A DNA stretch of 39,019 nt from Sedimenticola sp. Lineage in GTDB: Bacteria; Pseudomonadota; Gammaproteobacteria; Chromatiales; Chromatiaceae. Within the stretch, counting starts at the first letter, position 1, and each line of letters starts with the position of its first letter. The DNA is taken from positions 1 through 39,019 of the forward strand of contig JALVTT010000065.1 of NCBI GenBank assembly GCA_027024025.1, in the 5' to 3' direction. A program made the position numbers and the translations under genes. The notes beneath the pieces were generated by a model. The model was given only the letters and a program-made list of their open reading frames with translations, was not told the DNA's origin and ran no database searches. Shown piece after piece: positions 1 to 39,019 of this stretch.

Positions 1-66
1 CACCACCGCCCCCGCCAGCGGGCCGCGGCCCACCTCGTCCACCCCGCATACCAGCCAATCCGCCAT
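1..66 (-). CDS. rnhB: Ribonuclease HII, N-terminal fragment (runs off window)
   Basis: Reading the minus strand from the ATG at 66 gives 22 residues before the window edge, including VDEVGRGPLAGAVV. This is the hallmark N-terminal motif of RNase HII; the D and E of DEVGRG are metal-binding catalytic residues. The enzyme cuts the RNA strand of RNA/DNA hybrids and starts ribonucleotide excision repair in the cytoplasm. Only the first turn of the fold is present, so nothing can be said about the rest. It is divergent from the DUF2853 gene. The identification rests on one short but very characteristic motif. Confidence 0.9.
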   Translation of the reverse strand, partial: MADWLVCGVDEVGRGPLAGAVV

Positions 67-158
67 CCGCGCGCCCCCTCTGTGTTGCCGCCGCCCGACA
101 CCCGATCCGCTATCGGCCGGGCCCGGCGGGCAATATCCTCTGTTTTTGTGTTAATTTC

Positions 159-184
159 CCCTGGCCAATAGTCTTTGGCCGGGG
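159..184. other. Imperfect inverted repeat upstream of DUF2853 gene
   Basis: CCCTGGCCAA and TTGGCCGGGG can pair as a 10-bp stem with one G-T wobble around a 6-base loop. It lies 43 bases before the ATG at 227 and just upstream of a possible -10 element. It has no T-run on either side that would make a classic terminator, so it could be an operator or rnhB/DUF2853 leader structure. Its function is unknown. Confidence 0.35.
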
Positions 185-197
185 TCCCACCAACCCC

Positions 198-206
198 TGT
201 GATAAT
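198..206 (+). promoter_or_regulatory. Candidate extended -10 promoter element for DUF2853 gene
   Basis: TGTGATAAT fits an extended -10 (TGn plus a hexamer differing from TATAAT at one base) and lies 20 bases before the start codon. No convincing -35 is seen at the normal distance; TTGGCC at 175-180 would be 20 bases away. A GAGAGGA ribosome-binding site follows at 214-220. This is a guess from base pattern only. Confidence 0.35.
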
Positions 207-226
207 ACCAACCGAGAGGATGAAAA

Positions 227-538
227 ATGGCCGATTACCTTGCCGAAGTTCAACGTTACGATGCCAAGGCGGACGCCGCCATCGTGGACAAGATCGTCAA
301 GCACCTGGGCATCGCCCTGCGCAGCAGCCGTGACGCCGCGCTGGTGTCCTGCTCCGACCCCAAGGAGCTGGACCGGGTGCGCGAGAAGTGGTGCATGAAA
401 AAACTCGGCGCCGACGAGGATGCCTCCAACGCCGCCATCAAGGCCGTATGCGAGACCATGAAGGGCGACCGCCAGAAAGGCCGCGTGACCTTCTACTACC
501 TGGCCGCCAAGGAACTGGGCAAGCTCGACGTGCTGTAA
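227..538 (+). CDS. DUF2853 family small protein
   Basis: A 103-residue soluble protein beginning MADYLAEVQRYD, with no signal peptide or membrane segment. Its length and sequence (opening acidic helix, the stretch DRVREKWCMKKLG, and the ending KGRVTFYYLAAKELGKL) match DUF2853, a family of about 100 residues with no assigned function. Three Cys residues are present but not in a metal-binding spacing. The ATG at 227 is preceded by GAGAGGA with seven-base spacing, which supports this start. It is a single gene between divergent rnhB and convergent metA, so the context gives no functional hint. Confidence 0.85.
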   Translation: MADYLAEVQRYDAKADAAIVDKIVKHLGIALRSSRDAALVSCSDPKELDRVREKWCMKKLGADEDASNAAIKAVCETMKGDRQKGRVTFYYLAAKELGKLDVL

Positions 539-547
539 GCCCGGACA

Positions 548-573
548 CCGGCCACCCCGCCCGGGGTGGCCGG
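548..573. terminator. Perfect hairpin between convergent DUF2853 and metA genes
   Basis: CCGGCCACCCC pairs perfectly with GGGGTGGCCGG (11 bp) around a 4-base loop, 9 bases after the DUF2853 stop and 12 bases from the metA stop. There is no T-run on either strand, so it is a terminator-like or RNA-3'-end-stabilising structure that could serve both genes rather than a textbook intrinsic terminator. Confidence 0.6.
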
Positions 574-585
574 ACAGGCAGAACC

Positions 586-1653
586 TCAATACAAGCCCAG
601 CGGATTGTCCGGATCCACCCCGTCCATGAAGGGGATGCGTCGATCCGTGTGGGTCACCTGATAGACCAGCCCCATCCAGTTCCCCACCACGGCCTCGGCC
701 GTGTCGTGCCAGGTGTTGTCCAGGCGCGGCGCCAGCAGCGGCTCCGGAAACTCCGGCAGCGCGTCCCCCCGGGCCAGGGCGCGGTCCAGGCGCTCGCGGT
801 ATTCGCGGATCAGGGCCTTGCCCGTGTCGTCGAAATAGTTGGCCACAAAGGGCGGAAAGTCCGCGATCTCGCCCGCCGCGTAGCGCAGGGTCTCGCGCTT
901 GAACTCCTTGAGCAGCGAGATGGTGTCGTACTCGGGGTGTCCCTGGAAGAACACGAAACGCAGCCCGTCCGGACTGGTGGCCAGGTGGATGCCCACCTGC
1001 TCGCTCTCGACCAGCACGCGCAGGCCGGCGGCGTCGAACTGGTCGCGCTCGACCGCGTTCCAGCGCGAGTGCGGCACGTCGAAGCGGGTGTTCACATCGT
1101 TCACCAGCGGGTGCCGCTTGTCCACCACCCGGTGCGGAAACACGCCCCAGAACTTGGCCGGCTGCGGGCGCCGCTTCTGCCCGTAGCGGAATTCCAGCAC
1201 CGCGTGGGTGGCCAGGCAGGAACACAGGGTCGAGGTCACGTTCTGCGCGGCCCAGTCGATCACCTCGATCAGGGGGCCCCAAAAGGGCTGCTGCGACAGC
1301 TCCGGACCGACCACATTGGCCCCGGTGATGATCAGCGCGTCCAGCCCGGCCTCGCGCACCGCCTCGAAGGACTCGTAATAGGCATCGATATGGGCCCGCG
1401 CCTTCTCGCCGCGCGGCAGCTGCGGCAGGGTGAAGGGATGCACATAGAACTGGGCGATCGGGTTGCTCTCGGCCACCAGGCGGAAGAACTGGCGCTCGGT
1501 CGCGGCCAGGGCCGCGTCCGGCATCATGTTGAGCAGGCCGATGTGCAGCTCGCGGATGTCCTGCTTCGCCGCGCGCTCGGGCGACAGCACCCCCACCCCC
1601 TCCTGACGCAGGCGTTCGAAGGTCGGCAGGCCGGTATGGGCGACGATGGGCAT
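586..1653 (-). CDS. metA: Homoserine O-acyltransferase (probably O-succinyltransferase), MetA family
   Basis: MetA acylates the hydroxyl of homoserine, the first committed step of methionine synthesis in the cytoplasm. The 355-residue product carries the family triad: Cys146 in VTSTLCSCLATHA (the acyl-enzyme Cys) and His239 and Glu241 in FQGHPEYD. It is about 45 residues longer than E. coli MetA. The start at 1653 (MPIVAHTG) is chosen because the open frame further upstream overlaps the preceding P-loop gene and does not look like MetA. Only 8 bases separate it from that gene, so the two are probably co-transcribed. Acyl donor choice (succinyl- versus acetyl-CoA) cannot be fixed from the sequence: the specificity position in the GANVV stretch is Val rather than the usual Gly or Glu. 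Confidence 0.93.
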   Translation of the reverse strand: MPIVAHTGLPTFERLRQEGVGVLSPERAAKQDIRELHIGLLNMMPDAALAATERQFFRLVAESNPIAQFYVHPFTLPQLPRGEKARAHIDAYYESFEAVREAGLDALIITGANVVGPELSQQPFWGPLIEVIDWAAQNVTSTLCSCLATHAVLEFRYGQKRRPQPAKFWGVFPHRVVDKRHPLVNDVNTRFDVPHSRWNAVERDQFDAAGLRVLVESEQVGIHLATSPDGLRFVFFQGHPEYDTISLLKEFKRETLRYAAGEIADFPPFVANYFDDTGKALIREYRERLDRALARGDALPEFPEPLLAPRLDNTWHDTAEAVVGNWMGLVYQVTHTDRRIPFMDGVDPDNPLGLY

Positions 1654-1661
1654 GGCGATCC

Positions 1662-2504
1662 TCAGCTTCGCGCGATGGCGGTCTCGACCAGGGACAGGAA
1701 GTCCTGCTCGTCGCGCACCGCCGCCACCTCCCGCGAGGTCACCGTGTAACCACGGCGGGCGATGGCCTCGTAGCGCGGCACACGCGAGCGGAACAGGCGC
1801 GGAAACACCCAGCGGGTGAAGTCGTCCGGATCCATCTGCGCGGCGTACTGCAGGCCATGTTCCTCCAGATAGGCGGCCAGTTGCTCGTCCAGGAACTCGG
1901 GCCGGTAATACAGCGGCTTGGGATCGCTCTGGGCGCGCGCGATCAGCTTGTCCTCCTCGGCCTGATCGGTGACCTTGATATACAGGATCAGGGTATGCGC
2001 CTCCAGCAGCTCGATCACCCCGGGCTCGTCCAGCTCGCACAGCGAGCCGCCGACATCGTTCACGAAATGCTTGTAGCCGTAGATGGCCTGCGCCTTGCGC
2101 ACGAAGCCGGGCACGTCGCGCATGGCCGCGATCTCGGCCTCGCGATACAGGGCCTGGTGCTCACGGAACACCTCCAGCTCCAGGCCGCCCAGCTCGGGGT
2201 TGCCCAGCTTGCCGACGAAGGCCAGCACCGGCCCCAGGTCGGTGACCTTGATGTTGTTGCGGATGTAGATCCAGTCCTTGCGCAGCAGCTCGCGCAGAAA
2301 GGGCACCTCCATGGCGCGCGACTTGATCATGTCCAGGATGGCCTCGTCCAGATAGCGCGTGCCGATGCGGTAATCCCCGGAGTAATGAAACCAGTCGTGC
2401 TCGCGCAGCATGCCGGAGATATGGGTCTTGCCCACCCCCGACATGCCCAGCAGGGTGATCTTCTTGTGGTCCCAGTTGCGGAACGCCTCGACGCTGAACT
2501 TCAC
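1662..2504 (-). CDS. P-loop NTPase/kinase-like protein next to metA, function unknown
   Basis: A 280-residue soluble protein. A Walker A motif GMSGVGKT is at residues 20-27, right after a short beta-strand (KKITLLG), as in nucleotide and small-molecule kinases. The following HYSGDYRIGTRYLDEAI resembles the substrate-binding part of such kinases. A hydrophobic strand LILYIKVTD near residue 175 could be a later core strand. No recognised family name comes to mind. It lies directly upstream of metA (8 bases) and 82 bases after rluA on the same strand, suggesting a link to methionine or homoserine metabolism, but that is inference from position only. The ATG at 2504 is the natural start. Confidence 0.85.
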   Translation of the reverse strand: MKFSVEAFRNWDHKKITLLGMSGVGKTHISGMLREHDWFHYSGDYRIGTRYLDEAILDMIKSRAMEVPFLRELLRKDWIYIRNNIKVTDLGPVLAFVGKLGNPELGGLELEVFREHQALYREAEIAAMRDVPGFVRKAQAIYGYKHFVNDVGGSLCELDEPGVIELLEAHTLILYIKVTDQAEEDKLIARAQSDPKPLYYRPEFLDEQLAAYLEEHGLQYAAQMDPDDFTRWVFPRLFRSRVPRYEAIARRGYTVTSREVAAVRDEQDFLSLVETAIARS

Positions 2505-2586
2505 GCTCTGTCCCCGATTGCGGTGAAAGCGGCATTATCCGGCAGCGCGGGGTCCAGCTCAAATCCGCCAAGCGCATGCGGACGGC

Positions 2587-3237
2587 TCAGAAAGGCGCCG
2601 TCGATTCGATCTCCAGCGGCGCGCCGGTCCGCGGGTGCGCGAACGCCAGACCCTGCGCATGCAACAGCAGGCGTGGGCTGGCCGCGCGGGCCGCCTCGTC
2701 GGCGTACAGCGTATCGCCCAGGATGGGGTGCCCCAGCGCCGCCATGTGCACCCGCAACTGGTGACTGCGCCCGGTCACCGGCATCAACAGCACCCGGCTG
2801 ACATCGCCCGCCGTATCGTAGGCCAGGCGCCGGTAGCGGGTCAGGGCCGGCCGACCCTGCTCCCGGTCGACCTTCTGACGCGGCCGCCGGGGCCAGTCGG
2901 CGATCAGGGGCAGATCCACCTCGCCGGATGCCGGCAGACGACCGGCGACCAGCGCCAGATAGCGCTTGTGGATCTGACGGTCCTGGAACATCCGCCCCAG
3001 GGCCGACTGCGTCTCCGGATCCAGGGCGAACAGCATCAGGCCCGAGGTCGCCATGTCCAGGCGGTGCACCAGCAGGGCCTGTGGCCAGTCCGCCTGCACC
3101 CGGGTCAGCAGGCTGTCATGCCTGTCGGCGCCCCGCCCCGGCACCGACAACAGGCCGGCCGGTTTTTCCACGGCCAACAGCTGGGCGTCACGATAATGCA
3201 GCCGCAGACGCGCCTTGGGTGGCGGCTGGTAGTCCAA
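2587..3237 (-). CDS. rluA: RluA-family pseudouridine synthase (23S rRNA/tRNA)
   Basis: Converts uridine to pseudouridine in RNA. The product is about 216 residues, close to E. coli RluA, the dual-specificity enzyme for 23S rRNA U746 and some tRNAs at U32. It contains the family motif HRLDMATSGLMLFA with catalytic Asp61, then the later motif VTGRSHQLRVHMAALGHPILGD. There is no S4 domain, which favours RluA over RluC or RluD. A TTG start at 3237 is chosen because GGGAGG lies 7-8 bases before it. The alternative GTG at 3264 would add nine residues but has no ribosome-binding site. It is divergent from the S30AE/sigma-like gene, with 93 bases shared between them. Confidence 0.88.
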   Translation of the reverse strand: MDYQPPPKARLRLHYRDAQLLAVEKPAGLLSVPGRGADRHDSLLTRVQADWPQALLVHRLDMATSGLMLFALDPETQSALGRMFQDRQIHKRYLALVAGRLPASGEVDLPLIADWPRRPRQKVDREQGRPALTRYRRLAYDTAGDVSRVLLMPVTGRSHQLRVHMAALGHPILGDTLYADEAARAASPRLLLHAQGLAFAHPRTGAPLEIESTAPF

Positions 3238-3330
3238 GGGGTCACCTCCCGGGATTGAAATCACCTGTTTCGACCCCACGGTATTCCAATGCCGGAACCC
3301 GGCACAAGTCCCATGAGAGGAGTACCCGAA

Positions 3331-4365
3331 ATGAAGTTCGACATCACCTATCGGAATCTTCCCAGGAAGCAACACCAGGCGGCGCGCGAGGTGGTGGAGC
3401 GTCATGCCCGCCGTCACCTTGAGCCGGCCCTGGAGGCCTTTGCGGGCAAGCCGCTGCGCCTGCGCGTCACGCTGGAGAAGCGCAAGCTGGATCACCGGGT
3501 GACCGGCCGCCTGCAGCTTCCGGGGCGCAAGGTGATCGTCGCCCAGAACAGCGCGGAAAATCTCGATACCGCCGTGCACGAGGCCATTCTGGAACTGGCG
3601 CGCCAGGCCGAGAGGCATCGCGCCCGCCTCAGCCACGAGGCGGACTGGCGCCGCAACGCCCGGCGCGAACGCCTGCGGCGGCTGCGCGCCCCCGATCTGA
3701 GCGATCTGCGTCAGCAGGTCGAGGTCTCGCTGGCCAGCCTGCTGCCGCGCCTGGAGACCTGGATACGCCACGAGCTGGCCTATCTGCGCGCCAGCGGGCT
3801 GTTGCCCGAGGATTACCCCACCACCGCCGATGTGCGCGATGAGATGTATGTACGCATCCAATCGGACTGGGACGGCCTGCCGCATGATCCGGACGGCCTC
3901 CACCGGGCCGCGATCAAGGTCATCCACGAGATCCTGGAGAGCGAAAAGCAACGCGCCGCCCGCGCCGGTCAGGCCCTGTCCCTGGAACAGGCCGCGCCGG
4001 AGGACGCCATCACCCAGGCCGAGGACATGGTCGAGGAAGAGATCAACGAGTTCTATCAGCCGGACGAGGCCCTGCAGGTCGAGGATCTGATCGCCGACAC
4101 CGAGATCGCCTCGCCGGAGGCCGAGGTCGATCCCGAGGCCGTGGACGCCTGTCTGGAGTTCATGGGCGCGCTGCCGACCCGCTGGCGCCGCGCCGTGCTC
4201 CTGGTCCATCAGGAAGGCATCCCCGTGGACACCGCCGCCGACATCCTGGAGATGGCGGACGAGCGCCTGCGCGAGATCCTGACCGTGGCCGAACTCTACA
4301 TCACCGAACGCCTGGCGGAGCGTGGCTTCGGCACCGCCGAGCTGTCGCGCCTGTGCAGACGTTGA
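3331..4365 (+). CDS. S30AE (HPF/RaiA)-like domain fused to sigma-70-like C-terminal region
   Basis: A 344-residue soluble protein. Residues 1-110 (MKFDITYRNL; LRVTLEKRKLDHRVTG; NLDTAVHEAILELARQ) read as an S30AE ribosome-hibernation domain, which binds the 30S decoding region and blocks translation in HPF/RaiA. Residues 125-205 are helical and resemble a weak sigma region 2. Residues 270-335 (FMGALPTRWRRAVLLVHQEG then AADILEMADERLREIL) look like sigma region 4, a helix-turn-helix. An acidic linker (about 215-270) separates them. HPF is normally about 100-190 residues, so this is a fusion. The start at 3331 has AGAGGAG upstream. Whether the C-terminal part binds RNA polymerase or DNA is unknown; it could be a degenerate adaptor. 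No operon partner is evident. Confidence 0.8.
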   Translation: MKFDITYRNLPRKQHQAAREVVERHARRHLEPALEAFAGKPLRLRVTLEKRKLDHRVTGRLQLPGRKVIVAQNSAENLDTAVHEAILELARQAERHRARLSHEADWRRNARRERLRRLRAPDLSDLRQQVEVSLASLLPRLETWIRHELAYLRASGLLPEDYPTTADVRDEMYVRIQSDWDGLPHDPDGLHRAAIKVIHEILESEKQRAARAGQALSLEQAAPEDAITQAEDMVEEEINEFYQPDEALQVEDLIADTEIASPEAEVDPEAVDACLEFMGALPTRWRRAVLLVHQEGIPVDTAADILEMADERLREILTVAELYITERLAERGFGTAELSRLCRR

Positions 4366-4371
4366 CCCGCC

Positions 4372-4427
4372 GTTCCGGTACCGCGATGATCGGGCTATCC
4401 TGCTGACTCGTATCCCGGAACCGGAAC
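4372..4427. other. Inverted repeat in the 5' leader of the CPA2 antiporter gene
   Basis: GTTCCGGTACCG (4372-4383) and CGGAACCGGAAC (4416-4427) match as inverted copies at 11 of 12 positions, with 32 bases between, and end just before the ATG at 4431. They could form an RNA leader stem covering the ribosome-binding region or be a two-site operator. This is pattern only. Confidence 0.3.
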
Positions 4428-4430
4428 ATC

Positions 4431-6416
4431 ATGGACCACTCGGCGCTGGACGGCATTCTCGCCCTGCTCTTTCTCTCGGTGATCGCGGTGGCGCTGATGC
4501 GCCGCGTCCAGCTGCCCCCCATCATCGGCTATCTGCTGGTCGGCGCCCTGTTCGGCCCGCACGCCCTGGGGCTGATCCCGGAGGGCCGGACCATCGAGTT
4601 CCTGGCCGAACTGGGCGTGGTCTTTCTGCTGTTCATGATCGGCCTGGAGGTCTCGATCAGCCACCTGCTCTCCATGCGCCGCATCCTGCTCGGCCTGGGC
4701 GGACTGCAGGTGCTGCTCTCGACCCTGGCCACGGTGCTGCTCGCGATCTGGGCCGGGCTGCGCTGGGAGAGCGCACTGGCGATCGGCGGCGCGCTCGCAC
4801 TCTCGTCCACCGCCATCGTGGTGAAGCAGCTGCAGGAGCAGCTGGAGATGCACTCGCGGCACGGGCGCAAGGCGCTCGGCATCCTGCTGTTCCAGGACCT
4901 GGCGGTGGTGCCCTTCCTGGTGCTCATCCCCATCCTCGGCGGCGGTGGCGAGGACATGCTGCCGGCCCTGGGCCTGGCCCTGCTCAAGGCCGTGCTGGCC
5001 TTCGCCCTGGTGTTCGCCATCGGCCACTGGCTGCTGCGTCCCGTGCTGGGCTGGGTGGCGGCAACCTACTCCATCGAGCTGTTCACCCTCAGCATCCTGC
5101 TGCTGGCCCTGGCCGCGGCCTGGCTGACCCATCGGATGGGCCTGTCGCTGGCCCTCGGGGCCTTCCTCGCCGGGGTGATGCTGGCCGAGACCGAATACCG
5201 ACACCAGATCGAGACCGAGGTGCGTCCCTTCCGCGACGTGCTGCTGGGCCTGTTCTTCGTCACCGTGGGCACCCAGCTGGACCTGGCCGCGCTACGCGAT
5301 GACTGGCCCTGGGTGCTGCTGCTGACCGCCGGCGTGGTCCTGGGCAAGGGCGGCCTGATCGTGCTCCTGACCCGGCTCTACCAGTCCGACTGGGGCGTGG
5401 CCATCCGCACCGGCGCGGTGCTGGCGCAGGGCGGCGAATTCGGCTTTGCCCTGCTGGCCCTGGCGCTGTCCGACGGCCTGGTGGACGCGCGCCAGATCCA
5501 GCCCCTGCTGGCCGCCCTGGTCCTGAGCATGCTCATCGCCCCCTTGTTGATCCGTTACAACGGCGCGCTGGCCAAGCGTCTGTCCTCGCATTACCGCGAA
5601 GAACGCGAACGGCGCGAGATGGCCATCGCCGACGAACACGCCCGGCGCAGCGGCCATGTGATCATCGCCGGCTTCGGCCGGGTGGGCCAGAATCTGGCGC
5701 GCTTTCTGCGCGAGGAGGACATGGGCTACCTGGCCCTGGACGTGGACCCGACCCTGATACGCGAGGCCTTCGAGGCCGGCGAGCCGGTGCACTACGGCGA
5801 CAGCTCGCATCCCGAGATCCTGGAGAAGTCCGGCATCGCGCAGGCCGCGGCCCTGGTGGTGACCTTCCACGACCACCACCTGGCCTCGCGCATCGTCGAG
5901 GTGGCGCGGCGCCTGGCCCCGCGGCTGCCCATCGTGGTGCGCACGCGCAACGATCACCACATGGAGGACTTCGAGCGCATCGGGGCCTCCACGGTGGTGC
6001 CGGAATCGCTGGAATCCAGCCTCATCGTGGCCGCCCGCACCCTGGAGCTGCTCGGCATAGACCACGAGGAGGTGAAGCGCCTGATCGAACGCACCCGCAC
6101 CGAACACTATGCCCAGCTGCGCGGCGTCTTCCACGGCGAGGAGGTCGGACTGGAGGCCGAGATCGAGGCCCTGCAACTGCACAGCGTCAGCCTGCACGAA
6201 CGGGCCGCGGCCATCGGCCGGACCCTGGAATCACTGCACCTGGAGCGCCTGGAGGTCAGCGTGCAGGCGCTGCGGCGCAGCGGCGTGCGCGGCGAGCAGG
6301 TCGATCCCGCGATGCGCCTGCGCGCGGGCGACACCCTGGTCCTGGAGGGGCATCCGGAGCAACTCGCGCGCGCCGAACGCTGTCTGCTGCAGGGATGCGC
6401 GGCGGCTGAGGTATAA
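4431..6416 (+). CDS. CPA2 monovalent cation:proton antiporter with TrkA-N and TrkA-C domains (KefB/KefC/YbaL type)
   Basis: An inner-membrane exchanger, 661 residues, comparable to Kef proteins. Residues 1-385 hold about 12 hydrophobic segments with the family motif FQDLAVVPFLVL around residue 160 and the conserved stretch SSTAIVVKQL. Residues 405-520 are a TrkA-N (RCK) nucleotide-binding domain starting HVIIAGFGRVGQNLA (GxGxxG). Residues about 575-655 are a TrkA-C domain. It should exchange K+ or Na+ for H+ under control of a nucleotide or thiol ligand, but Kef, YbaL and related proteins cannot be separated by eye. It is followed after 35 bases by thrC, which seems to have its own promoter. 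Confidence 0.9.
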   Translation: MDHSALDGILALLFLSVIAVALMRRVQLPPIIGYLLVGALFGPHALGLIPEGRTIEFLAELGVVFLLFMIGLEVSISHLLSMRRILLGLGGLQVLLSTLATVLLAIWAGLRWESALAIGGALALSSTAIVVKQLQEQLEMHSRHGRKALGILLFQDLAVVPFLVLIPILGGGGEDMLPALGLALLKAVLAFALVFAIGHWLLRPVLGWVAATYSIELFTLSILLLALAAAWLTHRMGLSLALGAFLAGVMLAETEYRHQIETEVRPFRDVLLGLFFVTVGTQLDLAALRDDWPWVLLLTAGVVLGKGGLIVLLTRLYQSDWGVAIRTGAVLAQGGEFGFALLALALSDGLVDARQIQPLLAALVLSMLIAPLLIRYNGALAKRLSSHYREERERREMAIADEHARRSGHVIIAGFGRVGQNLARFLREEDMGYLALDVDPTLIREAFEAGEPVHYGDSSHPEILEKSGIAQAAALVVTFHDHHLASRIVEVARRLAPRLPIVVRTRNDHHMEDFERIGASTVVPESLESSLIVAARTLELLGIDHEEVKRLIERTRTEHYAQLRGVFHGEEVGLEAEIEALQLHSVSLHERAAAIGRTLESLHLERLEVSVQALRRSGVRGEQVDPAMRLRAGDTLVLEGHPEQLARAERCLLQGCAAAEV

Positions 6417-6417
6417 T
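6412..6417 (+). promoter_or_regulatory. Consensus -10 box (TATAAT) for thrC, overlapping antiporter stop codon
   Basis: A perfect TATAAT sits in GC-rich DNA and contains the TAA stop of the upstream antiporter gene. A start point about 6-8 bases downstream would give a leader of about 28 bases before the thrC ATG. No good TTGACA-like element is seen 16-18 bases upstream, so promoter strength is uncertain. Confidence 0.5.
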
Positions 6418-6451
6418 CGCCGGCCAGTTTGAACCCGGCAGCGCAATCCTT

Positions 6452-7921
6452 ATGAACTTCATCGAAACCCGCGGCAACGACGGCCGCCGCCCCGCATCGG
6501 TCAGTTTTTCCCAGGCCATACTCGACCCCATGTCCTCCCACGGCGGGCTTTATGTGCCCGAGTCCCTGCCCGAGCTGGGTCTGGACTTCCTGCGCGGCCA
6601 CCTCGACAGCGACTACAAGACCCTGGCGCGCGCGGTGCTGGACGCCTACGAAACCGACATCGACGGCGCCACCTGGGACCGGGCCCTGGCGCGCTATGAC
6701 GGGTTCGACGATCCCGCCCGGCCGGTGCCCGTGGTGCGGGTGCGCGACGACCTGTTCGTGAGCGAGCTGTATCACGGCCCCACCCGGGCCTTCAAGGACA
6801 TGGCCCTGCAACCCTTCGGCGTGGTGCTGTCCAGCCTGGCCCAGGCGCGCGGCGAGCGCTATCTGATCCTGGCCGCGACCAGCGGCGACACCGGCCCCGC
6901 CACCCTGGAGACCTTCAAGGACCAGGCCAATGTCAAGGTGGTCTGCCTCTATCCGCACGGCGGCACCTCGGACGTGCAGCGCCTGCAGATGGTCACCGAG
7001 GACGCCGCCAATCTGAAGGTCATCGGCATCCACGGCGCCTTCGACGACGCCCAGACCGCACTCAAGGCCCTGCTCTCCTCGGCGCGCTTCCAGGCCGCCC
7101 TGGGCGAGCGCGGCACCCGTCTCTCGGCCGCCAACTCGGTCAACTTCGGGCGCATCATCTTCCAGCAGATCTACCACATCCACAGCTATCTGGAACTGGT
7201 GCGCCAGGGCGCGATCTCGATCGGCGACCGGGTGTATCTGAACGTGCCCAGCGGCAACTTCGGCAACGCCCTGGGCGGCTACTACGCCATGAAGATGGGC
7301 CTGCCTGTGGAAAAGATCCTGATCTCCTCCAACAGCAACAATGTGCTCACCGACTGGATACACACCGGCGAGTACCGCCTGCGCGGGCGCGAGGTCCAGC
7401 CCACCTCGTCCCCGGCGATGGATATCCTCAAGTCGTCCAATGTGGAGCGCGTGCTGTTCGACCTGTACGGCCCGGAACGCACCCGCGAACTGATGCAGCA
7501 GCTCGACAGCGAGGGCGGCTACCGTCTGGAGGCGGACGAACTGGCGCGCCTGCAGGCCATATTCGCCGCCGACTTCGCCAGCGACGCCGAGGTCGATGCC
7601 GCGATCCGCGAGACCTGGGCCGGCGGCTATCTGATGGACCCGCACACCGCGACCTGCCTCAAGGCCCACCGCAGCCGCCGCGACAGGGATCTGCCGGACA
7701 TCGTGTACTCCACCGCCGAGTGGACCAAGTTCTCGCCGACCATCGCGCACGCCCTGAGCGGCGAGCAGGACGCGCACGACCTCGACGCCCTGCGCTCGAT
7801 CTCGGCCGCCACCGGGCTGCCCATCCCGCCCATGATCTCGGCCCTGTTCGACCGCCCGGAGGTACAGGACACGGTGATCGACAAGGCGGACATCGAGACC
7901 GCCGTGCTGGACTTCATCTGA
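6452..7921 (+). CDS. thrC: Threonine synthase
   Basis: PLP enzyme that turns O-phosphohomoserine into threonine, the last step of the pathway. The 489-residue product begins MNFIETRGNDG and has the PLP-lysine region HGPTRAFKDMALQPFG (about residues 109-124). Other family motifs are the glycine-rich phosphate-binding stretch NVPSGNFGNALGGYY and AATSGDTGPATLE. Its length fits the longer class of threonine synthases found in Gammaproteobacteria and fungi. No clear Shine-Dalgarno site precedes the ATG. It draws on the same homoserine branch point as metA in this window, although the two genes are separate units. Confidence 0.96.
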   Translation: MNFIETRGNDGRRPASVSFSQAILDPMSSHGGLYVPESLPELGLDFLRGHLDSDYKTLARAVLDAYETDIDGATWDRALARYDGFDDPARPVPVVRVRDDLFVSELYHGPTRAFKDMALQPFGVVLSSLAQARGERYLILAATSGDTGPATLETFKDQANVKVVCLYPHGGTSDVQRLQMVTEDAANLKVIGIHGAFDDAQTALKALLSSARFQAALGERGTRLSAANSVNFGRIIFQQIYHIHSYLELVRQGAISIGDRVYLNVPSGNFGNALGGYYAMKMGLPVEKILISSNSNNVLTDWIHTGEYRLRGREVQPTSSPAMDILKSSNVERVLFDLYGPERTRELMQQLDSEGGYRLEADELARLQAIFAADFASDAEVDAAIRETWAGGYLMDPHTATCLKAHRSRRDRDLPDIVYSTAEWTKFSPTIAHALSGEQDAHDLDALRSISAATGLPIPPMISALFDRPEVQDTVIDKADIETAVLDFI

Positions 7922-7955
7922 GCCCGTGCCCGCGCCGGCGGGCGCGGGCACGGGC
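7922..7955. terminator. Perfect 15-bp hairpin directly after thrC stop codon
   Basis: GCCCGTGCCCGCGCC pairs without mismatch with GGCGCGGGCACGGGC around a 4-base loop. It starts on the base after the thrC TGA and ends 11 bases before the MFS start codon. There is no T-run, so it may end or stabilise the thrC transcript, or limit read-through into the next gene. Confidence 0.6.
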
Positions 7956-7966
7956 CGATCCGGCCG

Positions 7967-9136
7967 ATGAATCCCTTCTACCGCAACATTCCGCTCCTGG
8001 CCTATGCCCAGGCCATGATGATGAGCGCCTCCTCGCTGCTGGTCACCGCCTCGGCCCTGGTCGGCTACCGCCTGGCCGCGGAGAAGGCCCTGGCCACCCT
8101 GCCCCTGGCCACCGGCTTCATCGCGGTGATGCTGACCAGCATCCCCGCGGCCTGGCTGATGCACCACATCGGCCGCAAACCGGGCTTCATACTGGCCACC
8201 CTGATCGGCGCCTGCGGCGCGGCCCTGGCCGCCTGGGCCATCCTCCACCAGCAGTTCTGGGCCTATGTCGGCGCCTCCTTCCTGTTCGGCATGCACAACG
8301 GCTTCGGCAACTATTTCCGCTTTGCCGCGGCCGACGCGGTCGCGCCCCCGCTGAAGGCGCGCGCCATCTCCTACATCCTGGCCGGTGGCGTGCTGGCCGC
8401 CTTCATCGGTCCCAATCTGGCCAATCTGAGCCGCGACTGGATCGGCGGCGCGCCCTTCGCGGCCAGCTTCATGGTGGTGATGGGGTTGTATCTGAGCTCG
8501 ACCCTGGCGCTGAGCCTGTTGCGCCTTCCGCCGCAGGCCGAGGATACGGTGACGGCGGATCGACAGGCGCGGCCGCTGCGCGAGATCATGCGCCAGCCCG
8601 ACTATTTCACCGCCCTCCTGTGCGCCGCGCTGGGCTACGGGGTGATGTCGCTGGTGATGACCGCCACCCCGCTGGCCATGCAGCGGCACGCGCACGACAT
8701 GGGCGACACCTCATTCGTGATCCAGTGGCATGTGCTGGCGATGTTCGCGCCCTCGTTCTTCACCGGCCGTCTGATCGCGGCCTGGGGCATAAGGCGCATC
8801 CTGCTGAGCGGCGCCCTGCTGGGCATCGGCTGTGTGCTCATCAACCTGAGCGGCACCAGCCTGTGGCATTTCTGGCTGGCGCTGGTGCTGCTGGGCCTGA
8901 GCTGGAACTTCCTGTTCATCGGCGGCACCACCCTGCTGACCCGGGTCTACCGCCCCAGCGAGAAGGCGCGGGTGCAGGCGAGCAACGACTTCGTGGTGTT
9001 CACCACGGTGGCGCTCGGTTCGCTCTCGGCGGGCGCCCTGCAGCACCGCTTCGGCTGGCAGACGGTCAACCTCGGGGTGTTGCCGCTGCTGCTCCTGGTG
9101 CTGGCACGGCTGGCGCTGAGCCGCCCGAAAGACTGA
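7967..9136 (+). CDS. Major facilitator superfamily transporter
   Basis: A 389-residue inner-membrane protein with about 12 hydrophobic segments split by a cytoplasmic loop near residues 190-215 (charged, EDTVTADRQARPLREIMRQ). The loop between helices 2 and 3 carries HHIGRKPGF, matching the MFS signature GxxxDRxGRKP in weakened form. The substrate cannot be told. The ATG at 7967 has only a weak ribosome-binding site and lies just after the large hairpin that follows thrC. Its TGA is immediately followed by the inverted stop codon of rhlE, leaving no spacer and no visible terminator between the convergent genes. Confidence 0.85.
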   Translation: MNPFYRNIPLLAYAQAMMMSASSLLVTASALVGYRLAAEKALATLPLATGFIAVMLTSIPAAWLMHHIGRKPGFILATLIGACGAALAAWAILHQQFWAYVGASFLFGMHNGFGNYFRFAAADAVAPPLKARAISYILAGGVLAAFIGPNLANLSRDWIGGAPFAASFMVVMGLYLSSTLALSLLRLPPQAEDTVTADRQARPLREIMRQPDYFTALLCAALGYGVMSLVMTATPLAMQRHAHDMGDTSFVIQWHVLAMFAPSFFTGRLIAAWGIRRILLSGALLGIGCVLINLSGTSLWHFWLALVLLGLSWNFLFIGGTTLLTRVYRPSEKARVQASNDFVVFTTVALGSLSAGALQHRFGWQTVNLGVLPLLLLVLARLALSRPKD

Positions 9137-10726
9137 TCAGCTGCCCAGCAGCGAGGGGGTGCCGCGGCGCCTGGCATTGCCCTGGGCATTGCCCTGAGCC
9201 GAGCGGCGCTGGCGGTTCTGGGTGTTGCCATTGCCGTTGCGCGCCCGCGCGCCCGGCTTGCCCTGACCCCGCGCCTTCTGGCCGTTCTTGGGCCGCCCCT
9301 TGCCGCCGCCGCGCTTGCGCCGCACCACCAGATCGCCGCCGGCCAGCATCACCGGATCCCGGTTGCTGTTGTCGGTGAACAGGGTGTTGCCATTCACGTC
9401 CCCGTTCTCATCGCGTGCCGCGGGCGGCGCCGCATTGCCCGGATTGTCTCCGGCCGCCGCCCGGCGCGCCTTGCGCTGGCCGCCCTTGGGATTCGGCCTG
9501 CCCTGGGCGCCACGCGGCCTGCGCGACCCGCGGGCGTTGCGCTCGCCCCGGCCCTGGCGCTGGCCCCGCCCCTTCTGGATGGGTTCGGGCGCGATGGAGG
9601 GGTCGGGCTCGAAGCCTTCGGCCACCTCGGCCGGGATCTCGAAGCCGATCAGCTTCTGGATATCGGCCAGCAGGCGGTCCTCGTCCACGCAGACCAGGGA
9701 CACGGCCTCGCCCTCGCGCCCGGCGCGGCCGGTGCGTCCGATGCGGTGGACATAGTCCTCGGCCACATTGGGCAGCTCGAAGTTGATCACGTGCGGCAGC
9801 TGGTCGATGTCCAGGCCGCGGGCCGCGATATCGGTGGCCACCAGAACCCGGATATCACCCGCCTTGAAACCGGACAGCGCCCGGGTGCGCGCGCCCTGGC
9901 TCTTGTTGCCGTGGATGGCGGCCGCGCTCAGCCCGGCCTTTTCCAGATACTGGGCCAGACGGTTGGCGCCGTGCTTGGTGCGGGTGAAGACCAGCACCTG
10001 GCGCCAGTCGTGATGACCGATCAGCCAGGCCAGCAGCTCGGACTTGCGCTTGCGGTCCACGCGGTAGATCCGCTGCGCGATGCGTTCCACGGTGGTGTTC
10101 TCGGGGGTGACCTGGACCGACACGGGGTGGTCCAGCAGGCGGTTGGCCAGGGCCCGGATCTCGCGCGAGAAGGTCGCGGAAAACAGCAGGTTCTGGCGTT
10201 TCTCCGGCAACAGGTCCAAGACCTTGCGGATATCGTGGATGAAGCCCATGTCGAGCATCCGGTCGGCCTCGTCGAGCACCAGCACCTCGATGCGCGAGAG
10301 GTCGATATGGCCCTGCGAGACATGGTCCAGCAGGCGTCCCGGGGTCGCCACCAGGATGTCCACACCCTTGCGCAGGGCGGCGATCTGCGGGTTGATCTTG
10401 ACCCCGCCGAAGATCACCGTGGAGCGCAGCGGCAGGTGACGCCCGTAGGTCTGGATGCTTTCGCCGACCTGGGCGGCCAGCTCTCGGGTGGGGGTCAGCA
10501 CCAGGGCGCGGATATGGTCCGCCGGCCCCGCCTGGCTCAGGCGCTGCAACAGCGGGAGGGTGAAGCCGGCGGTCTTGCCGGTGCCCGTCTGCGCCCCGGC
10601 GAGGATGTCCTTGCCCTCGAGGATGACCGGGATGGCCCGGGACTGGATGGGGGTGGGTTCGCGATAGCCCTGGTCGGACAACGCACGCAATATATCGGCC
10701 GACAGGCCGAGCTGCTCGAAACTCAT
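9137..10726 (-). CDS. rhlE: DEAD-box ATP-dependent RNA helicase RhlE
   Basis: RNA unwinding enzyme of ribosome assembly and RNA decay, cytoplasmic, 529 residues. The core (residues 1-380) shows all motifs in order: Q motif FEQLGL...YREPTPIQ, Walker [19 protein letters not shown] in [16 protein letters not shown] in [16 protein letters not shown] and [10 protein letters not shown]. The start MSFEQLGL and RhlE-like core make RhlE the best match. Residues 390-529 are a basic, low-complexity tail rich in Arg, Gly, Asn and Gln, typical of RNA-binding extensions and here about 140 residues. It is transcribed away from soxB's terminator region; 147 bases upstream hold its probable promoter. Confidence 0.93.
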
Positions 10727-10873
10727 ACTGGATTATTCCTGGATCGTCTCCGCGGGGGCGGGCCCTGCTGCGGTCTGGGAAACGATGCGATCTTTACATG
10801 GAAATCGGCCGGAACGGCCGGGAGCGACGCGGACCGATGGCGTCACTGGCAGGCACTATAGCACCTTTGCGTC

Positions 10874-10917
10874 AAAAACCCCAGCAACCCGCGCCGGCAT
10901 GACTCGGCGCGGGTTGC
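10874..10917 (-). terminator. Intrinsic terminator of soxB
   Basis: On the minus strand GCAACCCGCGCC (10917-10906) pairs perfectly with GGCGCGGGTTGC (10895-10884). One further G-C pair closes an 8-base loop, and the run TTTTT follows at 10878-10874, five bases after the stem. It lies 26 bases beyond the soxB stop, so it is well placed as a Rho-independent terminator. Confidence 0.82.
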
Positions 10918-10942
10918 CGGGCACCGGCAAGCGGGCGGGATC

Positions 10943-12697
10943 CTACAGGACACCGAAGCCCGGGTTGCCCTTGACGTTGATCACCTTGGGGGTGTTGAGC
11001 TTCTTGATGCGGACCCGGTCCTGGGCGCGGATGTAGTCGGCGACCACATCCCAGACCGGCCGACCGGGCGCGACCGAGTTGACCGTCGCCCAGCCCGCGA
11101 CCTTGTAGGTCTTGCCGGCCTCGACCGCCCTGCCGTCGTCCAGGGTCATGTGGCTAATGCGCTGCCCGGCCTTGGCGGTGGGATCGACGACATAGTCCAT
11201 GCCCCCGACGCGCACCATGTCGCCACCCTGCTGGTAGTACGGGTCGCGGTTGTAGAGGTTGTCGCACACGTCCTCGAGAATCGCCTTGATGTCGCTGCCC
11301 TTCATCTCGCGGACATAGGTCTCCGGATAGGTGGTGCCGGTCTGGTCCATGACATTCTCCATGGTGATCGGCTGACCGGGCAGCACGGTCGTGCCCCAGC
11401 GGAAGCCGGGCGAGAGCGAGATATCGGCGTCGCTCTCGGCGCGCAGCGCGTCACAGATGATCTGGTCGAAGGTGCCGTTGAAATTGCCGCGGCGGTACAG
11501 CAGCTCGTCGGCCACGCCCAGCTTTTCGTTGAGCTTGTCGGCATAGGGCTTGCGCACCTTGTCGATATAGGCCTGCATCTCGGCATCGGCCGGCAGCAGA
11601 TTGGAGAACACCGGCAGCAGGCGGTAGCGGTAGCCGCGCAGCTTCTTGTCCTTGATGTCGAGATCGACCACGGCGAGAAACTTGCCGTTGGAGCCCGCAT
11701 TGGTCACCAGGGTCTTGCCACCGGCGTTCTGCACCACGCTGGGCTTGGGCACGGCATCGTGCGTATGGCCGCCGAAGATGATGTCGATGCCGCTGACCCG
11801 GGAGGCCATCTTCAGGTCCACGTCCATGCCGTTGTGCGACAGCATGACGACCACATCGGGCTTCTCCTTGGCGCGGATCTGGTCGACCAGCGCCTGCATC
11901 TCGGCGTCCTTGATGCCGAAGCTCCAGTCCGGAATGAAGCGCTTCGGGTTGGCGATGGGCGTATAGGGGAAGGCCTGGCCGATGACCGCCACCCGGGCGT
12001 TGTTGACCTGCTTGATGGTATAGGGCTTGAAGGCGTGGCCGTCGTCGTCGAAGGACGGGGCGTCGTTGAACAGCGCATCTTCGGTCACGCTGACGTTCTG
12101 TGCGACGAAATCGCCCTTGAAGGCCTCGATGTTCTTCAGAACCTCCTTGTCGCGATAGGTGAACTCCCAGTGCCCGGTCATGGCATCGACGCCCAGCAGA
12201 TTGCAGGCCCCGACCATGTCCATGCCGCGGGTCCACAGCGCCGTGGCCGAGCCCTGCCAGGTGTCGCCGCCGTCGAGCAGCAGGCAGTTGTTCTCGCCAC
12301 GCTCGGCGCGCACCTTCTTGATCAGGGTGGCCAGATGCGCGAAACCGCCGACCTTGCCGTACAGCCTGGCGGCATCGGTGTAGTTCAGATAGGTGAAGGC
12401 ATGCGCCGCGGCGCTGTCCGCCGGGATGTCGAAATACTTGAGGAAGTGCTTGCCGACCAGATGCGGCGGCTTGCCCCAGGAGTCCCCCACGCCGATATTG
12501 ACGCTGGGCTCGCGGAAATAGATCGGATTCAATTGCGCATGACAGTCGGTGAAATGCATCAGGGTGACATTGCCGAAGCGGGGCAACTCGTACATATCGG
12601 CCGGTTTGCGGTTCATGGCGAATACCGAACCGGGTAACAGGTTGCTGGCGCCGGCCAAGGCCATCAGCTGCAAAAATTCACGTCTGGATACTGACAT
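10943..12697 (-). CDS. soxB: Thiosulfohydrolase SoxB (periplasmic sulfur oxidation)
   Basis: SoxB is a dimanganese hydrolase that removes sulfate from sulfur bound to the SoxYZ carrier during thiosulfate oxidation. The 584-residue product begins MSVSRREFLQLMALAGASNL, a twin-arginine (Tat) signal. Metallophosphatase-type motifs follow: HFTDCHAQL, LLLDGGDTWQGS, GHWEFTYRD, MLSHNGMD and FGGHTHD, and then a 5'-nucleotidase-like C-terminal domain. The start at 12697 is favoured by GGGAGGAAAG upstream and because the RR motif follows at once. No soxXAYZ genes flank it; a solitary soxB is common in sulfur bacteria that store sulfur globules. A terminator follows. Confidence 0.96.
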   Translation of the reverse strand: MSVSRREFLQLMALAGASNLLPGSVFAMNRKPADMYELPRFGNVTLMHFTDCHAQLNPIYFREPSVNIGVGDSWGKPPHLVGKHFLKYFDIPADSAAAHAFTYLNYTDAARLYGKVGGFAHLATLIKKVRAERGENNCLLLDGGDTWQGSATALWTRGMDMVGACNLLGVDAMTGHWEFTYRDKEVLKNIEAFKGDFVAQNVSVTEDALFNDAPSFDDDGHAFKPYTIKQVNNARVAVIGQAFPYTPIANPKRFIPDWSFGIKDAEMQALVDQIRAKEKPDVVVMLSHNGMDVDLKMASRVSGIDIIFGGHTHDAVPKPSVVQNAGGKTLVTNAGSNGKFLAVVDLDIKDKKLRGYRYRLLPVFSNLLPADAEMQAYIDKVRKPYADKLNEKLGVADELLYRRGNFNGTFDQIICDALRAESDADISLSPGFRWGTTVLPGQPITMENVMDQTGTTYPETYVREMKGSDIKAILEDVCDNLYNRDPYYQQGGDMVRVGGMDYVVDPTAKAGQRISHMTLDDGRAVEAGKTYKVAGWATVNSVAPGRPVWDVVADYIRAQDRVRIKKLNTPKVINVKGNPGFGVL

Positions 12698-13034
12698 CGC
12701 AATCTTTCCTCCCGAAAAAGATGGGCCCGATACTAACAGAAACAAAACTCACCATCCCTGCCGCGAGGGACGCATTCGGTCACGCCTGACACGGCATGCC
12801 GTCGGGCCACCGAAGAGCGGCCGGAACGCCCCGGCCACAGGCCCCGGCGCCCCGATTTCCGGTCCTTCCCCCGGTCGCCGAAGCGGCCGGCATCGCCCCG
12901 CACTGCACCCAAGACGGCCCGGGTGCCGTTTTATTCCGCCCCCGGGGCAAGGCCGGCAACGGCCGTCCCCAATTCCCCCCGATTTTTTGTAATAATCGCG
13001 CCTCGTCCGCAATTGAACCCACGGGATCCCGACC
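12698..13034. other. Divergent intergenic region between soxB and PiT transporter genes
   Basis: 337 bases without a convincing gene. It must hold the promoters of soxB (leftward) and the phosphate transporter (rightward). Visible items are the soxB ribosome-binding site next to 12708, a perfect 12-base palindrome ACGGCATGCCGT at 12791-12802, a GC-rich centre, and a T-run with a candidate -10 at 12988-12996. Confidence 0.7.
12988..12996 (+). promoter_or_regulatory. Candidate extended -10 element for PiT gene
   Basis: TGTAATAAT (TGn plus AATAAT, one change from TATAAT) follows a T6 run and lies 38 bases before the ATG at 13035. A -35 match is not clear. The pattern resembles the one in front of the DUF2853 gene. 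Confidence 0.4.
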
Positions 13035-14603
13035 ATGGAACTCAAAAATATCTCCCAGATCGAGAAGGCCACCCAGTTCGGCCGGCCGGAAATGTTTCGT
13101 TTTGGCGTGGCGCTGACCTTCGTCATCGTCATCATGCTGTGGACCAGCATCACCATCACCGGGATCCCGCACAATTACATGCTGATATCGGCGGCCATGA
13201 TCGGGGCCTATATGGCCATGAACATCGGCGCCAACGACGTGGCCAACAACGTGGGGCCGGCCGTGGGCTCACGCGCCCTGACCATGGCGGGGGCGATCCT
13301 GATCGCCGCCATCTTCGAGGCATCGGGCGCTCTCATCGCCGGGGGCGATGTGGTCAGCACCATCAAGAAGGGCATCATCGACCCGGCATTGATCGACGAC
13401 ACCAACGCCTTCATCTGGCTGATGATGGCCGCGCTGCTGGCCGGCGCCATCTGGCTGAACATCGCCACCGCCCTGGGGGCGCCGGTCTCCACCACGCACT
13501 CCATCGTGGGCGGCGTGCTGGGCGCCGGCATCGCCGCCGGCGGCATGGACATCGCCAACTGGTCCAAGATGGGGCAGATCGCGGCCAGCTGGGTGATCTC
13601 GCCGGTGCTGGGCGGGGTGATCGCGGCCGGATTCCTGTACCTGATCAAGCGCACCATCACCTACCAGGAGGACATGAAGTCCTCGGCCCAGCGCATGGTG
13701 CCCATCCTGATCGCGGTCATGGCCTGGGCCTTCGGCACCTATCTGGTGCTCAAGGGCCTGAAACACCTGTGGAAATTCGATCTGGGCTCGGCCGCGCTGA
13801 TCGGCCTGGTCATCGCCATCCTGATCTATCTGGTGGTCAAGCCGCGCATCCGCCACACCGCCAACCAGCTGCCGCCGGGCAAGGAGAGCGTGAACCGGCT
13901 GTTCACCATCCCGCTGATCTTCGCCGCCGGCCTGCTCAGCTTTGCCCACGGCGCCAACGACGTGGCCAACGCGGTGGGACCGCTGGCCGCGATCAACGAC
14001 GCCATCGTGCACGGCGCCATCGCCAGCAAGGCCTCCATCCCGCTGTGGGTGATGATGGTCGGCGCCATCGGCATCGCCGTGGGCCTGGGGCTGTACGGCC
14101 CCAAGCTGATCCGCACCGTGGGTTCGGAGATCACCGAGCTGGACCAGATGCGCGCCTACAGCATCGCCATGGCCGCCGCGATCACCGTCATCATCGCCAC
14201 CCAGCTGGGCCTGCCGGTCTCCTCCACCCATATCGCGGTGGGAGCGGTGTTCGGGGTCGGTTTCCTGCGCGAGTACCTCAAGCACAGCTACTCGCGCATG
14301 ATCGAGGAGATCAAGGCCCACCACCATGGACGCGACGAGGCCGAGGTCGAGGCCTTCCTGATCGCATTCCGCAAGGCCTCGGTCAGACGCAAGGGGCAGA
14401 TGCTGCAGGAACTGAAGGAACACTCGGCCCGGGCCGAGCTGAGCAAGAAGGAGCGCAAGAGCCTCAAACGCGTCTACAAGACCGAACTGGTCAAGCGCTC
14501 GGCCCTGATGAAGATCGTGGCCGCCTGGCTGATCACGGTCCCGTTCTCCGGGGTGCTGGCCGCGGTGTTCTACTTCACCATCCGGGGCATGCTGCTGCCC
14601 TGA
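13035..14603 (+). CDS. Inorganic phosphate transporter, PiT family
   Basis: A 522-residue inner-membrane phosphate:cation symporter. The duplicated PiT signature is clear: GANDVANNVGPAVGSRAL near residue 64 and GANDVANAVGPLAAIND near residue 307. A matching pair of SSTH/STTHSIVGG-type motifs (PVSTTHSIVGGVLGAG and PVSSTHIAVGAVFGVG) is also present. About 10-11 hydrophobic segments are visible, and a long charged cytoplasmic stretch lies at about residues 420-495 before the last helix. It is somewhat longer than small bacterial Pit proteins but normal for the proteobacterial long form. Its last 34 bases overlap the tail of the convergent ABC gene. Confidence 0.93.
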   Translation: MELKNISQIEKATQFGRPEMFRFGVALTFVIVIMLWTSITITGIPHNYMLISAAMIGAYMAMNIGANDVANNVGPAVGSRALTMAGAILIAAIFEASGALIAGGDVVSTIKKGIIDPALIDDTNAFIWLMMAALLAGAIWLNIATALGAPVSTTHSIVGGVLGAGIAAGGMDIANWSKMGQIAASWVISPVLGGVIAAGFLYLIKRTITYQEDMKSSAQRMVPILIAVMAWAFGTYLVLKGLKHLWKFDLGSAALIGLVIAILIYLVVKPRIRHTANQLPPGKESVNRLFTIPLIFAAGLLSFAHGANDVANAVGPLAAINDAIVHGAIASKASIPLWVMMVGAIGIAVGLGLYGPKLIRTVGSEITELDQMRAYSIAMAAAITVIIATQLGLPVSSTHIAVGAVFGVGFLREYLKHSYSRMIEEIKAHHHGRDEAEVEAFLIAFRKASVRRKGQMLQELKEHSARAELSKKERKSLKRVYKTELVKRSALMKIVAAWLITVPFSGVLAAVFYFTIRGMLLP

Positions 14604-16612
14604 GCCGCCACCCAGCACGCCACCCGGTGCCCGGGCGCCAGCTCGACCTGCGGGGGATAGGCCTCGCGGCAGCGGGCCTCGGCGCGCGGACAGCGTTCAT
14701 GGAAGTGACAGCCGAGGGGCGGATTGGCCGGTGAGGGCATGTCGCCCTCCAGACGCAGCACCTCGCGCTGATGCGCCGGATCGGGCACCGGCACCGCGCG
14801 CAGCAGGGCCTCGGTATAGGGATGGGCCGGGGTGTTGAGGAGGGTGCCCACCGGTCCCTGTTCCACGATCCGCCCCAGATACATCACCGCCACCTCGTCG
14901 GCCAGGTAGGCCACCACCGCGATATTGTGGGTGATGAACAGATAGCTCAGACCCAGCTCCGCCTGCAGTGTCTTGAGCAGGTTCAGCACCTGGGCCTGCA
15001 CGCTCACATCCAGGGCGCTGGTCGGCTCGTCACACACGATCAGGCGCGGCTCCACCGCCAGGGCGCGGGCGATGGCGATACGCTGACGCTGCCCGCCAGA
15101 GAATTCGTGCGGATAGCGCTGCATGGCGCTCTCCGGCAGCCCGACCTGCGCCAGCAGGCCGGCCACCCGCGCCCGCTGCGCGGCGCGATCGCCGCCGATG
15201 CCCTGGGCGCGCATGCCCTCGGCCACGATGTCGCCCACCAGCATGCGCGGATTCATGGACGAGGCCGGGTCCTGAAAGATGATCTGGAAGGCGCGCCGCA
15301 GGCGCCGCAGTGGCTCGCCGCGCAGCCGGGTCAGCTCGTGACCGTCGTACTCGACCGTGCCGCCCGTGGGCCGCAGCAATTGCAACAGGGCCTTGCCCAC
15401 CGTGGTCTTGCCGCAGCCGGACTCGCCCACCAGGGCCAGGGTGCGGCCGGGATACAGCGCCAGGTCCACGCCATCCACCGCGCGCACATGACCCACGGTG
15501 CGCCGCAGCACCCCCCGCCGGATGGGGAAATGCATCTGCAGGCCCCGGGCGCGCATCAGGGGGCGGTCGGCCGCCGGCGCCGCCGGGCGGAGCGGCGGCG
15601 TGGCGGCGTGCAAGAGCCGGATCTCGTCCACCGCCAGGTGGCAGCGATAGCCGTCCGCCGCGCCGCCCCGCCACGGCGGAGGCGCCTCGCCGCACACCGC
15701 CTGCGCGGCCTCGCAGCGGTCGCGGAAGCGGCACAGCGGAAAGTCCTGGTTGAGCGGCGGCACCATGCCGGGGATGACGTCCAGACCGCGGTCGCGCTTG
15801 CCCGCGTCGGGCAGCGCGGCGAACAGCTTGCGGCTGTAGGGATGCCGCGGCCGGCGGAAGAAGTCGCCCACCTCGCCGCTCTCGACCAGTTGCCCGGCAT
15901 ACATCACGCCCACCCGGTCGGCCATCTCGGCGACCACGCCCAGGTCGTGGGTGATGAGCAGGATGGCCATGCCGGTCTCTCGCTGCAGCGCGCGCAACAG
16001 GTCCAGCACCTGGGCCTGTATGGTCACGTCCAGGGCGGTGGTGGGCTCGTCGGCGATCAGCACATCGGGGCGTCCCGCCAGTGCCATGGCGATCATCACC
16101 CGCTGCTTCATGCCCCCCGAGAGCTGGTGCGGGTACTCGTCCAGGCGCCGCTCCGGGTCGGGGATGCCGACCTGACGGAACAGCTCCAGGACCCGCGCGC
16201 GCGGCTGCCCGGCATGCGCCGGGTCATGCAGTTGGACCGCCTCGGCCACCTGCCGCCCGACCGTCATGACCGGGTTGAGCGAAGTCATGGGCTCCTGAAA
16301 GATCATGCCGATGCGCCCGCCGCGCTCGCGCCGCATGGCCACCTCGGGCAGGTCCAGCAGGGAGCGGCCGTCGAGCAGCACCTCGCCGTCCACCACCCGC
16401 CCGGTGGGCGGCAGCAGGCGCATCAGCGACAGCGCGATCATGGACTTGCCGCAGCCCGACTCGCCCACCAGCACCAGGGTCTCGCCGCGCCGCAGGCTCA
16501 GGTCCACCCCGTCCACCGCGCGCACCGGCTGCCGGGCCGGGCCCAGATGGGTGCGCAGGCCGCGCACCTCCAGGACCGGCGCGCTGTCGCTCTGTACCTG
16601 TGGCTGGGTCAT
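14570..16612 (-). CDS. Dipeptide/oligopeptide-type ABC transporter, fused double ATPase subunit
   Basis: Two ATP-binding cassettes in one 680-residue chain, an OppD-OppF or YejF-like arrangement that powers uptake through the two adjacent permeases. Cassette 1 has Walker A GESGCGKS (about residue 52), signature LSGGMKQRV and Walker [13 protein letters not shown]. Cassette 2 has GESGCGKT (about 402), signature FSGGQRQRI and [12 protein letters not shown]. Each is followed by a Cys-rich oligopeptide-transport tail ([28 protein letters not shown]); in DppD-type proteins such Cys have been reported to hold an iron-sulfur cluster. The ATG overlaps the permease stop by ATGA. Its end lies 34 bases inside the convergent PiT gene. 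Confidence 0.92.
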
Positions 16613-17997
16613 GATCTCTCCCTCAGTCGCGGATCGAAGGCGTCGCGCACCACGTCGGCGAACAGATTGGCCGCCAGCACCAGCACGAACATGAACACGA
16701 AGGCGGCGGCCAGCGACCACCACACCACCGGCTCGCGCGCCAGCTCCAGGCGCGCGCTGTTGATCATATTGCCCCAGCTGTTGGTGTTGGGATCGACGCC
16801 GATGTTGATATAGGACAGTACCGCCTCGGCCAGCACCAGGCCGGAGAAATCCAGCACCACCACGATCAGCACGATGTGCATCACATTGGGCAGGATGTGC
16901 CGCATCAGGGTGGTGAAATGCCCCACCCCGAAGGCCTGCGCCGCCTGGACGTATTCGAGCTGGCGCAGCTTGAGGGTCTCGCCGCGCAGCAGGCGGCACA
17001 GCGAGGTCCAGCTGGTCACGCCCAGGATCACGCACAGGAACAGCAGGCGCAGATCGGCACGCTCGGTGAGGCTGTTGAACTCGTCCTGGTGATTGTTCAT
17101 GTAGATCTGCATCATCAGCACCGCGGCGGCGATCAGCAGCACCCCCGGCACCGAGCTGAGGGTGGTGTAGAGATACTGGATCACGTCATCCACCCAGCCG
17201 CGGAAATAGCCGGCCATGATGCCCAGCAGGATCGCCGCCGGCAGCATCACCAGGGTGGTCAGGGTGCCGATCACCAGGCCGGTGCGGATACTCTTGAGCG
17301 ACTGGTAGAACACATCCTCGCCCACCTTGTCGGTGCCCAGGATGTGATACACGCCGGCCAGGGTCAGGACCAGGCCGGCCAGGATCAGCACCACCAGCCA
17401 CACCCAGGCGGCGGTGCGCATGGGCGCGCGACCCGGATCGGCCCACCAGGCCCGCCAGCCGCCGGGATGACGGCGCAGCGCCAGCGCCATCCACAGCAGC
17501 CAGGCGGCCGCCCCCAGGGCCACGCCGGCGGCGCTGCGCCAGGCGATATCGCCGGCCCGCCGAGCAGGATCACCAAGGTGCGCCCCGCCCCACTTCAGGC
17601 GCGGGAAGTCGCGCACCTGGCCGCCGCCCGGCAGCTCGATGGTCTCGCGGGTGTAGAGATGGGTGGCGAAGGGCGCGGAATAGGTCTTTTCGCGGTGCGC
17701 CACCAGGGGCGTGGCAAGCAGATCCAGCACGCTCTGGACCTCGCTGGCGTAGCGCGCGTGGCCCTGCGCGTCCTCGCCGCTGGCCGGGCGGAAATGCAGG
17801 GTGTCTAGCAGACCGATGACCACATACACCGCGATCACCACCAGCGCCCCCATGGCGGTGCGGCTGGCCGCCACCCGACGCCAGGGCGCGCGAAGATGGG
17901 CGTGCCGGCGGGTGTACCAGGCGAAGGCCAGAGCCAGGATCACCAGCAGGTAGATCAGCGCGTCGGTGGCGAGGATGACCGGTTGAAAGCCCATCAT
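16609..17997 (-). CDS. Peptide-type ABC transporter permease (OppC/YejE-like) with long N-terminal extension
   Basis: A 462-residue inner-membrane protein. The C-terminal half (about 250-462) is a standard binding-protein-dependent permease with the cytoplasmic coupling-loop motif EYVQAAQAFGVGHFTTLMRHILPN. Usual OppC/YejE proteins are 300-340 residues. Here an extra region comes first: two hydrophobic segments (about 8-26 and 48-66), a soluble, probably periplasmic stretch (about 67-160) and two more membrane segments before the core. The gene overlaps both neighbours by ATGA, implying tight translational coupling. The role of the extension is unknown; the peptide-like substrate is inferred from the family. 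Confidence 0.9.
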   Translation of the reverse strand: MMGFQPVILATDALIYLLVILALAFAWYTRRHAHLRAPWRRVAASRTAMGALVVIAVYVVIGLLDTLHFRPASGEDAQGHARYASEVQSVLDLLATPLVAHREKTYSAPFATHLYTRETIELPGGGQVRDFPRLKWGGAHLGDPARRAGDIAWRSAAGVALGAAAWLLWMALALRRHPGGWRAWWADPGRAPMRTAAWVWLVVLILAGLVLTLAGVYHILGTDKVGEDVFYQSLKSIRTGLVIGTLTTLVMLPAAILLGIMAGYFRGWVDDVIQYLYTTLSSVPGVLLIAAAVLMMQIYMNNHQDEFNSLTERADLRLLFLCVILGVTSWTSLCRLLRGETLKLRQLEYVQAAQAFGVGHFTTLMRHILPNVMHIVLIVVVLDFSGLVLAEAVLSYINIGVDPNTNSWGNMINSARLELAREPVVWWSLAAAFVFMFVLVLAANLFADVVRDAFDPRLRERS

Positions 17998-18971
17998 TCC
18001 AGCCTCACGCGCGGGTCCGCGATGGTGTAGGAGATGTCGGTCAGCAACAGACCGAGGATGTACAGCACCGCGCCCAGGAACACCATGGCGCGCACGATGG
18101 CGAAGTCCTGGCGGTTGATGGCGTCGATGGTATAGCTGCCCAGGCCCGGCACGCCGAAGAAGGACTCCAGCAGCAGGCTGCCCATGAACAGGCTGGGCAG
18201 GATCACCACCACCCCGGTGAGGATGGGGATCAGGGCGTTGCGCAACACGTGCACGAACAGCACCCGCTGCTCGGACAGCCCCTTGGCGCGCGCGCTGCGC
18301 ACGAAGTCCTTGTTGATCTCCTCCAGGAACAGGGTGCGGTACCAGCGCGAGCCGGCGCCGATGGCGCTGACCACGCCGATCACCACCGGCAGCACCAGAA
18401 ACTTCCAGGCATGAGGCCCGGTGTCATAGCCCGAGATGGGGAACAGGTTGAGCAGCTTGCCCAGCAGCACCTGGCCGCCGATGATGTAGAACAGCCCGGA
18501 GATGGACATCATGGCCACGCACAGCACCACCCCCCAGAAGTCCAGATAGGTGCCGCGGAAGAAGGCCAGCAGCAGCGAAAAGCTGATATTGACCAGCAGC
18601 CCCACCAGCATCACCGGCACCGCGATGGCCAGGCTGGGCCACATGCGCTGGCTGATGTCGTGGCCGATGTTGCGTCCGCTGTCCGACTGGCCGAAGTCGA
18701 AGGCGAACAGGCGCAGCGACTTGTCAAAGAAGATGGTGTCGGTCAGATGCCCCGCGCCCTCGGCCTGTTCGTTCCACACCAGCGGCTTGTCGTAGCCACG
18801 CTCGTGCTTCCACTGCTGGATGGCCGCGTCGGTGACGCGCTTGACGCCCAGATGCATGCGCGCCATGTCGTCGGGCGAGTTGACCACGAAGAACAGCACG
18901 AAGGTCAGCAGGTTGACCCCGATGAGGATCGGGATCGCATACAACAGCCGCCGGACGATATAGGCCATCAT
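17994..18971 (-). CDS. Peptide-type ABC transporter permease (OppB/YejB-like)
   Basis: A 325-residue inner-membrane permease with the usual N-terminal segment [23 protein letters not shown] of the OppB/DppB type and a coupling loop EEINKDFVRSARAKGLSEQRVLFVHVLRNAL. About six hydrophobic segments are visible. It pairs with the OppC-like permease to form the channel. The ATG overlaps the stop of the binding-protein gene by ATGA. An ATGATG pair at the start allows initiation at either codon. The length is normal for the family. Confidence 0.93.
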   Translation of the reverse strand: MMAYIVRRLLYAIPILIGVNLLTFVLFFVVNSPDDMARMHLGVKRVTDAAIQQWKHERGYDKPLVWNEQAEGAGHLTDTIFFDKSLRLFAFDFGQSDSGRNIGHDISQRMWPSLAIAVPVMLVGLLVNISFSLLLAFFRGTYLDFWGVVLCVAMMSISGLFYIIGGQVLLGKLLNLFPISGYDTGPHAWKFLVLPVVIGVVSAIGAGSRWYRTLFLEEINKDFVRSARAKGLSEQRVLFVHVLRNALIPILTGVVVILPSLFMGSLLLESFFGVPGLGSYTIDAINRQDFAIVRAMVFLGAVLYILGLLLTDISYTIADPRVRLE

Positions 18972-21190
18972 CGCGCGCGGCTCCGTTCACGCGCCCGGTA
19001 GTCGCGCACCGCGGGGACGGCGGTCAGCACCAGCAACGCCAGCAGCACCCATGCCGGCCACAACACCGGCTGGTTCCATTCTTTCTGTTTCTGCGCGCGC
19101 AGGCGCCCGTCGATGCGCTTGTACTTGAGGGTGTTGTTGGCCATCAGATGCGGCAGCGCGTTGTGATACCAGGCATGGTGCAGACTGAAGCCCTTGGGGA
19201 AATAACCAAACAGCCAGGGGGCGTCGCGGCGTACGATGTCCACCATGCGGTCGATCACCGCCTGACGCCGCGGGCCGTTGGGCATGTTCTTCATGCGGTC
19301 GAACAGGGCGTCGAACTCGGCGTTGTGATAGTTGGCGGCGTTCTCGCCGTGGTGCTCCACCTTGCCGTTGGGTCCGTACAGCAGAAACAGAAAGTTCTCC
19401 GGGTCCGGATAGTCGGCGTTCCAGCCCCAGCTGAAGATCTGTTCGGTGCCCTTGAGCATCTTTTCCTGAAAACGGTTGTAGTCGGTGGTGCGCACCACCA
19501 GCTGGATACCCAGCTTCTTGAACTGGTTGACATACCACTGCAGCAGCGACTTGCTGCCCGGCCCCGACTGGGCGGTATCGTAATACAGGATCAGGGCGTT
19601 GCCGGTGGCCGGGTCGATGCCGTCGGGATAACCGGCCTCGGCCAGCAGGCGCTTCGCCTCCGCCAGGGTGCGGCGCTCGGGCCGTCCGTCCCGCCAGCGA
19701 TAGACCACCGGATTCAGGCCCTGGCGTCCCGCCCGGTAGCCGAAGATGCCGGGCGGCAACGGCCCCTGCGCCGCCTGCCCCCGGCCGTTGTTGAAGATGG
19801 AGATGAACTCCTCCCAGTCGACCGCGATGCTGATCGCCTGGCGCAGCTTGCGCGCGCGCGCCTGGTCTTGCGGGTCGCCCGGCCGGCCGCCCACCACCGG
19901 ATCGCGCATATTGAAGCCCAGGTAGAACACCGAGGTCTCGACCGCGGTATCGAGCAGGATGCCCTTTTCACGCATCTCCGGGGTCAGGCTGGCCTCGCCG
20001 TTGGCCCCGATCTGGATCGCCTGGTCGAAACTGTCCGAGGCGATCCCGGAGCTGTCGTAATAGCCCTGCAGGAACTTGTTCCAGCGCGGGATGGCCTCCT
20101 TCTCCAGGCTGTACACCGCCTTGTCGATGAAGGGCATGGGCCGGCCCGCGTCGTCCAGCAGCCCGGCGCGGCGCTGCGCCTCGGTACCCTCCGAGGGATA
20201 GGCCTCGCCGTGGAAATTGGGATTGCGGCTGAGCACCATGCGCAGATTGGGGTTGTTCTCGGTGAGCATGAAGGGCCCGGTGCCGACCGGATACCAGTTG
20301 AGGGTGATGTTGCGCTCGGCCATGCCCGGCTGGGCGTAGAAGCGTTCCGCCTCCCAGGGCATGGGGGCGAAGAAGTTCATCGCCAGCCAGTAGATGAACT
20401 GCGGATACACTCCACGGATGCGGATGCTGTAGGTATAGCGGTCCAGCGTCTTGACCCCGCGCATCCGCAGGGGCCGCAGATCGGTCCACAGACGCCCAGC
20501 GGCGCGGTCCTGCTTCTGACGCGCCTGGACCAGTTTGGCGAACTCGGCGAAGCCCTCGATGTGCTCGGACATCAGGCCGGCGATGGGCGAATGATTGGCC
20601 GGCACCGCCAGGCGCTTGATCTGATAGACATAATCGGCCGCGCTCAGCTCGCGGCTGTCGCGCTCGGGGAAATCGTCCAGGGTGTAACGGCCCGCCAGAT
20701 CCCCTTCGGAGAGCGGCCAGTAACGGTAGCCGCCATCCGGGGCGCGGGCAAAGGCCGGGTGCGGCTGATAACGGATCCCCGGGCGGATGCGGATGCGGTA
20801 CTCGCTGCTGGCCACCCGCGCCGGGTCCGCGTCCGCGGGCAGGCGCCGCCCCGCGGCGTCGTAGTGGATCACCTCCGGCATGGCCGCCGCGGTCAACGGC
20901 ACCAGCTGATAGGGGCGCTTGAGAAAGTGATACTGCAGCGGCGGCTCGTACACCTGCGAGATGAAGGCCCACTCGTTGGAGCTGTAGGAACGCGCCGGAT
21001 CGAGGAACTTGGGCCGTTCCGAGAACGAGCTGAAGAACACCGCGCGCGACACCTCGTCGCGCGGATAGGGGTTGTTCCAGGGCGGCGCGCCGCAGCCCGA
21101 CGCCAGCAGCGCCAGGCAGCAGATCCACCATCGAATGTTCGGCCGGTAAGTTTTGAACAAGATCCTGCTTTCAGGTAATTTATCGCCCAT
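18968..21190 (-). CDS. Extracytoplasmic solute-binding lipoprotein of peptide ABC transporter (SBP_bac_5), with C-terminal membrane helix
   Basis: A 740-residue product if started at the ATG at 21190 (a GTG 39 bases upstream is the alternative). A lipobox LASGC ends the signal peptide (around residue 32), so the protein should be a lipoprotein. The body matches family 5 peptide/nickel-binding proteins: [45 protein letters not shown] and [23 protein letters not shown]. The C-terminus adds an unusual hydrophobic stretch [18 protein letters not shown] followed by a basic tail, a likely membrane anchor. It is first gene of a four-gene operon with ATGA overlaps throughout. The substrate is probably a peptide but is unproven. 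Confidence 0.9.
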
Positions 21191-21299
21191 CGTCGCGGCT
21201 CGACCGCCGCGCGGGGTCTCCCTCCTCACAGGTCGGATGATCGCATCCGCCCCGGCGCCTGTCAGCCGCTTTTTTCAATCACCGGACCAGGACATACTC

Positions 21300-22076
21300 A
21301 TGGGTTTTCTCGCCAACAAAAAAGCACTCATCGTCGGGGTTGCCAGCAACCGCTCCATCGCCTACGGGGTGGCCAGGGCCATGCACCGCGAAGGCGCGGA
21401 ACTGGCCTTCACCTACCAGGGCGAGAAGCTGGCCGACCGCGTGGCCGGCTTTGCCCGGGAATTCGGCTCCGAGATCGTGCTGCCCATGGACGTGAGCAGT
21501 GACGAGGAGATCGCCCAGGCCTTCGCCGAACTGGGCAGGCAGTGGGACGGCCTGGACTGCATCGTCCACTCGGTCGGCTTCGCCCCGCGCGACCAGCTCG
21601 AGGGCAGCTATATCGACGCGGTGACCCGCGAGGGATTCCGCATCGCCCATGACATCAGCGCCTACAGCCTGGCGGCCCTGGCCAAGGCCGGCCGCGAGAT
21701 GATGCAGGGCCGCAACGGGGCCATCGTCACCATGAGCTACCTGGGCGCGGTGCGTACCGTGCCCAACTACAATGTGATGGGCGTGGCCAAGGCGGCGCTG
21801 GAGGCCAATGTGCGCTACCTGGCCGACAGCATGGGCCCCGAGGGCACGCGCGTGAACGCGGTCTCCGCCGGTCCCATCCGCACCCTGGCCGCCTCCGGCA
21901 TTTCCGGCTTCCGCGGCATGCTGGCCGAGGCCGAGGCCAAGACCCCGCTGCGCCGCAATGTCACCATCGACGAGGTCGGCAACGCCGCGGCCTTCCTCTG
22001 CTCGGACCTGGCCTCCGGCATCACCGGGGACGTACTCTATGTCGATTCAGGCTACCATATCCTTGGCATGGCCTGA
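21300..22076 (+). CDS. fabI: Enoyl-[acyl-carrier-protein] reductase (NADH), FabI
   Basis: Catalyses the last reductive step of each fatty-acid elongation cycle and is the target of triclosan. The 258-residue product begins [20 protein letters not shown] (nucleotide-binding GxxxxxSIxxG). Its active-site residues are Tyr147 (MSYLGA), Tyr157 and Lys164 ([13 protein letters not shown]), the FabI spacing. The start at 21300 is chosen because AGGA lies just upstream and homologues start here; the longer open frame has no support. It is divergent from the ABC operon (109 bases). The next gene starts 36 bases after its stop, where base composition changes sharply. Confidence 0.96.
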
Positions 22077-22097
22077 TCCCACACACCGGTCACACCT

Positions 22098-22110
22098 TAG
22101 GAGGAGGAGT
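22098..22110 (+). promoter_or_regulatory. Strong Shine-Dalgarno site at start of the cellulose operon
   Basis: TAGGAGGAGGAGT, with repeated GGAGG-type cores, lies 2-14 bases before the ATG at 22113. It is the strongest ribosome-binding site seen in the window and fixes that start codon over the in-frame ATGs at codons 5 and 12. Confidence 0.7.
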
Positions 22111-22112
22111 CA

Positions 22113-23255
22113 ATGAACCGCCCAATGCAAACAAAAAGAACCGACATGCATGCACTCAACCAAGCATCAGCCACACATGGCAAAGCACGTATCCAGAAGT
22201 TGAGTGCAAACATTCTGCTCTGCATATCACTGACGGCCGGAGCCACCCTCTCGGCTAATTCAGCGCCACCACTTAACGAGAGCTGCCAGGCCACGCTCAA
22301 GGCAAAATTAGTCAAAGCCTATATCGACACTTGGTATTACCGGACGCTATCAGCCCTGGACCTCCGCCTCGCGGACCTGTATACGACGAGAGAAAATTCG
22401 CTGAGAAGCGCTCAGGAGAGTAGCCCTCCGAGTGGACATCAGGCAGCCCGTTACCAAGTGTTAGCGCATGGAGAAAGCAACATGGCCGCAGCCGCGCGCC
22501 GCACACTGGAGGAACTAGGCGCCACCCCGCCTGACAAGAGTTCGCCTCCCCCAGCCTTGCAGTCCTATATCCCACAGAACCTGGACCAGGCTCGAATGAA
22601 GATGCGCGAAAATGGTTGCTCACACAATGCATCGGCCGGAATGGACGAAAACGACACCAACTTGGTGTTGGATAGCAACTGGCATCAATACCAGGTCCTG
22701 AAGGCCGAGATCGGCGATTCTTTCGAGCCAGAATATAGGGATCGGACTGACTCCATTATGTCACTCGAGGCCCGGCGTCAAAGACTGGAAAAACAACATG
22801 AGCTGTTGATGCATGCCAGTGAGGTACTTGCACTGACTGGTCAGGCCGAGCGCTATGCCGCGATTCTTTCGGGCGGGGAGGCTGGTACCACCCAAATTAC
22901 CTCCGAGTTGGCGGAGAGCGATGCTGAAGCGGTCATGCAAGCGTTGCAACAATGGATCGACGACTGGTCGCACCGCCGGATATCCGCCTACCTGGCGCAC
23001 TATGCGCCGGATTTCAAACCCCGGCGCTTCCATAGCCGCAAGGCATGGGCCCGGCATCGTCGCCGAATCATATCCCGTTCCCACAACATCCATATTGATG
23101 TAGGTGATCCCACGCTGCTTCAGCAAGGCAACGCCATCAGCGTGGAATTCACCCAGCGTTACCGTTCGGACAGCTATCGAGACACCACCTCCAAACGGGT
23201 GACTTTCAAAAATATCGATGGTGCTTGGAAAATCATTGCTGAAAGCAATCGATAA
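22113..23255 (+). CDS. Exported protein with C-terminal NTF2-like domain, probable cellulose-operon accessory protein
   Basis: A 380-residue protein with a basic N-terminus and a hydrophobic stretch ILLCISLTAGATLSANSA (about residues 34-51), a likely Sec signal peptide, so it is probably periplasmic. The middle (about 55-255) is hydrophilic and helical with no recognised domain. The last 110 residues (ALQQWIDDWSHRRISAYLAH, then FTQRYRSDSYRDTTSKRVTF, ending GAWKIIAES) have the shape of an NTF2-like (SnoaL/Cds6 C-terminal) domain, often used for protein or peptidoglycan binding. Eight bases separate it from bcsE, and composition matches the bcs genes, so co-transcription is likely. I know no standard Bcs name for it. 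Confidence 0.75.
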   Translation: MNRPMQTKRTDMHALNQASATHGKARIQKLSANILLCISLTAGATLSANSAPPLNESCQATLKAKLVKAYIDTWYYRTLSALDLRLADLYTTRENSLRSAQESSPPSGHQAARYQVLAHGESNMAAAARRTLEELGATPPDKSSPPPALQSYIPQNLDQARMKMRENGCSHNASAGMDENDTNLVLDSNWHQYQVLKAEIGDSFEPEYRDRTDSIMSLEARRQRLEKQHELLMHASEVLALTGQAERYAAILSGGEAGTTQITSELAESDAEAVMQALQQWIDDWSHRRISAYLAHYAPDFKPRRFHSRKAWARHRRRIISRSHNIHIDVGDPTLLQQGNAISVEFTQRYRSDSYRDTTSKRVTFKNIDGAWKIIAESNR

Positions 23256-23263
23256 CTTCAAGA

Positions 23264-24181
23264 ATGGGTAGCAAGGAACAAACTTCCGAGACCTCTGGGC
23301 TTCCGATCAGGCCCCTGCATCTCTGCACGCCTGCTGTTCTCGAGGGCCTGAGCATCCCCCCAGCGGGATGGCAAATCCTTTCAGACATCGACAGCCTGGG
23401 CGATACCGAACTCCCAGAACCAATCGCCTCCCTATGGCTACATTACGACAAGGGTTCGGTAATTGCGGAACGTGAACAACAGATTTCACAATTACGAGCA
23501 CATCTAGGCCCCAACATTCCGATTCTGTTGGTCGAGAGAGGCATCAAGCTACGCCACATCCACAGCATGCGTCTAATAAGTCGTGGCATTACCCAGATTT
23601 TACCCGACATAGGGGTGCACGACCTGCTCCGCATCGCTATTAGTTGGCAAAACCTAGAAATCAAGCATATCAGCAGGCCAAGCTCGGACGATGACGGCGA
23701 GGCCGTGCCCGCTGTCACTGGATACCTTGCCCCAAACCAATTTCATCAACTGGCAGGAACCTTGTTGAGCCAGGATGCGACCGACGGCATTCAAAGCGCC
23801 TTGCTTCGCTTGCGACCGCTACCAGGTTTTTCCCTCAGCGATGTTGCTCAGGCCTACACTCCCAACCGTGAGCACGATGTATTCACACTTGATGAACAAC
23901 ACCTGTACCTGTTCCTGCATGGCTGCATGGATACTGACATTGATATCGCGCTTGATCACCTATTCTCACTACCGCCCAGCCAGCTATTTGCCTGGGAGCA
24001 GCGCTTCGTTACGCACTCAGATATCATGGCGGAGCTGATCCGAATTCAGCACAAAGCGGAAATCGCGCTCCCGACCTTACCCAACCCGGGACAAAACCCA
24101 GTCGTCACCTCCTCCGCCCCCCCTTCCGACATGGCAGGCGAGGCCGTACCCATGCCATTGAACTGGCCCTCCGATCCGTAA
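23264..24181 (+). CDS. bcsE: BcsE-like cellulose regulator lacking the N-terminal domain
   Basis: A 305-residue cytoplasmic protein. From LEGLSIPPAGWQIL onward it follows the C-terminal two thirds of E. coli BcsE as I remember it. A receiver-like region (about 25-135) is followed by a GGDEF-like region (about 150-265) with LLRLRPLPGFSLSD, HLYLFLHGCMDTDIDIALDH and LFSLPP closely matching BcsE. E. coli BcsE has about 220 more residues at the N-terminus, absent here. The c-di-GMP-binding RxGD motif is REHD (residues 202-205), keeping Arg and Asp but with His for Gly. BcsE helps activate the synthase through c-di-GMP and BcsR/Q. The ATG at 23264 has a weak ribosome-binding site. Confidence 0.8.
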   Translation: MGSKEQTSETSGLPIRPLHLCTPAVLEGLSIPPAGWQILSDIDSLGDTELPEPIASLWLHYDKGSVIAEREQQISQLRAHLGPNIPILLVERGIKLRHIHSMRLISRGITQILPDIGVHDLLRIAISWQNLEIKHISRPSSDDDGEAVPAVTGYLAPNQFHQLAGTLLSQDATDGIQSALLRLRPLPGFSLSDVAQAYTPNREHDVFTLDEQHLYLFLHGCMDTDIDIALDHLFSLPPSQLFAWEQRFVTHSDIMAELIRIQHKAEIALPTLPNPGQNPVVTSSAPPSDMAGEAVPMPLNWPSDP

Positions 24182-24351
24182 CCCGAACGGATCAAGAGCC
24201 CAGAGACCAAAGAAAAAACGTGCCAAAAGCAGATTTTAATGGTAAATTAATGAATAACTCATAAGAATAGCGTAATTTAGTACGTAAAGCCGGGCACTAG
24301 ATCACACAATTGACGCCAAGGCCCATTCGGCCAACGACAAAAAATCCACGC
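24182..24351 (+). promoter_or_regulatory. AT-rich gap before bcsG, possible internal promoter
   Basis: 170 bases separate bcsE from the chosen bcsG start, the largest gap in the bcs region. Bases about 24230-24290 are strongly AT-rich (TTTTAATGG, TAAATTAATG, AATAACTCATAAGAATAG), as expected of a promoter or protein-binding site, but I cannot place a convincing -35/-10 pair. No bcsF-like small membrane protein is encoded here. Confidence 0.4.
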
Positions 24352-26079
24352 ATGGACAGCCAAAACCATCCAGAAAAAATCAGCGTCGGCACCGCTTCCA
24401 CGGCGGTGAACGTACGGAACCGCAATCCGGAGGAGCAGCTGCCCGAAGGGCCGCCCCCACTCCTCCACAATGTCACCTTGGGACTGTGGAGCCTCTATTT
24501 CCTGATTAAGCTCTTCCTCTACTGGAAAGGCTATATTGGCTTCCACGCACTGGAGAACCTGGCCTTCGCCGCCTTTCTCCTGATCCCGGTAAGGAACCGC
24601 GCATTACGAGTCATCCGCGGCATCCTTGCTATTGGAATTGGTCTGGCCTTGCTCTATCACGACACCTGGCTTCCCAGCCTGGAAAGCGTGATTGCCCAGA
24701 TCTCAAATCTGGAAGGATTCTCTGGCCAGTACCTCTTTGAATTGGCCATGCATTTTATCAACCCACGGGTACTATCGCTTCTAGTGATCCTGACCAGCGT
24801 CTATTACCTGGTATCTCGTTACATCCGGGTCGGCGCCTTGGTTCTTGTGGCTCTTGTGACGCTTACCCTCTATCAAGCAACCTGGCCCGCGCTGATGCCG
24901 TCGCTTGCCCGGGGGCGACATATCGCCACGGCGGACCCTCAAGCCAGCATGTCTCAATCGAGGTCGGCCGATGTGTCCATAACCGACCCAAACAGCCTTC
25001 AGGCCACCTTAGACCAGGCATTGCGAGATTTCCATGAACGCGAAAAAACCCGGGTTATCACCTTCCCTGAAAATGCTGACCCCGATTTTGATCTACTGAT
25101 CCTGCACGTCTGCTCCCTATCATGGGACGATCTTGACTGGGCCGGCCTGAAAAGTCATCCCCTACTGGCACAATTTGATATTCTGCTTACGCAATTCAAC
25201 TCTGCTGCCAGCTACAGCGGCCCTGCGGCCATCAGGGTATTACGGGCTAATTGCGGACAACCCTCACACGCCGCGCTATATTCTGAAGCCCCGCGGGCAT
25301 GCTATCTGTTCGACAATCTCAGAAGAGCCGGTTTCGAGACCGGGCTCGCCTTGAACCATGATGGCGCCTACGGCCACTTCCTTCGCGAAGTACAGACGGA
25401 AGGGCACTGGAATACCCCTCCAATGCCTGTTGATGACGTCCCCGTGATCCAACATGCGTTCGACGGAACCCCCATCCACGACGATTTAGGGGTGCTATCC
25501 AAATGGCTCTCCCGACGCGCGAACCGCCCCCGTCATAACGCAACCTATTACAACACCATCAGCCTGCATGACGGCAACAAATTGGTTGGACCCAATGCCA
25601 ACCTTGACAGTCGGGAAAACTATCGACTAAGACTGAGAAACCTGCTTGACAATCTTCTGACATTCTTCCGGAAACTGGAGAAAAGCGGCAGAAATGTGGT
25701 TGTGGTCTTGGTGCCAGAACATGGCGCCGCAGTGCGGGGCGACAAAGTCCAGATCGCCGGCCTGCGGGAAATCCCCACGCCCGCTATCACCCAGGTGCCT
25801 GTTGGCATCCGCATCTTTGGCGCGAACCTCAAGCACGGAAGTCCTGTTCAAATCAGCAAGCCGACAAGTTTTCTCGCAATTTCCCATATCCTAAACAAAC
25901 TGTTACGAGACCATGCGTATAAAGAAGGGGAAATTGATCCAAAGGCACTGACCGAGGATATCCCCGAGACTTCTCTCGTATCAGAGAACTCAGATACCAT
26001 TTACATGCGTTACCAAAATTCCGACTATCTGCGCCTGAATGACGGCCAGTGGATACCTCAATATCCGGACGACAAGTAA
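24352..26079 (+). CDS. bcsG: Cellulose phosphoethanolamine transferase BcsG
   Basis: Transfers phosphoethanolamine from phosphatidylethanolamine to cellulose at the periplasmic face of the inner membrane. The 575-residue product has four to five membrane helices in residues 35-190, then an alkaline-phosphatase-fold domain. The E. coli BcsG catalytic elements are all present: Cys in HVCSLSWDDL (zinc), nucleophile Ser in NSAASYSGPAAIR, His in TISLHDGN, and Glu-His in VPEHGAAVRGD. The ATG at 24352 is chosen by comparison with BcsG N-termini; a TTG at 24310 would add 14 residues. There is no clear ribosome-binding site. It precedes bcsR by 12 bases in an otherwise tightly packed operon. Confidence 0.94.
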   Translation: MDSQNHPEKISVGTASTAVNVRNRNPEEQLPEGPPPLLHNVTLGLWSLYFLIKLFLYWKGYIGFHALENLAFAAFLLIPVRNRALRVIRGILAIGIGLALLYHDTWLPSLESVIAQISNLEGFSGQYLFELAMHFINPRVLSLLVILTSVYYLVSRYIRVGALVLVALVTLTLYQATWPALMPSLARGRHIATADPQASMSQSRSADVSITDPNSLQATLDQALRDFHEREKTRVITFPENADPDFDLLILHVCSLSWDDLDWAGLKSHPLLAQFDILLTQFNSAASYSGPAAIRVLRANCGQPSHAALYSEAPRACYLFDNLRRAGFETGLALNHDGAYGHFLREVQTEGHWNTPPMPVDDVPVIQHAFDGTPIHDDLGVLSKWLSRRANRPRHNATYYNTISLHDGNKLVGPNANLDSRENYRLRLRNLLDNLLTFFRKLEKSGRNVVVVLVPEHGAAVRGDKVQIAGLREIPTPAITQVPVGIRIFGANLKHGSPVQISKPTSFLAISHILNKLLRDHAYKEGEIDPKALTEDIPETSLVSENSDTIYMRYQNSDYLRLNDGQWIPQYPDDK

Positions 26080-26091
26080 AGGTGCCGAGAC

Positions 26092-26307
26092 ATGACACGG
26101 AGGACAGTCACGCCGCTCATGCCCGAATGCCTCAAACACCCTGGGGAGGATGCCAGGCATTTGGCTCGGCAAACCGGCATGCAGCACTATCAAGAGATCA
26201 GACGCTGCGCTCGATTTGAGAACTTGCTCGAGCGCTGGCCGTTGCTGGCAGCCATCGCCGTATCCGCGCCTGCATATGAAGAACAGAATCCCGAGGAGCG
26301 GTACTGA
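26092..26307 (+). CDS. bcsR: BcsR-like small regulator of cellulose synthesis
   Basis: A 71-residue protein whose segment HYQEIRRCARFENLLERWPLLAAIA (quoted in parts: HYQEI, LLERWPLLAAIA) matches the C-terminal signature of E. coli BcsR (DYADIS...LKRWPLLAEFA). BcsR forms a tight heterocomplex with the BcsQ ATPase and contacts BcsA in the cytoplasm. Its TGA overlaps the bcsQ ATG by one base (TGATG), so translation is coupled. Its position directly before bcsQ is the standard bcsRQ order. The N-terminal 30 residues are divergent. Confidence 0.82.
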   Translation: MTRRTVTPLMPECLKHPGEDARHLARQTGMQHYQEIRRCARFENLLERWPLLAAIAVSAPAYEEQNPEERY

Positions 26308-27065
26308 TGCCTATCGTCAGCCTCATTGGCATTAAAGAGGGCGTTGGCAACACATCGGTTAGTGCCGCGCTTGCCACGATTCTTGCCCAGCAGGGCAAGA
26401 ACGTGCTTGCCATAGATCTGTGCCCCGACAATGCACTGAGGCTGCACCTGGGCATGCCGTGGGAAGCATCGCCTACCAGCCGCGCCTGCCCTACGACCTA
26501 TAGCGAATGGCGCAAATTCACTTGGCGCAGTCCAGATGGCGCTTTCTTCCTGCCCAACAATGTCCGTAACGTTCCTGCTTCCGATATTACCGCTCAAGAA
26601 AGCGCGGAATGGGTCATCAAGGATCTGCCTCAGCTGGTTCAGAGTTCGGATAACTGGATTCTATTGGACACCCCCATCTTTGGGTCGATCACCCAACAGG
26701 CGCTGTCTGTGGCAGACATTGCCATCATTGTTACCAACAATACCCCTTCGAGCTACATCAGAGTATTAGAGGCTTGGCCTGCTTTAGAAGCAGCGCGACA
26801 ATGCCAAAAGATGCAGCCACCACTACTTGTCATAAACCAGTTCGACCCTCGCTCGCTCCTGGAAAGCGATGTCCACGAACTGTACTACGCGCGTTTTGGT
26901 GATAGGTGCTTCCCTCGCGCAATCCCCTATGACACCCGAGTGGGCGAATCATTGGCCAAGGGACTAAATATCGCTAGCTACGCGCCGAGCAGCCCGGTAA
27001 CCTCTCGAATTGGCGCGCTTCCATTATGGATAAAGGCCCAAAAACAATTGCCGAAAAACTCATGA
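26307..27065 (+). CDS. bcsQ: Cellulose biosynthesis ATPase BcsQ (MinD/ParA-like)
   Basis: A 252-residue SIMIBI-class P-loop protein. The N-terminus MPIVSLIGIKEGVGNTSVSAAL is a deviant Walker A with the signature Lys (K11) but Asn where most MinD/ParA proteins have the second Lys; BcsQ proteins commonly differ here. NVLAIDLCPDNALRLHLGMP is the typical BcsQ switch region, and WILLDTPIFGSITQQALSVAD the Walker B/second switch. With BcsR and BcsE it assembles on the cytoplasmic side of the synthase. A GAGGAG site lies within the end of bcsR. It overlaps bcsA by ATGA. Confidence 0.92.
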   Translation: MPIVSLIGIKEGVGNTSVSAALATILAQQGKNVLAIDLCPDNALRLHLGMPWEASPTSRACPTTYSEWRKFTWRSPDGAFFLPNNVRNVPASDITAQESAEWVIKDLPQLVQSSDNWILLDTPIFGSITQQALSVADIAIIVTNNTPSSYIRVLEAWPALEAARQCQKMQPPLLVINQFDPRSLLESDVHELYYARFGDRCFPRAIPYDTRVGESLAKGLNIASYAPSSPVTSRIGALPLWIKAQKQLPKNS

Positions 27066-29593
27066 TCATGGACCGTCTAGATAACAAACCGGACACTAAT
27101 CCCCAAACGGTTGGCCCCGCCCGAAACCCCTTGTTTCGCGGGCCACATGGCTATTTCTCAAGCCGAATCGCCCCTTTGTATCCGCAGATCGACTTTCAGC
27201 ACCTGAAACCCCTTGATCCGCTGCGGTTTATCGTGCAAACCGTCTGGCTCCTGCTGGTGATCCCTCCAGCGTACCGACGTCCTCCTCTGTTGCCCCGCCT
27301 ACGCAGGTGGGGAAGCAAATTCTCGCGTTGGGTCATCGCTCATCTGCCGGGCATCAACGCACTGCGTGAATCGACCGAAACGGGCATAATCCGCGACAAA
27401 GTTTCGGCATTGGTTAATCACCCCGTAATCCAAATCCCGCTAGTCAAATATACGGCTTACGCGATTGGGTTTACCTTGGTGGCATTCGCCATCACCACAC
27501 CACTCAGCCTGCCCACACAAGCTCTGTTCATGGTGATGCTATGGATCCTCGCCCTATCAATCAGACAGATAAGTGGCAATCTGGCCAGTATCCTGCTGGT
27601 CTTGCTATCCGCGATTGCCTCGACCCGATATCTTTGGTGGCGCGCTACCCATACCCTCAACTGGGACGACATGATCGACCTCGTCCTGGGAATCGGTCTC
27701 CTGGCAGCCGAGATCTATGCATGGCTGGTGCTTATTCTCGGATTCATTCAGACCATTTGGCCTCTGCGCCGCCAACCCGCGCCATTACCGGAAGACACGT
27801 CGCAATGGCCCAGCGTGGATGTATTCATCCCCACCTATAACGAACCACTCAAGGTAGTAAAACCCACGGTGTTGGCCGCAGTCGGAATGGACTGGCCCGA
27901 AGACAAGATCAATGTCTATCTCCTTGACGATGGCCGCAGGCCCGAGTTCAAGGAGTTTGCCGAGGCGGCTGGAGTGCATTACATCACCCGGCCAGACAAC
28001 AAGCACGCCAAAGCTGGCAACCTCAACCATGCCCTCGCGATGACTTCAGGTGAACTGATTGCCATATTCGATTGCGACCATATCCCTACGCGATCATTCC
28101 TGCAAACCAACGTCGGCTGGTTCTTGCAGGACGACAAGCTGGCGCTCATGCAAACGCCCCATCATTTCTACTCGCCGGATCCGTTTGAACGCAACCTGCA
28201 GAATTTCCGGAAAGTGCCTAATGAAAACGAGCTGTTTTATGGTGTGGTCCAGGACGGCAATGATTTCTGGAACGCAGCCTTTTTCTGCGGATCCTGCGCC
28301 CTGTTGAAGCGTGGCCCTCTGGAAGAAGTTGGCGGGATCGCCATGGATACCGTAACCGAGGACGCCCATACCGCGCTCCGACTACACCGGCGAGGCTATA
28401 ACTCGGCCTATTTGAACATCCCTCAGGCGGCAGGCCTGGCCACGGAAAGCCTTTCCGCCCATGTAGGTCAACGCATCCGTTGGGCACGTGGCATGATTCA
28501 GGTACTGCGTTTAGACAACCCCCTGCGCGGCAAAGGACTGTCTTTCGGACAGCGGCTCTGCTATACAAACGCCATGTTCCACTTCCTGGCGGGCGTACCG
28601 CGACTGGTATTTCTGACCGCTCCGCTTGCTTTTCTTGTTGGACACGCCTACATCATCCACGCGCCCGCCCTGATGATCCTAATGTATGTGCTTCCACACT
28701 TGGTACATGCCAACCTGGCGAACTCACGTCTCCAGGGAAAATACAGGCATTCATTCTGGGCAGAAGTATATGAATCGGCGCTCGCCTGGTATATTGCCCG
28801 CCCCACTACGGTCGCATTGTTCGCACCACACAAGGGAAGCTTTAACGTTACCGCAAAAGGAGGATTGATCGAGCAACAACATTTCGACTGGGAAATTGCC
28901 AAACCTCATCTCGTACTGGTCGGGCTAAACATTATCGGCATCCTGTTCGGGATCTGGCGCTTGGCCTACGGTCCGGACGATGAGATCAGTACCGTGGTGC
29001 TCAATATCGCCTGGACTGTTTACAACCTGATTATCCTGGGGGCCACCCTGTCGGTAGCGGCTGAAACACGGCAGATCCGATTCAATCACCGAATCCCGGT
29101 GCGCATGCCGGCGCTGATCCAACTGCCGGATGGCCACGCGCTTGAAGCAGAGACAGTTGATTTCTCGGAGGGAGGGGTTGCCATTGAGCTTAAGGAAGAC
29201 ATCGAAGATTTGCTACATAAGCCAGTTTCGGTATCGCTCTGCCAGACGCCTTCTTCAACCGCTTGGCGGGGCCGGATCATTCGTGCCCATGGCAACCAGA
29301 TCGGGATTCATTTCGACCCAATGACTAGAGAACAAGAAAAACAACTGGTGCACTGCCTATATGGCCGGGCAGATGCGTGGATTGACTGGAGCAAGGATCG
29401 ACCTGTTGATCATCCCTTGCGCTCGATGATGGAAATCCTGCAGGCGGGATTCTCCGGATTTCATCGTGTTCTTTACTTCATGTCACCACGCGCAGTAAAT
29501 AATCTTTACAAGGGACATCGGGCGCTCATCTGGTCTTATTCATTCTTTCCAAGAACACCTGAGCACCTTCAGACACAGGGGACTTCATTATGA
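27062..29593 (+). CDS. bcsA: Cellulose synthase catalytic subunit BcsA (UDP-forming)
   Basis: Processive GT2 glucosyltransferase that polymerises UDP-glucose into beta-1,4-glucan and passes it through its own membrane channel; 843 residues. The catalytic motifs are complete: DVFIPTYNEP, YLLDDGRRPEF, the DxD in AIFDCDHIP, TVTEDAHTALRLH (general base TED) and QRIRWARGM (QxxRW). The C-terminal PilZ domain (about 672-760) has RFNHR (RxxxR) and DFSEGG (DxSxxG), so c-di-GMP activation should be retained. About eight membrane helices are seen. The start at 27062 is chosen because it makes the ATGA overlap with bcsQ; a longer frame from 27026 would overlap more. It overlaps bcsB by ATGA. Confidence 0.96.
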   Translation: MIMDRLDNKPDTNPQTVGPARNPLFRGPHGYFSSRIAPLYPQIDFQHLKPLDPLRFIVQTVWLLLVIPPAYRRPPLLPRLRRWGSKFSRWVIAHLPGINALRESTETGIIRDKVSALVNHPVIQIPLVKYTAYAIGFTLVAFAITTPLSLPTQALFMVMLWILALSIRQISGNLASILLVLLSAIASTRYLWWRATHTLNWDDMIDLVLGIGLLAAEIYAWLVLILGFIQTIWPLRRQPAPLPEDTSQWPSVDVFIPTYNEPLKVVKPTVLAAVGMDWPEDKINVYLLDDGRRPEFKEFAEAAGVHYITRPDNKHAKAGNLNHALAMTSGELIAIFDCDHIPTRSFLQTNVGWFLQDDKLALMQTPHHFYSPDPFERNLQNFRKVPNENELFYGVVQDGNDFWNAAFFCGSCALLKRGPLEEVGGIAMDTVTEDAHTALRLHRRGYNSAYLNIPQAAGLATESLSAHVGQRIRWARGMIQVLRLDNPLRGKGLSFGQRLCYTNAMFHFLAGVPRLVFLTAPLAFLVGHAYIIHAPALMILMYVLPHLVHANLANSRLQGKYRHSFWAEVYESALAWYIARPTTVALFAPHKGSFNVTAKGGLIEQQHFDWEIAKPHLVLVGLNIIGILFGIWRLAYGPDDEISTVVLNIAWTVYNLIILGATLSVAAETRQIRFNHRIPVRMPALIQLPDGHALEAETVDFSEGGVAIELKEDIEDLLHKPVSVSLCQTPSSTAWRGRIIRAHGNQIGIHFDPMTREQEKQLVHCLYGRADAWIDWSKDRPVDHPLRSMMEILQAGFSGFHRVLYFMSPRAVNNLYKGHRALIWSYSFFPRTPEHLQTQGTSL

Positions 29594-31863
29594 AAAATCT
29601 GATACTTCGATACTTTCTGATCACTGCCTGCGCTATGGCGGGCATGGTTCAGGCCGCGCCCCCGGTTACAGTCCCGGACACACCCGAAACCCTGCCAGCA
29701 GGTCACCATGTATTGACCTTCGACGATCTCGGCTGGCACAAACCGATCGCTCTTTGGGGTATGCAGGGCAGTAACGACGTCAACTTCAGTGTGCGTGCCG
29801 ATGAAATAATTACCCAGGCAAAGGTCCGCCTGACTTATTCGTGGTCACCCTCGCTGATTCCTCCACTGTCTCAGCTTCGAGTGCTTTTGAACGGTCATGT
29901 CATCCAAACTCTGCCGCTGCCCAAGGAACACGCCGGCAATCCGGTCTCCCAGGATATCGTACTTGACCCCCGTTTATTGGGAGACTACAACCAACTTCGT
30001 TTCCAATTGATCGGTTATTACACCGAACATTGTCAGGATCCTGTCAGCCCCCTACTGTGGGTCAACGTGTCCAACCTGAGCGAACTGGAAGTCGAGGTCA
30101 GCCCACTACCTCAGGTTAACGATCTGGCGCGCTTTCCGGAGCCTTTCTTCGACAAGCGGGATCCCAGCATGCTGCAACTGCCATTCGTGGTGCCACAGGA
30201 TGCGGATGACAAGACTCTCGAAGCCGCCGCGATCCTATCCTCCTGGTTTGGCGCGCGCGCCGACTGGCGCGGTGCCGATTTCCCGGTCGCCCACGACCTC
30301 TCCGAAATCAAAGGTCGCTATGGCGTCGTAGTAGCCACCGACACCATACTGGCTAGATACCTTCCAGGTTACTTCAAAAATCATCCACAAATCGAAGGGC
30401 CTACGGTTGCCGTCATAACACCGGAAAACCGCCCATATGGAAAGTTACTGTTGGTTCTGGGCCGAAATTCCGAAGAGCTGCGCGAAGCGGCCGTCGCGCT
30501 GACTACGAGTACTGCAACCCTTTCCGGTCCTGTGGTCACTTTCAAGGCACCGCGTCACCTGGCTCCCAGAAAACCCTATGATGCGCCACGCTGGGTAGCG
30601 CTGGATCGCCCCGTCAAGTTCGGGGAACTGACGGGGTCCGATGACCTGCAAGTCAAAGGACATATTCCAGGCCCAATTAACGTCGATCTACACATTCCGC
30701 CAGACCTGTTCTTCTGGGACAGCAAGGGGGTTCCGCTGGATCTTAAATACCGTTATTCGCCTCCGATCGATACCGACGAATCGCGTTTGAGCCTGTTCTT
30801 AAACAACAGCTTTGTTCAAACCTTCAACCTTTATGAGAAAGGCCAAGGGGGGATCAAAAAGCATGTGCGCCTTCCAGTTCCCGGCGCCACCCTGGTAGGC
30901 GGCAATTCAGTGCTGCTGCCAACCTACAAGCTTGGCATGCAGAACCGGCTCCGTTTTGACTTCACCTTCGCATATCACAAGAAAGGCGAATGTCAGGATA
31001 CCGTGCTTGACAACACCATTGCGGCCATCGATGCCGATTCACAGATCGACTTCAGTGGTTTCCCCCATTATGCGGAAATGCCGAACCTGCATTATTTTGC
31101 CGAATCCGGCTATCCCTTTACCCGCATGGCCGATCTAAGCGAAACCCAACTCTATATGAGTAGCCGGCCAGCATCCCAGGATGTCCGCCTGATGCTGGCC
31201 GTGATGGGCAGGCTGGGCGCCATTACCGGTTATCCGGTAACGGGTCTGGATATTGTGTTGTCAACCGAGAATAAGCCGGCAAATGACAAAGATATCCTTA
31301 TTATCGGATCGCGAGTCGCGAGCCAAATGTTCAGGCAATGGGATATCAGCCCGAACAACGGCGCCTTCAAGGATCTGAGCATATTCTCGGAACCGGTCGA
31401 GCGGGCAAACCGTTGGGATAACTGGACAAAACTCGGCAAAGGCCCTAATACGGAGGCTGCTGCCCAGGTGACATCTTTCCCGTCGGGTACGCTTGGCGCT
31501 CTGATAGGCTTCCAATCTCCGCAGAGTTCTGAGCATAGCGTGGTTGCAATGACCGCGAACCAAGGCGACGGACTTGATGCTATTCGTAAAGGCCTACTGG
31601 GTAACGATACGCGAAGCAAGATCCAAGGGAGCGCCACCTTCTTCCGTGGCAAGGAAGTCGATGCCATCGAAGATGTGCTTGTGGGTGATACCTATCATCT
31701 AGGCAACCTCCCCCCGTGGACGCTGCTGTGGTACAAATTGTCTCACCACCCTCTAGCGTTGAGTCTGATAACCTTGGCCACCATAGTGATCCTTGCTATT
31801 GGGCTGTGGGCATGGCTGCGTAGGCGTGCCGCACGGCGACTGGCCCAAAAACAGCAAGCATAA
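29590..31863 (+). CDS. bcsB: Cellulose synthase periplasmic subunit BcsB
   Basis: Periplasmic partner of BcsA, anchored by one C-terminal helix that completes the catalytic unit. The 757-residue product begins with a signal peptide (MKNLILRYFLITACAMAGMVQA) and ends with a membrane segment LALSLITLATIVILAIGLWAW plus basic tail. Two carbohydrate-binding/flavodoxin-like repeats are typical of BcsB; recognisable stretches are LRVLLNGHVIQTLPL, FQLIGYYTEHCQDP and FDFTFAYHKKGECQDT, with the Cys-containing loops in both halves. Length is normal. Its TAA is directly followed by the ATG of bcsZ. Confidence 0.94.
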   Translation: MKNLILRYFLITACAMAGMVQAAPPVTVPDTPETLPAGHHVLTFDDLGWHKPIALWGMQGSNDVNFSVRADEIITQAKVRLTYSWSPSLIPPLSQLRVLLNGHVIQTLPLPKEHAGNPVSQDIVLDPRLLGDYNQLRFQLIGYYTEHCQDPVSPLLWVNVSNLSELEVEVSPLPQVNDLARFPEPFFDKRDPSMLQLPFVVPQDADDKTLEAAAILSSWFGARADWRGADFPVAHDLSEIKGRYGVVVATDTILARYLPGYFKNHPQIEGPTVAVITPENRPYGKLLLVLGRNSEELREAAVALTTSTATLSGPVVTFKAPRHLAPRKPYDAPRWVALDRPVKFGELTGSDDLQVKGHIPGPINVDLHIPPDLFFWDSKGVPLDLKYRYSPPIDTDESRLSLFLNNSFVQTFNLYEKGQGGIKKHVRLPVPGATLVGGNSVLLPTYKLGMQNRLRFDFTFAYHKKGECQDTVLDNTIAAIDADSQIDFSGFPHYAEMPNLHYFAESGYPFTRMADLSETQLYMSSRPASQDVRLMLAVMGRLGAITGYPVTGLDIVLSTENKPANDKDILIIGSRVASQMFRQWDISPNNGAFKDLSIFSEPVERANRWDNWTKLGKGPNTEAAAQVTSFPSGTLGALIGFQSPQSSEHSVVAMTANQGDGLDAIRKGLLGNDTRSKIQGSATFFRGKEVDAIEDVLVGDTYHLGNLPPWTLLWYKLSHHPLALSLITLATIVILAIGLWAWLRRRAARRLAQKQQA

Positions 31864-33003
31864 ATGGTCAGACCCAGCCATCGTTTCAATGGCAGATTGG
31901 CAGGCGTGGTACTACTTTCCTGCCTACATTGCGCCTCTGCGGCACCGGTGCCGGTCACCTGTCCGGCACCGGTGTCCTGGGAGTCGTTCGCTCAAGAGAT
32001 GCTGTCCAGCGATGGCCGGGTCATCGACTATTCCAAGCCAGATCGCCGCACCACATCGGAAGCCCAGGCCTACGCATTGTTCATGGCCTTGGTCTGGAAC
32101 GACCAGGCGCGCTTTTCCCGCATATTGTCTTGGACGCTCAATAACCTGGCCCATGGCGACCTTTCTGCAAACCTACCGGCCTGGCTTTGGGGCAAAAGCA
32201 AAGACGGAGATTGGAAAATCCTGGACAACAATTCAGCCAGCGATGCCGACTTGTGGCTGAGTTACACACTGCTTGAAGCTGGGCGTCTCTGGGGAGAAAC
32301 CAGCTACCGCGAACTGGGGCGCCAGCTCGCAGACAAGATCCTTGCTCAGGAGACTGTCGATACCCCTATACTCGGGCGTATCCTGTTACCTGGAAAGCAG
32401 GGCTTCTCTCACAAGGATGGCAGTACAGTGGTCAGTCCCAGCTATCTGCCCATACAGGTGCTGCGCCGCCTGGCGATCCTCTACCCGAACCAGGCCTGGG
32501 CCGCCATTCTAGAGAGTAGCGCCAGAATCCTGCTGTCCAGAGCTAACGGCTTACAATCAGACTGGCTGGAAATTGACAAACACGGGAACATTCATCCGGA
32601 ATCAAAAAAATCGCGAACCGGAAGCTACAACGCACTCCGCACCTACCTTTGGGTAGGGTTACTCTCGCCGCAAGAAATTTGGGCCCCTATTCTACGATCT
32701 CATTTTGAGCATGCGCTTGTGCGATTTATGCGTCCTGGTCTCTTTCCTGAACGGATTGACACTGAGACAGGAAAAGCTTCTGGTCATCTAAACCCGCTAT
32801 TGCACACGACCATTCTTCCGCTGCTTGAAAGCCTCGGATATCAACGGGATGTCGAAACTTACTGTCAACGGCTAAATGGCATGGATCTGAGCGAAGCGGG
32901 CTATTACTCAAAAATCCTGGCACTGTTCAGCCTTGGTTGGCTGAACGGTCAATATCAATTTGCTGCTGACGGACGCCTGGAGCCAGAATGGAAACATACT
33001 TAA
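31864..33003 (+). CDS. bcsZ: Periplasmic GH8 endoglucanase BcsZ with altered catalytic base
   Basis: BcsZ trims cellulose in the periplasm and is needed for normal export. The 379-residue product has a signal peptide (LAGVVLLSCLHCASA) and follows E. coli BcsZ closely: RTTSEAQAYALF with the general acid Glu66 (E. coli E55), LPAWLWGK, DNNSASDADLW with Asp127 (D116), and LLPGKQGF. In the motif matching SYDAIR of E. coli, where Asp243 is the general base, this protein reads SYNALR with Asn256 (codon AAC, 32629-32631). Activity may be lost or rely on another residue, as in GH8 subfamilies using a different base. The start abuts the bcsB stop; the end overlaps bcsC by 16 bases. Confidence 0.92.
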   Translation: MVRPSHRFNGRLAGVVLLSCLHCASAAPVPVTCPAPVSWESFAQEMLSSDGRVIDYSKPDRRTTSEAQAYALFMALVWNDQARFSRILSWTLNNLAHGDLSANLPAWLWGKSKDGDWKILDNNSASDADLWLSYTLLEAGRLWGETSYRELGRQLADKILAQETVDTPILGRILLPGKQGFSHKDGSTVVSPSYLPIQVLRRLAILYPNQAWAAILESSARILLSRANGLQSDWLEIDKHGNIHPESKKSRTGSYNALRTYLWVGLLSPQEIWAPILRSHFEHALVRFMRPGLFPERIDTETGKASGHLNPLLHTTILPLLESLGYQRDVETYCQRLNGMDLSEAGYYSKILALFSLGWLNGQYQFAADGRLEPEWKHT

Positions 33004-36000
33004 GGCATTTGATCACTTCATTACTCTTCCTATTCGCACCCCTGTCCGGGCTTGCCGCACCGGCGGGAGCGGATTTGCTGTTTGAATACGCCAATACATC
33101 CTATTCCCTGGATGACCTTGGTCGTGCCGAAGATCAGGTAGGCAAGATTCTGCGCGCCCACCCTGACCATCCAGGAGCACTCGCGCTGGACGCCTTTATC
33201 AAGCTCAAGCGAAAGAACAGAAAGGCAGCGGAACAGGATTTGGAACGGTTGATCCAAAATCATCCCGATAGCCCTTATACGCGGGCCGTCAAGCAATATA
33301 TGCCTTCCTACTCGGGTTCTGTGCCAACTCCTCTGCGCATGGCCATGCTGCTGACAAAGGGAGGTCGACCCGAGGCAGCACTGGAAAAATGGCGCATTGC
33401 CATGCCTAATGGCCCAGCCCCCGGCCCATTGGCCTATCGATACGCCCTGCTTCTGAAATCACTAAACAAAACAGCTGAGGCCGAGTCAGTTGCACGCATA
33501 CTGACACGCTACTACCCGGGCAACCTTAACTATCGACTGCTACTAGCCGAAACATTGGCACAACGACCGAACTCCATCCATGAGGCAAACGCCATCTTTG
33601 GACAATTAACCGCCTATCCCGCTTTAGAGACAAAGGCTCGTAGCGACTGGCGCGAGTTGATTATGCGCACATCTGAGCCATTAATTGGACTCCCACTGGC
33701 CGAACAATACCTTGTCCGTTATCCAGATGACTACGACGTAATTGAACGGCGGAAACAGCTGACCGACCTTACCGCCAAACAAACTGCGGAAGCGCAAACA
33801 ACGCCCAAAGCCAAAGTATCGGCCAAGGCCACAAATACTACTGCCCCGCCCCGCGACCCCGAACTTGCCAAGGCGGAAAAGTTGATCGAACATGGAAAAA
33901 ACGAGGCAGCCAGACATCAACTAGAACGGATATTGAGGAGACGCCCCAATCAAGGGGAAGCTCTAGGCTATCTTGGCTTGGTTGAACTTCGCCAGGGGAA
34001 CCGTCAGGAGGCCAGGCAACTTTTCCAAAGAGCATCGCGTCTCGATGACCAGGAAAGGCGGGGTAAATGGCGTTCACTTGCCAAGACGGCGCGCTACTGG
34101 GATCTGCTGAGCCAGGCAAAGGCCGCCTCTGATGCGGGACAGATCGATCAAGCCAGCCAACTGCTGCATCAAGCTATCAAGCTTGACCCATCCGAAGCCA
34201 CCGGCCTGGCACGGCTTGGCGACGTGCTCGCGCTCCGTCATGAAGACCCCGAGGCAGCGCGCCTCTACCGGCGTGCCCTGAGGATTGATCCCACCAACTG
34301 GGCCGCGCTGCATGGCCTTGCCGAGCTGAAGTCCAGACGGTCGCCCGCCGATGCCGTTCGTTTTCTCGACAGCCTGACATCGAGGCAACGCCGGAAACTG
34401 GGCAGCGAACATCCACGCCTGCTAGCCGGCGCGCTTCGGGATCTGGCCGACATCCAACTCGCGGATGGCCGGGTCACAGCTGCTCGTGGTTCGCTTCGGC
34501 GCGCCCTGGAAGTGGCCCCCGCCAACCCCTGGGTACGGTTCGACCTGGCCCGCCTGCAATACAAAACCCGGGGCTCGCTCGAAGGCATCGATCTGTTCGA
34601 ACAAGGCCTGCGTATAGCGCCCTCGGATCCGGAGATGCACTATGCCTATGCACTCTTCCTCCGCTCCGTCGACCGCGACCAAGATGCCATCGCGCAGATC
34701 GATGCCATTCCGGAGGCCCAGATGTCTCCCAAATACCGTGACACGCGGCTGGCGCTTTTGACACGTATCCAGCGTGACCGGGCATTGGCCCTTTACCGCA
34801 AGGGCAAGGAAGCCGAAGCGAAGAAGATACTGCGCGCGGCCGAGACCCCGGAAGCGCTGGACAGCCCCCTGGCCAGCGGCATCCTGGCTGGCGCATGGCA
34901 ACGACTCGGCAAGCCCAAACACGCGGTACAACTGTTGTCCAAACACCTGGACAGACCGGAAGCCCGCGACCCGGATCTGCAACTTGACCTGATCGACGCG
35001 CTGCAGGCCGCCCATATGCATGCCGCCGCTCACGCAAGAATCGCCCAGCTTTGGCATACTGAGCATATCAGTGCCCGCCAGACCCGTGAACTGGCTAAAC
35101 TGGACAGCAAAAACAGCCTGGCCATGGCCCAGCAATTGCTCAAAAAAAATGACTACGAGCAGTCCCGGCGTGTCCTGGATCAGGCCATCCAGCGCCTGCC
35201 AGTTACAGCGTCGTTGCTTTATGCCCGAGCACGCGCCGCGCGCGGTCAAGGCGATATCCCCCAGGCGCTCGACGACCTCCTGGCGGCAAGCACCCTGGCC
35301 CCGAACAACAAGGATTACCGGATCGAGCGCATCGAGCTGCTGACATCCCGGCCAGGCAGTCATCCTCTGGCCAGACAGGAGGTCGATGACCTGCTCGCCA
35401 TCCTGCCGGAGAACGACACCGAGACACGCATGCGGCTCATCCCCATCCTCTACAAGGGAGGAGAAAAGCAGCTTGCGCAGCAGCTGGTGGGGAACATGGC
35501 CCGGCGATATTCCAGCGACCACGAGATGCTTCGACGCCTGGCCCGTCTGGATACCGCATCCCACAACGGACACAACGCCCTTGCCGTGTACCGGCAGGCG
35601 CTATTGCCGCCGGGCGATCAGCGAGACCCCGCTCAACAATGGGCCGACTGGGCCGACACCGCGCCCGTGCCTGTGGCTGAAGAGGTCGATACTGCCATGG
35701 CACAGGAAAGGCGGACCCTCACTGCAAGCCTGGATTTCGGCAGCCGTTCCGCGACCAAGGGGCTCTCCAATCTGAGCGCCCTGCGCACATCCATCGAGGG
35801 ACGGCAACCGCTATACAAGGGATATGTCTTCGCCCATGTCGAACCCACGCATCTGGATGCCGGCACCCTGAACATGGCCAACCCCCGCGACCGTGCCGAC
35901 CTGGGCACCAACCTGTTGTGCACCGCCGGTTGCGCCTCGCTGCCCGGCAGGCAGAAAGCCGACGGGGTCGGCCTGCTGTTCGGCTATGAAGACGATCAAT

Positions 36001-36848
36001 GGCGCATCGACGCGGGCACCACGCCCATTGGCTTTCCGGTCCACTACCTGATCGGCGGCATCCGCTACAAGGACAGCCTCGGCCCCATCGACTGGAGCAT
36101 CGATCTGTCCAGACGGCCGATCACCAGTTCCCTGCTGAGTTACGCGGGCACCACCGACCCCAACTCCGGACGGAAATGGGGCGGCGTCAACGCCACCGGC
36201 CTGACACTCGGCCTGTCGCACGACGACGGCGGCCCCTGGGGCGTCTGGAGCGACTTCGAGTTCCACAAACTGAGCGGTCAGCACGTAGGCTCCAACGACC
36301 GCTTCCGCCTGCTCGCGGGCACCTATTACAAATGGCTGCGCGAACCCGACCAGCGCGTCAGCGTCTCGCTCAACGGCATGTACTGGCAACACCAGCACAA
36401 CCTCGGTGAGTACACCTGGGGCCATGGCGGCTATTACAGTCCCAAACAGTACCTCTCGCTGTCCACCGCCCTGGACTGGTATGGCCGGAACGCCCGCTGG
36501 TCCTGGGACGCCCGTGGTTCGATCAGCCGCTCGCAGTCCAAGACCGACCGCGCGCCCTACTTCCCGACTGACCCGGCCCTGCAGGCCAGGGCGCAGGCCA
36601 TCAGCGGCACCACCGGCATCAACCCCTTCTACAAGGCCAGCAGCGGACCGGGCACCGGCTACAGCCTGGAAGGTGCCCTGGAATACCGCGTCAACCGCTT
36701 CCTGCACATCGGCGGCAATCTGTCCATCGAGCGTTCCCAGGATTACGCGCCCAACCACGGCATGCTGTACCTGAGGCTGACCGATGAGCCGGACCTGAAG
36801 CGGATTCCGATGCCGCCCAAGGCGCCCCTGAACATCCCGGACTACTGA
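32988..36848 (+). CDS. bcsC: Cellulose export outer-membrane protein BcsC (TPR plus beta-barrel)
   Basis: A 1286-residue exported protein that carries glucan across the periplasm and outer membrane. A signal peptide (LITSLLFLFAPLSGLAAPAG) precedes a long TPR solenoid (about 30-870; for example AARHQLERILRRRPNQGEALGYLGLVELRQGN is one typical repeat, read at about residues 303-334). A Lys/Ala/Thr-rich spacer lies near 265-285. From about residue 905 (TASLDFGSRSATKGLSNLSA) the BcsC C-terminal barrel begins, with repeated aromatic, alternating strands to the end. The ATG at 32988 lies inside bcsZ with GGAG upstream. Base composition rises along the gene: early parts are AT-richer like the other bcs genes, late parts match the flanking chromosome. 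Confidence 0.94.
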   Translation: METYLRHLITSLLFLFAPLSGLAAPAGADLLFEYANTSYSLDDLGRAEDQVGKILRAHPDHPGALALDAFIKLKRKNRKAAEQDLERLIQNHPDSPYTRAVKQYMPSYSGSVPTPLRMAMLLTKGGRPEAALEKWRIAMPNGPAPGPLAYRYALLLKSLNKTAEAESVARILTRYYPGNLNYRLLLAETLAQRPNSIHEANAIFGQLTAYPALETKARSDWRELIMRTSEPLIGLPLAEQYLVRYPDDYDVIERRKQLTDLTAKQTAEAQTTPKAKVSAKATNTTAPPRDPELAKAEKLIEHGKNEAARHQLERILRRRPNQGEALGYLGLVELRQGNRQEARQLFQRASRLDDQERRGKWRSLAKTARYWDLLSQAKAASDAGQIDQASQLLHQAIKLDPSEATGLARLGDVLALRHEDPEAARLYRRALRIDPTNWAALHGLAELKSRRSPADAVRFLDSLTSRQRRKLGSEHPRLLAGALRDLADIQLADGRVTAARGSLRRALEVAPANPWVRFDLARLQYKTRGSLEGIDLFEQGLRIAPSDPEMHYAYALFLRSVDRDQDAIAQIDAIPEAQMSPKYRDTRLALLTRIQRDRALALYRKGKEAEAKKILRAAETPEALDSPLASGILAGAWQRLGKPKHAVQLLSKHLDRPEARDPDLQLDLIDALQAAHMHAAAHARIAQLWHTEHISARQTRELAKLDSKNSLAMAQQLLKKNDYEQSRRVLDQAIQRLPVTASLLYARARAARGQGDIPQALDDLLAASTLAPNNKDYRIERIELLTSRPGSHPLARQEVDDLLAILPENDTETRMRLIPILYKGGEKQLAQQLVGNMARRYSSDHEMLRRLARLDTASHNGHNALAVYRQALLPPGDQRDPAQQWADWADTAPVPVAEEVDTAMAQERRTLTASLDFGSRSATKGLSNLSALRTSIEGRQPLYKGYVFAHVEPTHLDAGTLNMANPRDRADLGTNLLCTAGCASLPGRQKADGVGLLFGYEDDQWRIDAGTTPIGFPVHYLIGGIRYKDSLGPIDWSIDLSRRPITSSLLSYAGTTDPNSGRKWGGVNATGLTLGLSHDDGGPWGVWSDFEFHKLSGQHVGSNDRFRLLAGTYYKWLREPDQRVSVSLNGMYWQHQHNLGEYTWGHGGYYSPKQYLSLSTALDWYGRNARWSWDARGSISRSQSKTDRAPYFPTDPALQARAQAISGTTGINPFYKASSGPGTGYSLEGALEYRVNRFLHIGGNLSIERSQDYAPNHGMLYLRLTDEPDLKRIPMPPKAPLNIPDY

Positions 36849-36854
36849 TCCGCC

Positions 36855-38261
36855 TCAATGCTGGGTCACGATCTCCGGCCCCATCAGGGCGGTCGGCACC
36901 ACCGTCGACAACCAGGGGATGTAGGTGACCATGAGCAGGAATACGAACAGGATGGCCAGCCACGGCAGGGCCGCGCGCACCACCGCCAGGACCGGCATGC
37001 GCGCCACCCCGGCGGTGACGAACAGATTGAGCCCCACCGGCGGAGTGATCATGCCGATCTCCATGTTGACCACCATCACGATGCCCAGGTGGATGGGGTC
37101 GATGCCCAGCTTCATGGCGATCGGAAACACCAGCGGCGCCACGATCACGATCAGCCCCGAGGGTTCCATGAACTGCCCGCCGATCAGCAGGATCAGGTTG
37201 ACGATCACCAGGAACATCACCGGCCCGAAACCGGCCGCCAGCATGCTCTGCGCGATCTCCTGAGGGATGCGCTCCTCGGTCAGCACCTGCTTGAGGATCA
37301 GCGCGTTGGCGATGATGAACATCAGCATGATGGTCAGGCGCCCGGCCTCCACCAGGGTGTGCCGGTGGTCGCGATGGAAGATCGCGGGCAGCAGATAGAG
37401 CAGAAACTCCCACCAGCCGCGCAACAGCCCGCGCCACCAGGCCTCGCCCTCGCGGCGGCGCGGCCGTCCCTTGAGCGGTCCCATGTCCCGGTACACGAAG
37501 TTGGCGATCAGAAATGCGTACACCGAGGCCACCGCCGCCGCCTCGGTGGGCGTGAAGATCCCGCCATAGATGCCGCCCAGGATGATCACGATCAGGAACA
37601 GCCCCCAGCCCGCGTCGCGCGCCGCGGCCTGGATCTCGCCCATGCCCGCCCAGGGCTGGGCCGGCAGGTTCCTGACCCGGGCCACCACATAGATACCGAC
37701 CATCAGCATGGTCCCGGCCAGCAGGCCCGGGATGATGCCGGCCAGAAACATCCGCCCGACCGAGACATCGGTGGCGGCGGCATACACCACCATCACGATG
37801 GACGGCGGGATCAGGATCCCCAGGGTACCGGCATTGCAGATCACCCCGGCCGCGAAATCGCGGCCGTAGCCGACCTTGACCATGCCCGCGATCACCAGGG
37901 TGCCGATGGCCACCACGGTGGCCGGCGAAGAGCCCGACAAGGCCGCGAACAGCATGCAGGCAAAGACGCCGGCAATCGCCAGCCCGCCGCGGATATGGCC
38001 CACCACCGCGATCGCGAAGCGGATGATGCGCCGCGCCACCCCGCCGGTGGACATATAGGACGAGGCCAGGATGAAGAAGGGAATGGCCAGCAGGGTGTAG
38101 TGTCCCTCGAAGGCCTCGAACAGGGTCTGCGCCACCGAACTGAGCGAGCCGTCCGAGTAATGCAGCAGGAACAGGATGCTCGACAGCCCCAGGGCCACCG
38201 CGATCGGCACCCCGATGGCCAGCAGCAACAGCACCCCCGCGAACAGCAGCGCGACCTCCAT
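36855..38261 (-). CDS. dctM: TRAP transporter large permease subunit DctM
   Basis: The ion-driven translocation subunit of a TRAP uptake system, 468 residues, inner membrane, about 12 helices or more. It begins MEVALLFAGVLLLLAIGVPIA and contains the family stretches AIPFFILASSYMSTGGVARR, FAALSGSSPATVVAIGTL, LGILIPPSIVMVVYAAATDVSVG and ITPPVGLNLFV. A hydrophilic insert near residues 255-290 (KGRPRRREGEAWW) lengthens it slightly compared with typical 430-residue DctM. It starts 2 bases after the dctQ stop. The ligand is not predictable without the binding protein, which is not in the window. It ends 6 bases from convergent bcsC, with no terminator visible. Confidence 0.94.
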   Translation of the reverse strand: MEVALLFAGVLLLLAIGVPIAVALGLSSILFLLHYSDGSLSSVAQTLFEAFEGHYTLLAIPFFILASSYMSTGGVARRIIRFAIAVVGHIRGGLAIAGVFACMLFAALSGSSPATVVAIGTLVIAGMVKVGYGRDFAAGVICNAGTLGILIPPSIVMVVYAAATDVSVGRMFLAGIIPGLLAGTMLMVGIYVVARVRNLPAQPWAGMGEIQAAARDAGWGLFLIVIILGGIYGGIFTPTEAAAVASVYAFLIANFVYRDMGPLKGRPRRREGEAWWRGLLRGWWEFLLYLLPAIFHRDHRHTLVEAGRLTIMLMFIIANALILKQVLTEERIPQEIAQSMLAAGFGPVMFLVIVNLILLIGGQFMEPSGLIVIVAPLVFPIAMKLGIDPIHLGIVMVVNMEIGMITPPVGLNLFVTAGVARMPVLAVVRAALPWLAILFVFLLMVTYIPWLSTVVPTALMGPEIVTQH

Positions 38262-38263
38262 GC

Positions 38264-38920
38264 TCAGCGCCCCTCCCTGCCGTTGATGCCCGGGATCTCC
38301 GGATGCCGTTCCAGGTCGGCCTCCATCTCCTCCATCACATCGTCCAGCTCGTGGCTGGCGATCACCAGGCGCTGTTCGCCCTTCCAGATACGCCAGCCGG
38401 CCTGCAGAAAGCGCAGGAACAGCAGCGCCATGCCGATCGGCAGGATGGCATAGGGGATATAGCGAGGCAGATTCTCATAACGGGCCTCGCCGTCCTCGAC
38501 CAGACCGAACAGGGCCTGCAGCCAGTGAGGGAAAGGCACGTCCTCGACCTCCAGGAAATTCAGCCGGGTATAGAAGCGTACCCAGTACTCCCAGCCGCCG
38601 TAGAGCAGCAGGCCCGCGAACAGCAGACAGGCGGCCACCGCCAGCAGCGCCAGCGCCTTCTGCAGACGGGGATTGAACAACTTGACCAAGGCGTCCACCC
38701 CGAGGTGGGCCGAGATCTTGACCGCGTAGCTGACACCGAACAGCACCAGCCAGGCGAACAGATAGGTGGTGGCCTCCAGGCCCCAGATGATGCCCGCGTG
38801 GAACAGATAGCGGTCCACCACATTGGCGAAGGTGATCGCGGTCATCAGCCCCAGCAGAGTGGCGATGGCGATCTCCTCGAATTCGTTGATCCAGTGGGCG
38901 AGTCGCTGTTTCCAGCTCAT
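38264..38920 (-). CDS. dctQ: TRAP transporter small permease subunit DctQ
   Basis: A 218-residue four-helix membrane partner of DctM. Hydrophobic segments lie at about residues 15-35, 50-68, 88-108 and 150-172, with the conserved region FANVVDRYLFHAGIIWGLE and the stretch SAHLGVDALV typical of DctQ. An acidic cytoplasmic tail (ELDDVMEEMEADLER) follows the last helix, and an extra segment between helices 3 and 4 makes it longer than the usual 160-180 residues. The ribosome-binding site is weak. A dctP binding-protein gene would be expected upstream, beyond the right edge. Confidence 0.9.
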   Translation of the reverse strand: MSWKQRLAHWINEFEEIAIATLLGLMTAITFANVVDRYLFHAGIIWGLEATTYLFAWLVLFGVSYAVKISAHLGVDALVKLFNPRLQKALALLAVAACLLFAGLLLYGGWEYWVRFYTRLNFLEVEDVPFPHWLQALFGLVEDGEARYENLPRYIPYAILPIGMALLFLRFLQAGWRIWKGEQRLVIASHELDDVMEEMEADLERHPEIPGINGREGR

Positions 38921-38982
38921 CTGACAATTCCGCTCATCGCTTCAGGTATCCGTTGCTCCCGCCAAGGGCTTCTCCCCCTCAG

Positions 38983-39004
38983 CCTCCCCCACAACTGGGG
39001 GAGG
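38983..39004. repeat. Palindromic GC-rich hairpin upstream of dctQ
   Basis: CCTCCCCC and GGGGGAGG form a perfect 8-bp stem around ACAACT. The surrounding text (TCTCCCCCTCAGCCTCCCCCACAA) looks like the short interspersed palindromes common between genes in proteobacteria. It lies in the gap before dctQ and could be a REP-like unit or an attenuating hairpin after an upstream gene. Copy number cannot be judged from one window. Confidence 0.5.
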
Positions 39005-39019
39005 TGCCGGGTATGGCCC

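Follow-up and report, generated by a model that had tools for sequence, protein, structure and literature searches.

The bcs operon in the DNA analysed here, a 39,019-nucleotide stretch from Sedimenticola sp. that is referred to as the window, encodes a BcsZ cellulase with asparagine at the position of the general base, and the question raised by this locus is whether and how such an enzyme could still cut cellulose. In E. coli BcsZ the catalytic residues are given as Glu55 and Asp243 (PMC11379886), in Enterobacter BcsZ Asp242 is named as the base catalyst (PMC8805304), and both papers treat this Asp as catalytic and take its Ala mutant as the inactive form. From open reading frames (ORFs) and profile matches, the operon lies on the plus strand in the order short bcsE, bcsG, bcsR-like, bcsQ, bcsA, bcsB, bcsZ and bcsC:

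23264..24181, plus strand, bcsE, short form (ORF; the PF10995 match is confined to positions 228-483 out of 513 in the Pfam model)
24310..26079, plus strand, bcsG, phosphoethanolamine transferase (ORF and profile matches)
26092..26307, plus strand, bcsR-like gene, 71 aa (PF10945, 29.6 bits, cut-off 25.2)
26307..27065, plus strand, bcsQ (ORF and profile matches)
27026..29593, plus strand, bcsA, cellulose synthase (ORF and profile matches; scanned stretch 27062-29590)
29590..31863, plus strand, bcsB (ORF and profile matches)
31864..33003, plus strand, bcsZ, glycoside hydrolase family 8 (GH8) endo-1,4-beta-glucanase, 379 aa (ORF, NF008305, PF01270, AlphaFold2 model)
32988..36848, plus strand, bcsC, outer-membrane export protein (NF008520, 594.5 bits, under the cut-off of 858)

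bcsZ starts directly after the bcsB stop and its end overlaps the start of bcsC. The true start of bcsA may lie further in than 27026. The ORF immediately upstream of bcsE (22113-23255) carries a C-terminal NTF2-like Cds6_C domain (PF24125).

That the gene is bcsZ, as proposed in a first-pass annotation of this DNA, was borne out by its profile scores, its place and its fold. The protein scored 404.4 bits against the BcsZ equivalog model NF008305 (cut-off 299) and 195.9 bits against the Pfam GH8 model PF01270 (cut-off 24), the gene lies between bcsB and bcsC, and both the general acid Glu and the -1 subsite Asp are present (Glu66 and Asp127). An AlphaFold2 model (mean pLDDT 90) was matched with VIA-align to BcsZ of P. 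putida (4q2b, Z 49.8), of Vibrio (Aliivibrio) fischeri (5cd2, Z 49.4, 43% identity) and of E. coli (3qxq, Z 47.8, 38% sequence identity), each with an rmsd of 1.5 Å, and Z values against GH8 structures were about 32-50, placing the protein in the (alpha/alpha)6 fold. A profile search of the contigs found one GH8 gene in the 2.46 Mb genome to which the window belongs.

Codon 256 of the 379-codon ORF 31864-33003 is AAC, giving GSYNALRTYLWVGL. The phmmer alignment with E. coli BcsZ (3qxf) had no gaps near the site and placed Asn256 opposite the Asp of SYDAIR, and counting along an alignment with E. coli BcsZ reproduced E55 and D243, in agreement with the residues named in PMC11379886. The positions of the active site that matter here are the following:

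32629..32631, plus strand, Asn256 at the general-base position (E. coli Asp243), codon AAC, from the phmmer alignment
32059..32061, plus strand, Glu66, general acid (E. coli Glu55), codon GAA, invariant in 189/189 BcsZ rows
32242..32244, plus strand, Asp127 (E. coli Asp116), binds the -1 sugar, codon GAT, invariant in 189/189
32443..32445, plus strand, Tyr194, codon TAT, invariant in 189/189
32560..32562, plus strand, Asp233 (E. coli Asp220, PDW motif), candidate alternative carboxylate by its column pattern, codon GAC

The Asn at the base position, the retained acid and Asp127, and the E. coli numbering had all been put forward in the earlier annotation, and all agreed with these results. The role of Asp127 was taken from Asp115 of EbBcsZ (PMC8805304), and Tyr194 probably corresponds to Tyr160 of AfmE1, which holds the nucleophilic water. 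Subfamily a of GH8 is defined by a catalytic Asp where CelA has Asp278 (PMC5407803), and the window BcsZ, with Asn256 there, falls outside it.

The window BcsZ is like E. coli BcsZ (3qxf/3qxq/9b87) in fold, operon place, acid (E55), D116 and cleft residues, but has Asn where the E. coli enzyme has its base Asp243. The top phmmer match in the PDB was 5cd2, which comes from a different organism and shares both the fold and the Asn at the base position (GSYNAIR). This structure has been public since 2015 and is named in a figure legend of PMC8805304, and a search by topic of the literature on BcsZ found no account of its activity or its Asn.

How common the Asn is was examined in BcsZ proteins from 55 related genomes, from profile searches of 369 genomes of the class, 210 of the order and 398 of the phylum, and from a further 300, 121, 112 and 151 genomes around four relatives. 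Loci were taken from among the matches listed (at most 30 per genome search), with six more from plasmid records. The 260 matching ORFs gave 232 distinct sequences after removal of 28 duplicates; 189 of these were BcsZ proper by score and 188 covered the site, the fragment L200 lacking it. Matches not taken into the sample scored like other GH8 proteins, the exceptions being a second BcsZ-scoring copy in one genome (G877, also listed as G1216) and fragments in G1083 and G1332. The 43 low-scoring GH8 proteins that were left out as not BcsZ proper had D21, N9, S6, E3, A2 and two gaps in the base column, with the acid kept in all 41 rows covering it.

Among the matches listed, the 188 distinct BcsZ rows divided at the base position into 110 with Asn, 73 with Asp, 2 each with Ala and Glu and 1 with Gly, and the Asn codons were AAC in 85 rows and AAT in 25. 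This count is tilted toward Asn because one of its sources prefers window-like sequences: the best 80 loci from named species genomes (N55 D25) came from an alignment headed by the window protein, with a site pattern that admits D or N and excludes A, G and E. The rows from genome profile searches alone, which are free of this pattern, gave N51 D45 A2 E2 G1 (n = 101, among the matches listed), and clustering at 80% identity gave 119 clusters, of which 56 were Asn, 57 Asp, 1 mixed, 2 Ala, 2 Glu and 1 Gly. The Asn had earlier been called unusual for a bcs-encoded enzyme, a view contradicted by these counts and by 5cd2; Asp was found in only 73/188 rows, and the two nearest relatives have Ala. 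GAC and AAC differ by one transition (G to A), so an error of sequencing or assembly could in principle have produced the codon. Given that Asn was found in 110 of 188 distinct rows, AAC is not a chance reading or a likely base-calling error, and as both nearest relatives also lack Asp we regard such an error as hardly credible.

Asn was found on the tree in named Burkholderia, Cupriavidus, Pandoraea and Dyella rows, in rows from the family of Vibrio rumoiensis and in 14/16 rows of a clade holding two named Legionella, and Asp in E. coli, Serratia, Yersinia, Pectobacterium and Xanthomonas rows. Of the solved BcsZ structures, that of V. fischeri (5cd2) has Asn and those of P. putida (4q2b), E. 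coli and Enterobacter have Asp.

The history of the base column was followed on a quick tree built without this column, in which 62/185 inner branches were weakly supported and several branches were long. The column required 21 changes on the best tree, and none was required in 15 columns, including those of Glu66, Gln68, Asp127, Tyr194 and Arg259; Gln68 was, like the residues listed above, invariant in 189/189 rows, and Arg259 in the 188/188 rows covering that position. The median column required 35.5 changes, so the base column is not generally fast, and the point to be noted is that it varies at all, in a catalytic centre that is otherwise fixed. When Asn was scored against all other residues, 17 changes were required, and well-supported branches forced 10 or more of these; one labelling gave 7 Asp-to-Asn and 9 Asn-to-Asp steps, with a direction that rests on its midpoint root. 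The window BcsZ groups with two other proteins (clade support 99), one from the same genus (L003, genome G004) and one from the same family (L124, genome G532), which both have Ala, in the motifs GSYAAIR and GSYAALR, with different Ala codons (GCC and GCG). A further protein of the same family (L123, genome G534) has Gly, and its sister rows have Asp. On this evidence the Asn state is not a local accident: Asp and Asn have switched repeatedly on the tree, and the window gene represents a common type within a clade (Asn, Ala, Ala) that makes unusually relaxed use of the position.

The rest of the active site has largely been kept. Of 18 further residues compared, acidic or belonging to the active site, Ala-type and Gly-type rows retained every one and Asn-type rows almost every one. 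Closely related Asn-type genes, compared in pairs, had a median dN/dS of 0.15 in aligned codons (n = 154 overlapping, non-independent pairs), indicating purifying selection, and Asp-type pairs a median of 0.10 (n = 15).

The residue type was also compared with the presence of bcsG in 166 genomes (that of the window, 10 others and 155 chosen for diversity from the 172 remaining non-plasmid loci), some of them incomplete and one match (in G998) being a fragment. bcsG was present in 87/92 Asn-type and 41/69 Asp-type genomes (Fisher p = 6e-8), and in 1/2 Ala, 1/1 Gly and 0/2 Glu genomes. Pairs taken from the tree favoured neither direction (0.4 vs 0.3 of 9 pairs), and the association is to be taken as shared ancestry until shown otherwise. 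A tie between Asn-type BcsZ and phosphoethanolamine cellulose was therefore rejected, the raw association being gone once relatedness was allowed for.

Apart from 5cd2, the GH8 structures without a base carboxylate compared here are those of laboratory mutants, whereas the state in the window is natural. The D242A mutant of Enterobacter sp. CJF-002 BcsZ (7f82) has an unchanged fold and an Ala like that of the nearest relatives of the window protein; the D281N mutant of the TtGH8 xylanase (6g0n) and the D263N mutant of REX (2drr), the latter known here from its entry title alone, have Asn as in the window and act on other substrates. In E. coli, D243A and E55A were both inactive within the limits of a CMC plate assay, and cellulose secretion was much reduced with D243A and not above background with E55A (PMC11379886). 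Enterobacter D242A barely digested cellulose, yet its crystal contains a cleaved chain, for which the authors suggest a weak attack by water without a base (PMC8805304). TtGH8 D281N kept trace activity, given as about 0.1% in the text and as 1.8e4 vs 1.6e8, which is about 0.01%, in the table (PMC6173055). In bcsZ mutants of Herbaspirillum rubrisubalbicans the CMC activity was lowered (PMC6412066), an observation that carries no weight in what follows.

Given that GH8 enzymes lose nearly all activity when the base is removed by mutation (PMC6173055, PMC8805304) and that the closest relatives of the window protein have Ala, the Asn- and Ala-type BcsZ proteins might be non-cutting pseudo-enzymes that bind or steer the glucan chain or hold the export machine together. 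We consider this unlikely: the acid Glu66 was unvarying in 189 rows, including those with Asn (110), Ala (2) and Gly (1), and in E. coli secretion needs cellulase activity and not the BcsZ protein as such, since Cel9M or CMCax can take its place (PMC11379886). The way in which residues are conserved speaks more for an enzyme that still works, if slowly, than for a protein with a structural role only. Against this preference, the acid Glu of BcsZ also makes contacts with the substrate and with neighbouring Arg and Tyr residues (PMC8805304), and binding alone could account for its invariance.

If the protein does cut, another residue might act as the base. In GH8 subfamily b (Bacillus K17 chitosanase type) the base is a Glu carried in an insertion. 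The phmmer alignments with E. coli and V. fischeri BcsZ showed no large insertion in the window BcsZ, and a likeness to this kind of subfamily, which the first-pass annotation had considered, found no support. The protein has no Asp or Glu at residues 247-270, so no nearby carboxylate can be shifted onto the base position, and the alignment, gap-free at the site, places no other Asp there.

More distant carboxylates were considered too, the best candidate for a base in the Asn-type enzymes being Asp233. Residue 233 was acidic in all 115 rows without Asp256, and it was Asn in 4 of the 73 rows with Asp256, with four origins, so that D233N was seen only with Asp256. D233E occurred only together with Asn256, with three origins, and two sister Methylococcaceae rows exchange their carboxylates (L073 has E233 and N256, L092 has N233 and D256). 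Comparable segregation was however common elsewhere: in a control over all columns, 7/29 minor-residue features from columns at least 90% conserved segregated perfectly, two of these seven being column 233, and 17 columns segregated in both directions. As the pattern of Asp233 does not rise above this column-wide background, it is suggestive at most, and Asp233 is retained as a candidate stand-in base and no more. In a search for compensating residues, 1747 column features were compared with Asp/Asn on independent pairs and none was significant (best median p = 0.12); a feature was included if its rarer state occurred in no fewer than 8 to 12 rows, and column 233 was too rarely variable to enter. 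With only 9 well-supported pairs this result has low power and gives no support for a compensating residue, and that another carboxylate serves as the base appears quite unlikely. As a separate observation, Tyr348 was replaced by Phe in 7/73 Asp256 rows (Pectobacterium, Serratia, Pollutimonas and one further row) and in 0/109 of the Asn256 rows covering residue 348.

Asn256 might itself be the base. In PcCel45A, an inverting cellulase without an Asp base that belongs to a different family (GH45 subfamily C), Asn92 has been proposed to act as the base in the form of an imidic-acid tautomer (PMC5829257), and it would fit this precedent that the column in BcsZ is nearly all isosteric Asp or Asn (183/188). 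The Ala and Gly found in relatives speak against this as a general answer, the engineered Asn in the GH8 xylanase was nearly dead (PMC6173055) and no proton-relay chain was identified, and we regard a tautomeric Asn256 as distinctly improbable.

The reading to which we lean, at barely better than an even chance, is that the window BcsZ would be a slow inverting endoglucanase that trims periplasmic cellulose, for which the acid is needed and an Asp base is not, and in which Asn256 places the water. As in Asp-type BcsZ, Glu66 would donate a proton to the departing glycosidic oxygen, and the chain would be bound and distorted by Asp127, Arg259 and conserved aromatics, roles that are drawn from the invariance of these residues and from the published E. 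coli and Enterobacter structures. Asn256, isosteric with the water-deprotonating Asp that it replaces, would together with Tyr194 still position the water. Since Asn256 is a poor base the attack would be slow and partly solvent-assisted, and slow cleavage could be sufficient because the only task of BcsZ would be the cutting of stalled chains.

In favour of a slow endoglucanase are the variation of the base column (21 changes) beside five frozen residues (none), the intact active sites of the Asn, Ala and Gly rows, the purifying selection in Asn-type pairs, the single GH8 gene found in the genome and the residual function of E. coli D243A, Enterobacter D242A and TtGH8 D281N. Evolution and mutants agree in suggesting that the acid is indispensable and the base dispensable. 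On the other side, engineered base loss costs the GH8 xylanase about a thousandfold or more, and E. coli D243A looks inactive on CMC and secretes far less cellulose. As the E. coli authors concluded that cellulase activity is critical (PMC11379886), very slow cleavage may not suffice. The Ala of the two nearest relatives would be unable to place the water, and relaxed selection would fit there equally well. A full-text literature search found no published report of the activity of any Asn-type BcsZ, and this was also counted against a slow endoglucanase.

BcsZ with Asn at the base position is a common and apparently undescribed variant of a known enzyme. No discussion of this Asn was found in a full-text literature search, most subscription journals being outside its reach; given that 5cd2 has been public since 2015 the residue itself was visible in public data, and it is the generalisation that may be new. 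Taking the sampled sequences together, about half or more of proteobacterial BcsZ would naturally lack a carboxylate base, and it is possible, at somewhat less than an even chance, that inverting hydrolysis without a base, or with help from Asn, is normal and selected for in this enzyme and perhaps serves as a rate-setting device that spares the polymer. Should about half or more of BcsZ proteins naturally carry Asn, then either the textbook mechanism misses much of the family or very slow trimming suffices for secretion, and both alternatives touch on the question why a cellulase accompanies cellulose synthases at all.
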